Shown: piece by piece, positions 1 to 64,000 of the stretch | Layout of the letters: each line of letters begins with the position of its first letter | Position numbering within the stretch: position 1 is the first letter of the stretch | Assembly (NCBI GenBank): GCA_018651345.1 | Contig: JABIEF010000073.1 | Span: 1-64,000 of the forward strand | Source of the DNA: Rhodobiaceae bacterium | GTDB lineage: Bacteria > Pseudomonadota > Alphaproteobacteria > Rhizobiales > TMED25 | DNA length: 64,000 bases | Direction of reading: 5' to 3' | Translations under genes and position numbers: made by a program | Notes under the pieces: generated by a model | Databases searched by the model: none | Told to the model about the DNA's origin: nothing | Seen by the model: only the letters and a program-made list of their open reading frames with translations

Positions 1-525
1 GCACACGCAAGAAAAAATAAGATTGTAATTGGACTATGTGGAGGCTATCAGATGCTTGGAAAAATTATAGACGATCCCTTTGGTGCAGAAGGTTCGATTA
101 GAAAAATTGATGGGTTGGGACTCCTTGATGTCATCACGGTATTAGAAAAAGAAAAAAAAGTTAAAAAATTAATTGCTACCCATCTTTTTGACAATAAAAC
201 CATTGAAGGCTATGAAATACATCTTGGGAAAACCTCAGGATTAGATTGTGATAGACCAATGTTTAAATTTGACCAAAAAATAGAGGGTGCAATTTCATCA
301 AATTATAAAATATACGGAACTTATCTGCATGGTTTTTTTAACAATAAAGGAGCATGCGAATGGCTTTTAAATTTATGCAATCAGTCTAACTATAAAAATG
401 ATATAGTAGATTATAATATGAAAGTTAACGAAATACTCGACAGCCTTGCCGAACACCTAGAAAAACATTTGGATTGGAAAAAAATATTAGAAATATCAGA
501 AAATTATGCTAGGAATAAACACTAA
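1..525 (+). CDS. cobQ: Cobyric acid synthase, C-terminal part (5' end outside window)
   Basis: This is the glutamine amidotransferase end of cobyric acid synthase, which uses glutamine nitrogen and ATP to amidate four side chains of adenosylcobyrinic diamide in cobalamin synthesis. The reading frame is open from base 1, so the gene is cut by the window edge; 174 residues are visible. The nucleophile elbow GLCGGYQMLG lies at visible residues 11-20 with the catalytic Cys at residue 13, and the catalytic His sits in GTYLHGFF. The first ATG in frame (base 52) lies inside the conserved motif and is not a start. The 3' end overlaps the convergent cobD gene by 30 bp. Family assignment is firm from the motifs and from the neighbouring cob genes. 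Confidence 0.93.
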   Translation, partial: AHARKNKIVIGLCGGYQMLGKIIDDPFGAEGSIRKIDGLGLLDVITVLEKEKKVKKLIATHLFDNKTIEGYEIHLGKTSGLDCDRPMFKFDQKIEGAISSNYKIYGTYLHGFFNNKGACEWLLNLCNQSNYKNDIVDYNMKVNEILDSLAEHLEKHLDWKKILEISENYARNKH

Positions 526-1467
526 TAACAAAATAATAACACCAACTATATTTGCTGTCGTATAAATCCAAAGACTTCTTGTTAAATGATTATCATCAAT
601 ATCTCTTTCCCCAGACACATTCATAATCCCTTCATCTACTTCTTCTTGCTCGTATATCCTTAGTCCACCTAAAGACACTCCAAGGGCTCCTGACATTGCG
701 GATTCAGGCCAACCAGAATTTGGCGAACTATGTTTATTATGATCTTCTTTTGTAATCTTTATAGACGACTTAAAGTCTTCTCTTAGAATAAAGGATGCTA
801 TAATTATTAAAACCGATGAAAATCTAGCTGGAACATAATTCAATAAATCATCGAACCTAGCTGTAAACATACCAAAATCAATATATTTACTATTTTTATG
901 GCCGATCATGCTATCTGCAGTATTGATTAATTTATATATCAATAAACCAGGTATACCAAAGATTAAATACCATAATATAGGCGCAACAACACCGTCAGAA
1001 AAATTTTCTGCAAGGCTTTCAATAGCAGCCCTTAGGATACCACCAAAATCTAAGTTACTTACATCTCTTCCAACAATAAGTGACAGCTTACTCCTGCCTT
1101 CTTCTAATCCCTCTTGTATTAGAGAGGAATTAACAGCTTTTACATGGTCAAATAACGACCTAGCAGCAATAAATACAGACACAAAAATAGCTTCAAATAT
1201 TATACTAAAAGGGAATATTAGAAATAATTTTTCAAGAAATAATCCTATCAAATAGGCAAGAAATGTCATCGCAACAACTACAGCTGCTCCATTTAAAATT
1301 TTTGCATTAGAAGAAAATTCTTCTCTATTGAATTCGTTATCTAACCAATCTATAAATTTTCCGAAATACTTTATAGGGTGATTTATTTTTTTCCAGAAAA
1401 AATGATTATCTCCCCAGATTCCATCAATTGCCAAAGCTATCAAAATAATAAAAATATGTTCGTTCAT
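496..1467 (-). CDS. cobD: Adenosylcobinamide-phosphate synthase (CobD/CbiB)
   Basis: This 323-residue integral membrane protein matches CobD/CbiB, which attaches aminopropanol (or its phosphate) to adenosylcobyric acid to give adenosylcobinamide (phosphate). The start MNEHIFIILIALAIDGIWGD carries the typical N-terminal hydrophobic segment followed by an Asp. A family-typical stretch near residues 145-160 (AAIESLAENFSDGVVAP) and SGWPESAMSGALGV near residue 255 are both visible. Several hydrophobic segments and a hydrophobic C-terminus fit the usual polytopic topology. It lies last in a cobT-cobC-cobD minus-strand run, 17 bp after cobC, and converges on cobQ with overlapping 3' ends. Length is normal for the family. 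Confidence 0.93.
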   Translation of the reverse strand: MNEHIFIILIALAIDGIWGDNHFFWKKINHPIKYFGKFIDWLDNEFNREEFSSNAKILNGAAVVVAMTFLAYLIGLFLEKLFLIFPFSIIFEAIFVSVFIAARSLFDHVKAVNSSLIQEGLEEGRSKLSLIVGRDVSNLDFGGILRAAIESLAENFSDGVVAPILWYLIFGIPGLLIYKLINTADSMIGHKNSKYIDFGMFTARFDDLLNYVPARFSSVLIIIASFILREDFKSSIKITKEDHNKHSSPNSGWPESAMSGALGVSLGGLRIYEQEEVDEGIMNVSGERDIDDNHLTRSLWIYTTANIVGVIILLLVFIPSIIF

Positions 1468-1484
1468 TTAAGCGCACACCCATG

Positions 1485-2474
1485 TTATATTTTTCTAATT
1501 GTATTAATAAGATATTCTAAAGTTTCTTTATCCTTTGGAACGCCTATCCTTATCCACCGACTATTATAATCAAATATTCTTGTCCAAATACCCTTATTAG
1601 CCAACTCATGTTGCATTTTTTTCGCATTTTTTACTGATATTAATGTAAAAAACGCAGTACTTCCATTAATATTATAACCTGATGAAAATAAATCTGAATT
1701 TAATTCTTCTGATAATTTTAATAAAAGCGACCGCGTTCCTTTAATCCAATCAATATCTGATATTGCTTTTGTTGCAATATTTAATGCTACGGTTGATACC
1801 GGCCAAGGTCCAAGAATATTTTCTAGATTAGATATCTGATCTTTATTACCTATAGCAAACCCTATCCTTAAACCAGCTAAGCCAAAAAATTTACCAAATG
1901 ATTTAAGTATAATAATATTCTTATTATGCAAATTTTTTACAAAAGATAATTCAGGTGTAACATCTATAAATGATTCATCTATAATTAATAGACCATTATT
2001 TTTCTCTATTTTACTGTATATCTCTTCTATATCAGAATGACTATATATCAAACCATCTGGATTATTTGGATTAGTAATAACAATTATATCTTCATTTAAA
2101 ATCTGGTCTATTTTATTTATCTCTCTTACAGAATGATTTGCACTCTTCCAAGAAATTGAATGCTCACTGTATGTTGGAGAAAAGATTGCAACATTTTTTT
2201 TAATACTAAAAATATACGGCAATATATTTATCAAGCTTTGTGCGCCAGAAGAAATACAGAGACTATTGGCATTCAAAACTCCATAATAGTTTTTAGCAGC
2301 AGCGACCAATTTATCATAAGAATCTTTTGTTGGTAGCGTGTCTAAATTTGACAAACTAATGCCTGAGCTATCATAGCTATTTAGGTTTATACCTGTTGAG
2401 AGATCGATCCAGCTATCAATCAATATGTGATTGAATACCTTCTTCGCCTCTGTCAAGTCGCCTCCATGTCTCAT
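1485..2474 (-). CDS. cobC: Threonine-phosphate decarboxylase-like aminotransferase (CobC)
   Basis: A 329-residue fold-type I PLP enzyme of the histidinol-phosphate aminotransferase/CobC group. In cobalamin synthesis such proteins make (R)-1-amino-2-propanol phosphate from threonine phosphate. Visible motifs are TNPNNPDG (134-141), IIDESF (164-169), and SFGKFFGLAGLRIG (192-205), where Lys195 is the expected Schiff-base residue. The N-terminus MRHGGDLTEA is typical of CobC. It sits between cobT and cobD on the same strand, which favours CobC over HisC. Alphaproteobacteria use the name cobC for this gene; in enteric nomenclature the same activity is called CobD. The PLP assignment is certain and the substrate is inferred from context. 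Confidence 0.9.
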   Translation of the reverse strand: MRHGGDLTEAKKVFNHILIDSWIDLSTGINLNSYDSSGISLSNLDTLPTKDSYDKLVAAAKNYYGVLNANSLCISSGAQSLINILPYIFSIKKNVAIFSPTYSEHSISWKSANHSVREINKIDQILNEDIIVITNPNNPDGLIYSHSDIEEIYSKIEKNNGLLIIDESFIDVTPELSFVKNLHNKNIIILKSFGKFFGLAGLRIGFAIGNKDQISNLENILGPWPVSTVALNIATKAISDIDWIKGTRSLLLKLSEELNSDLFSSGYNINGSTAFFTLISVKNAKKMQHELANKGIWTRIFDYNSRWIRIGVPKDKETLEYLINTIRKI

Positions 2475-2531
2475 TAAACACCGATCTTAATTATATTATA
2501 TATTTGGACCCACGCATTTCAATCAAAGGTA

Positions 2532-3557
2532 TTAAAGCTTATTTGAAACCTTAGCTTCATCAAAAGTAGCCATGTTGTTGTGAATATTCAGTGCTGTAAT
2601 CAATATTTGCAAAGAAATTGCAGCTCCAGACGCCTCTCCTAATTTCATATTAAGGTCTAGGATTGGTTCTTTTCCAATATTTTCTAATAATCTACGATGA
2701 CCTTTCTCGTCCGATAGATGGCCTACAATACAATGGTCGAGTGATCCTGGACTAATTTTATGCATGATAGCTGCAGCAGCACAAACTGGAAATCCATCAA
2801 GAATAACCGGGATTCTTTCAAATCTAGACGCCAAAATAGCACCAAATATTGCTGCAAATTCTCTTCCACCCATACACCGCAAGATTTCAAGGGGATTTCT
2901 ATTCTTATGTAATTTTAGAGCCTTTTCTATAACTTGAACTTTTGTTTCTATCATTTTCTTGTCTGCGCCCGTTCCGGAGCCTACCCAATCTAGAACATCA
3001 CCGCCGTATAATGCGGCACAAATACAAGAAGCAACCGTTGTATTACCAATACCCATCTCTCCTAAGCACAACACACCTGGTCCACTGGATATCGCTTCTC
3101 TCCCATACAATATAGCAGAGATACAATCTTTTTCGCTCATCGCCTCTTCTTTACAAATATCACCAGTTGGGCTTTCGATAGCTAAGTCAAATACTTGCAG
3201 ACCTGTATCATGAATTTTACATATTTGATTTATAGCAGCATATCCGGATTTAAAGCTATTTACCATTTCTTCAGTGACTGAACTTGGGTAAGGAGAAATA
3301 GAATTGGAAGTAACACCATGTGTAGAAGCAAAAATTGCGACCATATTATTTTCTGCTGATGGAGGATATCTGGCTTGCCAACCAGAACACCACTCTACTA
3401 AATCTTCCAATCGTCCGAGTGATTTTTTTGGTTTCAATAAATCTTTATCCCTTAACCTAACGTTATCAATAGAATTTTGATCTATATCCGGAAAATTATC
3501 AAAAAAATTAATTATATCATTGAAAGATGGTAAAGATTTTGGTTTGATATTATTCAT
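2532..3557 (-). CDS. cobT: Nicotinate-nucleotide--dimethylbenzimidazole phosphoribosyltransferase
   Basis: CobT transfers the phosphoribosyl group of nicotinate mononucleotide to 5,6-dimethylbenzimidazole, making alpha-ribazole phosphate for the lower loop of cobalamin. The 341-residue length is normal. The family stretches GEMGIGNTTVA (about 165-175), VGSGTGADKKM (about 190-200) and the C-terminal KLGEASGAA are present; the Glu in the last one corresponds to the catalytic Glu of the family. It is the first gene of the minus-strand run cobT-cobC-cobD and is divergent from cobS with 55 bp between start codons, too short a gap for a cobalamin riboswitch. Cytoplasmic. Confidence 0.94.
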   Translation of the reverse strand: MNNIKPKSLPSFNDIINFFDNFPDIDQNSIDNVRLRDKDLLKPKKSLGRLEDLVEWCSGWQARYPPSAENNMVAIFASTHGVTSNSISPYPSSVTEEMVNSFKSGYAAINQICKIHDTGLQVFDLAIESPTGDICKEEAMSEKDCISAILYGREAISSGPGVLCLGEMGIGNTTVASCICAALYGGDVLDWVGSGTGADKKMIETKVQVIEKALKLHKNRNPLEILRCMGGREFAAIFGAILASRFERIPVILDGFPVCAAAAIMHKISPGSLDHCIVGHLSDEKGHRRLLENIGKEPILDLNMKLGEASGAAISLQILITALNIHNNMATFDEAKVSNKL

Positions 3558-3600
3558 TAATGATACTATCCTTAATTTGTATCGGCAGTTATATATTCAC

Positions 3601-3606
3601 AGGAGG
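3601..3606 (+). promoter_or_regulatory. Strong Shine-Dalgarno deciding the cobS start
   Basis: A perfect AGGAGG lies 6 nt upstream of the ATG at 3613. It selects this start over the longer in-frame extension back to 3520, which would overlap the divergent cobT coding region and encode a non-conserved stretch. Confidence 0.85.
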
Positions 3607-3612
3607 CTAATT

Positions 3613-4416
3613 ATGATTAAAATTAAATATCTATCTTCTTTTGTCAATGAATTTGGTGATTATAAAAAAGATATATTACATTTATTATCATTTTTTACCA
3701 TCATACCAATAAAATCAAATACAAAAACTAAGCTTTCAAAATCATTATACGCATTGCCACTCGTTAGCTTAATAATTGGCGTTATTGCTGCTATACCTCT
3801 GTTAACTCTATCTTTGATTAACATGCCTAATTTAATTATCTCAATAATTACAATTTTTACATTGATACTTGTAACCGGTGCTCTACACGAAGATGGGATC
3901 GCTGATTTTATGGATAGCTTTGGCGGAGCAAAATCAAAAACTAAAAAAATAGAAATTCTAAGTGATAGCAATATTGGCTCGTATGGAACGATTGCACTAA
4001 TATTATCAATATTAACTAGAATTATAGCTCTTTATTTAATACTGGAATCAAGTGGAATTTTATCTGCAATATCTGCTCTCCTTGCGGTTTCTGTATTATC
4101 AAGAACTACAATGATACATATTCTGACAACGCTTCCAGCGGTTAAAAAAAGCGGTCTTGGTCATAGCGCAACAATGCCAGAAAAAAATATTTTGATTTTT
4201 AGTTATTCCTTGTCAATACTCATTATATCACTATTAACAATTCCAGCATTTGGCTTTCTAGGACTCTTCTTTGTAATTTCTTCCGGAATCTTAGCGTCTC
4301 TATTAGTAACATCAATAGCATTTAAACATTTAGGCGGCCAAACAGGAGATGTTTGCGGAAGTGTTCAACAAATATCAGAAATATTAATATATTTATCGCT
4401 ACTTATAATCATATAA
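3613..4416 (+). CDS. cobS: Adenosylcobinamide-GDP ribazoletransferase (cobalamin synthase)
   Basis: CobS is the membrane enzyme that joins alpha-ribazole (phosphate) to adenosylcobinamide-GDP, the last assembly step of adenosylcobalamin. The protein has 267 residues from the ATG at 3613, which follows an AGGAGG ribosome-binding site. Visible family motifs are FFTIIPIKS near the N-terminus, ALHEDGIADFMDSFGG (metal-binding acidic residues) and KHLGGQTGDVCGSVQQISE near the C-terminus. At least five hydrophobic segments are seen. It is transcribed divergently from cobT, so nucleotide-loop assembly genes sit on both sides of a 55-bp intergenic region. Assignment is firm. Confidence 0.94.
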   Translation: MIKIKYLSSFVNEFGDYKKDILHLLSFFTIIPIKSNTKTKLSKSLYALPLVSLIIGVIAAIPLLTLSLINMPNLIISIITIFTLILVTGALHEDGIADFMDSFGGAKSKTKKIEILSDSNIGSYGTIALILSILTRIIALYLILESSGILSAISALLAVSVLSRTTMIHILTTLPAVKKSGLGHSATMPEKNILIFSYSLSILIISLLTIPAFGFLGLFFVISSGILASLLVTSIAFKHLGGQTGDVCGSVQQISEILIYLSLLIII

Positions 4417-4458
4417 TATAACTTAAAATTTCTAAGAAAATAATGCACCTAAATTAAA

Positions 4459-5955
4459 ATGTATAAAAAAGTAAGAACAGACCTAAAGCCAAATACGTTA
4501 GAATTCGAAAATATACCTTTTGTAAATGAAAATGGTTTTCGTGAATACGATGTCCGGTGGAAGTACCCAGATGAAATAAATTTACCTGGAATCCATATAT
4601 TAGGCTTGGCGATTGCTAATTATCTAATAGAAAAAAAAGTTCAAAAAATCATCATTGCCCATGACTACAGATCATATTCATCGTCAATAAAATTAGCTTT
4701 ATCATCTGGGTTGGTTGCCGGAGGATTAAAAGTTTTTGATATTGGTCTGGCAATAACACCAATGGCCTACTTTGCTCAAAAATTTTTAAATATTGACGGT
4801 GTTGCGATGGTTACAGCCAGCCATAATGAAAATGGGTGGACAGGAATTAAAATTGGCTACGAACCTCCACTTACACTTGGACCAAATGAAATTATTGACT
4901 TAAAAGAAAGAGTTTTTGGCAATAAAATAAAGCAAATTGATGGTGGCGGATATGAATTTATAAACAATATATCCAACGCTTACACAAAACAATTACTAGA
5001 AAATAAAAATTATTCAAGAAAGATTAAAGCCGTTGTTGCTTGCGGGAATGGCACTGCAGGATGGTTGGCACCCGACATACTAAAGAAACTAGGGATTGAT
5101 GTAGTGCCCCTTCATTGTGATCTAGATTATCGATTTCCAAATTACAATCCGAATCCTGAAGATATGATTATGTTGGATTCACTATCAGAATGCGTTATAG
5201 AAAATAATGCAGATATAGGATTAGCTTTTGACGGAGATGGCGATAGATGTGGAGTGGTTGATAATAAAGGAAATCCAATTTTTGCTGATAAAATAGGCGT
5301 ATTAATAGCAAGAGGAATATCAAAAAAATATAAGAATTCAAAATTTATCGTTGACGTTAAGTCAACAAGTCTCTTTCAAACGGATGATATTCTCAAAAAA
5401 AATAGTGCAAATATTGAATATTGGAAAACTGGTCACAGTCATATAAAAAGAAGATCTTACGAGACTTCTGCAATAGCTGGATTTGAAAAAAGTGGTCATT
5501 ATTTCTTTAATAAGCCAATAGGATACGGCTATGATGATGGTTTAGCGTCTGCTATAAATATCCTTAACTTGCTAGAGTCTAACAAGACATTATCAATGTT
5601 TGATTTATATCAAACATTAGAAAGAACATGGAGCACACCAACAATGAATGCCCACTGTCCCGATGAAAAAAAATACTCTTTAGTAGACAATGCGGTAAAA
5701 TATTTTGAGGGATTAAAAAAAAATAAAACTAAGATTGACGGTCAATTCATATCAAAAAATATAACTATTAATGGAATAAGATGTACACTCTCAGACGGCA
5801 CGTGGGGACTAATTAGAGCTTCATCAAACAAACCTGAATTAGTGGTAGTAATAGAGAGCCCCGTGTCTGAGAAACGCATGCAGGCGATGTACGAAATCAT
5901 TAAAGACTGGATTAATAAGCAAGACGAGGTTGGAAAATTTAATCAAACCATATAG
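4459..5955 (+). CDS. Phosphomannomutase/phosphoglucomutase family protein
   Basis: A 498-residue alpha-D-phosphohexomutase that interconverts hexose 1- and 6-phosphates for cell-surface sugar synthesis. Catalytic elements appear in order: the phosphoserine loop TASHNENGWTG with Ser121, the metal-binding loop DGDGDR at 259-264, the sugar-binding GFEKSGHYFF near 347-356, and a C-terminal phosphate-binding stretch (RASSNKPEL). Length and motif order resemble AlgC/ManB and bacterial PMM/PGM. Substrate preference (mannose versus glucose) cannot be read from the sequence. The gene stands 42 bp after cobS, without pathway neighbours, and converges on dusA. Confidence 0.88.
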   Translation: MYKKVRTDLKPNTLEFENIPFVNENGFREYDVRWKYPDEINLPGIHILGLAIANYLIEKKVQKIIIAHDYRSYSSSIKLALSSGLVAGGLKVFDIGLAITPMAYFAQKFLNIDGVAMVTASHNENGWTGIKIGYEPPLTLGPNEIIDLKERVFGNKIKQIDGGGYEFINNISNAYTKQLLENKNYSRKIKAVVACGNGTAGWLAPDILKKLGIDVVPLHCDLDYRFPNYNPNPEDMIMLDSLSECVIENNADIGLAFDGDGDRCGVVDNKGNPIFADKIGVLIARGISKKYKNSKFIVDVKSTSLFQTDDILKKNSANIEYWKTGHSHIKRRSYETSAIAGFEKSGHYFFNKPIGYGYDDGLASAINILNLLESNKTLSMFDLYQTLERTWSTPTMNAHCPDEKKYSLVDNAVKYFEGLKKNKTKIDGQFISKNITINGIRCTLSDGTWGLIRASSNKPELVVVIESPVSEKRMQAMYEIIKDWINKQDEVGKFNQTI

Positions 5956-5976
5956 ATAGATTCATCTAAATACACA

Positions 5977-6984
5977 TTATGCCGCAGTCTTTTTTATATG
6001 ACTTTGCAATGCTTCAGCATAGGTTTCATAAGACTCAAGAATATATCCTGGATTAACTTCTTTGTAGTTAACACTTGTTAAATTTTTTCTCCAGACCTTC
6101 GCAGAAGGTGTATTATAAAAAAAATTAATAATTGGACGAATAAGATTTGGAATAGATACTCCCGATGAGTGCTGTAAATAAGCATAATCTAGATACTGTT
6201 CCAACAAAACTCTGATATCGAAATCATGGTTTGATACTCCAAAAATCTCTTCATCAACATTGGCCAGCAACATTGGATCCTGAATAATAGCTCTGCCCAA
6301 CATAACTCCATCAACTTTATTCAAATGGTCTTTAATATCAGAATAACTTGTTATGCCGCCATTTATTACTATTGGCGTGCTAGAAAATAATTCTTTAATT
6401 TCATAAACAAGATCATATATTAGCGGAGGGACTTCTCTATTTTTTTTAGGACTAATTCCTGATAAAAATGCTTTCCTAGCATGTATGATAATTGCATCTA
6501 CGCCAGCTTCAGTAATGTGCTTAATAAATTTTTTTAGCTCTATTTCAGGATCTTGATTATCTATACCAATCCTGCACTTCACAGTGACTGGTATCTTTAC
6601 TTTTGATTTTATTTTTTTAACACATTTTGCAACGAGTCGAGGCTGGTCCATTAAACAAGCACCAAAATTCCCCGACTTAACTCTCACTGAAGGACATCCT
6701 ATGTTAAGGTTAATTTCATTGTACCCGAAGGACTCTGCAATTATTGAGCATTGAATAAGTTTCTCTGGATCCGATCCGCCTAGTTGAAGAGCAAGAGGAT
6801 TTTCACTTAAATTATAATTTAGCAATGACTTAGTATCACCGTAGATCAAAGCATCTACAGATATCATTTCTGTATACAAACGTATATTGGATGAAAATAA
6901 GCGCATTAAAAACCTAAAATGCCTATCGGTATATTCCATCATTGGAGCTATACAAAATCTATAGTTATTTGAATGATTTTCCAT
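5977..6984 (-). CDS. dusA: tRNA-dihydrouridine synthase A
   Basis: DusA is an FMN enzyme that reduces uridine to dihydrouridine in the D-loop of tRNA (U20/U20a). The 335-residue protein starts with RFCIAPMMEYTDRHFRFL, which is the DusA-type N-terminus (DusB and DusC differ), followed by YTEMISVDALIYGD. The catalytic Cys lies in NIGCPSVRVKSGNFGACLM. IVINGGITSY and GVMLGRAIIQDP form the phosphate-binding end of the TIM barrel. The gene is convergent with the phosphohexomutase and lies 13 bp after the hemerythrin-like gene, with which it may share a transcript. Confidence in the DusA subgroup is high. Confidence 0.93.
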   Translation of the reverse strand: MENHSNNYRFCIAPMMEYTDRHFRFLMRLFSSNIRLYTEMISVDALIYGDTKSLLNYNLSENPLALQLGGSDPEKLIQCSIIAESFGYNEINLNIGCPSVRVKSGNFGACLMDQPRLVAKCVKKIKSKVKIPVTVKCRIGIDNQDPEIELKKFIKHITEAGVDAIIIHARKAFLSGISPKKNREVPPLIYDLVYEIKELFSSTPIVINGGITSYSDIKDHLNKVDGVMLGRAIIQDPMLLANVDEEIFGVSNHDFDIRVLLEQYLDYAYLQHSSGVSIPNLIRPIINFFYNTPSAKVWRKNLTSVNYKEVNPGYILESYETYAEALQSHIKKTAA

Positions 6985-6997
6985 AAATACGCCCCAA

Positions 6998-7597
6998 TCA
7001 ATGCCCTAAGCCAAATATTGACTCACCTCTGTCAATAACTAATGGAATTATCAAGTCTTCCTCGTCAATCATGTGATTATATAATAACTTTATCAAAAAA
7101 TCATTCTCTTTTGAAAAACTCTCTATTGTGTATTTAAGTTTATCGTGTTTCTTATTTTCAATTTCATTTACTAATTTCTGGGCCAACGCAAGAGAATTAT
7201 CCATTGTATTATGGATAATTTCATGATCAGATTCTAATAAATCAAAACCGTAACGGAAAGCGCCGCTCTTATTATATAAAATTGGGAAAATATGATTATC
7301 CTCTACAGAATGATGAGAATGAAGCTGTGATAAAGTTAAATTAAATCTTTCAGGAAAAAGTTCCATAAATTTCTTATCTGCAATCATTCCATCCCTATAT
7401 TGATGGACGACATATTTAAGAGAATTACCTAACTCTCTTAATAATTCATGTCTACCAAGCCAGAATTGAGACCAATTTCCTAAATTTATATTCCCATCCC
7501 ATACTTCACGAGGATATTTATCTAAAAGATCTTGAAGAGACTTAGGGAGCCCACTTCTTTCATTTAAATAATCATTATTTTTAATATTATTAGACAT
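6998..7597 (-). CDS. Hemerythrin HHE domain protein
   Basis: A soluble 199-residue protein with a single hemerythrin-like four-helix domain, expected to bind a di-iron centre. Candidate iron ligands are visible in the usual spacing: His in HELLRELG, the LHSHHSVEDNHIFP segment, His in LLESDHEIIH, and the C-terminal HMIDEEDLIIP. Such proteins bind oxygen or nitric oxide or act in iron-sulfur repair or redox sensing; the sequence does not decide which. No YtfE-type N-terminal ScdA domain is present. It precedes dusA on the same strand by 13 bp. The specific function is unknown. Confidence 0.8.
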   Translation of the reverse strand: MSNNIKNNDYLNERSGLPKSLQDLLDKYPREVWDGNINLGNWSQFWLGRHELLRELGNSLKYVVHQYRDGMIADKKFMELFPERFNLTLSQLHSHHSVEDNHIFPILYNKSGAFRYGFDLLESDHEIIHNTMDNSLALAQKLVNEIENKKHDKLKYTIESFSKENDFLIKLLYNHMIDEEDLIIPLVIDRGESIFGLGH

Positions 7598-7686
7598 ACT
7601 CTCAACTACTTTCGTAAATTTTTATAAAAAATGTATGTTATGAAGACACATCTTATAGCATAATTTGAATGTTTTTTTATATTTTT

Positions 7687-7712
7687 TTAAAAAAAAATTA
7701 ACCCTTTATTAA
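7687..7712. promoter_or_regulatory. Candidate overlapping CtrA-type boxes (three TTAA at 11-bp spacing)
   Basis: TTAA occurs at 7687-7690, 7698-7701 and 7709-7712, so TTAA-N7-TTAA is present twice and shares the middle half-site; the second pair begins TTAACC. TTAA-N7-TTAA is the known core of the alphaproteobacterial CtrA box. The boxes lie about 180 bp upstream of a PleC/DivJ-like kinase. A- and T-tracts around the first half-site raise the chance of coincidence. Confidence 0.45.
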
Positions 7713-7820
7713 TAAGTAAAATATTTATATATAACAATAACTTATAATATATTTTTCTATTAATTTTCTATTACCATACACCATTATACTATTTTTTTAC
7801 TGGACATTTTATGATATTTT

Positions 7821-7842
7821 CGAATCAATAGTAAGTGATTCG
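7821..7842. promoter_or_regulatory. Inverted repeat containing two GANTC (CcrM-type) sites
   Basis: CGAATCA at 7821-7827 is perfectly inverted as TGATTCG at 7836-7842, with an 8-nt centre. Each arm holds a GANTC, the target of the alphaproteobacterial methyltransferase CcrM. It lies about 45 bp upstream of the kinase start, so it could be an operator or lie within the 5' untranslated region. Confidence 0.4.
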
Positions 7843-7886
7843 GTTTAGCGGCAACTAAAATACCGTATCAAGAGGAGGAATGGCTG

Positions 7887-9782
7887 TTGGAAAATATCCG
7901 GCAAGCTGGTTTTATAAATAGCGATAAACCTAATTATCAACAGGATGTGCTCGGCGGCACTCTAGATAAAAACGGTAGCTATTTATGGATAATTTTACCA
8001 GCTTTAATATTAACATTGTTTGTGGCTTTGTGCCCATTGTTTATCAATGGAGACTATAGCTATTTTAACCAAAGCTTCACAGTTAATCTCACTTTGTCTC
8101 AAACTCTTCCTATAGCTTCTCTTAGCATAATTATTCTATTACTATTTAATCACATTCAATCGTTAAGAATTAATAACAACAGCATTAAGAAACAAACATC
8201 GCAGTATAAAAGCTATATCGATCTAGCAATGGAAAGAAGCGGTTCTGGATTATGGATTTGGAATATTTCTCAAGGTAAAATATTTTTTCCTCAAGCTATA
8301 CTCAACATTCTTGGTTTAAGAAAACAGGAAGGCTATATTACATTTACTACACTCATAGAAATGATGGATGAAAACGGGATTAATTTTTATAAAATTGCAA
8401 ATAAAATCATAAAAAATGAGGAATCGAGCATTGATATAGAGTTTCAACTTAAGCATGCCAATGGTAAATTTATTTGGTTTCATTTGAAAGCAAAATTAGT
8501 TAAAAACAAAAATTCATCAAGTAAGCACTTGGTTGGAATCATAACAGATATAAACGATCAAAAAAATTCTAAAGATAAAACCTTGAATTCTAATATGAGA
8601 ATTAGAGATGCGATTGAAAGTATCCCTGAATCATTTGTATTGTGGGACCACAATAATAAATTAGTTATGTGCAACTCGAAATATAAACAATTCTATTGCC
8701 TTGTTTCCAATCTTGTTCTTCCTGGCACTGATCGTTCTGATGTAGAGAGATTCTCTATAAAGCCTGTAATAAATACAAAAATAAGTGACGATGATACTCA
8801 TGAAAATTCGATAAATTATGAGGTAAAACTAAAAGATGGCCGTTGGCTAAATATATCTGAAAAGAAAACCAAAGACGGTGGTTCTGTTTCCATAGGAAAA
8901 GATGTAAGTAATTTAAAGAAAAACGAATCCAGGCTAATAAAAAGTGAAAATGATTTAATAGATACTGTACACAAACTTGAAAGCTCGAAAAGAAAGCAAG
9001 AGCACTTAACCAAGCAAATAATTGAACTTGCTGAAAAAAATCAAGACCTAAAAGAAAGGGCTGATGAGTCAAATAAGTTGAAATCTGATTTTATGTTAAA
9101 CGTAAGTCATGAGTTAAGAACACCCTTAAATGCAATTATTGGTTTCGCAGAATTCATGAAATTAAATAATATAAATAGTATTGACAAATATAAAGAGTAT
9201 GCATCTGACATATATAAAGGTGGTCTAGAACTAAAACATACAATTGAAAGTATTTTAGAAATATCAAATTTAGAAAATAATGAAGTTAGTATTGAAAAAT
9301 CTAACCAGAAGATTAAACCAATAATTGATGCTGTGCTTGATTTATTCAGAGATGATCTAAAAAATAAAAATATCACAATTTACAATAATTTTAATTCAGA
9401 TGCAGATATTTATTGCAATAAAGTAGCTATGAAACAAATAGTCTCAAATATTGTTTCGAATGCAATTAAATTTAATAAAAATGGCGGTAATATAAAGATT
9501 GAATCTGAAGATAACCAGAATACCCTAGATATAATTATTAAAGATACAGGTAACGGCATCTCGCAAAGCTCTATCAATTATCTTTACGAACCTTTTGGCA
9601 ATATAAACAATCCAATTACAAAGAATAAAGAAGGTATTGGCTTAGGGCTTCCTATCACCAAGTCTTTAATTGATATTCATAACGGAGCAATCGATATAAA
9701 AAGCAAAAGAGGAGAAGGTACAATGGTTACAATATCCCTGCCTATGATAAAACAAAAATATAATCTTAAAGCAACGGGCTAA
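7887..9782 (+). CDS. PleC/DivJ-like membrane sensor histidine kinase with two PAS domains
   Basis: A 631-residue sensor kinase. It has two N-terminal membrane segments (about 32-53 and 70-90), a PAS domain at about 115-225 with a PAC-like end, and a second PAS at about 240-345 of the type seen before the kinase core of PleC (SFVLWDHNNKLVMCNSKY). A charged coiled coil follows at 345-398, then HisKA with the phospho-acceptor His408 in SHELRTPLNAIIGF, and an HATPase domain with DTGNGIS and GIGLGLPITK. No receiver domain is attached. The start is a TTG preceded by AGAGGAGG with 8 nt spacing; an ATG at 7880 is out of frame and opens only a 13-codon ORF. Cell-cycle or developmental signalling is inferred from similarity and upstream sites; the signal and partner regulator are unknown. 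Confidence 0.85.
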   Translation: MENIRQAGFINSDKPNYQQDVLGGTLDKNGSYLWIILPALILTLFVALCPLFINGDYSYFNQSFTVNLTLSQTLPIASLSIIILLLFNHIQSLRINNNSIKKQTSQYKSYIDLAMERSGSGLWIWNISQGKIFFPQAILNILGLRKQEGYITFTTLIEMMDENGINFYKIANKIIKNEESSIDIEFQLKHANGKFIWFHLKAKLVKNKNSSSKHLVGIITDINDQKNSKDKTLNSNMRIRDAIESIPESFVLWDHNNKLVMCNSKYKQFYCLVSNLVLPGTDRSDVERFSIKPVINTKISDDDTHENSINYEVKLKDGRWLNISEKKTKDGGSVSIGKDVSNLKKNESRLIKSENDLIDTVHKLESSKRKQEHLTKQIIELAEKNQDLKERADESNKLKSDFMLNVSHELRTPLNAIIGFAEFMKLNNINSIDKYKEYASDIYKGGLELKHTIESILEISNLENNEVSIEKSNQKIKPIIDAVLDLFRDDLKNKNITIYNNFNSDADIYCNKVAMKQIVSNIVSNAIKFNKNGGNIKIESEDNQNTLDIIIKDTGNGISQSSINYLYEPFGNINNPITKNKEGIGLGLPITKSLIDIHNGAIDIKSKRGEGTMVTISLPMIKQKYNLKATG

Positions 9783-9801
9783 AAAAATAATAATTATAAG
9801 A

Positions 9802-10260
9802 TTAAGTCTTACTCTTCTTATTTTTGGTTAGAATAAATAATAATCCCATCACAAAAAAAACAAACGGAGATAACCATAAGAAGATTGTATATTTTTTAAA
9901 TAGAGGCTTCATAAGAACAAAATCTCCATATCTATCATGTACATAATCTATAATCTCATCATTGCTTTTACCGTCTATTAATTGACTCCTAACTAATAAT
10001 CTCATGTCTTTAGCCAAAGGTGCATTTGATTCTAAAATACTTTGATTTTGACAAACTAAACATCTCAATAAACCACTTATCTCTCTTTCTCTTTCCATAA
10101 GCTCTATATTAGTATCCTCTGTATCAAGATACGAAGCTTTTAAAGAATCTGCCTCAAAAAATAAAAAATAAAATAATATTAGAAAAAAAATCTTAATATA
10201 CTTACACAAACTAGATCGATCGATAAGCATAAGATATAAAAATCTAAAATTAACCATCAT
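9802..10260 (-). CDS. ccmH: Cytochrome c maturation protein CcmH/CycL
   Basis: CcmH is a membrane-anchored thiol-disulfide protein that reduces apocytochrome c cysteines for heme attachment in the periplasm. This 152-residue protein has an N-terminal hydrophobic segment, the signature LRCLVCQNQSI with the redox CxxC pair, and a C-terminal transmembrane helix (about 124-143). The short form matches alphaproteobacterial CycL rather than the fused E. coli CcmH. Its ATG overlaps the ccmF stop codon by 4 nt (ATGA), so translation is probably coupled. No CcmG or CcmI gene follows in this window. Confidence 0.92.
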   Translation of the reverse strand: MMVNFRFLYLMLIDRSSLCKYIKIFFLILFYFLFFEADSLKASYLDTEDTNIELMEREREISGLLRCLVCQNQSILESNAPLAKDMRLLVRSQLIDGKSNDEIIDYVHDRYGDFVLMKPLFKKYTIFLWLSPFVFFVMGLLFILTKNKKSKT

Positions 10261-12188
10261 GATTTCAATCTTTTTTTGTTATCAACAAGTGATACTAATC
10301 CACCAAAGGCCATCAGAAACCCGCCTAACCAAATTAATTTAACAAAAGGTTTATACGAAATTGAAGCGACAACATATTCTTCATTAATATCGCTTAGCGT
10401 TATATATATATGGCTGAAGAAATATCTATAAATTCCTGCTTCAGTTGTCATTGTATCTTGAGATCTATAAAATCTTTTTGTGCTTGATATATCTCCTATT
10501 TTATCTTCTGATTTGTATATTATAAAATTCGCAACTATCTCATCATAATTCTTTCCAATATTCGGCTTAATTCCAATATATTGAATTTGGAAGTTATCTA
10601 ATTCTATTTTTTCATTTAATTCAAAAACTCTATCTACTTTTGTTTCATATGCCGTAACTATTGTAACTCCAACAATTAATACACCGAGTCCAGCGTGAGC
10701 TAAGTTAGAACCAATCTTTGATAGCCTTACTCTAGTTATATTCCTTATATATCCCTCCTCGGATAAACCAAATCTTTTGACAATAGTTACAAGAGATCCT
10801 GCTATTAACCATAACCCTAAAGCGATTGAGAAAGGCGCTAAAATAGGACCTTTTTTATCGATAAATGCGTATAGAGAAATAATAAGAACTCCATTAACAA
10901 TTAAAGCTAGCAATATTAAATTAATCAGCCTTGATAAATCAGTTTTTTTCCAATTTAGAACTGGTCCTATTGGGACAAAAAACATTAAAATAAATGCAAA
11001 AGGCAAGAAAGTGATATTAAAGTAAGGAGGGCCAACTGAAATCTTAATTCCACTAATAGTCTCTAACAACAGTGGATATAGAGTTCCAATAAATACTACG
11101 CTGCACAGTACAACTAATAATAAATTATTCAAAATAATAAGCCCTTCTCTACCTAATTTTCTATACTCAATCAGATAATCTGGTTTAGGGCTTTTTATTG
11201 CAAAAATAATTAATGAGCTAACTGTAAAAAAAGACAATATAAATAACATAAAGAGACCCCTTCTCGGGTCAACTGCAAAGGAGTGAACAGATATAAGAAT
11301 TCCAGACCTTACTAAGAAAGTTCCAAGAAGACTAAATAAAAATGTCATTATCGATAATAATACAGTCCAACTTTTTAAACTATTAATGTTTCTTACAACC
11401 ATTGTAGAGTGCACCAAAGCAGTACCGGTGAGCCACGGTAACAATGAAACATTTTCTACAGGATCCCAAAACCACCAACCACCCCAACCTAACTCATAAT
11501 ATGCCCACCATGATCCTATCGTAATACCAATTGTTAATGCTGACCATGATATCATTGTCCACGGGTACACCCACCTCGCCCATTTAGAGTCAATTTTATT
11601 CTCTAATAATCCAGCAACAGCAAACGAAAAGACTATAGAAAAACCTACATAACCCAAATACAAGAATGGAGGATGTATAATTAGACCAGGATCCTGTAAT
11701 ACAGGATTTAATCCTAACCCATTTAGAGGAATAGGAAATTGGGTTAGAAAAGGATTTGAAGTTAAAATTATAAACAAAAGAAAAGCTAAAGTAACAAGGG
11801 ATTGAATCCCCAAAACCCTTACCTTAAGACTTTTATTCATTTCTTGAGAAAAAATAGATATAAGGAATGACATAAACGTCAATATCAAAACCCAGAGTAA
11901 TATAGAACCCTCATGGTTTCCCCAAACTCCGGTAATCTTGTAAATCAGAGGCTTTGCCGTATGAGAATTTTGCCAAACATTAATTATAGAAAAGTCTGAT
12001 ATTACATAAGAATATGTAAGGACAAAATACGAGAATAGAATAAATATAAATTGCATTACGCTAGCAAGTTTGACACTATTATCTGTTATAAAATCCCTTT
12101 TCTTAAAATATAAAATAGCTAATACGATTGTAAGAATAGTAGAAATAAATGCCAGAAATATTGATAATTGTCCAATTTTAGCGATCAT
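10257..12188 (-). CDS. ccmF: Heme lyase CcmF/CycK
   Basis: CcmF is the large membrane subunit that passes heme from holo-CcmE to apocytochrome c. The 643-residue protein has a dozen or more membrane segments and the WWD heme-handling motif WGGWWFWDPVENVS at 235-248. Conserved His residues lie in the loops NHEGSILLWV (His92), IHPPFLYLGY (His172) and VHSTMV (His260). Its stop overlaps the start of ccmH, and ccmE lies 32 bp upstream, giving the order ccmE-ccmF-ccmH (cycJ-cycK-cycL), the classic alphaproteobacterial order minus cycH (ccmI). Length is normal. Assignment is firm. Confidence 0.95.
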   Translation of the reverse strand: MIAKIGQLSIFLAFISTILTIVLAILYFKKRDFITDNSVKLASVMQFIFILFSYFVLTYSYVISDFSIINVWQNSHTAKPLIYKITGVWGNHEGSILLWVLILTFMSFLISIFSQEMNKSLKVRVLGIQSLVTLAFLLFIILTSNPFLTQFPIPLNGLGLNPVLQDPGLIIHPPFLYLGYVGFSIVFSFAVAGLLENKIDSKWARWVYPWTMISWSALTIGITIGSWWAYYELGWGGWWFWDPVENVSLLPWLTGTALVHSTMVVRNINSLKSWTVLLSIMTFLFSLLGTFLVRSGILISVHSFAVDPRRGLFMLFILSFFTVSSLIIFAIKSPKPDYLIEYRKLGREGLIILNNLLLVVLCSVVFIGTLYPLLLETISGIKISVGPPYFNITFLPFAFILMFFVPIGPVLNWKKTDLSRLINLILLALIVNGVLIISLYAFIDKKGPILAPFSIALGLWLIAGSLVTIVKRFGLSEEGYIRNITRVRLSKIGSNLAHAGLGVLIVGVTIVTAYETKVDRVFELNEKIELDNFQIQYIGIKPNIGKNYDEIVANFIIYKSEDKIGDISSTKRFYRSQDTMTTEAGIYRYFFSHIYITLSDINEEYVVASISYKPFVKLIWLGGFLMAFGGLVSLVDNKKRLKS

Positions 12189-12220
12189 ATTATACCTAGT
12201 ATACTTAAATTACTTGTAGA

Positions 12221-12625
12221 TTATTTTTTTTCGAATATTTCATAAGGCATGTAATTTTCATCATGTTTGGCAATTATTTTATCAGCCAAAAAAAATCCGT
12301 TTGCAAACTTACCCTCAGCAACAACCCCTTGCCCTTCCCTAAATAAATCTGGCAATATACCCTTATAAGAAACAGGTGTATCGTTCTCTAGATCTGTGAC
12401 AATAAAAGTTATTTTTAAATTATCTAATTTTAAAATAGAGTTCTCCTTTACCATCCCGCCGATTCTTATTTTCTTTTCTGTATTTATTTTTGGATCCAAC
12501 AATTCTGTCGGGGTATAAAAAAAAATAATATTATCTTCAAGTGCCTTTAGCACAAATAAAACACCTAGCGAAGATATAACAAAAACTAGCAAAAGATAGT
12601 AAATTCTATTTGTTCTTTTCGACAT
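12221..12625 (-). CDS. ccmE: Heme chaperone CcmE/CycJ
   Basis: CcmE is a periplasm-facing membrane-anchored OB-fold protein that binds heme covalently and delivers it to CcmF. The 134-residue protein begins at the ATG at 12625 (MSKRTNRIYYLLLVF), giving a short basic N-terminus and one membrane helix. A longer form from TTG at 12643 adds six residues and is less likely. The heme-binding His and following Tyr lie in AKHDENYMP near the C-terminus, and IRIGGMVKENSI and YKGILPDLFREGQGVVAEG are standard core motifs. It is the first gene of ccmE-ccmF-ccmH. Confidence 0.94.
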   Translation of the reverse strand: MSKRTNRIYYLLLVFVISSLGVLFVLKALEDNIIFFYTPTELLDPKINTEKKIRIGGMVKENSILKLDNLKITFIVTDLENDTPVSYKGILPDLFREGQGVVAEGKFANGFFLADKIIAKHDENYMPYEIFEKK

Positions 12626-12719
12626 GTCTAAAAATCTTACCAAATTAAAAATATATATATTACATAGCTAAAAAATTATCATTACGTTAGAATATAAAAC
12701 TTTAGATATTACCTTTTAA

Positions 12720-13142
12720 TTACTTTTCTATGTAATCTTCTAAGTCACCTTCTATATCAGATTCTGATATTATATTTTTATTATAAACTGAAATATTGGC
12801 TTCTTTAACGCTATCAGCGTTGCCAGAAACCAAAGGATGCCAATCAAATAATTTATCACCTTGAGATATAAGCCTATATGCACAAGTATCGGGCATCCAA
12901 TCAAGATCTCCTACATTATCATGACTAATTTTAATACAATCTTTAACGAGCCTATGTCTATCTTGATAGGAGTTACATTTACAAGTTGTCAAATTAAATA
13001 ATTTGCATACAACGTTAGTGTAGTAAATTTCATCAGTATCTTCATCCTGTAATTTTACTAAGCAACATTTACCACAACCATCGCAAAGAGATTCCCACTC
13101 TTCTGTATTCATTTCTGATAATTTTTTTTCTTCCCAAAACAT
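12720..13142 (-). CDS. YcgN-type cysteine-cluster protein (UPF0260)
   Basis: A 140-residue cytosolic protein of the YcgN/UPF0260 family, named for a cysteine cluster probably binding a metal or Fe-S centre. Cys residues are seen in CDGCGKCC (about 20-27), VVCKLFNLTTCKCNSY (about 45-60), VKDC and DTCAYR, followed by the family-typical DWHPLVSGNADSV. The biochemical role is unknown. It lies 77 bp downstream of DUF1491 on the same strand and upstream of ccmE in the direction of transcription, so all five minus-strand genes 13534-9802 may share a transcript. Confidence 0.85.
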   Translation of the reverse strand: MFWEEKKLSEMNTEEWESLCDGCGKCCLVKLQDEDTDEIYYTNVVCKLFNLTTCKCNSYQDRHRLVKDCIKISHDNVGDLDWMPDTCAYRLISQGDKLFDWHPLVSGNADSVKEANISVYNKNIISESDIEGDLEDYIEK

Positions 13143-13201
13143 TTTTAATAACCAAATATTATTTAAGACTCTATCTAAATTAATAAGCGTTTATTTAGCA
13201 A

Positions 13202-13534
13202 CTATAAAATTTCTAAAAAATCTCTACCATCCTTAGATTCTACGTCTATTATCCATAAGTCACTATCAAATTGTGACTGCTTTTCTAACTCGACCTCTAT
13301 TTCTTTGTATTTGGTTTTGTCTACGCACATTTTTTCTATCCACTTTCGATCAAAATTACTTTCGTAATTCATTGGAGCTGGTATTAGTAATCTTATTTTA
13401 TCAGGTGAAATAATTTTTATTAAAATCTGTCCTGAATTCTTCTCTCCACGTTTTACTACATAAGCAAATGCATTGTTAATTTGCACAACATTTATATAGG
13501 CTTTGGCCCAAATTTCAGAAATTAATCGCATCAT
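13202..13534 (-). CDS. DUF1491 family protein
   Basis: A small (about 110 residues) cytosolic protein resembling the alphaproteobacteria-specific DUF1491 family. Typical features are the N-terminus MRLISEIWAKAYINVVQ, an AYVVKRG segment, and the C-terminal DSDLWIIDVESKDGRDFLE. The function of the family is unknown. The start is placed at the ATGATG pair at 13534/13531; a TTG at 13546 would add four residues. It heads the minus-strand run DUF1491-ycgN-ccmEFH and is divergent from sufE across about 165 bp of AT-rich sequence. Confidence 0.75.
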   Translation of the reverse strand: MMRLISEIWAKAYINVVQINNAFAYVVKRGEKNSGQILIKIISPDKIRLLIPAPMNYESNFDRKWIEKMCVDKTKYKEIEVELEKQSQFDSDLWIIDVESKDGRDFLEIL

Positions 13535-13701
13535 ACTTACAATCAAATACTATAATAATAGTTTATTAATAGCTATATGAGAATATAACAACTAAAGTTA
13601 CAGTATATAAATTATCCAAATTATATATTTTGTTTACAATAATTGATAAAATAATATTTATATATACTTTACATGAAATACAATAGAAACGGCATATTTA
13701 A

Positions 13702-14118
13702 ATGATAGAATTAAAAGAAATTATAGATAATTTTGAATATTTAGATGATTGGGAAGATCGTTATAAATATATAATAGAATTAGGCAATTCATTAGAAAAT
13801 TTTCCAGAAGAATATAAAAATGAAAAAACAAAAGTTAGTGGATGCGTAAGCCAAGTTTGGATTAGCAGTAAGATAATAACCAAAAAAAATGAAAAAAAAA
13901 TTTCCTTTAAGGGTGATAGCGATGCACACATTGTTAAAGGATTAATAACAATTGTCTTATCAATATATTCAAACAAAACTCCACAAGAAATTTTAAGTTT
14001 AAGTGGCGAAGAGATTTTAAAGAAATTAAATCTGGATGACCATTTATCGCCACAAAGATCAAATGGATTGTTTTCAATGCTTGAGAGAATAAAGAATGAT
14101 GCGAGAAGCAACTTATAA
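13702..14118 (+). CDS. sufE: Cysteine desulfuration protein SufE
   Basis: SufE accepts persulfide sulfur from the cysteine desulfurase SufS and delivers it for Fe-S cluster assembly in the cytosol. The 138-residue protein shows the N-terminal YLDDWEDRYKYIIELG and the catalytic Cys in KVSGCVSQVWI near residue 48, followed by the conserved IVKGLITIVLSIYSNKTP stretch and the C-terminal LSPQRSNGLFSMLERI. No sufS or other suf gene is nearby. It lies 50 bp upstream of the Mrp-type operon, perhaps by chance or as its leading gene. Length is typical. Confidence 0.93.
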   Translation: MIELKEIIDNFEYLDDWEDRYKYIIELGNSLENFPEEYKNEKTKVSGCVSQVWISSKIITKKNEKKISFKGDSDAHIVKGLITIVLSIYSNKTPQEILSLSGEEILKKLNLDDHLSPQRSNGLFSMLERIKNDARSNL

Positions 14119-14168
14119 ATAGTAATTAAATTCAATTAGAGTTTAGAAATTTTTTAAAGATTAAAAAT

Positions 14169-14657
14169 ATGAAGTATTTACTACAATTAAGTCTATTTAT
14201 TTTTTTATTCCTATTCTGGATAATATTATCAGGAAAAGGGGATATATGGTTAATTGCATCAGGGGCTGTCATATCAATTGCGATTGTAATTATTGCAACA
14301 TACATCAATTTACTGGACGAAGAAGGTCATCCAATTAGAATTCTTCCAAGATCATTTATTTATTGGTTATGGCTATTAAAAGAAATTATATTATCAGCAA
14401 TTTATTTAAGTAAAATAATAATATCACCAAAATTATCTATATCACCGCAATATGTTAAAATTAAATCAAACCAAAAATCATCATTAGGTTTTAGTATCTT
14501 TGCTAATTCAATAACATTAACACCTGGTACAATTACAGTAATTGCAAAAAATTCAACAAAAGAGATAGACGTGCATGCAATTACCCAAGAAACAGCAAAA
14601 AATTTACAAACAGGAAAAATGGATACAATGGTGTCCTGGCTTATGAGGAACAAATAA
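14169..14657 (+). CDS. mrpE: Mrp-type antiporter subunit E
   Basis: A 162-residue small membrane subunit of the multi-subunit Na+(K+)/H+ antiporter. It has two or three N-terminal hydrophobic segments (about 4-20, 26-46, 60-80) and the family stretch NSITLTPGTITV near residue 115 followed by a soluble C-terminal domain (IDVHAITQE). MrpE is needed for complex stability but does not itself transport. It is the first gene of a tightly packed operon, with mrpF beginning immediately after its stop. The subunit order E-F-G-(DUF4040)-B-C-D matches proteobacterial Mrp-like loci rather than Bacillus mrpABCDEFG. Confidence 0.9.
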   Translation: MKYLLQLSLFIFLFLFWIILSGKGDIWLIASGAVISIAIVIIATYINLLDEEGHPIRILPRSFIYWLWLLKEIILSAIYLSKIIISPKLSISPQYVKIKSNQKSSLGFSIFANSITLTPGTITVIAKNSTKEIDVHAITQETAKNLQTGKMDTMVSWLMRNK

Positions 14658-14927
14658 ATGTTTAGCGTCCCAACTGTCATAATTTTAATATCAATTACGT
14701 TAGCGGTTTACAGAGCCCTTAAAGGACCGACTGTCTTTGATAGACTTCTTGCAGCAAATGTTATTGGCACCGGGACAGTCATGTTTCTTGCGCTTTATGG
14801 TTTTTTAACAGGAAGACCAGATTTTTTAGACATAGGATTAACTTACTTATTATTAAATTTAGTTGGCACCTTAGCGGTACTGAAATATTTTAGGTATGGC
14901 TCACTTGGTCACGGTGAAGAAGAATAA
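14658..14927 (+). CDS. mrpF: Mrp-type antiporter subunit F
   Basis: An 89-residue protein with three membrane helices. The MrpF signature is clear: YRALKGPTVFDRLLAANVIGT at about 15-35 and the PDFLDIGLTYLLLNLVGT segment at about 54-71. It starts directly after the mrpE stop codon and ends one nucleotide before the mrpG ATG. MrpF is a structural subunit of the hetero-oligomeric antiporter in the cytoplasmic membrane. Confidence 0.92.
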   Translation: MFSVPTVIILISITLAVYRALKGPTVFDRLLAANVIGTGTVMFLALYGFLTGRPDFLDIGLTYLLLNLVGTLAVLKYFRYGSLGHGEEE

Positions 14928-14928
14928 T

Positions 14929-15273
14929 ATGATTGAGATAATAAAAAATATATTAATATGGGGATGTCTCGTTAGCGGATCATTATTTTTTGCTATAGGT
15001 TCAATAGGCCTTATAAGAATGCCAGATGTTTATACAAGAATTCATTCTGTTTCAATTTTAGATACATTATCCGCAATTTTACTAATTCTTGGGATGGTGC
15101 TGTATTCAGGATTGAATTTAACATCCTTAAAATTAATAATAATTTTATTTGGTCTTTTGTATATTTCTTCAGTTGCTAGCCATGCTTTAGCTCGGGCTTC
15201 AATACATGATGGTATTCAACCGATAATAAAGCAGTCAGATGGAAAATTAAGGAAGCGATATTCAAGGAAATAA
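14929..15273 (+). CDS. mrpG: Mrp-type antiporter subunit G
   Basis: A 114-residue subunit with three membrane helices. The motif GSIGLIRMPDVYTRIHS near residues 26-42 is diagnostic for MrpG/MnhG. The start is the ATG at 14929, one nucleotide after the mrpF stop; an upstream in-frame start at 14896 would add 11 residues inside mrpF and is not favoured. The C-terminus is basic and cytosolic (KLRKRYSRK). It is part of the contiguous Mrp operon; the next gene follows after 32 bp. Confidence 0.92.
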   Translation: MIEIIKNILIWGCLVSGSLFFAIGSIGLIRMPDVYTRIHSVSILDTLSAILLILGMVLYSGLNLTSLKLIIILFGLLYISSVASHALARASIHDGIQPIIKQSDGKLRKRYSRK

Positions 15274-15294
15274 TTAAACTCTTTTTATATATAT

Positions 15295-15308
15295 GGAGAA
15301 TTAAAATC
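15295..15308 (+). promoter_or_regulatory. Shine-Dalgarno GGAG 7 nt before an ATC start codon
   Basis: GGAG at 15295-15298 is followed by 7 nt and ATC at 15306. In frame, ATC GAA ACT TTT ATA AAT precede the first ATG (15324), giving an N-terminus (M)ETFINMILL that looks like normal DUF4040 subunits. The ATG at 15324 has no Shine-Dalgarno at suitable distance. Confidence 0.55.
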
Positions 15309-15839
15309 GAAACTTTTATAAATATGATATTATTAACATTGATGGCGATTGTCGTTATAGGAATAATAAGATTTAAAAATCTTTTTAATGTTATAATATT
15401 AGGCAGTATTTACAGTTTTTTAATGGCGTCAATCCTACTAGTACTTGATGCAGTTGATGTGGCACTAACCGAAGCTTCAGTTGGAGCTGGAATATCTACT
15501 GTTTTAATGCTCTCGGCTTTGTATTTAACGAAAAGAAATGAAAATCCACCGATACATAATCAAATTTGGCCGCTACTAATCGCATTAATTACAGGAGCGC
15601 TTCTTGTTTTTGGTACATACGGTATGCCAGATTTTGGAATTATCAATACACCAATTCATAATCACGTTGGGGGAGAATATATAGCTAGGTCTATATCTGA
15701 TACCGGCATTCAGAACGTTGTAACCTCAGTATTAGCTAGCTACCGTGGATTTGATACCTTAGGAGAAGTAACAGTTATATTTACAGCGGCCATTGGAATT
15801 ATTGCAATCTTAAAAAAAACCAAAAAAAAGGTTAAATAG
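15306..15839 (+). CDS. Mrp-type subunit with DUF4040 and MbhE-like domains (probable ATC start)
   Basis: This protein (177 residues from ATC at 15306; 171 from ATG at 15324) corresponds to the C-terminal region of MrpA that is separate here. The DUF4040 part is marked by DAVDVALTEASVGAGISTVL (about 48-67), and the MbhE-like end by SYRGFDTLGEVTVIFTAAIG (about 146-165). Five or six membrane helices are expected. In Mrp/Mbh complexes this region lies next to the MrpB-type subunits and is thought to form part of the sodium path. It stands between mrpG and mrpB. The start is unusual: no ATG, GTG or TTG gives the expected full N-terminus, whereas ATC with GGAG at 7 nt does. Confidence 0.85.
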   Translation: METFINMILLTLMAIVVIGIIRFKNLFNVIILGSIYSFLMASILLVLDAVDVALTEASVGAGISTVLMLSALYLTKRNENPPIHNQIWPLLIALITGALLVFGTYGMPDFGIINTPIHNHVGGEYIARSISDTGIQNVVTSVLASYRGFDTLGEVTVIFTAAIGIIAILKKTKKKVK

Positions 15840-15848
15840 GGCTTAGAA

Positions 15849-16262
15849 ATGCGATTAGATGTCATACTAAGAATAGCGACTAAGATTTTCTTACCATTTA
15901 TATTTATGTTTGCGATATATGTTCAATTGCATGGTGATTTTGGTCCTGGCGGTGGATTCCAGGCTGGTGTTATCCTTGCTGCTGGGGTTATTTTATACAC
16001 AATTACTTTTGGAGAAAGAAAAGCAAAAGAATATTTTCCTGAAAAATTATTTGAAATAATGATTCCAGTTGGAGTACTGGTATTCATACTAACGGGGGTA
16101 TATAGCCTTATTCATGGATATAATTTTTTAGACTATGAAGCTATTTCTCACCATGGCACACATGGTCAACACTTAGGTGTATTAATAGTCGAAATGGGTG
16201 TATTAATTACAGTTTCTGGATCGATGGTTACAATATTTTATAATTTTATTAATAGAGACTAA
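15849..16262 (+). CDS. mrpB: Mrp-type antiporter subunit B
   Basis: A 137-residue MnhB-domain protein with four membrane helices. The signature HGDFGPGGGFQAGVILAAG at about 29-47 is diagnostic. GQHLGVLIVEMGVLITVSG near residues 98-116 supplies the conserved membrane Glu. It begins 9 nt after the DUF4040 subunit and ends one nucleotide before mrpC. It is a structural or sodium-pathway subunit of the antiporter. Confidence 0.92.
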   Translation: MRLDVILRIATKIFLPFIFMFAIYVQLHGDFGPGGGFQAGVILAAGVILYTITFGERKAKEYFPEKLFEIMIPVGVLVFILTGVYSLIHGYNFLDYEAISHHGTHGQHLGVLIVEMGVLITVSGSMVTIFYNFINRD

Positions 16263-16263
16263 C

Positions 16264-16626
16264 ATGCTTATAATAAATCAATTTATCGCATCTTATAATT
16301 ATTTTATTATCATTTTTCTAATGATTGCCGGCTTATATATCGTGGTAGCACGGGGAAATATGATAAAGAAATTAATAGGACTATCGGTATTTCAAACCTC
16401 TGTCTACCTTCTGTATATTTCACCTGGTAAAATTATTGGTGGAACGGCTCCAATTATTAATGATAGCTATACATTGTATTCCAACCCCTTGCCTCATGTA
16501 TTAATTCTAACCGCCATTGTTGTTGGTATTGCAACATTAGCTCTAGGGCTAAGTTTAACAATTAGAATAAATGAAGAATTTCATACAATAGAAGAAGATG
16601 AAATATTTAACAAAGAAGACCTGTAA
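16264..16626 (+). CDS. mrpC: Mrp-type antiporter subunit C (NuoK-like)
   Basis: A 120-residue three-helix subunit homologous to NuoK of complex I. The motif NMIKKLIGLSVFQTSVYLLYIS (two parts, about 32-53) and DPLPHVL-like SNPLPHVLILTAIVVGIA (about 76-93) identify MrpC. The C-terminus is acidic (EEDEIFNKEDL). Its stop codon overlaps the mrpD start (TAATG), indicating coupling. It contributes to the ion channel between the large antiporter-like subunits. Confidence 0.92.
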   Translation: MLIINQFIASYNYFIIIFLMIAGLYIVVARGNMIKKLIGLSVFQTSVYLLYISPGKIIGGTAPIINDSYTLYSNPLPHVLILTAIVVGIATLALGLSLTIRINEEFHTIEEDEIFNKEDL

Positions 16627-18107
16627 TGCAATTTGAACATCTTCCAGCTACACAAATTTTAATACCCCTTATTGGCGCTATACTCATATTAGTATCGAGG
16701 AAGAATATAGTGATTTGGGCTACAGCATCGTTATTAACTTTGCTAACATTTATTAATTCAATCCTCTTATACAAACAAGTATCAGTTGATGGCGTTATTT
16801 CATATGCAATGGGCGGATGGGAGCCGCCAATTGGTATTGAATATAGAATTGATTCTGTAAACTCTATACTTATTGTTCTTGTTTCATTTATGGCATTACT
16901 TGTTGCGGTCTATGCTCGTAAGAGTGTTGAAGTTGAAATTGTTGCTGAAAAGAGACCTGTATTTTATGCAATGTATTTACTTTGCCTTACAGGTCTTCTT
17001 GGCATCTTAGCGACTGGAGATGCATTTAATGCTTTCGTATTCCTAGAAATATCTTCACTTGCAACCTATGTGATGATTGCAATGGGAAAAGACAAGAGAT
17101 CACTTATTGCTAGTTATCAATATCTTATAATGGGTACCATTGGGGCAACATTCTATGTTATAGGAATTGGTTTAATTTTTATAATGACAGGATCTCTTAA
17201 TCTGAACGATATATCCGAACAAATTAATAGTATGAATACAATAAGACCAATCCTAGCATCATTAGCGTTCATCACAGTAGGGATATCTCTTAAATTAGCT
17301 CTTTTCCCATTGCATTCTTGGCTACCAAATGCCTATGCATACGCACCTAGTGTTGCAACAGCATTCCTTGCATCTACAGCAACAAAAGTTGCCGTTTACC
17401 TACTAATTAGATATTTCTTCGATGTATACGGTTACAATATAGTATTTGAAGATTATTGGTTATCAATGTTACTAATTATTCTCTCAATCGCTGCTATGAT
17501 AGGGGCTTCTCTTGTAGCAATTTTCCAAAATAATATTAAGAAAATGTTTGCCTATTCTTCTATTGCTCAGATGGGTTACATTACACTTGGCATTGCTATA
17601 GCAAACCATAGTGGTTTGGTTGGGTCATTAGTTCATATTATAAATCATGCTCTAATAAAAGGAACAATTTTTATGGCTATAGGCTGCTTTGTGATGAAGT
17701 TAAATAGTACCACTATTGAAGATTTTTCAGGTATCGGAAAAAAAATGCCATTAACAATGACAGCCTTTACAATCGCATCTCTAAGCCTAATCGGAATACC
17801 TGGTACAGTCGGGTTTATTTCAAAATGGTATATAATAACTGGCGCTATAGAAAAAGGCTGGTGGTGGCTTGTGATATCAATTGCTCTAAGTTCTTTATTA
17901 GCGCTCATATATGTCGGGAGAATAATAGAAATAGCTTGGTTCCAAGAATCTAAAACAAAAGAGAATACGGTCACATTATCCCGTGAAATGATTGGAGTTA
18001 CATTAATAGCATCTATTACTACACTCTATTTTGGCTTAAATACCGAATTAACAGTTGATCTAGCAAAGATTGCAGCTGATTCATTACTACCAGGAATTTT
18101 AAGATGA
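16626..18107 (+). CDS. mrpD: Mrp-type antiporter large subunit D (first of three)
   Basis: A 493-residue proton-conducting membrane subunit of the NuoL/M/N-MrpA/D family with about 14 helices. The key membrane Glu lies in FVFLEISSLATYVM (about 138-151) and the key Lys residues in LKLALFPLHSWLPNA (about 222-236) and ATKVAVYLLIRY (about 254-265). INHALIKGTIFMAIG lies near 340-354. It is the copy most like canonical MrpD, being adjacent to mrpC. It starts within the mrpC stop codon and its own stop overlaps the next gene by 4 nt. Confidence 0.92.
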   Translation: MQFEHLPATQILIPLIGAILILVSRKNIVIWATASLLTLLTFINSILLYKQVSVDGVISYAMGGWEPPIGIEYRIDSVNSILIVLVSFMALLVAVYARKSVEVEIVAEKRPVFYAMYLLCLTGLLGILATGDAFNAFVFLEISSLATYVMIAMGKDKRSLIASYQYLIMGTIGATFYVIGIGLIFIMTGSLNLNDISEQINSMNTIRPILASLAFITVGISLKLALFPLHSWLPNAYAYAPSVATAFLASTATKVAVYLLIRYFFDVYGYNIVFEDYWLSMLLIILSIAAMIGASLVAIFQNNIKKMFAYSSIAQMGYITLGIAIANHSGLVGSLVHIINHALIKGTIFMAIGCFVMKLNSTTIEDFSGIGKKMPLTMTAFTIASLSLIGIPGTVGFISKWYIITGAIEKGWWWLVISIALSSLLALIYVGRIIEIAWFQESKTKENTVTLSREMIGVTLIASITTLYFGLNTELTVDLAKIAADSLLPGILR

Positions 18108-19555
18108 TTAAGATAAGCTTATTATTCTTACCAATCTTAATCCCATTTATCGCATCTATCATAATAAAAGCGCTTGGAGGAAATAAAAAATTACGTGAAC
18201 TTACTATTATAGTTGCTCCATTTGTAACATTACTATCGGTTATAAAATTATACTCTCTAGACTATGGCGTTAAATTAGTGCTTTTTGAAATAATGCCTAA
18301 CCTAGAGATTGCATTCTCAATAGAACCTCTAGGACTATTATTCGCCACAATAATATCTGTTTTATGGATAATAGCCTCTCTCTATTCAATTGGTTACATG
18401 AATGCACACAAAGAACCCCGACAGGATAATTTCTTCTTTTTTTTTACTATTGCTATAACTATTGCAATAGCCACGTCACTAGCTGATAATCTATTTACAT
18501 TATTTATATTTTATGAACTATTAACAATATCTACATACCCTCTGGTAACACATAAAGCTGATCCAGAATCCAAGAAATCTGGACGAATTTATTTAATAAT
18601 TCTTCTGGGAAGCTCTCTTTTATTATTTTTACCAGCACTGATTTATACATACTACCTAACAAATGATTTAACTTTCATATCTGGTGGGATATTTACAGAT
18701 GCTTATGCAAATGGTGATATTGGTAATCTTGGAATTGGACTTTTGCTAGCCTTATTCATCTTTGGTGTGGCTAAAGCTGCGATCATGCCACTGCATTCTT
18801 GGTTACCAGCAGCAATGGTTGCTCCAACACCAGTTTCGGCTTTGTTGCATGCTGTAGCAGTCGTAAAAGTTGGAGTATTTACAATAATAAAAATTATTAT
18901 ATATATATTTGGCACTGAGCTTCTATTTAAAACAAGTAGCACAGAATGGCTAATATACTTATCAGGATTTACAATTATAACAGCATCAATCATTGCTTTA
19001 AAACAAGATAACTTGAAGCGATTACTCGCCTACTCTACAATTAGCCAATTGTCTTATATTATAATTGGAGTTGCAATGATTAACTCAAGTGCAATCGTAG
19101 GATCTATCCTTCATTTAACCGCTCATGCAACTAGTAAAATCACCCTTTTCTTTGCGGCTGGCATAATATACACATCAACCGGATTTACGCGTATCAGTCA
19201 AATGCGTGGTATTGGGCATAAAATGAAATTAACAATGATTTGTTTTACTGTTGGATCGCTTTCTATGATTGGAATTCCCATGTTCGGTGGATTTGTAAGT
19301 AAGTGGTATATTGTTAGTGGCGCACTTAGTATTTCTAATTGGTTTGTAATAAGTGTTATTACAATTTCTACATTATTAAATACCGCTTATTTTATACCAA
19401 TAATATATAAATCTTTTTCCCAGGGTCAATCCGCTGTTAGTTACAAAAAAGTTCCTAATAGCATGCTATTAGCAACGATTGCCTCTGCATGCTTAACTGT
19501 AATTATATTTCTATTCCCAGAATTTTTTATCGAGGTTGCAAAAAATGTTATCTAA
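18104..19555 (+). CDS. Mrp-type antiporter large subunit (second of three)
   Basis: A 483-residue paralogue in the same proton-antiporter family. The conserved Glu is in FIFYELLTISTYPLVTH (about 132-148), and Lys residues are in AKAAIMPLHSWLPAAM (about 223-238) and VAVVKVGVFTIIK. HATSKITLFFAAG is the later helix motif. Its start overlaps the preceding subunit by ATGA. It may occupy the MrpA-like position or add a third pump module. Whether it is closer to MrpD or MrpA needs a tree. Subcellular location is the cytoplasmic membrane. Confidence 0.88.
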   Translation: MIKISLLFLPILIPFIASIIIKALGGNKKLRELTIIVAPFVTLLSVIKLYSLDYGVKLVLFEIMPNLEIAFSIEPLGLLFATIISVLWIIASLYSIGYMNAHKEPRQDNFFFFFTIAITIAIATSLADNLFTLFIFYELLTISTYPLVTHKADPESKKSGRIYLIILLGSSLLLFLPALIYTYYLTNDLTFISGGIFTDAYANGDIGNLGIGLLLALFIFGVAKAAIMPLHSWLPAAMVAPTPVSALLHAVAVVKVGVFTIIKIIIYIFGTELLFKTSSTEWLIYLSGFTIITASIIALKQDNLKRLLAYSTISQLSYIIIGVAMINSSAIVGSILHLTAHATSKITLFFAAGIIYTSTGFTRISQMRGIGHKMKLTMICFTVGSLSMIGIPMFGGFVSKWYIVSGALSISNWFVISVITISTLLNTAYFIPIIYKSFSQGQSAVSYKKVPNSMLLATIASACLTVIIFLFPEFFIEVAKNVI

Positions 19556-19769
19556 AATATCAAAAAGAACTATATGGATAATATTTATATCCCTCCTAAT
19601 AATCACAGTGTCTGGTGATTTTTTTATTCACAGACATTCAAATTTTGGCATTGACGGTTACTTTGGTTTTCCAGCATTATTTGGATTTCTTTGTTGTATC
19701 TTTCTAATCATCTTGTCGAAAATATTAGGTTTATTTTTAAAAAGACAGGACAACTATTATGATGAATAA
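19545..19769 (+). CDS. Small membrane protein of the Mrp-like locus
   Basis: A 74-residue protein with two hydrophobic segments (about 9-27 and 38-60) separated by a polar loop with HRHSNFGIDGYFGFPALFGF. A similar small protein with a DG..GF.ALFGF loop occurs in other proteobacterial Mrp-like clusters, as far as I recall; no function is known to me. The start is the ATG at 19545, preceded by GAGG at 9 nt; a TTG at 19536 would add three residues. It overlaps both flanking large-subunit genes by 11 nt, so it is co-translated with them and is probably an accessory subunit. Confidence 0.75.
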   Translation: MLSKISKRTIWIIFISLLIITVSGDFFIHRHSNFGIDGYFGFPALFGFLCCIFLIILSKILGLFLKRQDNYYDE

Positions 19770-21444
19770 TATGATAATACATCCTGGTATTTTATTGATC
19801 ATATGTGGACTCCTTATTCCACTGTTAGGCAATAACTTAAAAAAATTTATTACCTTCATTGTGCCAGCTTTATGCTTCATAATAGTATTACAGCTGCCTC
19901 ATGGTATGCACTTAAATTATGAATATATGTCTTACAATCTTACATTTCTTAGGGTTGATGAGCTAAGTAAAATCTTTGCATTAGTATTCACAATAATGAT
20001 AGTTTTCTCTTCTATTTTTAGCCTAAATCAAAAAAATAAAACAGAAATATCAACAGCTTTCATATACGGAGGGTCGGCTATAAGTGCCGTTCTATCTGGA
20101 GATTTTATAAGCTTATTTATCTTTTGGGAGATAATGGCAATATCATCTACGATTATCATTTGGATGGGTAGCAAGGATGCCTATAAATCTGGATTACGGT
20201 ATCTAACTGTCCATCTATTCGGTGGGGTTGTACTCCTAATAGGTATCATTGGTTATGTATCCTTAAAAGAAAGTGCAGACTTTTCACTAATAGACAGAAC
20301 TAATATATATGCCTACTTAATACTTATTGGTGTTCTTATAAATGCAGGTGCTCCACCTTTCTCTGGTTGGATTTCAGATTCATACCCTTCAGCTTCTTGG
20401 TCTGGAACTGTATTCTTATCAGCCTTTACAACAAAAACAGCTGTTTATTTTTTAATCAGAGGATATTCGGGTACTGAATTGCTTATATATATTGGTATAT
20501 TTATGATATTTTATGGAATTGTTTATGCCATTCTAGAAAACGATATGAGAAGAATATTATCTTATTCAATCATAAACCAGGTGGGGTTCATGATTACTGG
20601 AATAGGTATTGGTACTGAGATTGCAATAAATGGAGCAGCTTCACACGCTTTTGCTCATATTATATACAAAGCACTTCTTCTTATGTCCGCAGGGTCTGTT
20701 TTTTACATAACAGGAAAAACAAAATGCACTGATCTTGGCGGTCTATATAAGACCATGCCAATAACAATGATATGCGGAATAATTGGCGCTTTATCTATTT
20801 CTGCATTTCCATTCACATCAGGATTTATAACGAAATCTATGATTAGCCAATCAGCAGTTTATGAAAATTATACAATTATATGGTTCTTGTTATTAGCCGC
20901 TTCTGCAGGTGTATTTCTTCATGCGGGGATAAAATTTCCATGGTTTGTATTTTTTCAAAAAGATGCAAAGCTAAAGGCTAAAGATCCGCCAAAAAATATG
21001 CAATTTGCTATGATTTCATTATCTATAATTTGTATATTAATTGGTATATTCCCAAATGTATTATATCAAATGCTTCCATATGATGTAAATTATATCCCCT
21101 ATACATTTGATCATGTATTTTTTCAATTACAATTGCTTCTGTTTTCTGGTCTAGCATTCTTTTTAATGCTAAAGTATCTCAAGAGAACTTTAACATTGAC
21201 CTTGGAATTTGACTGGTTTTGGAGAAAATTTAGCAAAATTCTAATAAAAGAATTTGATATACATGCAGAAAGAACTGCTAGTAATATAATGAATAAATAT
21301 ATTAAAATTTTTGATAAAACTATAAAAACATTATACAAACATCATGGTCCTTCAGGAATTTTGGGCCGCACTTGGCCAACTGGAAATATGGCTTTTTGGA
21401 CAACGGTTATTCTTGCGTCCTATCTTATAATATATTTACTTTAA
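19759..21444 (+). CDS. Mrp-type antiporter large subunit (third, longest)
   Basis: A 561-residue member of the MrpA/D-NuoL/M/N family. The conserved Glu occurs in LFIFWEIMAISSTIIIWMG (about 118-136), the later Lys in FTTKTAVYFLIRGY (about 227-240), and HAFAHIIYKALLLMSAG near 290-306. The region equivalent to the first membrane Lys reads NAGAPPFSGWISDSYPSAS, lacking a basic residue directly before the Pro pair, a deviation from the two upstream paralogues. A C-terminal extension includes a charged segment (about 470-515) and a final helix. It closes the antiporter operon; msrB starts 26 bp later. The number of large subunits (three) exceeds the two of classical Mrp. Confidence 0.87.
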   Translation: MMNNMIIHPGILLIICGLLIPLLGNNLKKFITFIVPALCFIIVLQLPHGMHLNYEYMSYNLTFLRVDELSKIFALVFTIMIVFSSIFSLNQKNKTEISTAFIYGGSAISAVLSGDFISLFIFWEIMAISSTIIIWMGSKDAYKSGLRYLTVHLFGGVVLLIGIIGYVSLKESADFSLIDRTNIYAYLILIGVLINAGAPPFSGWISDSYPSASWSGTVFLSAFTTKTAVYFLIRGYSGTELLIYIGIFMIFYGIVYAILENDMRRILSYSIINQVGFMITGIGIGTEIAINGAASHAFAHIIYKALLLMSAGSVFYITGKTKCTDLGGLYKTMPITMICGIIGALSISAFPFTSGFITKSMISQSAVYENYTIIWFLLLAASAGVFLHAGIKFPWFVFFQKDAKLKAKDPPKNMQFAMISLSIICILIGIFPNVLYQMLPYDVNYIPYTFDHVFFQLQLLLFSGLAFFLMLKYLKRTLTLTLEFDWFWRKFSKILIKEFDIHAERTASNIMNKYIKIFDKTIKTLYKHHGPSGILGRTWPTGNMAFWTTVILASYLIIYLL

Positions 21445-21470
21445 ACATTAAAAAATATGAGCACATAATT

Positions 21471-21875
21471 ATGACAGAAATAAAAAATAAATTTGAAAAA
21501 AAAGATTGGCAAAATTCTCTCACAAAAGAGCAATATCATATAACAAGAGAATCTGGAACAGAGCGTCCCTTTACAGGGCCTTATTTGAATGAAAAAAGTA
21601 AGGGTGTTTATAGTTGCATCTGCTGTGATTTAGAATTATTTAACTCAGAACATAAATTTGATTCAGGCACTGGATGGCCCAGTTTTTTTAACCCCCATAA
21701 CTCTAGTTGTTTGAACTTAAAAAATGATAACTCTCTTAACTCTCATAGAGTTGAAGTGCAGTGTTCAAATTGCGACGCTCATTTAGGGCATGTATTTGAA
21801 GATGGTCCAGCTCCTAGTGGATTACGTTATTGTATTAATGGGAATTCCCTAAAACTTATTAAAGAAAATCAATAA
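21471..21875 (+). CDS. msrB: Peptide-methionine (R)-S-oxide reductase MsrB
   Basis: MsrB reduces methionine-R-sulfoxide in oxidised proteins. The 134-residue protein starts at the ATG at 21471 (MTEIKNKF); the longer in-frame ORF from 21372 lies inside the preceding gene and is not used. A zinc site is given by CICC (about 46-49) and CSNCDAHLGHVF (about 95-106). The substrate motif FDSGTGWPSFF is intact, and the catalytic Cys is in LRYCINGNSLKL near residue 119. It ends one nucleotide before the oligopeptidase B gene, suggesting one transcript for protein quality control. Confidence 0.95.
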   Translation: MTEIKNKFEKKDWQNSLTKEQYHITRESGTERPFTGPYLNEKSKGVYSCICCDLELFNSEHKFDSGTGWPSFFNPHNSSCLNLKNDNSLNSHRVEVQCSNCDAHLGHVFEDGPAPSGLRYCINGNSLKLIKENQ

Positions 21876-21876
21876 T

Positions 21877-23982
21877 ATGAAAGACTTTACCAATAACCTT
21901 TCTTTATCTCCACCAATCCCCAAAATAAACAAGAAAATAGTTAAGTTTCATGGTTATGATAAAACAGATAATTATTCATGGATGAGAGCTGATAATTGGC
22001 AAGAAGTTATGAAAAATCCAGAAAAACTTCCCAAAGATATAAAGCTACATTTAGATAAAGAAAACAATTATACAAAAGAAATGATGGCTGATACCTTAAT
22101 TCTGCAAGATAATTTATACACAGAAATTAGGTCAAGAATGCAAGAAAAAGAAACAACTGTACCCCAAAAAAATGGCATTTATTCTTATTATTACAGTTAT
22201 AAGAAAAATAATGAATACCCGATATACAATCGTAAAAATAATGACACGAAAAAGAAAACAATCCTATTAGACTACAACAAAATTTCGAAAGACGAATCCT
22301 ATTTTAATATTGGATCTACAACCCATAGCGAAGACCATAGGTACATCACATATGGCGTAGATACCAAAGGTTCGGAGTACTTTGATATTTACTTATTTGA
22401 TACAATAAATAATCAAATATTAAATGAAAAGATTGAGAATAGCACTGGTACAGCATTATGGGCTAAAGATAACCTGTCTTTTCTTTATGTTAGGCTCGAT
22501 GAAAACCATAGGCCAGATTCAGTCTTCTATCATCTATTAGGAACACCGCAAAAAGAAGATGTAATGTTATATAAAGAAAAAGATTCTGGGTTTTTTTTAA
22601 GTATAGACAAAACACAATCATCAAAATATTTTATTCTATCTTCTCACACACATGAAAAATCCGAAATTCGTCTTATTGACACAAACAATCCATTAAGTGA
22701 ATCTTTATTATTATATCCAAGAGAAAACAACTACTTGTATAGCGTTGAAGAAAATAATAATGAATTATATATCCTAACAAATCAGAATAATTGCGTTGAT
22801 TTTTCTATTATAAAAACTCGAATTCCTCTAAGTGATAAAAAAGATTTTAAGGTTATTGTTCCGCATAAAAATGGTAGGCTAATAAAAAATCTTTGTGTAT
22901 TTAAAAATTACATAGTTTGGCTTGAAGTAGAAAATAGCTTACCTAAAATCATTATCAAGAATCTAAAATCTGATAAAAATTATAGCATCTCATTTAGAGA
23001 AGAGGCGTATTCATTAGGCATATTACAAGGCTATGAATATGAAACAAATATTCTAAGATTTGTCTATTCTTCTATGACCACCCCTATGCGAATATATGAT
23101 TTTAATATGGAAAAAAATAAAAGAACTCTTATAAAATCACAAAAAATTCCATCTGGGCATAAAAAATCTGATTATATTACAAAAAGAATTTATGCAGAAT
23201 CCTCTGATAAGAAATTAATTCCAATTTCACTTATTTATCATAAAAATACTAAAATAGATGCTACATCTCCATGTTTATTATATGGATATGGGGCCTATGG
23301 CATATCAATTCCAGCATCATTTTCTAGTAGTAGATTAAGTTTAATAGATCGTAATTTTGTATATGCTGTTGCTCATATAAGAGGAGGGAAAGATTGTGGA
23401 AGTGCATGGTATAGCGATGGAAAGAAAGAAAATAAAATAAATACCTTTAATGACTTCATTTGTGTTGCGGAATATTTATGTAAAAAAAATTATACATCAA
23501 AAGGAAATATTATTGCTCACGGTGGATCTGCTGGAGGAATGCTAATGGGAGCAATTGCAAATATGGCCCCTAGTCTATTTTCAGGAATAATTGCAGAAGT
23601 TCCTTTTGTTGATGTACTAGAGACAATGCTCGATAGTGAGCTACCACTAACACCACCCGAATGGCCCGAATGGGGAAATCCTATTACTAATATAGATGAT
23701 TATAAAATTATATCATCATACTCACCTTACGATAATGTAAAAAAACAATCCTACCCAAATATATTGGCAACTGCAGGATTAACGGACCCACGCGTTACAT
23801 ATTGGGAGCCAGCTAAATGGGTTGCTAAAATTAGGTCAATGAAAACAAATAAATCTGCTATTATGTTAAATGTTAATATGGATTCTGGTCATGGTGGATC
23901 TTCTGGAAGATTTGACAGAATAAAAGAAATAGCTTTAATTTATGCCTTTGCAATAAAAGCAGCAAATGTAGAAACAGAATAA
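21877..23982 (+). CDS. ptrB: Oligopeptidase B (protease II)
   Basis: A 701-residue S9A serine peptidase that cleaves small peptides after basic residues in the cytosol. The N-terminal domain (about 1-75 plus seven-bladed propeller to about 410) is followed by an alpha/beta hydrolase domain. The catalytic Ser lies in [11 protein letters not shown] (about 547-557), Asp in [16 protein letters not shown] (about 632-647) and His in [11 protein letters not shown] (about 668-678). The carboxylate pair for Arg/Lys specificity is expected near the oxyanion region but I did not verify it. It follows msrB by one nucleotide and precedes gcdH by 20 nt. Confidence 0.93.
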
Positions 23983-24002
23983 TTGATTCTGGAGATATAG
24001 AA

Positions 24003-25202
24003 ATGAAAAAAGAAGATATAAAATATAATAAACCGGACAATGATTGGGCGGATCTTTTGTCTATTGAATCAGAATTTGAAGAAGATGAAAAAATTGTTCA
24101 AAAAACAGCAAGAGACTATTGTCAAAATCATCTTATGCCAAGAATTAAAGATGCTTTTCGTGAAGAAAAATTTGATATTAATATAATGAAAGAATTAGGT
24201 GATCTAGGCTTAATTGCCCCAACCATTCCTGCAATTTATGGAGGGGCTGAACTCAATCATGTTTGTTATGGCATTATTGCGCAAGAGATAGAACGCGTTG
24301 ATTCCGGCTATAGATCCGCAATGAGCGTACAAAGTTCACTAGTTGCTCATCCAATATTTGAATTTGGCTCAAAAGAACAAAAAGAAAAATATTTACCAAA
24401 GCTTCTAAGAGGGGAACTTATTGGTTGCTTTGGTTTAACAGAACCTGATTTTGGTTCAGATCCAGCTGGTATGATTACAAAAGCAACAAAAGTACCAGGT
24501 GGTTGGAAAATTAACGGAACAAAAACTTGGATAACAAATGCTCCAATCGCTGATATTGCAATTATATGGGCAAAAGATGAGGAAGGGAAGATTAGAGGAT
24601 TTATAGCAGAAAGAGGCATAAGTCACTACGATACTCCAAAAATTAACGGTAAATTCTCTCTTCGATCATCGGATACCGGCCAAATAATTTTAGATGATAC
24701 CTTTGTGCCAGATCGAAATATCCTTCCAGAAGCAATAGGGCTAAAAGGTCCATTTAGTTGCTTAAATAAAGCTCGATATGGTATTGTATGGGGCTCAATA
24801 GGCGCGGCAGAATTTTGCTGGCACGCAGCAAGAAATTATACACTAGAAAGAAAACAATTCGGGAGACCTTTAGCCTCAAACCAACTAATTCAAAAAAAAT
24901 TGGCAGACATGCAAACTGAAATAACACTTGGACAGTTAGGTGCCATTAAACTTGGAAGAGAAATTGATAAACGTAAAATTAATCCAGCTGCAATCTCACT
25001 CATGAAAAAAAACAATTGCCAAAAATCATTAGAAATTGCAAGAACATCACGTGATATTCATGGTGGCAATGGTATATCCGACGAATATCATGTTATCAGG
25101 CATGTTTTAAATCTCGAAACAGTTAATACTTATGAAGGTACGAATGATATACATTCCTTAATTATAGGAAGATCTCAAACAGGAATTCAGGCCTTTTTTT
25201 AA
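24003..25202 (+). CDS. gcdH: Glutaryl-CoA dehydrogenase (acyl-CoA dehydrogenase family)
   Basis: A 399-residue FAD-dependent acyl-CoA dehydrogenase of the glutaryl-CoA dehydrogenase subgroup, which oxidises and decarboxylates glutaryl-CoA to crotonyl-CoA in lysine/tryptophan breakdown. Evidence includes [16 protein letters not shown] (about 99-114), [16 protein letters not shown] (about 140-155), [11 protein letters not shown] and the catalytic Glu in [19 protein letters not shown] (about 374-392). These segments follow the GcdH pattern more than short-chain acyl-CoA dehydrogenases. No other lysine degradation gene is adjacent. It lies 20 nt after ptrB. Confidence 0.9.
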
Positions 25203-25204
25203 AG

Positions 25205-25225
25205 ATATATCAAACTTTGATATAT
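25205..25225. promoter_or_regulatory. 21-bp near-perfect palindrome upstream of sodB
   Basis: ATATATCAAA at 25205-25214 is perfectly inverted at 25216-25225 around a single centre base. It starts 2 bp after the gcdH stop and lies about 70 bp upstream of the sodB start. It could be an operator for sodB (the right size for a dimeric regulator) or a weak gcdH terminator; there is no clear T-tract after it. Confidence 0.4.
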
Positions 25226-25295
25226 ATTGTATTTATTGTTATAATAACTATATTATATATATATTTTAAAACAATTAAAACATGGAGTCTATCGA

Positions 25296-25892
25296 ATGGC
25301 ATTTGAATTACCCGATCTACCTTATGCACATGATGCATTAGGATCTTATATGTCCGCTGAAACATTAGAATTTCATCATGATAAGCATCACCTTGCATAT
25401 GTTACAAATGGTAATAACCTACTTAAAGATTCTGGGTTAGCTGATAAAGATATTGTTGAAATAGTAAAATCTAGTCATGGAAATAATGCAGGATTATTTA
25501 ATAATGCGGCCCAACATTATAACCATTTGCATTTTTGGAAAATGATGAAACCAAATGGTGGCGGAAACATGCCGTCAAATTTAGAGAAAAAAATAATTGA
25601 AGATCTTGGTAGTATTGAAAAATTTAAAGCAGATTTCATTAATGCTGGCATGACACAATTTGGTTCTGGATGGTGCTGGTTATCAGTAAATAATGGAAAA
25701 TTAGAAGTTAGCAAAACAGCAAATGGAGAAAATCCTTTAATTAATGGCGCTTCGCCAATATTGGGTTGTGACGTATGGGAACATTCTTATTATATTGATT
25801 ATAGAAACGCACGACCAAAGTACCTTGAAGCATGGTTTGACAATCTAGTTAATTGGGAATATGTGACAGAGCTAATGGAAGACGCAATATAA
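25296..25892 (+). CDS. sodB: Superoxide dismutase [Fe]
   Basis: A 198-residue iron-type superoxide dismutase, cytosolic. Metal ligands by motif: His27 in LEFHHDKHH, His77 in QHYNHLHFW, and Asp and His in DVWEHSYYIDYRNARPKY. Gln73 in NNAAQHYNH is the N-terminal-domain Gln that marks Fe-type rather than Mn-type enzymes, and FGSGWCWL is typical. GGAG at 25284-25287 lies 8 nt before the ATG. It is a stand-alone gene: its own AT-rich upstream region carries a palindrome, and a clear terminator follows. Confidence 0.95.
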   Translation: MAFELPDLPYAHDALGSYMSAETLEFHHDKHHLAYVTNGNNLLKDSGLADKDIVEIVKSSHGNNAGLFNNAAQHYNHLHFWKMMKPNGGGNMPSNLEKKIIEDLGSIEKFKADFINAGMTQFGSGWCWLSVNNGKLEVSKTANGENPLINGASPILGCDVWEHSYYIDYRNARPKYLEAWFDNLVNWEYVTELMEDAI

Positions 25893-25912
25893 TAATTTCT
25901 ATATTTATTTAT

Positions 25913-25940
25913 AAAAAGGCGCTCTTTAGCGCCTTTTTTT
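25913..25940 (+). terminator. Rho-independent terminator after sodB
   Basis: GGCGCT (25918-25923) pairs with AGCGCC (25928-25933) around a CTTT loop. The stem is preceded by five A and followed by seven T, so A-T pairs extend it and it may act in both directions. Confidence 0.9.
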
Positions 25941-26197
25941 ATTCGCAAAGATGCAGAGTATTTAAATAAAATCATTCATTAATATAATGCACAATCCTTC
26001 GCCAAAAACAGCCAATGTAGGGGAAAAAACATTCTTATTTTTATCTATATATTTCAGTTACTTACAAAATCCGCTAACAGGTTATAATCAGAAATCTCCA
26101 AATTAATCCAAAATATGCTATTATTTCAATAACTTGATTAATTTATATATAAAATTACCTAAAGATGGGTAATTAAAATTTAAAAAAAAGGGAAGTT
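25941..26197. other. Intergenic region sodB-proX without a gene
   Basis: About 257 bp of AT-rich sequence follow the sodB terminator. I see no open reading frame of note. The region must carry the proX promoter; TTGATT at 26134-26139 is a possible -35 but no convincing -10 stands out. An inverted repeat lies at 26153-26174 just upstream of the proX ribosome-binding site (AAGGGAAG at about 26187-26194). Confidence 0.5.
26153..26174. repeat. 7-bp inverted repeat in the proX leader
   Basis: AATTACC at 26153-26159 is perfectly inverted as GGTAATT at 26168-26174 with an 8-nt loop, 23 bp before the proX ATG. It could be an operator or an mRNA hairpin controlling translation. I could not match it to a known riboswitch. 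Confidence 0.35.
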
Positions 26198-27202
26198 ATG
26201 TTAAAAAAATATTTTAAGTTTTCAATGTTATCACTATCATTGCTAGTGCTTTTTGGCGCTAATGCAAATGCAGCAAATGATGATTGTGGTGAGGTAACAA
26301 TAGCAAATATGAACTGGGCATCAGCTCAAATAATTGCTGAAATGGATAAAATTATACTAGAAGCAATGGGGTGTGACGTAGAACTAGTAGCTGGTGATAC
26401 TATGCCAACTTTTACTTCTATGGAAGGAAAGGGTGTGCCTGATGTTGCACCTGAATTATGGACATTAGCTCTTAAAATTCCATTAAACGCAGCAATAGCA
26501 GAAGGACGCCTTATTAATGTTGGTGATGTTTTTTCACAAGGTGGCGCTGAAGGATGGTATATTCCTCAATATATAAAAGATGCAAATCCAGAATTAGTAA
26601 CTTGGGAAGATGTAATCGCACGTCCAGATTTATTCCCACATCCAGAAGATCCATCTAAGGGAGCGTTCAATGGGTGTCCTCCTGGATGGAATTGTCAATT
26701 AACTAATCAAAATCTTTTCCGTGCCTATGATATGGAAGCAAAGGGTTGGGAAATTGTTGATCCAGGTTCATCTGCAGCTATGGATGCAAATGTTGCTAAG
26801 CATATAAATGATGGGGATCCTATATTTACTTACTATTGGGCTCCAACTGCAATTCTTGGAAAATTGCCAATGTTCTTACTTACACCAGAAGTTCCTCATG
26901 ATAAAGCTGCTTGGGAGACTTGTATAGGTATAGCAGATTGTGCTGATCCTAAAGTGAACTCATTTGGGTTCTCACCTGTTCAAACAGTTGTAACAGAAAA
27001 CTTTGCAGAAACAGCAGGCATTGCAATGGATTATGTTTCCAATAGATCCTTTGATAACAATACACTAAATGTATTGTTAGCTTGGCATGCAGACAACCAA
27101 GCAACTGGCCTTGAAGGCGCTGAGCATTATCTCGAAAATTATCAAGATTGGAAAACTTGGGTTTCCGCAGATGTTGCAGAAAAAGTACTAGCAGGTCTAT
27201 AA
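26198..27202 (+). CDS. proX: Glycine betaine/proline-type ABC transporter substrate-binding protein
   Basis: A 334-residue periplasmic binding protein of the OpuAC/ProX family that captures quaternary ammonium compatible solutes. A signal peptide (MLKKYFKFSMLSLSLLVLF, cleavage after ANAANA near residue 26) is followed by the mature domain with EVTIANMNWASAQI-like EVTIANMNW and VPDVAPELWTLAL. Trp residues expected to form the aromatic cage are plentiful (for example NWAS, ELW, GWYIP, YYWAP). The gene leads proX-proW-proV, but a strong hairpin separates it from proW. Ligand (glycine betaine, choline or DMSP) cannot be told from sequence alone. Confidence 0.9.
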   Translation: MLKKYFKFSMLSLSLLVLFGANANAANDDCGEVTIANMNWASAQIIAEMDKIILEAMGCDVELVAGDTMPTFTSMEGKGVPDVAPELWTLALKIPLNAAIAEGRLINVGDVFSQGGAEGWYIPQYIKDANPELVTWEDVIARPDLFPHPEDPSKGAFNGCPPGWNCQLTNQNLFRAYDMEAKGWEIVDPGSSAAMDANVAKHINDGDPIFTYYWAPTAILGKLPMFLLTPEVPHDKAAWETCIGIADCADPKVNSFGFSPVQTVVTENFAETAGIAMDYVSNRSFDNNTLNVLLAWHADNQATGLEGAEHYLENYQDWKTWVSADVAEKVLAGL

Positions 27203-27210
27203 TCGTTTAG

Positions 27211-27252
27211 AATAAGCGTCTAGCATTAAATTACTAGACGCTTATTTTTTTT
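27211..27252 (+). terminator. Strong hairpin with T-tract between proX and proW
   Basis: A perfect 13-bp stem (27211-27223 with 27234-27246) encloses a 10-nt loop and runs into a T-rich tract ending at about 27252. It lies 8 bp after the proX stop and 28 bp before proW. It probably lets only part of the transcripts continue into proWV, giving an excess of binding protein, or protects the proX 3' end. Confidence 0.85.
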
Positions 27253-27280
27253 ATTTAATAAGATACAAGTTTAGGATTGT

Positions 27281-28171
27281 ATGAGTTTATTTAATCAAAT
27301 TCCTCAATTATCAAAAGATACTTTAAGAGCTGGTAAAAAAGCTATAGACGCATCCTTTAAAGATTTCTCTAGAGAGTACGGAGATCTCATAGAGTTAATA
27401 TTTGAGCCAGTCAAATGGCTTCTAATTAAATCTGAAAATTTTTTAACCGACACCTCATGGATTATTATACTAGTACTTATTGCTTCTATAGCCTGGCTTG
27501 GCAGTAAAAGTATTAAAATAGTAATAGGCTCTGTGCTAACGCTACTTTTAATTGGTTATCTAGGAATGTGGGAAAATACCATGAAAACAATTTCTATGAC
27601 CTTTGTTGCGGCGATACTTGCTATCTCAATTGGAATACCGATTGGTATATTAATGGCACGCTCTAATATTGCGCTTAGGATAGCAAGTCCAATATTAGAT
27701 GTAATGCAAACAATGCCAAGCTTTGTGTATCTTATACCTGTTGTGATGCTTCTTGGAATAGGAAAAGTTCCAGGACTGCTTGCGGTTATTATTTATGCAA
27801 TTCCTCCAATAATTCGTTTAACAAATTTAGGCATTAGACTTGTTAATAATAATGTCATGGAAGCTGGTCATGCCTATGGGGCATCCTATGCTCAGAGATT
27901 AACTAAAATACAAATACCCTTAGCCCTACCAACAATTATGGCAGGAATAAACCAAACAATAATGCTTGCTCTATCAATGGTAGTAATTGCTTCAATGATC
28001 GGTGTTCAAGGACTTGGCCAACCGGTCCTTCAGGCAATACAAAATCAATTCTTTACATTAGGTATGATGAATGGGTTCGCTATTGTCGGTATAGCTATAA
28101 TATTTGATAGAGTTACACAAGCATACGGAAAACGCATGCAGAAATACCAGGAAACTGTTGATGAGCAATAA
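27281..28171 (+). CDS. proW: Glycine betaine ABC transporter permease
   Basis: A 296-residue permease of the ProW/OpuAB type. After a cytosolic N-terminus there are about six or seven helices, and the EAA-loop reads EAGHAYGASYAQRLTKIQIPLALP (in two parts, about 205-228). The sequence MARSNIALRIASPILDVMQTMPSFVYLIPVVML is characteristic in its MQTMPSFVYL part. Its 3' end overlaps proV by 11 nt. It forms the membrane channel driven by ProV and fed by ProX. Confidence 0.92.
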   Translation: MSLFNQIPQLSKDTLRAGKKAIDASFKDFSREYGDLIELIFEPVKWLLIKSENFLTDTSWIIILVLIASIAWLGSKSIKIVIGSVLTLLLIGYLGMWENTMKTISMTFVAAILAISIGIPIGILMARSNIALRIASPILDVMQTMPSFVYLIPVVMLLGIGKVPGLLAVIIYAIPPIIRLTNLGIRLVNNNVMEAGHAYGASYAQRLTKIQIPLALPTIMAGINQTIMLALSMVVIASMIGVQGLGQPVLQAIQNQFFTLGMMNGFAIVGIAIIFDRVTQAYGKRMQKYQETVDEQ

Positions 28172-29207
28172 AGAATATATTCAAATTCAAAATATAAATA
28201 AAATATTTGGACCAAATCCAGAATCAGTTCTTGATTTGGTTGCAGATGGAATAGGAAAATCTGAACTTCAATCTAAACATAATCACGTTCTTGCACTTCA
28301 AGATATTAATATCGGTATTAAAAAAAATAAGATTCAAGTATTCATGGGTCTATCCGGCTCAGGAAAATCAACACTAATAAGACATCTAAATCAATTAATC
28401 CACCCAACTTCAGGAAATGTTATAATTGACGGAGAAGATATAACGTCCATGAGTGACAAGGAAATTACAAATTTTAGAAGAAATAAGATAGCAATGGGGT
28501 TTCAAAAATTTGCATTACTTCCACATAGAACTGTCCTTTCAAATACATACTTTGGTCTAGAAATTAGAGGTGTAGAAAAGAAAGAAAGAGAAAAAGAAGC
28601 CTTAAAATGGATTGACAGAGTTGGTCTAAATGGATTTGAAAATTATTACCCTAACCAGCTATCCGGAGGGATGCAACAAAGAGTTGGCCTTGCGAGGGCA
28701 TTAACCAACGATGCTCCCATACTATTAATGGATGAACCGTTTTCAGCACTTGATCCATTAATAAGGATGGATATGCAAGATATGTTAGTTCAATTAGAAA
28801 AAGAACTAAATAAAACGATCATTTTTATTACCCATGATCTTGATGAAGCCTTGAGGCTTGGAGATAATATTGCCATACTAAGAGATGGAAAAATAATTCA
28901 AGAAGGAGACGGTCAAGAAATTGTGTTAAATCCCGAGAACTCTTATATCTCAAAATTTGTCTCTGAAGTAAATAGAGGGAGGGTAATACAATGCAAAACA
29001 ATCATGAAAAAGGAAATAAACCAAGAATTAACTAACGAAGCAATAGTCTCTCCTGATATGACAATTGAAGAAGCTGCTAAAATTATAACCGAAAGCGGGC
29101 TAGACATCGGTTCGGTATTAAATAATAAAGGAAAATTAGTAGGAACAATATCTGTTCAGGATATTGTTGCGTCAATCGTTACTCCCATCAAATACAAAAA
29201 CGATTAA
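28161..29207 (+). CDS. proV: Glycine betaine ABC transporter ATP-binding protein
   Basis: A 348-residue ATPase. Walker A is GLSGSGKST (about 62-70), the signature LSGGMQQRVGLARAL (about 168-182) and Walker B ILLMDEPFSALDP (about 188-200). A switch His appears in FITHDLDEAL. The C-terminus (about 285-345) carries only about one CBS motif (MTIEEAAKIITESGLDIGSV), whereas OpuA-type subunits with osmosensing have two. The start is the ATG at 28161 within the proW end, giving MSNKEYIQIQNINKIFG; the longer ORF from 28104 lies inside proW. Activity is expected to supply osmoprotectant uptake. Confidence 0.93.
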   Translation: MSNKEYIQIQNINKIFGPNPESVLDLVADGIGKSELQSKHNHVLALQDINIGIKKNKIQVFMGLSGSGKSTLIRHLNQLIHPTSGNVIIDGEDITSMSDKEITNFRRNKIAMGFQKFALLPHRTVLSNTYFGLEIRGVEKKEREKEALKWIDRVGLNGFENYYPNQLSGGMQQRVGLARALTNDAPILLMDEPFSALDPLIRMDMQDMLVQLEKELNKTIIFITHDLDEALRLGDNIAILRDGKIIQEGDGQEIVLNPENSYISKFVSEVNRGRVIQCKTIMKKEINQELTNEAIVSPDMTIEEAAKIITESGLDIGSVLNNKGKLVGTISVQDIVASIVTPIKYKND

Positions 29208-29224
29208 TTTATTCATAAATTAAT
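29203..29224. repeat. 22-bp AT palindrome at the proV stop
   Basis: ATTAATTTAT (29203-29212) is perfectly inverted at 29215-29224 around TC. It covers the proV stop codon and lies about 62 bp before the MFS gene. There is no T-tract, so it is more like an operator than a terminator. It is purely A/T rich apart from its centre, so its significance is limited. Confidence 0.3.
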
Positions 29225-29285
29225 ATCTAATACCCGCCTAATATGTTATTCCAGAATAGTATTAAAAATAGAAATTAAATGTATT

Positions 29286-30503
29286 ATGAAACAAGCGTAC
29301 AGCATTATTATCGTCTTTAGCCTAGGCTATTTATTGGCCATAATATTTCGTTCTATTAATACAATAATTGCACCTAATTTAATCAACGATATTGGTTTAA
29401 CAGCAGCGTCGTTGGGCCTATTGTCTTCATCTTTATTAATTGCACATGCAGCAGCACAAATACCTCTTGGTATTTATCTGGATAGCCATGGACCAAAAAA
29501 AGTGCAAATTGCACTATTATCTCTGGCAGCAATTGGCTGTATTGCTTTTGCATTGAGCAATAATATTTATGTTATGACATTTGCTAGGATTCTAATGGGT
29601 GTTGGTTTTTCTGGCTGTTTGATGGCAGGTTTTAAAGCAGTTAGTATGTATTTGAAACCGAATAATTATGCTCTTGGTAATGGAATAATCATGGGAGCAG
29701 GCCAGATAGGTATTCTTATCACAAGTTGGCCAACCGAAATAATTTTACAATACTTTAGCTGGCGCGGTGCATACGCTTTATTTATTATATTAATTTTTGT
29801 AATTATAATACTTACCTACCTTTTTATACCTAATAATAGCACCACCAAAACAGACGAAACCTTAAAAGTGCAATTAAGCGGATTAAAAAAAGTTTTTGAA
29901 GATAAGGCTCTATGGCACTTAGCCCCATTAATATGGATTACAGGTGGGGCACACATTGCCTTGCTCACACTCTGGACCGGCCCCTGGCTACATGATGTTG
30001 CTGGATTAGGAAGAGAGCAAGTTGCAACAAGTCTAACTATTATTGCATTATCTGTAATATCGGGAATTTTTCTTAGCGGATTAATTGCAAAGATATTAAC
30101 TAAATATAACGTAAATATCTTAAAAATTCTTCAATACATATTAATTGTCAATATATTCTCATTAATACCATTATTCCTTATAAATCATAAAATAGCATTT
30201 TATACTTGGATTATCTTCGCCATGACAGGACAAGGTGGGATACTTTCTTACCCTTGGATTACGGAAAGATTTGGCTTATCGTTATCTTCTAGAGCTAATA
30301 CGGTGGTAAATCTTGGAACATTCGTAGTCGCATTTTTTATACAGTATTTGATTGGTGTAATTATAGACTTATTCCCATTAACTGCCGATGGCCAATATAA
30401 TCCAGATGCATATAAAATGAGTTTCTTCTTTATCTTTACATTACAAATCTTAATTCTATTATGGTTTTTTAAAGGAAAAAAATATTTAAATTTAAATAAA
30501 TAA
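29286..30503 (+). CDS. Major facilitator superfamily transporter
   Basis: A 405-residue protein with twelve hydrophobic segments typical of MFS carriers. The first inter-helix loop motif reads GIYLDSHGPKKVQ (about 62-74), matching the MFS loop 2-3 signature D-x-x-G-x-[RK]. RILMGVGFSGCLMAGFKAV lies in helix 4. The substrate is not recognisable. It lies 78 bp after proV on the same strand with a palindrome between; co-transcription with the betaine transporter is possible. cinA starts 31 bp downstream. Confidence 0.85.
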   Translation: MKQAYSIIIVFSLGYLLAIIFRSINTIIAPNLINDIGLTAASLGLLSSSLLIAHAAAQIPLGIYLDSHGPKKVQIALLSLAAIGCIAFALSNNIYVMTFARILMGVGFSGCLMAGFKAVSMYLKPNNYALGNGIIMGAGQIGILITSWPTEIILQYFSWRGAYALFIILIFVIIILTYLFIPNNSTTKTDETLKVQLSGLKKVFEDKALWHLAPLIWITGGAHIALLTLWTGPWLHDVAGLGREQVATSLTIIALSVISGIFLSGLIAKILTKYNVNILKILQYILIVNIFSLIPLFLINHKIAFYTWIIFAMTGQGGILSYPWITERFGLSLSSRANTVVNLGTFVVAFFIQYLIGVIIDLFPLTADGQYNPDAYKMSFFFIFTLQILILLWFFKGKKYLNLNK

Positions 30504-30534
30504 AGTTATAAATTACACTGAACTGGAGACAAAA

Positions 30535-31782
30535 ATGCAAATAGAAATAATCTGTACAGGGGATGAAATACTTAGCGGGAAAATAATTAATTCAAATTTT
30601 TCGTATATGAGTCGTAAGCTAGAGGAAGTAGGATTATCTGTTGTTTGGGGAACAACAGTAGGCGACGATAGAAAAGAATTACTAGATGCATTTATATTAG
30701 CTTCAAAAAGGTCTGACGCTGTAATAGTTAATGGTGGGCTTGGACCAACTGTAGATGATTTATCGCAAGAAATTGCAGCCGAAGCTTCTGGCATGGAATT
30801 AGAATTAAGAGAAGACTGGCTTAGTAAAATGGAAGGCTTCTTTACTATGCGCGGAAGAACTATGACAGAAAACAATAAAAAACAGGCAATGCTCCCAAAA
30901 ACATCAGAATTAATTGATAATCCCGTTGGAACAGCTTGTGGATTTGCTATAAATATCAAGAATTCTAGATTCTTTTTTACCCCAGGAGTTCCACGAGAAC
31001 TCTTTAGAATGCTTGAAAATGAAATTATTCCAAGATTACTTGCTTTGTCTGGTGAAAAAGTAATTACCAAACTCAAAACCTTCCATTCTTATGGTATTGG
31101 TGAATCACGCGCTGATTCAATCTTAAATGATTCCCTTAAGCTATCTCCAGATAATATTGTAAAGCTCGGTTTCCAAGCTCATTACCCACAACTCGAAACC
31201 AAGTTATATATCAAAGCATCATCTTTAGAGCAAATAGAAAAAAATCTTAAGCCAGTTGAAAACGATATAAGAAAAAAACTAAATAATTTTATTTTTGCTG
31301 AAGATAAAAATACACTGGAAGGCGTTATTACCAAAATATTAGAAAAAAGTAACAAAACTATAGCTATTGTAGAATTAAAAACAAACGGAGGAACCGCAGC
31401 TCGGTTATCATCAGAAGATCCTAATGGAAAAATACTAAAGTGTGGAATATTTTCCAATAATATTGAGAATATCTATACACAGTTTGATATCCAGGAAAAG
31501 AATACTATAGATCTTAGGGGATCGGATATCATTGCATCAAGAATTAGGAATCAATTTTCTGTATCTTATGGTTTATCCATAATAATTAAAAATACTCTAG
31601 ATAACGAAGCCGAAGCCTATATTTCCCTATCGGACTCAGATAATGTTACTTCAAGAATAGGGTACTTTGTTGGTGACGAGCAAAGAATTCGATTAGGTGC
31701 AGTTGAAATGGCCCTAGATTGCCTTAGAAGATATCTACAGGATTTACCATTTAATGAAAAATCAGATTTTGAAAAACTATAA
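30535..31782 (+). CDS. cinA: CinA-like protein with degenerate deamidase domain
   Basis: A 415-residue CinA-family protein. The N-terminal MoaB/MogA-like (COG1058) domain has CTGDEILSGKIINSN (about 6-20) and VNGGLGPTVDDLSQE (about 64-78); in other bacteria this domain hydrolyses ADP-ribose or NAD-related pyrophosphates. The C-terminal domain (about 255-400) corresponds to the NMN deamidase PncC, but the family motif ESCTGG is replaced by ELKTNGG (in IVELKTNGGTAARLS), so the catalytic Ser is absent. The second domain is therefore probably inactive or repurposed. It converges with the ketopantoate-reductase-like gene 10 bp away. Confidence 0.85.
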   Translation: MQIEIICTGDEILSGKIINSNFSYMSRKLEEVGLSVVWGTTVGDDRKELLDAFILASKRSDAVIVNGGLGPTVDDLSQEIAAEASGMELELREDWLSKMEGFFTMRGRTMTENNKKQAMLPKTSELIDNPVGTACGFAINIKNSRFFFTPGVPRELFRMLENEIIPRLLALSGEKVITKLKTFHSYGIGESRADSILNDSLKLSPDNIVKLGFQAHYPQLETKLYIKASSLEQIEKNLKPVENDIRKKLNNFIFAEDKNTLEGVITKILEKSNKTIAIVELKTNGGTAARLSSEDPNGKILKCGIFSNNIENIYTQFDIQEKNTIDLRGSDIIASRIRNQFSVSYGLSIIIKNTLDNEAEAYISLSDSDNVTSRIGYFVGDEQRIRLGAVEMALDCLRRYLQDLPFNEKSDFEKL

Positions 31783-31791
31783 ATTTTAATT

Positions 31792-32814
31792 TTATTTAAT
31801 TTTATTTAATAGTAATTCTAAATTTGATGGGTCTAGTTTTATTTCGCCACTATGTGTCATCTTCGCTATTTCAACAACTGCGTCGTTATAAGGCGTTGGA
31901 ATACCTAATTTTTTTCCTTCTTCTGAAACTCTACCATTGATAAATTCTATCTCACTTCTTCTATCTTTAGCATGGTCCTGAGCTGCATGCGTACGGGCGT
32001 TAGGGCCAACATCATTAACCATTCGCTTCATGACTAATTCAGCCGCACCTTCTCCAGCATTTCCTATTTCATCTGTTGTAAGGCCAAATAACGGTTCTAT
32101 CATATGACCTAGAGCTTGTCCTACCTTAAAAGACTCTTTTCCTACACCCACAGAAAAATCAAACATACCAGGTAATTTTATAGCTTCCCAATTTTTAAGA
32201 TTTAATGACGAAAAAGGACAGGTCATTGAATTAGCTATTAACTTAGTCCATTTAGCTCCATAAATATTATCAGTAATATCACAATTTCCAACAAGTTTCA
32301 TTAATGATTGAATCTCTAATAATCTTTCAGTTTTACTGCCATCTAATTCACCAACAGCAAACCATGTACCTGTAGGAACGGTATTACGTTGAACAATTCC
32401 TGGAATAAATGCTTCACAACTTAATTCAACTACAGAACCTATTATTCTATCTCTACCAATCATTTCTGCATTTAAATCATCGTTAAATGCATTTTGTAGT
32501 CCAATTAATGTGCCAGTGTCCCTTAAATAGACGCTAGCATATTTTGCCATCCATTGCGTATCATAAGACTTAACAGCCATAAATATATAATCAAACTTTG
32601 GCTCAAAAGTGGCTAAATCACTCAAATGGAAAGCGTTAACTTTTCTTGTTTTGTCTTCTTCTTTAGTAATAACACGCAAACCATCTGATTTAATTTTATT
32701 TATATGGTCAGCCCATTGATCAACCAATGTTATATCACATCCTGCATCAGTCATTGAAGCAGAAACACATGATCCTATACCACCGGCACCCAAGATACAT
32801 ATTTTTTTATTCAT
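31792..32814 (-). CDS. Ketopantoate reductase-family oxidoreductase (last gene of C1 operon)
   Basis: A 340-residue NAD(P)H-dependent enzyme of the ApbA/PanE family. The dinucleotide motif ILGAGGIGSCV (about 6-16) begins the Rossmann domain; the catalytic Lys is expected in GAKWTKLIANS (about 195-205), followed by the helical C-terminal domain with SEIEFINGRVSEEGKKLGIPTPYN. Members reduce 2-dehydropantoate or other 2-oxo acids. It ends a run of eight minus-strand genes for formate and formyl-CoA chemistry, 56 bp after fdsA, so a role on a C2-C4 2-oxo or 2-hydroxy acid in that pathway is possible. Pantothenate synthesis is the alternative. Confidence 0.75.
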   Translation of the reverse strand: MNKKICILGAGGIGSCVSASMTDAGCDITLVDQWADHINKIKSDGLRVITKEEDKTRKVNAFHLSDLATFEPKFDYIFMAVKSYDTQWMAKYASVYLRDTGTLIGLQNAFNDDLNAEMIGRDRIIGSVVELSCEAFIPGIVQRNTVPTGTWFAVGELDGSKTERLLEIQSLMKLVGNCDITDNIYGAKWTKLIANSMTCPFSSLNLKNWEAIKLPGMFDFSVGVGKESFKVGQALGHMIEPLFGLTTDEIGNAGEGAAELVMKRMVNDVGPNARTHAAQDHAKDRRSEIEFINGRVSEEGKKLGIPTPYNDAVVEIAKMTHSGEIKLDPSNLELLLNKIK

Positions 32815-32870
32815 GATATTACCTTTTTATTAAAACAACTTTACAAACAGAGTACCGCAATGCTGAAATA

Positions 32871-35630
32871 TTATTCAGCTAAGCTAATTTTAGCAGCTGA
32901 GAATTTAAATTCAGGTATTTTTGCTGCAGGATCAAGCCTGGAACTTGTTAGCACATTGGCGGCTGCTTCTGTATAACAAAATGGAACAAACACTACTCCC
33001 TCCGGAACATCAGGGTCTTGCCTTGCATTCATTATAATTTTACCTCGACGCGTTGATATCGTAACTTTGTTACCTGGATATATATTAAATTTTTCCATAT
33101 CATACTTATTTAAACAAATAATAGGATCCGGTTCAATAGAATTTAATATGCTTGCCCTTCTAGTCATTGCCCCAGTATGCCAATGCTCTAGAAGCCGTCC
33201 AGTCGTTAGTACCATTGGATAGTCCTGATCAGGAGTCTCAGCTGGAGGAACTATGGATGTGGGGACTATTAATGCTCTACCATCTTTTGTAGGAAATTTA
33301 TCACCAAATAATATATCTTCACCATCGCTATCTGGAGATAGACATGGATATGTAACAGATTCTTCTATAACCAACCTTTCCCAAGTAATATTATCCAGAG
33401 AGCCCATAATTTCAGACATTTCTTTAAAAATATCTTTTGGGTGAGTATACTTCCAATCAAGTCCTATATGCCTTGCCAACTCAGTTATTATATACCAATC
33501 TTCCTTTGCATTAGCTGGCGGCTTAACAACCTGCCTACCAATTTGAATTTGTCTATTCGTATTAGTATAAGTTCCCCATTTTTCTGCATGAGTTGAAGCT
33601 GGAAAAATAACATCTGCATTCCAAGCAGTCTCAGTAAGAAATATTTCTTGAACAACAAGGAAATCAAGAGCAGCGATTGCTTTACGAGTATGCACTGTAT
33701 CCGGATCTGACATTGCCGGGTTTTCACCTAGAATAAACATTGCTTTTATATTAGAGGCATGAATTTCATTAATAATTTCAACTGCAGTAAGACCAGATTC
33801 ATTACTTAAATCTTTACCCCAAAATTCTTGGTACATTTTTCTAACCAATTCATCTTGAACAGAGTTGTAGTCAGGATATACCATTGGTATGAGTCCAGCA
33901 TCTGAAGCCCCTTGTACATTATTTTGTCCACGCAAAGGATGAAGACCTGTACCATCTTTACCAATATGTCCTGATATTAAAGCTAATGAGATCAAGCATC
34001 TAGCATTTTCAGTTCCGTGAATATGCTGTGAAATTCCCATACCCCAAAAGATAATTGATTTATCTGATTTAGCATATAACCTTGCTATATCTATGATTAC
34101 AGATGCTTTTATACCGCATATTTTTTCCATATTCTTAGGTGAAAAATCTTTTGTCTCTTCAACAAGATTGTCAAATCCTATTGTTCTATTTTTTACGAAA
34201 TTAGTATCGTATAATTTTTCTTTAATAATTGTATGAATCATAGCATTTAGCAATGCTAAATCTTGCCCAGGTTTAAATTGAATGATATGTTCAGCATATT
34301 TTGCTAAACCTTGTTTTTGTCCCCTTGGATCAATCAATATTAATTTTGAACCCTTTTTTATAGCATTTTTTATATACGTAGAAGCAACGGGGTGATTTTC
34401 TGAAGGCCTTGCCCCAATAACAATAATACAATCTGATTTGAGTGCATCAGTAAATGGAGCTGTTACAGCTGCAGAATTCAGAGATTCCATTAAAGCAAAA
34501 ACAGAAGAGGCGTGACAAAGGCGAGTGCAGTGGTCTACATTATTCGATACAAAGCCTTGCCGAATTAATTTTTGGAATAAATAAGCTTCTTCATTCGAAC
34601 ATTTTGCAGAGCCAAATCCAGCAATACTTTTGCCGCCATATTGATCAGATATTTTCTTTAAATTTTTAGCAGCTAAACTTAGAGCTTCTTCCCATGAGGC
34701 TTCGCGGAAATAATCTTTTATATTAGAATTATCTATCTTCAAATCAAAACTCTTAGTATTGCTATCTATTCTTATTAAAGGTGATAATAACCTGTCTGGA
34801 TGAGATATATAATCAAAACCAAATCTACCCTTTACGCATAAACGACTTTCATTTGATGGGCCATCTCTTCCATCAATTGATATTATTTTGTTACCCTTTA
34901 CCTTAACGTTTGTTTGACAACCAACTCCACAAAAAGGACACAAAGTATCTACGCTTCTATCTGGATAATGCTCCCTAACATTTGATTTGTTTAGTAAATT
35001 TGATTCCATTAATGCGCCAGTAGGGCAAACTTGAACACATTCTCCACATGAAACACATGTGGATTCACCTAATTCACTATCTAAATCAAATACAATTTTT
35101 GACTTACTTCCTCTGTAAGCCATACCAATAACATCATTCACCTGAACCTCTCTACAAGCCTGTACACACAAATTACAATTGATACAAGAATCGAGATTGA
35201 CTGTAATTGCTTGGTGTGAATTATCAACAACAGGCTTGGGCGTAGTCGGGAATCTAGAGCTTACATTACCATTAATTGCAGATGCCCATTTTAATAAATT
35301 TGACTGAAGATCGTGAGCTGATGAATTTTTAGGTTGGTCTGTCATTAGTAATTCAAAGACCATACTTCTTGCTTTCTTAGACCTGGCAGAATTAGTATCA
35401 ATTTCCATGCCCTCAGCTGGCTTTCTAATGCATGAGGCTACAAGATTTCTTTCACCTTTTATTTCAACCATGCAGGCTCTGCAATTACCATCTGCTTCGT
35501 ATCCAGATTGCGTTGAGTAACATAAATGAGGTATATCAATATCCATCCTTTTAGATATCTCCCAAATAGATTCATCCTTAGAAGCGGTTACCTCTTGATT
35601 ATTTATTTTAAATTTTACGTACTTATTGAT
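32871..35630 (-). CDS. fdsA: NAD-dependent formate dehydrogenase, molybdenum subunit (probable ATC start)
   Basis: The catalytic subunit of soluble formate dehydrogenase (formate + NAD+ to CO2 + NADH). From ATC at 35630 it has 919 residues (891 from the first ATG at 35546). Domains in order: ferredoxin-like [2Fe-2S] (CYSTQSGYEADGNCRAC), a His/Cys cluster region, two [4Fe-4S] sites (CINCNLCVQAC, CVSCGECVQVCPTGA), the molybdopterin domain with CPFCGVGC, and the Mo-ligand Cys in HCTRLCHASS (Cys, not Sec). The codons between 35630 and 35546 encode KYVKFKINNQEV...SIWEISKR, the conserved start of the ferredoxin domain, and hold no ATG, GTG or TTG; TGA lies two codons further up. The ATC overlaps the end of the FdsGB gene and has GGAG 7 nt upstream. 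fdsC/fdhD and fdsD are not in the window. Confidence 0.92.
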   Translation of the reverse strand: MNKYVKFKINNQEVTASKDESIWEISKRMDIDIPHLCYSTQSGYEADGNCRACMVEIKGERNLVASCIRKPAEGMEIDTNSARSKKARSMVFELLMTDQPKNSSAHDLQSNLLKWASAINGNVSSRFPTTPKPVVDNSHQAITVNLDSCINCNLCVQACREVQVNDVIGMAYRGSKSKIVFDLDSELGESTCVSCGECVQVCPTGALMESNLLNKSNVREHYPDRSVDTLCPFCGVGCQTNVKVKGNKIISIDGRDGPSNESRLCVKGRFGFDYISHPDRLLSPLIRIDSNTKSFDLKIDNSNIKDYFREASWEEALSLAAKNLKKISDQYGGKSIAGFGSAKCSNEEAYLFQKLIRQGFVSNNVDHCTRLCHASSVFALMESLNSAAVTAPFTDALKSDCIIVIGARPSENHPVASTYIKNAIKKGSKLILIDPRGQKQGLAKYAEHIIQFKPGQDLALLNAMIHTIIKEKLYDTNFVKNRTIGFDNLVEETKDFSPKNMEKICGIKASVIIDIARLYAKSDKSIIFWGMGISQHIHGTENARCLISLALISGHIGKDGTGLHPLRGQNNVQGASDAGLIPMVYPDYNSVQDELVRKMYQEFWGKDLSNESGLTAVEIINEIHASNIKAMFILGENPAMSDPDTVHTRKAIAALDFLVVQEIFLTETAWNADVIFPASTHAEKWGTYTNTNRQIQIGRQVVKPPANAKEDWYIITELARHIGLDWKYTHPKDIFKEMSEIMGSLDNITWERLVIEESVTYPCLSPDSDGEDILFGDKFPTKDGRALIVPTSIVPPAETPDQDYPMVLTTGRLLEHWHTGAMTRRASILNSIEPDPIICLNKYDMEKFNIYPGNKVTISTRRGKIIMNARQDPDVPEGVVFVPFCYTEAAANVLTSSRLDPAAKIPEFKFSAAKISLAE

Positions 35631-37293
35631 TGGTCAACTCCGGAAAATACTTAATAATAGAAAGCAGAGGATTTGGAGCTGCTTGCCCCAATCCGCATAT
35701 AGACGCTTCACTCATAACACTAGCTAAATCATTTAATAATTCTATATCCCATACTTGTTTTTTCATTAAATTTAAGGCTTTTTCTGTCCCAACGCGACAA
35801 GGGGTACATTGACCACAACTCTCGTGCTCAAAGAAATCCATCAAATTTATTGCTATATCCTTTATATTATCAGCATCTGATAATATAACCACTGCATGGG
35901 ATCCTACAAAACACCCATATTTAGATAAATTATTAAAATCCAAAGGGATATCCGCCAAACGAGATGGAAGGATGCCCCCTGAAGCACCACCTGGAAGATA
36001 TCCTGTAAATTCATGATCTTCCAATATGCCACCCGAATATTCGTCAATTAATTGATTAGCAGTTACACCTGCAGGTACTATTTTAATACCAGGATTTCTT
36101 ACTCTACCGGAAACAGAATAAGTTCTTAAACCCTTAGAACCATTGATACCTTTATTCGCAAACCATTCGGATCCATTTTTCAATATCATAGGTATCCAAT
36201 ATAATGTTTCAACATTATTAACTAAAGTTGGCTTGCCGAAGATCCCAACATCAGCAACATATGGTGGTCTATGCCTAGGAAATCCTTTTTTGCCTTCAAT
36301 AGATTCAATCATTGCAGACTCTTCACCGCAGACGTAAGATCCAGCTCCACGTTTAATTTCTATTTCTATATTCTTATTAATTCCGCTTTTTTCAAGCTCC
36401 TTTATCTCATTCTTTAATATCTGTAATGCCGCTGGATATTCATCTCTTATGTATATGTATATTTTCTCAGCTTTAACAGTCCAAGCAGCTATCAACATTC
36501 CCTCTATGAATGAGCATGGATTATTCTCAAGATAATATTTATCCTTAAATGTTCCAGGCTCTCCTTCATCGGCATTAACGGCCAAATATTTTGGTCCATC
36601 TTTTTTTAATAAAATTTCCCACTTAACTCCCGTTGGGAATCCAGCTCCACCTAATCCTCTAAGATTAGCATCTTTTAAAATAGATATTATCTGCTCATCT
36701 GTAATTGTGCCATTTAAACAATTTTGGAACACAGTATACCCTGAATCTTTTACATATGCAGCGTGGTTTATATAATTAGGAATTACAAGTTTATAGTTAT
36801 CGTTATTAATATGTGCGTTAACTTTTTCTTGCGTTGCTGATTCGATGTGCAGTTTATTAACCTCACAAACAGGGGCTTTGTCACACCTGCCCATGCATGG
36901 AGCCTTTACCACTCTATAACCAGAAGCAGATGATTCCTTTAAATCATTATATAGATTTTCGCTATCAAACATATGGCACGTTACAGAATTACAAACTCTA
37001 ATAGTCTGAACAGTCAACCTGTCATCTAAATCAGAAATAATATCAAAATGAGCATAAAATGATGCAACTTCTAATGTTTCAGCCATTGGTATGCGTAACA
37101 AATCAGCTAGTGCATGCAAATTACCATAAGTAACGCAATGAAACTCATCTTGAATTAAGTGAAGATACTCTATTAAGTCCTCCCTCTTATATACAGACAA
37201 CCCTAGAAAATTCGATAACTCTTCTCTCTCAGAATCCTTTAGTAGCCGACCTTTTGTATAACCTTTTTTAGGTTTATCTTTATCGCGCATCAT
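35623..37293 (-). CDS. fdsB: Formate dehydrogenase FdsG-FdsB fusion (NADH-binding subunit)
   Basis: A 556-residue fusion of a NuoE-like and a NuoF-like subunit. Residues 1-155 form the thioredoxin-like [2Fe-2S] FdsG part (CNSVTC, then CMGRCDKAPVC). Residues 160-556 form FdsB with the FMN/NADH region (RGLGGAGFPTGVKWE, ADEGEPGTFKD, GAGSYVCGEESAMIES) and the [4Fe-4S] motif CGQCTPCRVGTEK near the C-terminus. In many bacteria fdsG and fdsB are separate genes, so fusion is notable though not unique. It passes electrons from FdsA to NAD+. It begins 66 bp after fhs and its 3' end overlaps the proposed fdsA start by 8 nt. Confidence 0.92.
   Translation of the reverse strand: MMRDKDKPKKGYTKGRLLKDSEREELSNFLGLSVYKREDLIEYLHLIQDEFHCVTYGNLHALADLLRIPMAETLEVASFYAHFDIISDLDDRLTVQTIRVCNSVTCHMFDSENLYNDLKESSASGYRVVKAPCMGRCDKAPVCEVNKLHIESATQEKVNAHINNDNYKLVIPNYINHAAYVKDSGYTVFQNCLNGTITDEQIISILKDANLRGLGGAGFPTGVKWEILLKKDGPKYLAVNADEGEPGTFKDKYYLENNPCSFIEGMLIAAWTVKAEKIYIYIRDEYPAALQILKNEIKELEKSGINKNIEIEIKRGAGSYVCGEESAMIESIEGKKGFPRHRPPYVADVGIFGKPTLVNNVETLYWIPMILKNGSEWFANKGINGSKGLRTYSVSGRVRNPGIKIVPAGVTANQLIDEYSGGILEDHEFTGYLPGGASGGILPSRLADIPLDFNNLSKYGCFVGSHAVVILSDADNIKDIAINLMDFFEHESCGQCTPCRVGTEKALNLMKKQVWDIELLNDLASVMSEASICGLGQAAPNPLLSIIKYFPELTNQ
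35628..35641 (-). promoter_or_regulatory. Shine-Dalgarno GGAG 7 nt before the ATC start of fdsA
   Basis: On the minus strand GGAG occupies 35641-35638 and ATC 35630-35628, separated by 7 nt. The ATC overlaps the final codons of the FdsGB gene (stop TAA at 35625-35623), as expected for coupled translation. No ATG, GTG or TTG occurs in frame between the upstream TGA and 35546. Confidence 0.6.
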
Positions 37294-37359
37294 ATTTTAC
37301 ATACTTTTTTTGATTAAAATTATATAAGGTCAATATAAATCTTATAAACTAAAATTTAA

Positions 37360-39036
37360 TTAAAACAAACCTTCTATATTTCCAGATATATCTAATTTTA
37401 TAGATTCTGCTGCAGGCTTTCTTGGAAGACCAGGCATTGTCATTATGTCACCAGCAATAGCAACTATGAAACCTGCTCCAGCCGATAGCCTGACATCTTT
37501 TATTTCGATTTTATGCCCAATAGGTGCATTTTTTAATTTTGGATCTGTAGAAAAAGAGTATTGTGTCTTAGCCATACATATAGGGAAATGACCATAACCC
37601 AAATTCTCCCAGTCTTTTAGTTGATTGATAACTCTTGCTGAGAGAAAAACTTCAGAAGCTCTATATATATCTGCAGTTATCTTTTTAATTTTATCTACTA
37701 ACAACATATCATTATCATAAAGTAAATTAAAGTTTGAAGTGTCTTCGTCACAAATTCTAACAACTTCCTTTGCTAAGACCTCTATGCCCTCGCTTCCATC
37801 AGACCAGTGAGATGCAACAATAACCTTGCAATCAAAATCTTTTAATCTCTTTGACACAATGTCTAATTCCGAATCTGAATCTTTAGTAAACTTATTAATA
37901 GACACAACCACCTCTACACCAAATTTTTTCATATTATCAATATGCTGGATTAAATTATCGCATCCCCTTTCTACAGCTCCAACATTCTCTGCCCCTAAAT
38001 CATTTACTGTTACGCCACCATGCATTTTTAATGCTCTAATCGTCGCAACAATAACAACTGCAGATGGTTGGACTCCCATACTCCTACACTTAATATCAAA
38101 GAATTTCTCAGCCCCTAAATCAGCTCCAAAGCCAGCTTCAGTAACAACATAATCTGCCATCTTTAATGCCGTATCTGTAGCAATTACAGAATTACAACCA
38201 TGGGCTATATTTGCAAAAGGACCACCATGTACAAAGGCTGGGTTATTTTCTAGAGTTTGTACAATATTAGGCATAAAAGCATCCTTCAATAAAACTGCCA
38301 TTGCATCATTCGCTTTTAATTGCCTTGCAGTTATAGGTTTTTTATCCCTTGTGTAAGCTACAACTATATTTCCTAACCTTTCGGTTAAATCTTCCAGATC
38401 ATTTGCTAGGCAGAATATAGCCATAACCTCTGAAGCAACCGTTATGTCAAATCCATCGTTTCTAGAAAATCCATTCGAGACACCCCCCAGAGAAGAAACT
38501 ATTTCTCTAAGAGCTCTATCGTTCATATCAACAACTCTCCTAATCACAACACGTCTTGAATCTATGTTTAAATCGTTCCCCCAATATATGTGATTGTCGA
38601 CCATAGCGCACAACAAATTATGAGCTACTCCAATTGCGTGAAAATCTCCGGTAAAATGCAAATTGATATCTTCCATTGGAATAACTTGCGCTTTACCTCC
38701 TCCGGCTGCACCGCCTTTCATGCCAAAACATGGACCAAGAGAAGGTTCTCTGATGCATATAAGCGCTTTTTTCCCTATTTTATTTAATCCGTCCCCTAAA
38801 CCAACGGTTGTTGTAGTTTTTCCTTCACCTGCAGGAGTCGGTGTAATAGCGGTAACTAAAATAAGTTTACCTTTTTTATTATCCTTAATTTTTTTAATAA
38901 AATCTTCTGATATCTTTGCTTTATATTTTCCATATAAAGACAACATATCAGATTGTATTCCAATATTACTTGCTACCTCTGTAATAGGTTTTATATCGGC
39001 TTCTCTTGCTATCTCTATATCTGTTTTAACTACCAT
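37360..39036 (-). CDS. fhs: Formate--tetrahydrofolate ligase
   Basis: A 558-residue enzyme that joins formate to tetrahydrofolate with ATP, giving 10-formyl-THF. The ATP-binding loop [15 protein letters not shown] (about 65-79), the [21 protein letters not shown] region (in two parts, about 94-114) and [17 protein letters not shown] are standard. Length matches the family. It stands between the 10-formyl-THF hydrolase gene (24 bp upstream) and fdsGB (66 bp downstream), so formate can either enter the folate pool or be oxidised. Cytosolic. Assignment is firm. Confidence 0.96.
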
Positions 39037-39060
39037 TTAATTTCTTTCGTATTTATATTA

Positions 39061-39969
39061 TTATTCAAATTTATCGCCAATTTTTATTTTATTATCTTTA
39101 ATATAATCATTAGCAGATATTTTCTCTTTATTTACCCTTAATTTTTTTATTAGTATAGAATTTTGACCTGTAGCAACTACAAAACCATCATTATTTACAT
39201 TGACTATCTCTCCGCTATTCCCAGTCAAATCTGAATGAGCAGCATCGTAGACTTTTACTTCAACACCATTTAATGTGGTCCATGCACCAGGTTGAGGGTT
39301 ACTTGCCCTTATTTGATTATATATTGAGTGAGCAGAATTATTCCAATCTATTTTTGATTCAGGCCTGCCAAACCACGATTCATAGCTTCCACTTTGTTTT
39401 TCCTGGTATAATTTTGGTGCAATACCAGTTTCAATCAATTCAATCGATTCTGCAATAGCCTCAACGCCTAGTGGAAATAACTTATTAAAATATAACGACC
39501 CTAAAGTATCATCCGAACTAATATCACAATATTTTTGTAGCAAAATAGGGCCTGTATCTAGCCCATCATCTGGCCAAAATATCGTTATTCCAGTTTTTTT
39601 CTCACCATTATATATCGGCCAATTAATTGACGAAGGTCCTTTATGCATTGGCAATATGGAAGGATGGTATTGAATCGTGCCATATGTTGGTTCATCTAAT
39701 ACGGCCTTTGGAACCATTAATAAAACATAAGCCATTATGCATAAGTCTGCTTCAAATGATTTTATCTTCTCTAATGCCTCTGGAGTTTTCCAACTTGAAG
39801 GTTGGTAAACTGGCAAATCCTTCTCTCTTGCCAGCTCCACAAGAGGGTCAATTTTTGTATTTTCCTTATCTGGTGCCGAGCATACTGCAACAATATCTTT
39901 ATTATTTTCTAATAAATTCTCTAACACCGCTTTGCCAAAAGCTTGTTGCCCATGTAAAATAATTTTCAT
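39061..39969 (-). CDS. Stand-alone 10-formyltetrahydrofolate hydrolase-like formyltransferase
   Basis: A 302-residue formyltransferase-fold protein that most resembles the hydrolase domain of 10-formyl-THF dehydrogenase (ALDH1L1) without the aldehyde dehydrogenase part. The catalytic pair is His102 in TIQYHPSILP and Asp138 in WPDDGLDTG; the adjacent position is Tyr (YHPS), as in that dehydrogenase, not the NxH of methionyl-tRNA formyltransferase. A C-terminal OB-like domain (about 205-300) is present. It would release formate from 10-formyl-THF or transfer formyl groups. Located between frc and fhs in the C1 operon. Fmt is the less likely alternative because of context and motif. Confidence 0.8.
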   Translation of the reverse strand: MKIILHGQQAFGKAVLENLLENNKDIVAVCSAPDKENTKIDPLVELAREKDLPVYQPSSWKTPEALEKIKSFEADLCIMAYVLLMVPKAVLDEPTYGTIQYHPSILPMHKGPSSINWPIYNGEKKTGITIFWPDDGLDTGPILLQKYCDISSDDTLGSLYFNKLFPLGVEAIAESIELIETGIAPKLYQEKQSGSYESWFGRPESKIDWNNSAHSIYNQIRASNPQPGAWTTLNGVEVKVYDAAHSDLTGNSGEIVNVNNDGFVVATGQNSILIKKLRVNKEKISANDYIKDNKIKIGDKFE

Positions 39970-39979
39970 AAAAACCTAC

Positions 39980-41236
39980 TTATTTATCGCCCAATGCACC
40001 GGAAGATTGTATTAAATTTATTTTATCCTCATTATAACCAAGAAGGTCTTGTAATATTTCAATGTTGTGCTCACCAAGCAACGGAGACCTTTCAACGTCA
40101 ACAGGGGATTCGGATAATTTAATTGGACAACCAACTGATAAATATTTTCCTCTTTCTGGATGATCTATTTCGACAATAGTTCCAGTATCACGCAAAGATT
40201 GATCTTCAGAAATTTCTTTCATAGACAAAATTGGTCCGCATGGAATACCTTCTGGATCACATAATTCAGTAACCTCATACTTCGTTTTTGTTTTTGTCCA
40301 ATCTTCTATGGTTTCAAAAATTTCAGTCAATTTATCTAATCTTGAAGCTGGCGTGCTATAACCTTTGTCATTTACCCATTCTAGTTTATTGATTAATTTA
40401 CATATCTTTTCCCAAACTGGGGCTTGAGTTATAAAATAAACATATGAATTAGGATCATTTTCCCAACCCTTACATTTTAAAATCCAACCCGGTTGACCGC
40501 CTCCAGAATCGTTTCCAGCGCGAGGAGTTGAAGTACCGAATGGGATTCCTTTTCCATATTGACTGTATTCTGTTAAAGGCCCTTTTTCCAATCGTTGTTG
40601 GTCCCTTAATTTGACACGACAAAGATTAATTACGCCATCCTGCATAGAAGCCGAAACCTTCTGTCCTTTTTTAGTCTTCTCCCGCTGAAATAATGCGGTA
40701 ACAATTCCTAACGCAAGGTGCAAACCTGTTCCAGAATCACCAATTTGTGCTCCAGTAACTAGAGGTGGCCCATCTAAGAATCCAGTTGTTGCAGCAGCTC
40801 CACCAGTACATTGAGCTATATTTTCATAAACTTTACAATCCTCGTAAGGTCCTGGCCCAAATCCCTTTATTGAAGCAACAATAATCTTATCATTAAGTTT
40901 TTGTATATACTCCCAAGGGAAGCCCATTCTATCAAGAGCTCCTGGCGAAAAATTTTCAACCATAACATCAGATTTTGCAATAAGATCTTCTAATACCTTC
41001 TTGCCCTCGGCTGTTTTTGTGTTAAGAGTAATAGATTTTTTATTGTGATTTAACATAGTAAAATACAAGGAATCCACGTTATCAATGTCTCTTAACTGAC
41101 TTCGTGTTGCATCTCCGATTCCTGGCCGCTCTAATTTTATGACATCAGCACCAAACCAAGCTAGCAATTGTGTGCAAGTAGGTCCTGACTGTACGTGAGT
41201 AAAGTCTAATATTTTTATACCCTGCAAAGCTTTCAT
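39980..41236 (-). CDS. frc: Formyl-CoA transferase-like family III CoA transferase
   Basis: A 418-residue family III CoA transferase closely matching Frc of oxalate-degrading bacteria in recognisable blocks: [18 protein letters not shown] at the N-terminus, [47 protein letters not shown], and RDQQRLEKG. The catalytic Asp is Asp167 in [14 protein letters not shown]. The glycine loop reads SGGGQPG at 244-250, against GGGGQPG in characterised Frc, so one loop glycine is Ser. Frc moves CoA from formyl-CoA to an acid such as oxalate, freeing formate. It is 11 bp upstream of the hydrolase gene and 21 bp after the ThDP enzyme. Substrate assignment is by homology and context. Confidence 0.88.
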
Positions 41237-41257
41237 TTCTAATTACTTTCGTTAATA

Positions 41258-42985
41258 TTATTTATACATTGTTTGTGATTTTGTTCCAGGAGCGTATTCA
41301 TTAGGATCAACCCATATATTAACAACAACAGATTTGTTTTGTTTCTTTACAAAATTTCTCGCCATTATTAAAGCGTCTGCTATCTTATCAGATTCTGTAA
41401 CGTCTATTCCAAATCCACCCCAAATATTTGGAAATACAGAAAAATCCATATCGCCTAATTTATTAGCAATATTTCCTCTTTGTTGGCCGTATTTTGATAG
41501 CTGTCCATATCTAATTTGATTCATAGATGAATTATTTCCTATTACGGCAATGTAAGGAGCACCAAATCTATCTGCTGTCTCCATATCGAAAGCTGTCATA
41601 CCAAAGGATCCATCGCCATAATAACAAAGAACTTCTTTATGAGGATCTGCTAATTTTGCAGAAATGGCAAATCCTGTACCAACACCTAAGCTTCCTAAAG
41701 CACCAGGATCCATCCATTGTCCTGGACCTTTAGGTCTAACTGCTTGAGCAGAGATAGTAACAACATCTCCGCCATCACCAATAAATATAGTATCTTCATT
41801 CAAAAAATTATTAATCTCATAAGCTACTCGATAAGGATGAATAGGACTATTGTTAGATGTAAATAAAGGCAATAATTTTTCATACTTAACTTTTTCAAGA
41901 TCTCTGAGCTTACCTATCCACTCAGATCGTTTCTTTTTAATCTCAGTGCTGATACCATCTGGCAATAAACGGCTAATTTGTTCCAAAACAGTTCCAGGAT
42001 GACCTAAAATACCAATATCGATATCTCTATTCTTTCCTAAGGTCCCATAATTCTGATCGATCTGAATTAACTTAACGTTATCTGATATCCTTTTACCGTA
42101 TCCCATTCTAAAATCAAACGGTGTACCAACTATGATTATTACATCAGCTTCCTTAAATGCATCTGATCTCGTTCTATCGAAACAATATTGATCGTTATTA
42201 TCAATCATGCCCCTACTGGCGCCGTTAGCATAGGATGGTATCATTGCTTTTGTTATAAATTCTATAGCCTCATTATGGCTCCTTGAGCTCCAAACTTGTT
42301 GCCCAAACAAGATTGCTGGCCTTTCAGCTGCTGATAATATTTCAGCAACTTTTATAATGTCCTGAGGATCACCAGAATTTTTAATTGAGGCTCTGTATGA
42401 GCCAGGATTTGGAATAACAACCGATTCCATAGGTACTTCTTTATCCAGGACATCACGAGGAATTTCTAGATAAGACGGACCATAGGATCCGTTAAAACAT
42501 TCTCTTGCTGCCATCGCAACCATATCAGCAATTCTTTCTGTTGACATCACGGTAGATGCAAATTTTGTTATAGGCTTTGCAATATCAACATGGGGTAAGT
42601 CTTGAAGGCCGCCCATCTTCCATTGGCTAAGAGCACTTTGTCCTCCAATATGCAAAACAGGACTCTCGGACCTGAAAGCAGTCGCTATTCCAGTTATTGC
42701 ATTTGTAAAACCTGGACCTGCAGTTGTAACGACGCATCCTAGCTTTCCAGTTTGCCTTGCGTATCCATCAGCAGCATGTGCTGCAGTTTGCTCATGCCTA
42801 ACATCAATTATTCTTATTCCCTCATCAATACATCCATCATATATATCTATAATATGTCCACCACATAGCGTAAAAATAGTATCGACACCTTCATTTTTTA
42901 GCGCTTTAGCAACTAAATGTCCTCCTGAAATCATAGAGCCGTCAGTTGTTTTTTTCTTTAATATATCTTTAGTGCTAATGCCCAT
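41258..42985 (-). CDS. ThDP-dependent enzyme, oxalyl-CoA decarboxylase / 2-hydroxyacyl-CoA lyase-like
   Basis: A 575-residue thiamine-diphosphate enzyme of the acetolactate synthase/oxalyl-CoA decarboxylase superfamily. The cofactor-activating Glu65 lies in VRHEQTAAHAADGYARQTG, the central FAD/ADP-type domain covers about 190-340, and the ThDP motif begins GDGSFGMTAFDMETA with NN about 25 residues later. The GSSERE-like segment of oxalyl-CoA decarboxylases is replaced by GGQSALSQW, so it is not a standard Oxc. Adjacent frc, formate dehydrogenase and fhs suggest formyl-CoA as product. A separate acetolactate synthase role is unlikely, as no small subunit is present. The ATG at 42985 is preferred over a TTG two codons upstream. 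Confidence 0.75.
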   Translation of the reverse strand: MGISTKDILKKKTTDGSMISGGHLVAKALKNEGVDTIFTLCGGHIIDIYDGCIDEGIRIIDVRHEQTAAHAADGYARQTGKLGCVVTTAGPGFTNAITGIATAFRSESPVLHIGGQSALSQWKMGGLQDLPHVDIAKPITKFASTVMSTERIADMVAMAARECFNGSYGPSYLEIPRDVLDKEVPMESVVIPNPGSYRASIKNSGDPQDIIKVAEILSAAERPAILFGQQVWSSRSHNEAIEFITKAMIPSYANGASRGMIDNNDQYCFDRTRSDAFKEADVIIIVGTPFDFRMGYGKRISDNVKLIQIDQNYGTLGKNRDIDIGILGHPGTVLEQISRLLPDGISTEIKKKRSEWIGKLRDLEKVKYEKLLPLFTSNNSPIHPYRVAYEINNFLNEDTIFIGDGGDVVTISAQAVRPKGPGQWMDPGALGSLGVGTGFAISAKLADPHKEVLCYYGDGSFGMTAFDMETADRFGAPYIAVIGNNSSMNQIRYGQLSKYGQQRGNIANKLGDMDFSVFPNIWGGFGIDVTESDKIADALIMARNFVKKQNKSVVVNIWVDPNEYAPGTKSQTMYK

Positions 42986-43031
42986 GTTCAAGATCCAATA
43001 CTATTAAATATTTTGATACAAATATGATGAA

Positions 43032-43346
43032 TTATTTTATAGGAGAGAAATTAGTTCCAACCATTATCTTATCTTCTTGAGCGGTAATCATACCAGCAAT
43101 CTTTTGCCTATAAACAGCCCATTCAGGATCCGCATCTCTTTTTTCTCTAAGATTTTCAAACTCTTCCATATTTTTATATTGCCATATATGAACAACCTGA
43201 TTCAACTGCCCTACCTTACTAATTAGGTATGCAACCAATTGTAGTCCATGTTTTTGTGCAACTGGATTAGCAACAGTTTCGAATATTTCAACATATGCAT
43301 TCATTTTACCCGGTTGTATTGTATACGTTCTGTGGTCGAATATCAT
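43032..43346 (-). CDS. NIPSNAP family protein
   Basis: A 104-residue ferredoxin-like-fold protein (dimeric alpha-beta barrel type) of the NIPSNAP family. It starts IFDHRTYTIQPGKMNAYVEIFE and contains QVVHIWQYKNMEEFENLREKR and a C-terminal EDKIMVG. No catalytic residue is established for the family. An AAGGAG ribosome-binding site (43359-43354) precedes the ATG. It is the first gene of the eight-gene C1 operon, followed by the ThDP enzyme after 46 bp, so it may be an accessory or substrate-binding protein there. Confidence 0.8.
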   Translation of the reverse strand: MIFDHRTYTIQPGKMNAYVEIFETVANPVAQKHGLQLVAYLISKVGQLNQVVHIWQYKNMEEFENLREKRDADPEWAVYRQKIAGMITAQEDKIMVGTNFSPIK

Positions 43347-43465
43347 TTTTCTACTCCTTGTTTAAGAATTTATTATAATAGTATTAAAACCAATATAAAA
43401 GTTTTTTATATAAGTAAAATTTATTATAGGATATTCTATCTTTATTTAGGGAGATATACACAGAA
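43347..43465. promoter_or_regulatory. Divergent promoter region of the C1 operon and monooxygenase operon
   Basis: This 119-bp AT-rich gap lies between NIPSNAP (minus) and the flavin monooxygenase (plus). On the minus strand TATAAT at 43377-43372 is a candidate -10 and AAGGAG the ribosome-binding site. On the plus strand GGGAG precedes the monooxygenase ATG by about 12 nt. A shared regulator is possible; I see no clear operator. Confidence 0.4.
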
Positions 43466-45103
43466 ATGGACTTTAATCTAAGTGGAAAACAACTTAATTT
43501 AAAAGAAAAAATAGAGGGGAAAGATGCCTATGACGCAATAGTAATTGGGTCAGGTTTTGCTGGTGTTTATATGTTGTATCAACTTAGAAAAATAGGTTTA
43601 TCAGCTATTGTTTTAGAGAAAGCTTGTGGAGTTGGGGGAACTTGGTTTTGGAATAAATATCCTGGAGCGAGATGTGATACCGAAAGCCTACAATACTCAT
43701 ACCAATTCTCAGAAGAATTACAGCAAGAATGGGAATGGACTGAAAAATACGCTACACAACCAGAAATCTTAAAATACATTAATCATGTGGTGGACAGATT
43801 TGATTTAAGAAAAGATATTAAATTAGAAACAAAAATAAAAAAAATAATTTATAATGATAAAAAAGAAATATGGTCAATATATTCTACAAAAAAACAATAT
43901 ACAGCTCAGTTTTGTATAATGGCAACCGGCTGTTTATCGACACCAAACAAACCTAACATACCTGGATTAGAAGAATTTAAAGGAGAAGTGTATCAGACTT
44001 CTTTATGGCCAGATAAAAAAATTTCATTTACAAATAAAAATATTGCTGTAATTGGAACAGGATCATCTGCAATGCAAGCAATTCCAATAATATCAGAAAC
44101 TGCAAAAAATCTTTATGTTTTTCAGAGAACCGCAAATTATGCAGTACCTGCTCATAATAGGGAATTAAATCCAAAAGAAGTAATAAATTTTAAAAAAAAT
44201 TATAAAAAAAATAGAGAAAAAGCAAAAAAATTAGCTAGTGGATTTTTAACAAATTATAATGATAAATCTGCTCTTCAGGTTTCTAAAGATGAGCTAAAAA
44301 ATGAATACGATAAAAGATGGGAGAAAGGTGGACTTGCTTTTCTTGCAGCGTTTACTGATATCACAATTGATGAGAAGGCTAATAAAACAACCTCAAACTA
44401 TATTGAAAAAAAAATTCGTGAAACAGTTTCTGATAAAAAAATAGCAAAATTATTAACGCCAAATTCGATAGTTGGGTGCAAAAGATTGGTAATAGACACA
44501 GACTATTATAAAACCTTCAATAACAATAATGTTTATCTATTTAATGCGAAAAAATATCCAATTTTAAAAATTGATAAAACTCAAATTTATACTGCAGAAA
44601 ATACTAAAAGTGTTGATATGATTATCTTAGCTACAGGTTTCGATGCAATGACGGGGGCGATGAAACAAATTGATATAGTAGGTAGAAATAATATAAGCTT
44701 GGAATCCAAATGGAAAAATGGCCCAAAACTCTACCTTGGATTAGCAATAAACGGATTCCCTAATTTTTTTACAATAACTGGCCCAGGAAGTCCTTCTGTA
44801 TTAACTAATATGGTACCTACAATTGAACAGCATGTAAATTGGATAGCTCAATGCCTTATCTATATGAAAAAAAAATCTCTATCGACGATCGAAACTACAC
44901 TTGATGCTGAAAATAAGTGGGTAGCTTATAATGAAAGAACTGCAAGAAATACACTAAGATATAATTGTAAATCTTGGTATTTAGGATCAAATATAAAAGG
45001 TAAAAAAAGAATTTTTATGCCTTTTGTTGGAGGATTACCATTATACATTAAGAAATGCGAAGAAATAGTCGCCAATGATTATGCGGGATTTGAAATAAAT
45101 TAA
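43466..45103 (+). CDS. Baeyer-Villiger-like flavin monooxygenase with altered fingerprint
   Basis: A 545-residue FAD/NADPH monooxygenase resembling class B Baeyer-Villiger enzymes. The FAD Rossmann motif is GSGFAGVYMLYQL (about 28-40), followed by GVGGTWFWNKYPGARCDTES (in full length about 56-75), and the NADPH motif is IGTGSSAMQAI (about 197-207). The BVMO fingerprint FxGxxxHxxxW is present as FKGEVYQTSLW, with Gln in place of His. Such enzymes insert oxygen next to ketones, giving esters or lactones. It leads a two-gene run with an amidase (17 bp downstream) and is divergent from the C1 operon. Substrate unknown. Confidence 0.82.
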   Translation: MDFNLSGKQLNLKEKIEGKDAYDAIVIGSGFAGVYMLYQLRKIGLSAIVLEKACGVGGTWFWNKYPGARCDTESLQYSYQFSEELQQEWEWTEKYATQPEILKYINHVVDRFDLRKDIKLETKIKKIIYNDKKEIWSIYSTKKQYTAQFCIMATGCLSTPNKPNIPGLEEFKGEVYQTSLWPDKKISFTNKNIAVIGTGSSAMQAIPIISETAKNLYVFQRTANYAVPAHNRELNPKEVINFKKNYKKNREKAKKLASGFLTNYNDKSALQVSKDELKNEYDKRWEKGGLAFLAAFTDITIDEKANKTTSNYIEKKIRETVSDKKIAKLLTPNSIVGCKRLVIDTDYYKTFNNNNVYLFNAKKYPILKIDKTQIYTAENTKSVDMIILATGFDAMTGAMKQIDIVGRNNISLESKWKNGPKLYLGLAINGFPNFFTITGPGSPSVLTNMVPTIEQHVNWIAQCLIYMKKKSLSTIETTLDAENKWVAYNERTARNTLRYNCKSWYLGSNIKGKKRIFMPFVGGLPLYIKKCEEIVANDYAGFEIN

Positions 45104-45120
45104 TAATTAAGGTTAATAAT

Positions 45121-46536
45121 ATGCAATTAAATGAATATAAATCCTATGACGCTACTGACTTAGCAAAAATAGTAAAAAATAAAGATATCCATCCTAAGGA
45201 GTTACTTGATTTAGCAATAAGTTCAATAGAGAGCGAAGATAAAACTATTTCTGCAGTAGTCATAAAAGCTTATGACGCAGCTAATAAAACTATCGAAAAC
45301 GGAATTCCTAATGGGCCATTTGCAGGGGTTCCTTTTTTATTAAAAGATTTAAATGTATCCTATAAAGGCTTACCAACAACGTTATCCAGCAAGTTATTCC
45401 AGAGTAATATTGCAAAACATGACAGCGGTCTGGTCAAACAATATAAAGATGCTGGATTAATAATATTAGGACTAACAAAAACTCCAGAACTAGCCTTGTC
45501 GTTAACAACCGAACCTGTATTAAATGGACCAACAAGAAATCCTTTAAATATAGAATATTCACCAGGTGGTTCATCAGGCGGATCTGCAGCAGCAATTATT
45601 GCTGGCTATGTGCCGATGGCACATGGAACAGACGGCGGTGGGAGTATTAGAGTACCAGCTTCATTATGCGGACTCTTCGGATTGAAGCCATCTCGTGGAA
45701 GAATTTCATATTACCCTGACCTTGGAGAAGGCCTAGGTGGAATGGCTACAAGCCATTGTCTTTCAAAAAGCGTTAGAGATAGTGCAACTTTACTTGATAT
45801 TTCCTCTAACATATTACCCGGTGACCCTTATGTCGCTCCTAAAAATAATGATAAATTTTCTAAAGCCGCAGAAACAGATCCTAAGAAATTAAAAATTGCA
45901 ATTTGCACAACTGATTTTGAAGGAAATAAAATTAACAATGAATCTGTTTTAAACACATTGAAAACTGGAAAGTTATGTGAAGATCTCGGTCATATCGTAG
46001 AGGAAGCGTACCCTGATTTAAGTGACCTGCCTATATTAAAAGCATGGAAAATTCTTCCTGGAATAAATCTTTTAAACAACCTAACAAAAAGATCTGAATT
46101 TCTTGGTGTTAAAATTAAAGACACAGATGTTGAACCACTTCATTGGTCCTGGATGGAAGAAGCAAAACAATATACTGCCATTGATTACTTAAATGCAATG
46201 AATACAATGCATTTAATAGGAAGGCGTATTGGAGATTTCCTTCAAGGGTACGATCTAATATTAACACCTACGTTAGCAAAACCAGATCTAAAACTTGGTA
46301 AAATAAAAACAGACCATACCGATGTTGACAAACAATTAAATTATTTATTTAAAGAATTTTCTCCTTATACGGCAGTTTTTAATCAATCGGGTGGAGCTGC
46401 GATGTCATTACCTTTATGGACTTCAAGTAAGGGGCTGCCGATAGGAATGCATTTTGGAGGAAAGCTTGGTGATGAAGAGAAACTCATTCAGCTGGCAGGG
46501 CAATTTGAAAGATCCTATTCATGGAATATGACTTGA
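45121..46536 (+). CDS. Amidase signature family hydrolase
   Basis: A 471-residue amidase with the Ser-cisSer-Lys triad. The Lys is expected in FLLKDLNVSYKG (about 77-88), the cis-Ser in SPGGSSGGSAAA (about 144-155) and the nucleophilic Ser in GTDGGGSIRVPASLCG (about 169-184). The C-terminal part GLPIGMHFGGKLGDEEKLIQL is normal. Sequence features near PTTLSSKLFQ resemble 6-aminohexanoate cyclic dimer hydrolase-type amidases, but substrates in this family cannot be predicted. It follows the flavin monooxygenase by 17 bp; together they could open and hydrolyse a cyclic or amide-bearing substrate. Confidence 0.87.
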   Translation: MQLNEYKSYDATDLAKIVKNKDIHPKELLDLAISSIESEDKTISAVVIKAYDAANKTIENGIPNGPFAGVPFLLKDLNVSYKGLPTTLSSKLFQSNIAKHDSGLVKQYKDAGLIILGLTKTPELALSLTTEPVLNGPTRNPLNIEYSPGGSSGGSAAAIIAGYVPMAHGTDGGGSIRVPASLCGLFGLKPSRGRISYYPDLGEGLGGMATSHCLSKSVRDSATLLDISSNILPGDPYVAPKNNDKFSKAAETDPKKLKIAICTTDFEGNKINNESVLNTLKTGKLCEDLGHIVEEAYPDLSDLPILKAWKILPGINLLNNLTKRSEFLGVKIKDTDVEPLHWSWMEEAKQYTAIDYLNAMNTMHLIGRRIGDFLQGYDLILTPTLAKPDLKLGKIKTDHTDVDKQLNYLFKEFSPYTAVFNQSGGAAMSLPLWTSSKGLPIGMHFGGKLGDEEKLIQLAGQFERSYSWNMT

Positions 46537-46544
46537 TGATAAAT

Positions 46545-46988
46545 CTATATTATGAAAAAATTATAAAAAAATAGATGTATAATAAGAATGCTAATTACCA
46601 AAAAACTAACATTCACTCTAATAGCCAAATAGTAATGTTCAAGAATACCCTTTCTATACAAAATATGATCTATATAAAGAAGATATAGAAAAGAAAATAT
46701 TAATAAAAATATTCCAATAGAATGATCTAGAAAAAAAGAGAACAACGATAATACAGCTATTATATTACTGTGTATTAATAAATTATATGATGTGTATTTT
46801 AATAAAAAAATACCCCAATGAATTCCTGCCAGGAATGAAACTATGATTGCTCCATAGATATGAATAAGTAGGTTATTAGTTAAAAAGAATGGATCATAGT
46901 TTGAAAAACTAAAAATTATTGATATTACAAATGGCAATAAACCAGCGTAAGATAATATCTTTATTAATCTTTTATTATTTTCATTCAT
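46545..46988 (-). CDS. DUF3429 membrane protein
   Basis: A 147-residue membrane protein with five hydrophobic segments. The stretch YAGLLPFVISIIF near residues 14-26 and IVSFLAGIHWGIFLL near 49-63 match the DUF3429 family, whose function is unknown. The start is the ATG at 46988; the longer reading frame to 47084 runs into the tRNA gene and its extra residues are not conserved. The gene lies just downstream of the tRNA on the same strand, convergent with the amidase gene. Confidence 0.8.
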   Translation of the reverse strand: MNENNKRLIKILSYAGLLPFVISIIFSFSNYDPFFLTNNLLIHIYGAIIVSFLAGIHWGIFLLKYTSYNLLIHSNIIAVLSLFSFFLDHSIGIFLLIFSFLYLLYIDHILYRKGILEHYYLAIRVNVSFLVISILIIHLFFYNFFII

Positions 46989-47052
46989 GACGTAATTTAT
47001 AAAAAACTGATAATAAAAATTTATAATATTTAAAATAAAAGGATTTAAAATA

Positions 47053-47127
47053 TGGCTGGGGCGGCAGGATTCGAACCTGCGCATGTCGAGATCAAAACCC
47101 GATGCCTTACCGCTTGGCTACGCCCCA
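47053..47127 (-). tRNA. tRNA-Gln (UUG)
   Basis: The 75-nt cloverleaf reads, on the minus strand, acceptor TGGGGCG paired with CGCCCCA, D-arm GCC...GGC, anticodon stem TCGGG/CTCGA with loop TTTTGAT (anticodon TTG) and T-arm GCAGG-TTCGAAT-CCTGC. CCA is encoded. The sequence pattern AGCCAAGCGGTAAGGC is typical of tRNA-Gln, including the weak first U-A pair of the acceptor stem. Confidence 0.96.
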
Positions 47128-47275
47128 ATATCATTACTGCAATAGCTATAATGTACTTGCAGTTATATGTATATTGTTATTTTATTCATAATTAAAGTAT
47201 ATAAAATAAAAAATAAAAAATAATTTTATAAATCAGTAACTAATTTAAAAATTATATAAAAAAAATTATTATTAA

Positions 47276-48112
47276 ATGAATTATCAGATAAAATCAATAA
47301 CTGCTCAAAATGGTGGCCCAACAACATTTAATGGGACAAATACATATATATTAGGAAACAATAACTTGATCATTATTGACCCTGGACCTGATGATAATCA
47401 GCATTTAGAAAATATATTAAGAAACGTCGAGAATAAAAACGTTGAGCATATAATTGTTACACATACTCATAAAGATCATTCAACGCTCGCTAATAAATTA
47501 GCAGAAATAACAGGAGCGAAGAAAATTGGCTCCACAAAATATTTTATCAAAAACCAAGAGAAAAATTCCATAATAAATTTTGATACAGAATTTACGCCAG
47601 ATATATACCTCATAGATCAGATGGTTATTAAAACAGAAGATTTGATTCTAAAAGCACTCCACACGCCTGGGCACACCTCTGATCACTTTTGCTTTAAGGA
47701 AGAGACTAAGAGTAAAATCTTTACAGGTGACCATATCATGGGCTGGTCTAGCACTCTAGTATCACCGCCGGATGGTAATATGGGGGATTATATAGAATCA
47801 CTTAATCGAATAATAGATCAAGGAAATAATGAGTATTTCCCTGGACACGGAGATAAAATTACTGATGGAAAACGTTACACAGAAAAACTTCTCCAGCACA
47901 GAACTAATCGCAAGCAAAGAATTCATGAGCTTATTACATTGGGTAATAAAAATGCAGAAGAGTTAACGAGTTACATATACAAAGACATTGACACTAGATT
48001 GTTAAAATATGCTACCTTAACAATATTGGCTCATTTGATCGATCTTGAAAAAGAAAACTTTATAAAATCTGATGGAACAAACAATACTGAAACAAAATAT
48101 AGAAAGATATAG
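47276..48112 (+). CDS. Metallo-beta-lactamase fold hydrolase (LACTB2-like)
   Basis: A 278-residue metallo-hydrolase. The zinc-binding motif HTHKDHS (about 63-69) is HxHxDH, HTPGHTSDHF supplies the next His (about 129), and GDHIMGWSSTLVSPPDG the bridging Asp (about 144-160). The C-terminal winged-helix-like tail (about 205-260) matches the LACTB2/COG0491 group, which includes ribonucleases and thioesterases. The physiological substrate is unknown. It stands alone downstream of a 148-bp AT-rich region and converges on pdxH. Confidence 0.85.
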   Translation: MNYQIKSITAQNGGPTTFNGTNTYILGNNNLIIIDPGPDDNQHLENILRNVENKNVEHIIVTHTHKDHSTLANKLAEITGAKKIGSTKYFIKNQEKNSIINFDTEFTPDIYLIDQMVIKTEDLILKALHTPGHTSDHFCFKEETKSKIFTGDHIMGWSSTLVSPPDGNMGDYIESLNRIIDQGNNEYFPGHGDKITDGKRYTEKLLQHRTNRKQRIHELITLGNKNAEELTSYIYKDIDTRLLKYATLTILAHLIDLEKENFIKSDGTNNTETKYRKI

Positions 48113-48129
48113 AGTACCCCTGACCAAGA

Positions 48130-48753
48130 TCATGGGTATAATAATTTGGTATTCCATTCTTTATTTTCTAAATTAAATACAAGTCTTTGATGGAGCCTAA
48201 ATTCTGAATTAACCCAAAATTCAATCTCGTTTGGAACGATTCTGTAACCCATCCAATAAGGAGGCTTAGGAACATCTTTATCTTCATATATTGATTCAAT
48301 ATCAGAAAAGGAACTCTTTAATTGCGATTGGCTTTCTAATTCCGCAGATTGTTTGCTGGCCCACGCTCCTATTTGACTTCCACGAGGCCTAGTTTTAAAA
48401 TACATCTCTGAATCTGAATCTGATAGGATTTCAACTTTACCTTTAATTCTAATTTGTCTTTGTAAGCTCTTCCAATGAAAACATGCTGCAACAGATTTAT
48501 TTTGTGATAATTCTTTCCCTTTTGCACTGTTTGTATTCGTATAAAACGTAAAACCTTTTGGTCCATAATTTTTAAGCAAAACAACCCTTGCATTGGGTGT
48601 GTTGTCAGAATTCGATGTTGCAAGGACCATGGCATTAGGATCGTTTAACTCTCCGGACTTCGCCTCCTTTATCCATTCTTCAAATAAAACAAATGGATCC
48701 GCAATATTTGTAAAAATATTATTTAAGGAGTCGGTGTTAGAAATTTTTTTCAT
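48130..48753 (-). CDS. pdxH: Pyridoxamine 5'-phosphate oxidase
   Basis: PdxH is an FMN enzyme that oxidises pyridoxine or pyridoxamine phosphate to PLP. The 207-residue product is from the ATG at 48753; a TTG at 48780 would add nine residues. Motifs: DPNAMVLATSNSDNTPNARVVLLK (in parts, about 35-58), GFTFYTNTNSAKGKEL, RQIRIKGKVE, and the C-terminal IEFWVNSEFRLHQRLVF-like NEIEFWVNSEFRLHQR. All FMN and PLP contact segments are in place. It is divergent from fabI with about 110 bp between starts, a gene pair often seen in Alphaproteobacteria. Confidence 0.94.
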   Translation of the reverse strand: MKKISNTDSLNNIFTNIADPFVLFEEWIKEAKSGELNDPNAMVLATSNSDNTPNARVVLLKNYGPKGFTFYTNTNSAKGKELSQNKSVAACFHWKSLQRQIRIKGKVEILSDSDSEMYFKTRPRGSQIGAWASKQSAELESQSQLKSSFSDIESIYEDKDVPKPPYWMGYRIVPNEIEFWVNSEFRLHQRLVFNLENKEWNTKLLYP

Positions 48754-48864
48754 AAAAATATTACTCTTATTATTAAACAATTATTATTAAATATATATTA
48801 TATATAAATGTAGTATATTACATATAACTTAAAAAATAATAATAAATTTATGAAATAAAAGACT

Positions 48865-49701
48865 ATGGAAAATAATACAAATAAAAATATTACCCCTCTA
48901 ATGGCCGGAAAACGTGGCCTAGTTATGGGTGTGGCAAACAATAGATCAATTGCTTGGGGGATAGCTAAAACTCTACATCATCACGGAGCAGAAATCGCTT
49001 TTACTTATCAAGGTGAAGCCATAGAGAAAAGAATTAAACCTTTAGCAAAAGAATTAGATTCAGATATTGTGATCGAATGCGATGTTTCAGAAAAAGATTC
49101 TATTATCTCAGCATTTGAGACATTAAGGAATAAATGGGAGAAAATAGATTTTATCGTACACGCAATAGCTTTCTCCGATAAAAATGAATTAACAGGAAGA
49201 TATATTGACACTTCACAAGAAAACTTCTTACAGACTATGTTGATATCAACTTATTCACTTACTGCCGTTTCTCAAGTTGCTGAAAAAATGCTAAATGAAA
49301 ACGGATCCATTTTAACTCTTACCTATTACGGTGCAGAAAAAGTTATGCCTCATTATAATATAATGGGAGTTGCCAAGGCCGGATTAGAGGCTTCGGTGAG
49401 ATACTTAAGTGTAGATCTAGGAAAAACAGGTAAACGCATTAATGCAATATCCGCAGGACCTATCAAAACGCTTGCTGCATCTGGAATTGGAGATTTTCGC
49501 TATATTCTTAAATGGAATGAATATAATTCACCGTTAAGAAGAACAGTTTCAACCGATGACGTGGGAAATGCAGCGACCTACCTCCTTTCCGATCTTAGTA
49601 GTTCGGTTACTGGAGAGATCCATCATGTAGACGCAGGTTATCATGTTGTTGGAATGAAAAACGAAGAAGCACCAGATATTACTACAACTAACAAAGAATA
49701 A
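48865..49701 (+). CDS. fabI: Enoyl-[acyl-carrier-protein] reductase FabI
   Basis: A 278-residue NAD-dependent reductase finishing each fatty-acid elongation cycle. The N-terminal GLVMGVANNRSIAWGIAK (about 18-35) is the FabI dinucleotide motif. IAFSDKNELTGRYIDTS follows, and the catalytic Tyr and Lys lie in THE TYYGAEKVMPHYNIMGVAK segment (about 151-169). The ending SSSVTGEIHHVDAGYHVVGM is family-typical. It belongs to a pair with aroC, 21 bp downstream. Confidence 0.95.
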   Translation: MENNTNKNITPLMAGKRGLVMGVANNRSIAWGIAKTLHHHGAEIAFTYQGEAIEKRIKPLAKELDSDIVIECDVSEKDSIISAFETLRNKWEKIDFIVHAIAFSDKNELTGRYIDTSQENFLQTMLISTYSLTAVSQVAEKMLNENGSILTLTYYGAEKVMPHYNIMGVAKAGLEASVRYLSVDLGKTGKRINAISAGPIKTLAASGIGDFRYILKWNEYNSPLRRTVSTDDVGNAATYLLSDLSSSVTGEIHHVDAGYHVVGMKNEEAPDITTTNKE

Positions 49702-49722
49702 TTAATAAATATAAAAAATAAT

Positions 49723-50814
49723 ATGTCATATAATACATTTGGACACATGCTAAAAATAACAACTTGGGGTGAAAGTCATGGTCCTTATATTGGCTGCGTT
49801 CTTGATGGTTGCCCTCCTAATATAAAGATATCCATTGAAGAAATCCAAGATTATTTAGACAAAAGAAAACCTGGGCAATCAAAATACACAACTCAAAGAA
49901 AAGAACCTGATAAAATTACTATAAACTCCGGTGTACTAGAAGATGAAAATGGAAATCTTCTAACCACAGGAGCACCAATATCATTAATTATTCAGAATAT
50001 TGATCATAAGTCAAAAGACTATTCTGAAATAAAAAGTAAGTTTAGGCCGGGGCACGCTGATTATACCTATATTGAAAAATATGGAATTAGAGATCATAGG
50101 GGTGGAGGCAGATCTTCTGCAAGAGAAACGGCAATGAGAGTTGCAGGAGGGGCTATTGCAAGAAAAATAATTCCAAATATTAAAATTAGAAGCGCCCTAG
50201 TTCAGATGGGTTCAATTAATATTAATCGTGATAATTGGGATTGGGACTTTGTAAATAAGAATCCTTTCTTTTGTCCGGACAAAGAAATTGTTCAGACTTG
50301 GGAAGATCATATAGAAAAAATCAGAAAATCAGGTAACTCAATAGGAGCGATAATTGAAGTAATTGCTGAAAATGTTCCAGCTGGACTTGGTGAACCAATA
50401 TATGGAAAACTTGATCAAGACATTGCATCCGCATTGATGTCAATTAACGCAGTAAAAGGTGTTGAAATTGGTGCAGGATTTTCCAGTGCAGCTCTTACAG
50501 GAGAAGAAAATGCTGATGAGATTAGGATAGGCAATAATTCGGAAGTAAAGTTTTTATCAAATAATGCTGGCGGTATTCTTGGGGGTATATCTACGGGGCA
50601 AAATATTGTAGCACGATTTGCCGTTAAGCCAACATCCTCTATTTTACAACCAAAAAAAACAATTGATTATGATAAAAAAGAAACAGAGATTATAACAAAA
50701 GGTAGACATGATCCTTGTGTTGGGATTCGCGCTGCACCGGTTGGCGAGGCTATGATGGCTCTAGTTATAGCGGATCATTACATTAGAAACAGAGGACAAA
50801 CAGGTAAAGAATAA
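49723..50814 (+). CDS. aroC: Chorismate synthase
   Basis: A 363-residue FMN-dependent enzyme converting 5-enolpyruvylshikimate 3-phosphate to chorismate. The signature [16 protein letters not shown] at about 15-30, the [30 protein letters not shown] region (in parts, about 107-136) and the C-terminal [18 protein letters not shown] are intact. It starts 21 bp after fabI and converges on tlyA with 2 bp between the stops. Nothing unusual. Confidence 0.96.
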
Positions 50815-50816
50815 TT

Positions 50817-51539
50817 TTATTTCTTTGCGTATATAAGCCACTCTTGATTACCTGTTTTTCCTAATAACGGTGATTTAAATAAGTTAATATCATAAAACCC
50901 CTGCTCTAATATCCATTGCCTTATATCCCAGACAGCTCTCCAAGCGATATCTGTATCTCTAACAATTCCACCGCTTCCTATATTTTCTCTTCCAACTTCA
51001 AATTGGGGCTTTATCAATGCCATAAATACAATATTTTTTTTCAATAGAAGTAACGTATTTCCCATTGCTTTTTTTAGGCTTATAAAACTCACATCAACAG
51101 TTATAAGGTCTATATTAATAAAAAAATCTTCTGTTAAATTCCTACTATCCGTACCTTCCATATTAATTACTTTATTGTTGCTTAAAAGATTCTTTGACAA
51201 TTGATCGTGCCCAATATCAACGGAATAAACCTTTCGAACATCTTTCTCCAAAAGAACTTGCGTGAAACCGCCTGTCGAGGCACCTATATCCACACAAACA
51301 AAATCCTTAATATTGATACCTATCGTCTCTAATAGAAATAATAGTTTTAATGCGGAGCGTGAAACATATAATAAAGAAATATCATCAATTGTAATCACAT
51401 CCTCTTGAGAAACTTTACGACTGATCTTGCTTGTAATCACACCATTTACTAAAACTTTACCTCTTCGTATAGAATCGGCAGCTTTACTCCTTGTGGCAGC
51501 CAAACCTCTATCCACTATTATTTGATCTAATCTATTCAA
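50817..51539 (-). CDS. tlyA: TlyA family rRNA methyltransferase (TTG start)
   Basis: A 240-residue protein with an N-terminal S4 RNA-binding domain (RLDQIIVDRGLAATRSKA, then RRGKVLVNG) and a FtsJ-like SAM methyltransferase domain with VDIGASTGGFTQVLL (about 81-95) and ALIKPQFEVGR (about 176-186). Family members 2'-O-methylate 16S or 23S rRNA; the hemolysin label is historical. It starts at TTG (51539), with AGGA five bases upstream formed partly by the dxs stop region. The order xseB-dxs-tlyA on one strand is common in Alphaproteobacteria. Confidence 0.9.
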   Translation of the reverse strand: MNRLDQIIVDRGLAATRSKAADSIRRGKVLVNGVITSKISRKVSQEDVITIDDISLLYVSRSALKLLFLLETIGINIKDFVCVDIGASTGGFTQVLLEKDVRKVYSVDIGHDQLSKNLLSNNKVINMEGTDSRNLTEDFFINIDLITVDVSFISLKKAMGNTLLLLKKNIVFMALIKPQFEVGRENIGSGGIVRDTDIAWRAVWDIRQWILEQGFYDINLFKSPLLGKTGNQEWLIYAKK

Positions 51540-51546
51540 TTATTTC

Positions 51547-53436
51547 CTATCTATCTATTTTAGTCATACTCGTGACACAATCAACAATAGAATGTGAATT
51601 AAGGCCTGCTTTAATATATTGATTTTCTTGCGTATCCTGTTGAAGAAAAATATCAGGTAAAAATATATTTTTAATTTTTAATTTAGAATCTAAATGGTTA
51701 CCCTGTATTAAGAAGTTATTCACATGAGAAGCAAAACCTCCAATAGAACCTTCTTCTATCGTAATTAGAATATAATGATTTTTAATTAATTTTAATATCA
51801 TTTCTTCATCTAAAGGCTTAACAAATCTTGCGTCGACTATTGTAATATTAAAACCAAGTTTCTTAAGTGCTATATCAGCCTCTAGGCATTCTTTTATCAA
51901 AGTTCCATAGCATAATAAAACAATATCTTCTCCTTGTTTTACAATTTTACCCTTACCGATTGTAATAGGTTTAATTTCATTTGGAAATTCTATACCTATC
52001 CCATTACCTCTTGGATATCTAAATGCTATCGGTCCTTCATTGTAATCTGCAGCAGTTACAACCATTCTAGCTAGTTCTAGCTCATTAGATGGGGCCATTA
52101 CAGTAAAATTCGGCAAAGAAGCGAGATATGTTATATCAAATGATCCGGCATGGGTAGCTCCATCAGCTCCAACTAATCCAGCTCTATCTACAGCAAATCT
52201 GACTGGTAATTTCTGTATAGCTACATCGTGTACCACTTGATCATAAGCTCTCTGCAAAAAAGTTGAATAGATTGAGCAAAAAGGCTTATACCCTTCTGTT
52301 GCTAACCCCGCTGCGAATGTAACGGCATGTTGTTCAGCAATACCAACATCAAAATATCTTTCAGGATAGAGATTGGCAAATTTATCTAAACCAGTACCGC
52401 TTGGCATCGCTGCTGTAATAGCAATTATTTTGTTATCTTCTTTTGCAACTTTTACTAACTCTGTTGAAAATGTATCCGTATAACTTTTAATATTTGTGTT
52501 TGGTTTTATCTGATTTCCTGTTGGTATATCAAATTTTGACACACCATGAAATTTATCAGCAGATCTCTCGGCAGGCTCATAACCCTTTCCTTTCTGGGTT
52601 ACTATATGTAATAGTATTGGGCCTTCTTTAGAATTTTTTACATTCCTTAGAATTGGCAATAGATGCTTAAAATTGTGTCCGTCAATAGGGCCAACATAAT
52701 AAAAACCAAGTTCTTCGAATAAGGTTCCTCCCGTAAAAAAACCTCTTGAATATTCTTCGACTTTTGAAATACTTTGCCTTATTCTTTTAGGAAGGTGTGA
52801 TATAATTTTCTTAACATACCTTCTTATACCCGTGTATGCGCCTCCTGAGATTAATTTAGCGAGATATGCACTCATGGCACCAACTGGAGGTGCTATTGAC
52901 ATGTCATTATCGTTTAAAATAACGATTAATCGATTATTCATTGACCCTGCGTTATTCATGGCCTCATAGGCCATTCCAGCACTCATTGCGCCATCGCCTA
53001 TAACAGCAATAACATTACCCTCTGATAGTGATAAATTTCTAGCTACAGAGATTCCCAAGCTTGATGAGATAGAAGTAGATGAATGAGCGGCACCAAATGT
53101 ATCATACTCACTTTCACTTCTAGACGTAAATCCAGACAATCCATCACCTTGGCGCAGTCTTTCCATTAACTTTCTGCGACCGGTTAGTATTTTGTGAGGG
53201 TAAGTTTGATGACCAACATCCCATATTAATTTATCATCTGGCGTATCAAAAATATAATGTAGTGCAATAGTCAGCTCAACCACACCTAGTCCAGCACCTA
53301 AATGCCCACCTGTCTTAGATACTATTTCAATTAATTCTGTTCTCAATTCATCTGCAAGAGGCCCAAGATCTATTTCTTCTAGTTTTCTAAGATCACAAGG
53401 ATAATGAATTCTATCTAATATTGGTGTTTTTCTCAT
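51547..53436 (-). CDS. dxs: 1-deoxy-D-xylulose-5-phosphate synthase
   Basis: A 629-residue ThDP-dependent enzyme that condenses pyruvate and glyceraldehyde 3-phosphate, the first step of the MEP isoprenoid pathway. Blocks include [20 protein letters not shown] (about 45-64), the ThDP motif [18 protein letters not shown] (about 148-165), and [18 protein letters not shown] (about 359-376). Length is typical. It lies 42 bp after xseB and 7 bp before tlyA on the same strand. Confidence 0.96.
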
Positions 53437-53478
53437 AAATTATAAACTTATTTTTATATTTAAAACTCTAAGAAAGGA

Positions 53479-53736
53479 TTATTCGTTATCTTTAAGAGAT
53501 TGACTATTTTCTATATTACCCGAAGCATTAAGGTTTATCTTTTCTATCCTCGCTTCAGCTTCGTTTAATAAACTATTACAATGAACTTTAAGGGCTTCGC
53601 CTCTTTCGTATTTAGATATAGATTCTTCAAGCCCTATTGAGCCATTCTCAAGACTTTCAACAATTAACTCCAGCTCTTTAATAGCATCTTCGAAGCTCAG
53701 GCTACTTATATCTTTGTTAATTACATCAGATCCCAT
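53479..53736 (-). CDS. xseB: Exodeoxyribonuclease VII small subunit
   Basis: An 85-residue protein with the XseB core LSFEDAIKELELIVESLENG (about 13-32) and SIGLEESISKYERGEALKVHC, a helical pair that binds the large subunit of the nuclease. The catalytic XseA is not in the window. It leads the xseB-dxs-tlyA run and is divergent from tsaC over 119 bp. Length is typical. Confidence 0.92.
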   Translation of the reverse strand: MGSDVINKDISSLSFEDAIKELELIVESLENGSIGLEESISKYERGEALKVHCNSLLNEAEARIEKINLNASGNIENSQSLKDNE

Positions 53737-53855
53737 GTTAATAAACTCCTCAATATATTTTTACTATATTATTTATCACTATTTTTATGTTAATTTTATA
53801 TATATTCTATATAAACTTAATTAATAATGAATAATAGCTTTTTCGATAACACAAA

Positions 53856-54803
53856 ATGTTAAATAACAATATCATACCAGCCAATGCCTCAAGCATTAAA
53901 ATTGCAAGTAATATACTAAGAGAAAATGGAATTATTTCCTTTCCCACCGAGACCGTTTATGGATTAGGAGCATCTGCTCTTAGTAGTGATGCAATTGCTA
54001 AAATATATGCTGTTAAAAAAAGACCAAGATTTAATCCCTTAATCGTTCATGTTAGCTCATTGAAAAAAGCAAAGCAGATTGGAATTTTTAATGCTGAAAC
54101 TCAAAAGTTAGCGGAAATATTTTGGCCCGGTCCGTTAACTATTGTAGTTCCTATTAGGGAAAATAGTCTAATATCTGATCTAGTAACAGCAGGATTATCA
54201 ACGATAGCATTAAGGGTGCCATCAAATAATATTGCCCTAGATTTACTAAACTATTGTGATATTCCATTGGCTGCACCAAGTGCAAATCTATCTGGTACAG
54301 TTAGCCCAACAACTGCAAAACATGTATTTGATGATTTTCATGATTCAGTTGATATCATTCTTGACGGTGGTAGGTGTGAATATGGGATAGAATCAACTAT
54401 AATTCTTAGCTCTAAAGATGGATTTAAGCTACTAAGAGCTGGTTACATCACAGAAGATATTATTGAGAAAGAATTAGGTATAATAGTTCAAAAATATAAA
54501 TCATCAGCAATTATCGCTCCAGGGCAATTAGAAAAACACTATGCGCCAAAAGCAAAATTGAGATTAAACGCAAGCACATTATTGAAAGATGAAGAATTTA
54601 TTGGATTTGGAAAAGTTCCAGATGGCATTTCATCAACAATAAACTTGTCTATAAACGGTGATCTGGTTGAAGCAGCAATGAATTTATTCAGTATATTACG
54701 TTCTATTGATGATCTAAAATTAAATAATGTTGCTGTAGCTAAAATTCCAAATATAGGAATAGGAATAGCAATTAATGATAGACTACAAAGGGCAGCAATA
54801 TAA
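53856..54803 (+). CDS. tsaC: Threonylcarbamoyl-AMP synthase (Sua5/YrdC)
   Basis: A 315-residue enzyme making threonylcarbamoyl-AMP for the t6A37 modification of tRNAs. The YrdC domain (about 10-195) has ISFPTETVYGLGASAL, KKRPRFNPLIVHVSSL and PLAAPSANLSGTVSPTTA, followed by a Sua5-type C-terminal domain (about 205-310) that includes HYAPKAKLRL. The two-domain length marks the Sua5 type. The FAD-linked oxidase gene begins 29 bp downstream with an AAGGAG site, so the two may be co-transcribed. Confidence 0.93.
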   Translation: MLNNNIIPANASSIKIASNILRENGIISFPTETVYGLGASALSSDAIAKIYAVKKRPRFNPLIVHVSSLKKAKQIGIFNAETQKLAEIFWPGPLTIVVPIRENSLISDLVTAGLSTIALRVPSNNIALDLLNYCDIPLAAPSANLSGTVSPTTAKHVFDDFHDSVDIILDGGRCEYGIESTIILSSKDGFKLLRAGYITEDIIEKELGIIVQKYKSSAIIAPGQLEKHYAPKAKLRLNASTLLKDEEFIGFGKVPDGISSTINLSINGDLVEAAMNLFSILRSIDDLKLNNVAVAKIPNIGIGIAINDRLQRAAI

Positions 54804-54832
54804 AATTATAAGCTATAAGGAGAATTAATCTA

Positions 54833-56284
54833 ATGAGTAAGAATGTTGTGAATAATAGGGAGGGTTATGCGTACCCTGATCAAAACATAATGAATTTATT
54901 TTGTGGAATAGTGGGCGATTCAAATGTTTTATTAGATGAAAATGATATGCAATCATTTCTATCGGAGCCAAGGAATTTATATAAGGCAAAAGCGGCATGC
55001 GTAATTAAGCCAAGTTCAGTATTAGAGATTAGTAACATACTAAAAATAGCAAACGATAATAATATTGCAATAGTCCCCCAAGGTGGCAATACCGGATTAG
55101 TTGGCGGACAAGTGCCCTACGATAAAGGCAATGAAGTCATTTTGTCGCTTTCCAGGTTAAATAAATTAAGAGCGATTGATATAAGTACAAATTCTATAAC
55201 AATAGAAGCCGGCATGACCTTGGATAAAGTACAAAAATTAGCAGATGAAAACGATAGGTTATTCCCCCTAAGTCTAGGATCAGAAGGTTCCTGTCAAATT
55301 GGTGGCAATCTTGCAACTAATGCAGGTGGTACAGCGGTTATTGAATACGGTAACACCAGAGAGCTAACTTTAGGGCTAGAGGTAGTGTTAGCAGACGGGA
55401 AGATATTAAATGGATTAAAAAGTTTAAGGAAAGATAATACTGGCTATGATCTTAAAAATATATTTATAGGAAGCGAAGGAACTCTTGGTATAATTACAGC
55501 TGCAACGATGAAATTATTTCCAAAACCTAAAAACATAATTAGTACTTTTGTATCTTTAAGTAACTTAAATGCAGCCGTTGATTTATTAAATTTTCTACGC
55601 GAAGAAACTATGAATAAGATCACGAGTTTTGAATTAATGCCAAAGATTGGAATTGAATTAGTTCAAAAGCATAAACCAAATATAAATATTCCGTTAAAAG
55701 ATCTCAATGATTGGTCTGCTTTAATTGAATTTTCCTCCAATAGCACACTAGATTCAGCAAGAGATGATTTAGAGAATACTCTTTTTAAAGCTATCAATGA
55801 AAACTATATAACCGATTGTATAATTGCAGAATCCATATCTCAATCAATGGATTTTTGGAGAATAAGACATTTTATTGTTGAAGTTCAAGCTTATGAAGGC
55901 GGGAGCATTAAACATGATATTTCTATTCCAATTGCAAAAATACCTCAATTTATTAATGAAGCAAATAATATTGCAGAATCTGTATACCCCTCATCTCGCC
56001 CTATTCCCTTTGGGCACATTGGAGATGGTAATATTCATTATAATATTACCCAACCAATAAATGAAAATACAGATAAATTCATGGAAAAATGGCATGATAT
56101 GTCTAGTAAAGTGCATGATCTAGTTGTTAAGCTAAATGGTTCTATTAGCGCGGAGCATGGAATTGGTAGAATGAAAAGGGATGAATTATATGAAAGATCT
56201 GATTCTACCAAAAATTATATAATGAAGAATATAAAGAATGCATTAGATGCAAGAGGAATCCTTAATCCAGGAAAAGTATTGTAA
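54833..56284 (+). CDS. FAD-linked oxidase, D-2-hydroxyacid (2-hydroxyglutarate) dehydrogenase type
   Basis: A 483-residue VAO-family flavoprotein. The FAD-binding N-terminal half has VPQGGNTGLVGGQVP (about 82-96) and LGSEGSCQIGGNLATNAGGT (about 143-162). The C-terminal half ends with the metal-binding GHIGDGNIHYN (about 404-414) and SAEHGIGRMKRDEL (about 443-456). The pattern matches D-2-hydroxyglutarate or D-lactate/glycolate (GlcD) dehydrogenases; single-gene context fits D-2-hydroxyglutarate more than GlcDEF. It is followed after 46 bp by the Nudix gene. Confidence 0.85.
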   Translation: MSKNVVNNREGYAYPDQNIMNLFCGIVGDSNVLLDENDMQSFLSEPRNLYKAKAACVIKPSSVLEISNILKIANDNNIAIVPQGGNTGLVGGQVPYDKGNEVILSLSRLNKLRAIDISTNSITIEAGMTLDKVQKLADENDRLFPLSLGSEGSCQIGGNLATNAGGTAVIEYGNTRELTLGLEVVLADGKILNGLKSLRKDNTGYDLKNIFIGSEGTLGIITAATMKLFPKPKNIISTFVSLSNLNAAVDLLNFLREETMNKITSFELMPKIGIELVQKHKPNINIPLKDLNDWSALIEFSSNSTLDSARDDLENTLFKAINENYITDCIIAESISQSMDFWRIRHFIVEVQAYEGGSIKHDISIPIAKIPQFINEANNIAESVYPSSRPIPFGHIGDGNIHYNITQPINENTDKFMEKWHDMSSKVHDLVVKLNGSISAEHGIGRMKRDELYERSDSTKNYIMKNIKNALDARGILNPGKVL

Positions 56285-56318
56285 TCAATTCATATAAATA
56301 AGTTACCTGAACATATTT

Positions 56319-56333
56319 GGAGGTATAAAAATT
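56319..56333 (+). promoter_or_regulatory. Shine-Dalgarno GGAGG 7 nt before an ATT start codon
   Basis: GGAGG occupies 56319-56323 and ATT 56331-56333, with TATAAAA between. The in-frame upstream stop is at 56295-56297 and no ATG, GTG or TTG lies between it and 56403, where a GTG occurs in the middle of the first conserved beta strand. A CTG at 56307 lies upstream of the ribosome-binding site. Confidence 0.65.
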
Positions 56334-56744
56334 AATAGAGATTATCCTAAAAATCCATTATTTGGAGTTAGCTCATTAATTATTAGAGAAAGCAAAGTCC
56401 TTGTGGTAAAAAGATCCAATAAACCTGAAATATGGAGTCTTCCCGGAGGGCTAGTGGAGCTCGGTGAAACACAACAAAATGCTGCCATAAGAGAAGTTCA
56501 AGAAGAAACAAATGCAAATATAAGGATTATTAAATTCCTAGAGAATTTAGATATAATTATAAAAGATGAAAAGAGCCAAATAAAGAGACATTATATTTTG
56601 GCCGTTTTTGGCGGAGAATATATAAATGGTAACATTATCGCGGGGGACGATGCGATAGATGCTAGGTGGCTTGCAATTCAGGATATAAGCAGCATTAACA
56701 TGACCACTGGAACGGCTCAATTTATAATGAAATACAGAAAATAA
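56331..56744 (+). CDS. Nudix hydrolase (probable ATT start)
   Basis: A Nudix pyrophosphohydrolase of 137 residues when started at ATT (56331). The N-terminal strand (M)NRDYPKNPLFGVSSLII followed by KVLVVKRSNKPEIWSLPGG is standard for the family and is lost if the GTG at 56403 is used. The Nudix box reads GGLVELGETQQNAAIREVQ then EET, with the REuxEE core intact. Substrate is unknown; ADP-ribose or oxidised nucleotides are options. Its stop abuts the stop of the convergent acuI gene. The ATT start is supported by GGAGG at 7 nt. Confidence 0.85.
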   Translation: MNRDYPKNPLFGVSSLIIRESKVLVVKRSNKPEIWSLPGGLVELGETQQNAAIREVQEETNANIRIIKFLENLDIIIKDEKSQIKRHYILAVFGGEYINGNIIAGDDAIDARWLAIQDISSINMTTGTAQFIMKYRK

Positions 56745-57731
56745 TTATATATTTACTATATATCTTCCCTTGTGTTTTCCTTCTATAATTTTATTAGACG
56801 CTAACAAAACTTCATCAATACTTATATCAGTAATAACTGGTTTTATTAAATTTAAATCAATCAATTCGACCAATCTACCCCAAGCATATTCTCTTTTTTC
56901 TTTTTTACAATAAGCCGAATCAATTCCGAGTAATTTAATACCCCGAAGGATGAATGGAGCCATATTAGTATTTAAATTTATACCCTGTATTTGCCCGCAA
57001 ACAGAAATAACTCCTCCTCTAGCTGTTTGTGCAATTATATGAGAAAGAGTACCCCCTCCAATAACATCAACTGCACTAGCCCAAGTCTCTTTATCTACTA
57101 ATCGAGGAGTACCATTGAATACTTCACTATTAATAATTCGTTCGGCACCCAATCCTATAAGATGCTTTTCTTCATAAATCTTTCTAGTTGACGCAACAAC
57201 ACTAAATCCTAATTTTGACAGAATCATAATGGCAAAAGTTCCAACGCCACCCGTTGCACCTGTAACAACTATTTCACCCATATCAGGTGTAATGCCCGAT
57301 TCTTCGATTCCAATAACACAGAGCATTGCTGTTAACCCTGCTGTTCCTATAGACATAACATCATTGCAGGAAAACTGCTTTGGAACCTTTAATAACCATT
57401 CCGATTCAATTCTTGCATATTCAGAAAGACCACCATAATGAAGTTCTCCCATTCCATGGCCAGTAGCAAAAACACTATCTCCCCTTTTAAAAAACGGATT
57501 ATTAGAATCCTCAATAATACCTGCAAGGTCAATACCTGGTATCATTGGGAATTTTCTAACAACAGGAGCTTTACCGGTTAAAGCCAATGAATCTTTATAA
57601 TTAATACCGGATGACACAACCTTAATGATAGTATCTGCAGGCATTAAATCTTTAATATTGATTTTTTTTAATTTCGCTATTGTTAATTTATCTTCTTGCG
57701 ATAGATACCAAGCTCTAAATTTATTATCCAT
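56745..57731 (-). CDS. acuI: Acryloyl-CoA reductase AcuI/YhdH-type oxidoreductase
   Basis: A 328-residue zinc-free medium-chain dehydrogenase/reductase of the YhdH/AcuI group, which reduces acryloyl-CoA to propionyl-CoA with NADPH. Characteristic blocks are GINYKDSLALTGK (about 43-55), FPMIPGIDLAGII (about 61-73), GTAGLTAMLCVIGIEESG (about 129-146) and the NADPH loop VVTGATGGVGTFA (about 154-166). In marine bacteria this activity detoxifies acrylate from DMSP; no dmd or ddd gene is in the window. The family fit is good, and the substrate is inferred. Confidence 0.87.
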   Translation of the reverse strand: MDNKFRAWYLSQEDKLTIAKLKKINIKDLMPADTIIKVVSSGINYKDSLALTGKAPVVRKFPMIPGIDLAGIIEDSNNPFFKRGDSVFATGHGMGELHYGGLSEYARIESEWLLKVPKQFSCNDVMSIGTAGLTAMLCVIGIEESGITPDMGEIVVTGATGGVGTFAIMILSKLGFSVVASTRKIYEEKHLIGLGAERIINSEVFNGTPRLVDKETWASAVDVIGGGTLSHIIAQTARGGVISVCGQIQGINLNTNMAPFILRGIKLLGIDSAYCKKEKREYAWGRLVELIDLNLIKPVITDISIDEVLLASNKIIEGKHKGRYIVNI

Positions 57732-57873
57732 TAATTACCCAAATTATATAAATAAATACAATTAATATATTACAAGATATTCTTTAATATACTATAATTA
57801 AAATATTAATGATCAATAATCTATATTAGTAATTAAATAGATTTAATAAAATAATTATTATGTTAATTAAAAG

Positions 57874-58647
57874 ATGAAAAAAAATATACTAGAAGATAGA
57901 TCTGTAATAGAAATAAAAGGCGATGAATCGGTAAAATTCCTTCAGAATATACTGACCGCAGATATATCATTATTAAATGAAAATAATACACTAAGCTCCG
58001 CCTTACTCAGTCCGCAAGGAAAAATATTATTTGAAATGATAATTTATTCTCATGAGGGTAATATACTCATAGAAAGTAATGAAAATCTGCATAAAGAGTT
58101 AATTGAAAAACTCAATTTATATAAATTAAATTCAAATATAGAAATAAAATATCGTAAAGATCTAATTGTTTCATGGGAAAAATTAGATACCGAGGTAGGT
58201 CCAAATTTTTATACCGATCCACGCAACAAAGAATTAGGTCAAAGAGCAATCGTTCAAAAAGAAGAAAATTTAAAGAGTAATTTAGATTTATACCACAAGG
58301 TCAGGATAAGTCTAGGTATCCCTGAAATAGTTTATGATTATAATCAAAATACTATTTTTCCACACGAGGCAAATCTCAGTGATTTTAACGGTGTATCCTT
58401 ACATAAAGGTTGCTATATTGGCCAAGAAATAGTTTCAAGAATGCATTTTCGTGGAACTGTGAAAAAAAAATTTCATTTATTTAATTACGAAGGCAGTGTA
58501 TCTGCATTTAACGAAAATCTAGTACGCAACAATAAGATTATTGGAACATTTGGATCACATACAGAGGATAAAGTGCTAATCCTAATTAAATTACAAGAAT
58601 TGCAAGAAAACATAAAATTAGAAAAAATAAATTTATACTTATGTTAG
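57874..58647 (+). CDS. ygfZ: YgfZ/GcvT-domain protein (Fe-S cluster assembly, IbaG-independent factor)
   Basis: A 257-residue folate-binding-type protein of the YgfZ family, needed for maturation or repair of some Fe-S enzymes such as MiaB. The N-terminal DRSVIEIKGDESVKFLQNIL and SALLSPQGKILFEM blocks resemble GcvT. The YgfZ signature KGCYIGQEIVSRM with its Cys lies near residues 185-197. The protein is shorter at the C-terminus than E. coli YgfZ (326 residues), which is common in Alphaproteobacteria. It has its own AT-rich upstream region (143 bp) and precedes the phosphatase gene by 26 bp. Confidence 0.87.
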   Translation: MKKNILEDRSVIEIKGDESVKFLQNILTADISLLNENNTLSSALLSPQGKILFEMIIYSHEGNILIESNENLHKELIEKLNLYKLNSNIEIKYRKDLIVSWEKLDTEVGPNFYTDPRNKELGQRAIVQKEENLKSNLDLYHKVRISLGIPEIVYDYNQNTIFPHEANLSDFNGVSLHKGCYIGQEIVSRMHFRGTVKKKFHLFNYEGSVSAFNENLVRNNKIIGTFGSHTEDKVLILIKLQELQENIKLEKINLYLC

Positions 58648-58673
58648 ACGATAGTAATAATTAATAAGATAAT

Positions 58674-59180
58674 ATGAAAATTGTAATATCACCATTAAGT
58701 TTAGCAAATAAGATGATTGATAAATATAATGCAAATTATATAATTTCAATCTTATCTCCCGGTGCGTTATTTCCAGTATTTAATAATATTAAAGATGAAG
58801 ATCATCTTAAACTATCATTCAACGATATTATCTCACCCAGACAGAACCTAATTGAACCCTCCTTAGAACACGTAAAAAGTATTATAAATTTTTCAAAAAG
58901 ATGCGATAAGAGTGATACTCTTTTGATACATTGCTATGCCGGAATATCAAGATCAACAGCAGCCGCATTAATTCTATATTCTTATTATAAAAATAACCTA
59001 AGCGCAGATTCAATGGCAACAGAATTGATGTCTTTGTCTCCTTGCGCGAATCCTAATAGTTTATTATTAGCATTTGGTGACCGTGTGATAGGAAATAAAA
59101 ATACTTTAATGCAATGTCATATTTTATTGAAAAGACCAAAATTAGCGTATGAGAATGAACCGTTTATTTTAAATTGCTAA
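58674..59180 (+). CDS. Small protein-tyrosine-phosphatase-like protein
   Basis: A 168-residue cytosolic protein with the cysteine phosphatase P-loop HCYAGISRST (nucleophile Cys87, Arg93) and a plausible general-acid region around residues 50-62 (DIISPRQNL). A similar alphaproteobacterial family is annotated as tyrosine phosphatase or protein tyrosine phosphatase-like. Substrate is unknown. It follows ygfZ by 26 bp and may be co-transcribed. A small number of similar genes stand beside ygfZ in Alphaproteobacteria as far as I recall, without proof of function. Confidence 0.75.
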   Translation: MKIVISPLSLANKMIDKYNANYIISILSPGALFPVFNNIKDEDHLKLSFNDIISPRQNLIEPSLEHVKSIINFSKRCDKSDTLLIHCYAGISRSTAAALILYSYYKNNLSADSMATELMSLSPCANPNSLLLAFGDRVIGNKNTLMQCHILLKRPKLAYENEPFILNC

Positions 59181-59404
59181 TAAATTAAATAAATATTTAA
59201 TATATAAAATATATAAACTAAATTGATTTATTGTAGTTTAATTATTATATATAAATATGATGATTAAAAGTTGTTTACAGTATAGGATTAATATAATTAT
59301 ATATAAATATAGTAGTTGTAATTTAAATACTAGGGCGTATTGGTGAATATACCTATATACAGACATTCAATGAAAAAAATAATAGCAAATCAAAGAGTAT
59401 TATA
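59181..59404. other. Intergenic region upstream of nadA with direct repeats and a leader ORF
   Basis: About 224 bp, AT-rich. It holds a pair of 15-bp direct repeats (59244-59258 and 59296-59310) and a short ORF at 59370 that ends in the nadA start. Both could serve in regulating the nadABC operon. No known NAD-related riboswitch is recognisable by eye. Confidence 0.4.
59244..59310. repeat. Pair of 15-bp direct repeats upstream of nadA
   Basis: ATTATATATAAATAT occurs at 59244-59258 and again at 59296-59310, 52 bp apart (about five helical turns). They could be regulator half-sites or simple AT repetition. Confidence 0.35.
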
Positions 59405-59405
59405 A
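59370..59405 (+). CDS. Possible 11-codon leader peptide overlapping the nadA start
   Basis: ATG at 59370 opens MKKIIANQRVL and stops at TAA 59403-59405, sharing one base with the nadA ATG (TAATG). nadA has no good Shine-Dalgarno of its own (weak AAAGAG), so translation could be coupled to this leader. No conserved amino acid run suggests attenuation by a particular amino acid. The leader itself lacks an obvious ribosome-binding site, so this is tentative. Confidence 0.25.
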   Translation: MKKIIANQRVL

Positions 59406-60421
59406 TGGAAACCTCAATAGAAATTCCAAATCTCGAATATAATAATGATGTTGCAAATGAAATGGCTCCGTATTACGAAAAGGTAAAGTCAGTAATACCA
59501 AAAATCGAATGGCCTGTTCACGCTCCTTATATAAAGGCAATCAATGAGTTAAAAAAACAAAGAAATGCAGTACTGTTAGCACATAATTACCAAACGCCAG
59601 AAATATACCATTGTGTAGCAGATTTCGTTGGAGATAGTCTCGCATTGTCAAAAGAAGCTGCAAGAACAGAAGCAGACATAATTATTCAATGCGGCGTGCA
59701 TTTTATGGCAGAAACATCAAAAATACTAAGTCCAAATAAAATGGTCTTAGTACCTGACCTAGATGCAGGTTGTTCTCTTGCAGAATCTATTACCGGAGAT
59801 GATGTAAGAAAACTAAAACAAAAATATCCAGGAGTTCCAGTTGTTACATACGTCAACACTTCTGCGGATGTTAAAGCCGAATCTGATATTTGTTGTACAT
59901 CAGGGAATGCATTAGAAATAATAGAATCACTTGGTGCTAAAAAAGTATTATTTCTCCCAGATAAATATCTAGCGCAAAATATTGCTAAACAAACAGATGT
60001 TGAAATTATTTGGTGGGAAGGCAGTTGCATAGTTCACGAACTATTTACCCCCGAAGAATTACATCAAGCGAGAGAAAACGAAGAGGATTTAATAATAATC
60101 GCTCATCCAGAATGCCCACCTAACGTTGTTGAGGCTGCAGATTTCTCAGGTTCCACAGCCAATATGATTAGTTATATCAAAGAAAATCAACCAAAAAAAG
60201 TTATGATGGTTACAGAGTGCTCAATGAGCGATAATGTTTCTGCCGTAAACCCAAATGTTCAATTTATAAGGCCTTGTAATCTCTGCCCTTATATGAAAAA
60301 AATTACATTACCTAAAATATTAGATAATTTAATATATCTTAATAATGAGGTTAAAATTGACCCCCTTATTGCAGCAAAAGCTTTTAATGCAGTTGATAGA
60401 ATGATAAATTTAAAAATTTAA
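59405..60421 (+). CDS. nadA: Quinolinate synthase
   Basis: A 338-residue [4Fe-4S] enzyme that condenses iminoaspartate with dihydroxyacetone phosphate to quinolinate, in de novo NAD synthesis. The likely cluster Cys residues lie in IIQCGVHFMAE, SDICCTSGNA and RPCNLCPYMKK. VLLAHNYQTPEIYHC (about 56-70) supplies the substrate His/Tyr residues. It leads nadA-nadB-nadC, which are packed with 16 bp and overlapping ends. The product feeds NadC. Firm assignment. Confidence 0.95.
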   Translation: METSIEIPNLEYNNDVANEMAPYYEKVKSVIPKIEWPVHAPYIKAINELKKQRNAVLLAHNYQTPEIYHCVADFVGDSLALSKEAARTEADIIIQCGVHFMAETSKILSPNKMVLVPDLDAGCSLAESITGDDVRKLKQKYPGVPVVTYVNTSADVKAESDICCTSGNALEIIESLGAKKVLFLPDKYLAQNIAKQTDVEIIWWEGSCIVHELFTPEELHQARENEEDLIIIAHPECPPNVVEAADFSGSTANMISYIKENQPKKVMMVTECSMSDNVSAVNPNVQFIRPCNLCPYMKKITLPKILDNLIYLNNEVKIDPLIAAKAFNAVDRMINLKI

Positions 60422-60437
60422 ACTAGGATCAGTAATC

Positions 60438-61961
60438 ATGACAGACAAAAATACTGTCATTATAATAGGAGCTGGTCTTGCAGGACTATTTACAGCATTA
60501 AAACTAGCTCCATTAAATGTGAAAGTTATATCATCAAAGTCCCTAGGGTCTGGCACTTCTAGTCAATGGGCTCAAGCCGGGATAGCCGCCGCTGTTGGTC
60601 AAAATGACTCTGCAAATTTACATAAACATGACACGATATCTGTTGGTGCTGGAATAGTTGATGAATATGCTGCCGGGATTATGGTTGAGGCTGGACCAAA
60701 TAGAATTAATGATTTGATAAACTTAGGCGTTCCCTTCGATAAAGAATCTAATAATAAACTTCTATTAAAAAAAGAAGCTGCACATGGCATAAATAGAATA
60801 GTTTCTGTTAATGGAGATATGACCGGAAAAGCAATAATGAAAACGTTGTCTGAAACTGTTAAAAAATCAAATCACATAGATGTCATAGAAAATTTTAATG
60901 CCGTTGAATTATTAAAAGATCAAGATGGTATTTTTGGAGTTGTTATACAATCGAATCTAGATAATAAAAAAGAACAAAGATTATACTCTAGGAATATTAT
61001 TATAGCTACTGGTGGCATTGGCCAATTATATGAAGTGACAACTAATGCAATAGAAGCTAAAGGTGATGGTATCGCTATTGCAGCCCGTATCGGTGCAGAT
61101 TTATCAGACTTAGAGTTTGTACAATTTCATCCAACTGCATTTAATATAGGGATTGACCCTGCCCCCCTTGCAACAGAAGCCTTGAGGGGAGATGGAGCTA
61201 AAATTATAAATGAGAATGAAGAAAGGTTTCTTTTAAGAAGTCATCCAGAAGCAGAATTAGCTCCTAGAGATATTGTTGCGCGAGCAATCTATAATGAGAT
61301 CAAAAGTGGACATAAAGTGTTTTTAGATTGTAGAGGGGTATTAGGAAAGAGCATGAAAGAAACATTTCCTACAGTCTATAATTTTTGCAAAAAAAATAAC
61401 ATTGACCCAGAAAAAAAACCTATTCCTATTGCTCCTGCAGCACATTATCATATGGGAGGTATTACTACTGATGCGAACGGTAAAACAAATATAGCTGGAT
61501 TGTGGGCATGCGGAGAAACAGCTTCAACTGGTGTGCATGGTGCAAATAGATTAGCATCAAATTCTTTGCTTGAGGCAATAGTGTTTGCATCTATAATAGC
61601 AAAGAATATAAAGTCTTTACCTAACAAAAATCTTATTATTAAAAATAATAAATTTTCTCAATCTAATGTAGTAGAAATTAATTCAAAAGACCTAAAAATT
61701 CTAAAATCAATAATGACAAATAAAGTTGGGGTAGAAAGAAATGGGAAAGAATTAAATGAAGCCTTTAACGATGTCTCGATATTAAATCAAAAATATAAAA
61801 AAATTAATCAAATAAATAATACTATTATAACCTCACTTCTTATAATTAAATCTGCTATAAATAGAAAAGAGCATCGTGGAAGTCACTATAGATCGGATTT
61901 TCCAGAAACTAATTCATTGTTAAAAAATAGAAGCAAAATAACAATTAAAGATATAACCTAA
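60438..61961 (+). CDS. nadB: L-aspartate oxidase
   Basis: A 507-residue FAD enzyme that oxidises L-aspartate to iminoaspartate for NadA. The FAD motif is IIGAGLAGLFTALKL (about 9-23), GTSSQWAQAGIAAAVG (about 38-53) binds the substrate, and APAAHYHMGGITTDANG with GVHGANRLASNSLLEA mark the active-site His and FAD end. The C-terminal helical domain is somewhat shortened but keeps EHRGSHYRSDFP. Its stop overlaps the nadC start (TAATG). Confidence 0.95.
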   Translation: MTDKNTVIIIGAGLAGLFTALKLAPLNVKVISSKSLGSGTSSQWAQAGIAAAVGQNDSANLHKHDTISVGAGIVDEYAAGIMVEAGPNRINDLINLGVPFDKESNNKLLLKKEAAHGINRIVSVNGDMTGKAIMKTLSETVKKSNHIDVIENFNAVELLKDQDGIFGVVIQSNLDNKKEQRLYSRNIIIATGGIGQLYEVTTNAIEAKGDGIAIAARIGADLSDLEFVQFHPTAFNIGIDPAPLATEALRGDGAKIINENEERFLLRSHPEAELAPRDIVARAIYNEIKSGHKVFLDCRGVLGKSMKETFPTVYNFCKKNNIDPEKKPIPIAPAAHYHMGGITTDANGKTNIAGLWACGETASTGVHGANRLASNSLLEAIVFASIIAKNIKSLPNKNLIIKNNKFSQSNVVEINSKDLKILKSIMTNKVGVERNGKELNEAFNDVSILNQKYKKINQINNTIITSLLIIKSAINRKEHRGSHYRSDFPETNSLLKNRSKITIKDIT

Positions 61962-62815
61962 TGATAAAAATTGATCCAATTCCACCTCATATAATAAAAA
62001 AGTCCGTCAAGTATGCTATCGCAGAAGACCTAGGTCAAATAGGCGACTTAACAAGCAACTATCTTATTAGCAAAGATCAAGAGAATGAATGGGTAATTAC
62101 GTCCAATCAAAATGGAATAGTTGCAGGAATAAACTGCGCTGAATATGCATTCAGTTTTATTGACAAAGATATATGTTTCAATGCTTTTATTGATGACGGA
62201 GAAAAAGTTATAACAGATACTAAAATAGCATCAATATCTGGAAGAAGTTTATCTATTTTAACGGCGGAAAGAACTGCCTTAAATTTTATAGGACACTTAT
62301 CAGGAATTGCTAGCGAAACAAATAAATATGTTGAATTGACAAAACATACAAAGGCCAAAGTTGTCTCAACAAGAAAAACAACTCCAGGAATAAGGGCATT
62401 AGAAAAGTATGCCATACGTTGTGGTGGAGGATTTAATCATAGATTAGGCTTAGATTATGCAATTTTAATTAAAGATAATCATATCGAAGCAGTAGGTAGC
62501 GTAAAAGAAGCCTTAAAATTAGCAAAACAAAAAGCTAGTCATTTAATGTCTATTGAAATTGAAGTTGATACTATCGAACAATTAGAGGAAGCACTAATGT
62601 GTGATGCAAAGATAATACTTTTAGACAATATGACAATTGATAACTTAAAAGCTGCAGTTAAAATGAATAATGGGCGGGCTATCTTAGAGGCATCAGGTAA
62701 TATAAACGAAAATAATGTATTAGAAGTTGCAGAAACAGGTGTCGATATAATATCAATTGGAAGATTAACTCATTCTTCGCCTTCATTAGACATAAGTTTA
62801 CACTGTAGCAGATAA
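61961..62815 (+). CDS. nadC: Nicotinate-nucleotide pyrophosphorylase (carboxylating)
   Basis: A 284-residue quinolinate phosphoribosyltransferase giving nicotinate mononucleotide. EDLGQIGDLTSNYLI (about 20-34), VVSTRKTTPGIRALEKYA (about 135-152) and GGFNHRLGLDYAILIKDNHIEAVG (in parts, about 157-179) are the standard substrate-binding blocks; LEASGNINENNVLEVAETGVDIISIG closes the barrel. The start overlaps the nadB stop codon. It completes the de novo NAD operon and converges on ppdK with 2 bp between. Confidence 0.96.
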   Translation: MIKIDPIPPHIIKKSVKYAIAEDLGQIGDLTSNYLISKDQENEWVITSNQNGIVAGINCAEYAFSFIDKDICFNAFIDDGEKVITDTKIASISGRSLSILTAERTALNFIGHLSGIASETNKYVELTKHTKAKVVSTRKTTPGIRALEKYAIRCGGGFNHRLGLDYAILIKDNHIEAVGSVKEALKLAKQKASHLMSIEIEVDTIEQLEEALMCDAKIILLDNMTIDNLKAAVKMNNGRAILEASGNINENNVLEVAETGVDIISIGRLTHSSPSLDISLHCSR

Positions 62816-62817
62816 AT

Positions 62818-64000
62818 TTATTTATTCTTTATCATTATCTCTGCTTGCGCTGCTGAAAGTCTTGCAATTGGAACTCTATAAGGAGAACATGAAACATAAT
62901 TCAATTTACTCTCAGCGCAAAATTCAATAGAATTCGGATCCCCTCCATGTTCGCCACAAATGCCTAATTTTATAGAATTATTTTTTGCCCTACCTCTTTC
63001 AACTGCAATTTCTATTAACTCGCCGACTCCCTCTCTGTCGATGGATACAAATGGATCTCTTTCAAAAATACCATTTGAAATATAGGAGTCCAAAAATCTT
63101 GAAGAGTCATCTCTACTAATCCCGTATGTAGTTTGAGTAAGATCATTTGTTCCAAATGAAAAGAAATCTGCAACTTCAGCTATCTCAGCAGCTTTCAAAG
63201 CCGCCCTTGGCAACTCAATCATAGTTCCAACTGTATAGTGTAATTTTAATTGGTATTCATTTTCTATTTCCCTAGCAACACCATCAATCAGATGCTTAAC
63301 AATCTCTAATTCTCTTCTTGAGGCAACTAAAGGCACCATAATTTCAGGTTGAACTTTTTTCCCTGATTTTTTATTAATTTCAACACAAGCCTCAAAGATT
63401 GCCTTTGCCTGCATCTCAGGTATTTCTGGGTATGTTATTGCCAATCTACATCCTCTATGCCCTAACATTGGATTAGATTCAGACAGCTCTTCAATTCTTA
63501 TTCTTAATGTGGTAGAATCAACACCTAATGCAGTTGCTACTAAATCTATATCTTTCTGTGTATGTGGTAAAAATTCGTGCAACGGAGGATCTAGGAGGCG
63601 AATGGTCACTGGCAATTCATCCATAACCTCAAAAAGATCTAAAAAATCTTTCTTTTGCATGGGCAAAATCTTTAACAAAGCTTTCTTTCTACCCTCTACA
63701 TTATCAGCTAAAATCATTTCACGTACTGCATTTATCCTTCCTTCTTCAAAAAACATATGCTCAGTCCTACACAACCCTATTCCTTCAGCACCAAAACTTC
63801 TTGCTACCTCAGCATCAATCTTTGTTTCAGCATTAGCTCTTACTCTAAGCTTCCTAAACTTATCTGCCCATTTCATTAGTTGAGAAAAGTCTCCTGATAG
63901 CTCAGGATCCTTCATTTTTACCTCACCTGAAATTATTTGGCCACTTGAACCATCTATTGTTATTATATCACCGACCGTGAACTTGAGATCACCAATTATC
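62818..64000 (-). CDS. ppdK: Pyruvate, phosphate dikinase, C-terminal part (5' end outside window)
   Basis: The PEP/pyruvate-binding barrel and end of the swivelling domain of PPDK, which interconverts pyruvate + ATP + Pi and PEP + AMP + PPi. The frame is open past an internal ATG at 63915 to base 64000, where residues such as GDIITIDGSSGQIISGE precede DPELSGDF, so the gene continues outside the window. Visible: GIGLCRTEHMFFE, the LGHRGCRL motif, EIMVPLVASRREL, SFGTNDLTQTTYG and the catalytic Cys in GICGEHGGDP. The last 394 residues are in the window. Confidence 0.95.
   Translation of the reverse strand, partial: IIGDLKFTVGDIITIDGSSGQIISGEVKMKDPELSGDFSQLMKWADKFRKLRVRANAETKIDAEVARSFGAEGIGLCRTEHMFFEEGRINAVREMILADNVEGRKKALLKILPMQKKDFLDLFEVMDELPVTIRLLDPPLHEFLPHTQKDIDLVATALGVDSTTLRIRIEELSESNPMLGHRGCRLAITYPEIPEMQAKAIFEACVEINKKSGKKVQPEIMVPLVASRRELEIVKHLIDGVAREIENEYQLKLHYTVGTMIELPRAALKAAEIAEVADFFSFGTNDLTQTTYGISRDDSSRFLDSYISNGIFERDPFVSIDREGVGELIEIAVERGRAKNNSIKLGICGEHGGDPNSIEFCAESKLNYVSCSPYRVPIARLSAAQAEIMIKNK

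Follow-up and report, generated by a model that had tools for sequence, protein, structure and literature searches.

The mbhDE gene of a Rhodobiaceae bacterium, which encodes a subunit of an Mrp antiporter, very probably starts at an AUC codon (position 15306 of the window), and starts of this kind, AUH (AUA, AUC or AUU), recur at the same gene across proteobacterial families. The window is the whole stretch of DNA that we analyzed, 64,000 nt long (assembly GCA_018651345.1, contig JABIEF010000073.1, positions 1-64,000, forward strand). Start position, conservation and the geometry of the overlap with the preceding gene, mrpG, are well supported by sequence comparison, and we infer from them that initiation takes place with fMet at the AUH codon, coupled to mrpG and under the control of IF3.

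The mbhDE start codon in the window and in orthologues

In the window, mbhDE lies between mrpG and mrpB, within an mrp operon in which Pfam also recognizes mrpE, mrpF, mrpC and several ND4/ND5-like subunits (Table 1). Its MbhD and MbhE domains, together with mrpE, F, G, B, C and D as neighbours, identify the product as a standalone Mrp antiporter subunit, in agreement with an earlier sequence-only reading of the locus as an Mrp DUF4040 subunit. Elsewhere in the operon (19536-19769), a small 77-aa membrane ORF that begins with TTG overlaps the 3' end of the ND4/ND5-like subunit gene in front of it.

The mbhDE reading frame is open from 15210, and its first canonical codon (ATG, GTG or TTG) is the ATG at 15324. 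Base by base, the window contains the arrangement that the sequence-only reading had described, with a GGAG core and an ATC separated by seven nt (AATTAAA, 15299-15305) and followed by GAA ACT TTT ATA AAT ATG ATA, such that translation from the ATC would read IETFINMI. That reading had also held that the ATG at 15324 lacks a Shine-Dalgarno (SD) sequence, and the SD duplex energy there is indeed only -1.3 kcal/mol, compared with -6.4 kcal/mol at the ATC. As an argument on its own, however, this is weak, because most genes of the window do without a strong SD: among 59 likely window genes, only 25% reach -5.5 kcal/mol or lower at their first canonical start (median -3.1). Comparison with relatives was therefore needed, and it is the orthologues that carry the case.

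Table 1. Positions of the features discussed in the text, numbered from the first letter of the window.
Feature	Position	Strand	Basis or remark
mrpG, gene 5' of mbhDE	14929..15273	+	Pfam PF03334; stop 32 nt before ATC
Shine-Dalgarno core GGAG	15295..15298	+	sequence; 7 nt 5' of ATC; duplex energy -6.4 kcal/mol
ATC, proposed mbhDE start codon	15306..15308	+	orthologue alignment, 193 loci; ATC also in congener (L002/L031)
mbhDE, standalone MbhD+MbhE (DUF4040, the C-terminal part of MrpA), 177 aa	15306..15839	+	Pfam PF13244 (3e-16) and PF20501 (1.3e-12)
In-frame ATG (Met 7), start if only ATG, GTG and TTG are allowed; rejected	15324..15326	+	SD -1.3 kcal/mol; codons 2-6 selected in orthologues
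mrpB, gene 3' of mbhDE, ATG start, control gene	15849..16262	+	Pfam PF04039
ATC start of fdsA	35628..35630	-	GGAG-N7 upstream; overlaps fdsB end; orthologous ATG at same codon

We searched for mbhDE orthologues in relatives, in the order, class and phylum, and in a genome collection, and aligned 193 distinct loci by protein. Homology starts at the codon equivalent to the ATC (position 0), which is ATC in 51 loci, ATA in 42, ATG in 37, GTG in 7, ATT in 7 and TTG in 4, while the rest have a sense codon at this position and a canonical start further upstream. The sequence-only reading had proposed ATC as the start and had named orthologues beginning at the Met of 15324 as evidence that would overturn it; we looked for such orthologues, and they instead align from the ATC position, supporting the proposed start. 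Under a fixed rule, in which an AUH-only locus has AUH at position 0 and no canonical codon within 12 codons upstream, 85 loci were AUH-only (43 ATC, 40 ATA and 2 ATT), 48 were canonical at position 0 and 60 were canonical within 12 codons upstream. AUH is thus not required for mbhDE, since 108 of the 193 orthologues use ATG, GTG, TTG or an upstream canonical start.

An SD match was found in 84 of the 85 AUH-only loci, most commonly spaced by 7-8 nt, the combination of initiation spacing and missing canonical alternative that marks a near-cognate start; an SD-like 4-mer preceded the first downstream ATG in only one of the 85. In 42 of these loci, a stop in the same frame lies no more than 12 codons upstream; several loci (for example L008, L011 and L012; TGA TCA ATA GAA) have a single codon between stop and ATA, and 12 loci contain no canonical codon at all from 20 codons upstream to 15 downstream. 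In two loci (L022 and L165) the start motif is doubled (ATCGAAATAGAA), and SD spacing favours the upstream ATC, from which translation would read IEIEALINM.

Most AUH loci belong to the same class as the window; four come from betaproteobacterial MAGs and three from elsewhere in the phylum. The MAG of a congener (uncultured Rhizobiales bacterium) carries the identical ATC, which rules out a sequencing error, and every locus recovered from the sister genus has ATA. When the same rule was applied to five neighbouring control genes (mrpE, F, G, B and C) in the same loci, none of 708 gene instances was AUH-only, ruling out an alignment artefact; the few control cases that fell in no class (mrpB, mrpC, mrpE and mrpG) show a codon other than AUH where the start aligns, apparently because the alignment is offset at the N-terminus. 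The only relatives in the plasmid collection were haloarchaeal, plus one clostridial. The sequence-only reading had counted this as a second ATC start in the same chromosome; the ATC itself is supported, but it is no local oddity, as AUH is conserved across alpha- and betaproteobacteria and further members of the phylum.

Overlap with mrpG and a model of coupled translation

The spacing between the mbhDE start and the mrpG stop is not random. Most AUH relatives have a start that overlaps the 3' end of mrpG, in the manner expected for coupling by termination and reinitiation. ATA starts lie at -4 relative to the mrpG end in 37 of 40 loci, in the form A-UAG-AA with UAG as the mrpG stop, and ATC starts lie at -13 in 31 of 43 loci, in the form AUCGAANNNCUGA; canonical starts at other loci likewise tend to lie at -4 or -1. 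An ordinary ATGA at -4 joins mnhG to the orthologue in a haloarchaeon, and the -4 geometry is therefore wider than the AUA codon. By retaining AUA at -4, a locus keeps both the overlap and Glu (GAA) as second residue, which AUGGAA cannot do. The window genome and its congener (G000 and G001) lack the overlap, as their mrpG stop lies 32 nt upstream of the AUC, and have retained the AUC.

In the model that we favour, the initiator tRNA would read AUC or AUA, and seldom AUU, despite a third-position mismatch, aided by an SD that usually lies 7-8 nt upstream. A start that is weak and discriminated against by IF3 would limit free initiation, such that most translation of mbhDE would be by ribosomes coming directly from the end of mrpG, and the coupling would keep the two subunits, which belong to the same membrane complex, coordinated. 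In most lineages, the AUH start is probably sensitive to IF3 and tied to the translation of mrpG, and it is probably because of this overlap and coupling that so odd a start has been conserved across proteobacterial families. In the window genus, the mrpG stop would have shifted upstream while the AUC persisted, and the case for coupling is weakest there, because the genes no longer overlap and the SD amounts to GGAG alone. On balance, we lean slightly towards such a coupling-and-throttling function for the mbhDE start.

A more tentative suggestion, which we regard as possible though rather doubtful, is that AUAG is itself a selected start/stop device, in which the near-cognate AUA would nearly bar free initiation and leave the downstream subunit to be made only by ribosomes arriving from the upstream gene. 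AUAG may likewise have escaped notice at other coupled genes, because gene finders ignore AUH codons.

Probable selection on the start codon and selection on codons 2-6

The AUH codon could be a real start whose identity has no function, if reinitiating ribosomes were indifferent to it and the codon simply drifted. Drift would fit the mrpG overlap in most AUH loci and the way in which ATA, ATC and ATG replace one another among related loci, for which a FastTree phylogeny of 182 loci, built from one short protein, gives at least 27 changes between AUH and canonical starts and 18 between ATA and ATC. However, ATT is nearly absent, and the AUC persists in the window genus although the overlap is gone. 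Moreover, the third base of the ATN start, with almost no T, changes far more slowly than four-fold sites, by about 16-fold in a simple rate fit, a factor that is only rough because the four-fold fit is near saturation. SD pairing is also stronger at AUH than at canonical starts, as if compensating (median -10.2 compared with -7.0 kcal/mol; p 2e-6 before any correction for kinship, and the locus statistics in general are not fully corrected for shared ancestry). Apart from an effect of GC content, the local folding near the start was unremarkable. The start-codon rates and the stronger SD, short of proof, point to maintenance over drift, which we consider unlikely.

Far less probable is translation from the ATG at 15324, with the ATC and its SD a coincidence. 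This ATG is the first canonical codon in frame, a strong SD is absent from many window genes, and 41 of the 85 AUH loci have ATG at codon 7. Yet the other 44 do not, the 12 loci described above lack any nearby canonical codon, and canonical starts, where present, lie at position 0 or upstream; the N-terminus of a solved DUF4040 homologue (6u8y_D) also reaches beyond Met 7. In addition, codons 2-6 keep their amino acids under synonymous drift, with a pN/pS of 0.40 in AUA-class loci (bootstrap 0.34-0.48), similar to codons 8-20 (0.52) and 21-50 (0.34) and unlike the twelve codons upstream (0.96); in the other two frames, codons 2-6 give 0.69 and 0.76. Because mrpG ends at the start codon in the AUA class, a start at Met 7 would leave codons 2-6 untranslated, and their low pN/pS therefore places initiation at or before codon 2. 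On orthologue conservation and pN/pS, we reject Met 7 as the start.

We give almost no credence to a MrpG-MbhDE fusion, produced by mrpG ribosomes shifting by -1 without any separate start, for although such a slip would join the two frames and the genes overlap in most AUH relatives, it is impossible in five AUH loci because mrpG and mbhDE share no open stretch there, conservation begins at the AUH codon and not upstream, the SD sits at initiation spacing, and inspection by eye revealed no conserved slippery site.

Other AUH starts and their meaning

AUH starts are probably not confined to mbhDE in this genome. The sequence-only reading had assigned fdsA an ATC start with a GGAG-N7-ATC architecture identical to that of mbhDE, and the minus strand bears this out, with GGAG at 35641-35638 followed by seven nt and the ATC. 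The fdsA ATC is present in both congeneric genomes, where it overlaps the fdsB stop by 8 nt, and its assignment as the start is supported by five orthologous loci (L201-L204 and L209) that have ATG at exactly this codon, on account of which the switch to ATC looks recent in the window genus.

The gene for IF3 itself, infC, starts at AUU, AUC or AUA and is autoregulated through IF3. In the window's genome, infC (L210; G000:C78, about 1446-1470) reads AGGAGG-N6-ATA, the conserved region is preceded by no canonical codon, and AUA looks like the start, which would bring the AUH starts of this genome to three; this is as expected for IF3, and AUH initiation is therefore plausible here. Like mbhDE, infC combines a near-cognate AUH start with an SD and conserves it over wide distances, but infC is self-regulating because its product is IF3, whereas the mbhDE product is a membrane subunit, and the infC AUA of this genome overlaps no upstream stop, unlike most AUH starts of mbhDE. 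In a rough scan of the window, two further genes (45121-46536 and 59405-60421) combine a weak SD at the ATG with an upstream AUA that pairs better, which may be chance.

That IF3 discriminates against non-canonical starts has been established for infC and for Streptomyces sigR, whose GTC start is repressed by IF3 (PMC5472188). The sigR start resembles that of mbhDE in being non-canonical, conserved, provided with a strong SD and missed by annotation, but it is GTC or GTT and not AUH, belongs to a regulator gene and is confined to one genus (PMC5472188). Conserved AUH starts with an extended SD are also described for Staphylococcus ccpN (AUA) and cvfC1 (AUU), genes of Firmicutes for which the available part of the report mentions no stop/start overlap; in its S. 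aureus reporters, expression from AUA and AUU was about 10-30% of that from AUG (PMC13009471). For ATGA and GTGA pairs, it is established that -4 overlaps couple translation; like AUAG at mbhDE, these pairs join genes for subunits of the same complex with the SD inside the upstream gene; the -4 surveys, in the parts available to us, give ATGA or GTGA, with AUAG not among them (PMC6728339, PMC10666635), and ATT is mentioned there only as a codon that might give rise to rare -5 overlaps (PMC10666635). IF3 discrimination and -4 coupling may, by analogy, extend to mbhDE. We found no literature linking DUF4040 to a start codon. Relative to infC, sigR, ccpN and cvfC1, the closest known cases, mbhDE differs in that the gene encodes a structural membrane subunit and that its start doubles as part of a stop-codon overlap.

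To our knowledge, very few bacterial genes use AUA, AUC or AUU starts. A survey that reconstructed 61,358 ancestral AUG starts lists a single change to AUU, with no change to AUA or AUC (PMC5622118). In our comparison, one structural gene retains an AUH start, tied to a stop-codon overlap, in about 38 family groups of Proteobacteria (one unlabelled group counted), and gene finders limited to ATG, GTG and TTG would miss it. If initiation at these codons is true, mbhDE starts would need checking in all of those genomes, AUAG would have to be included among the overlaps regarded as coupling translation, and mbhDE would offer a simple system to test whether weak starts enforce coupling.
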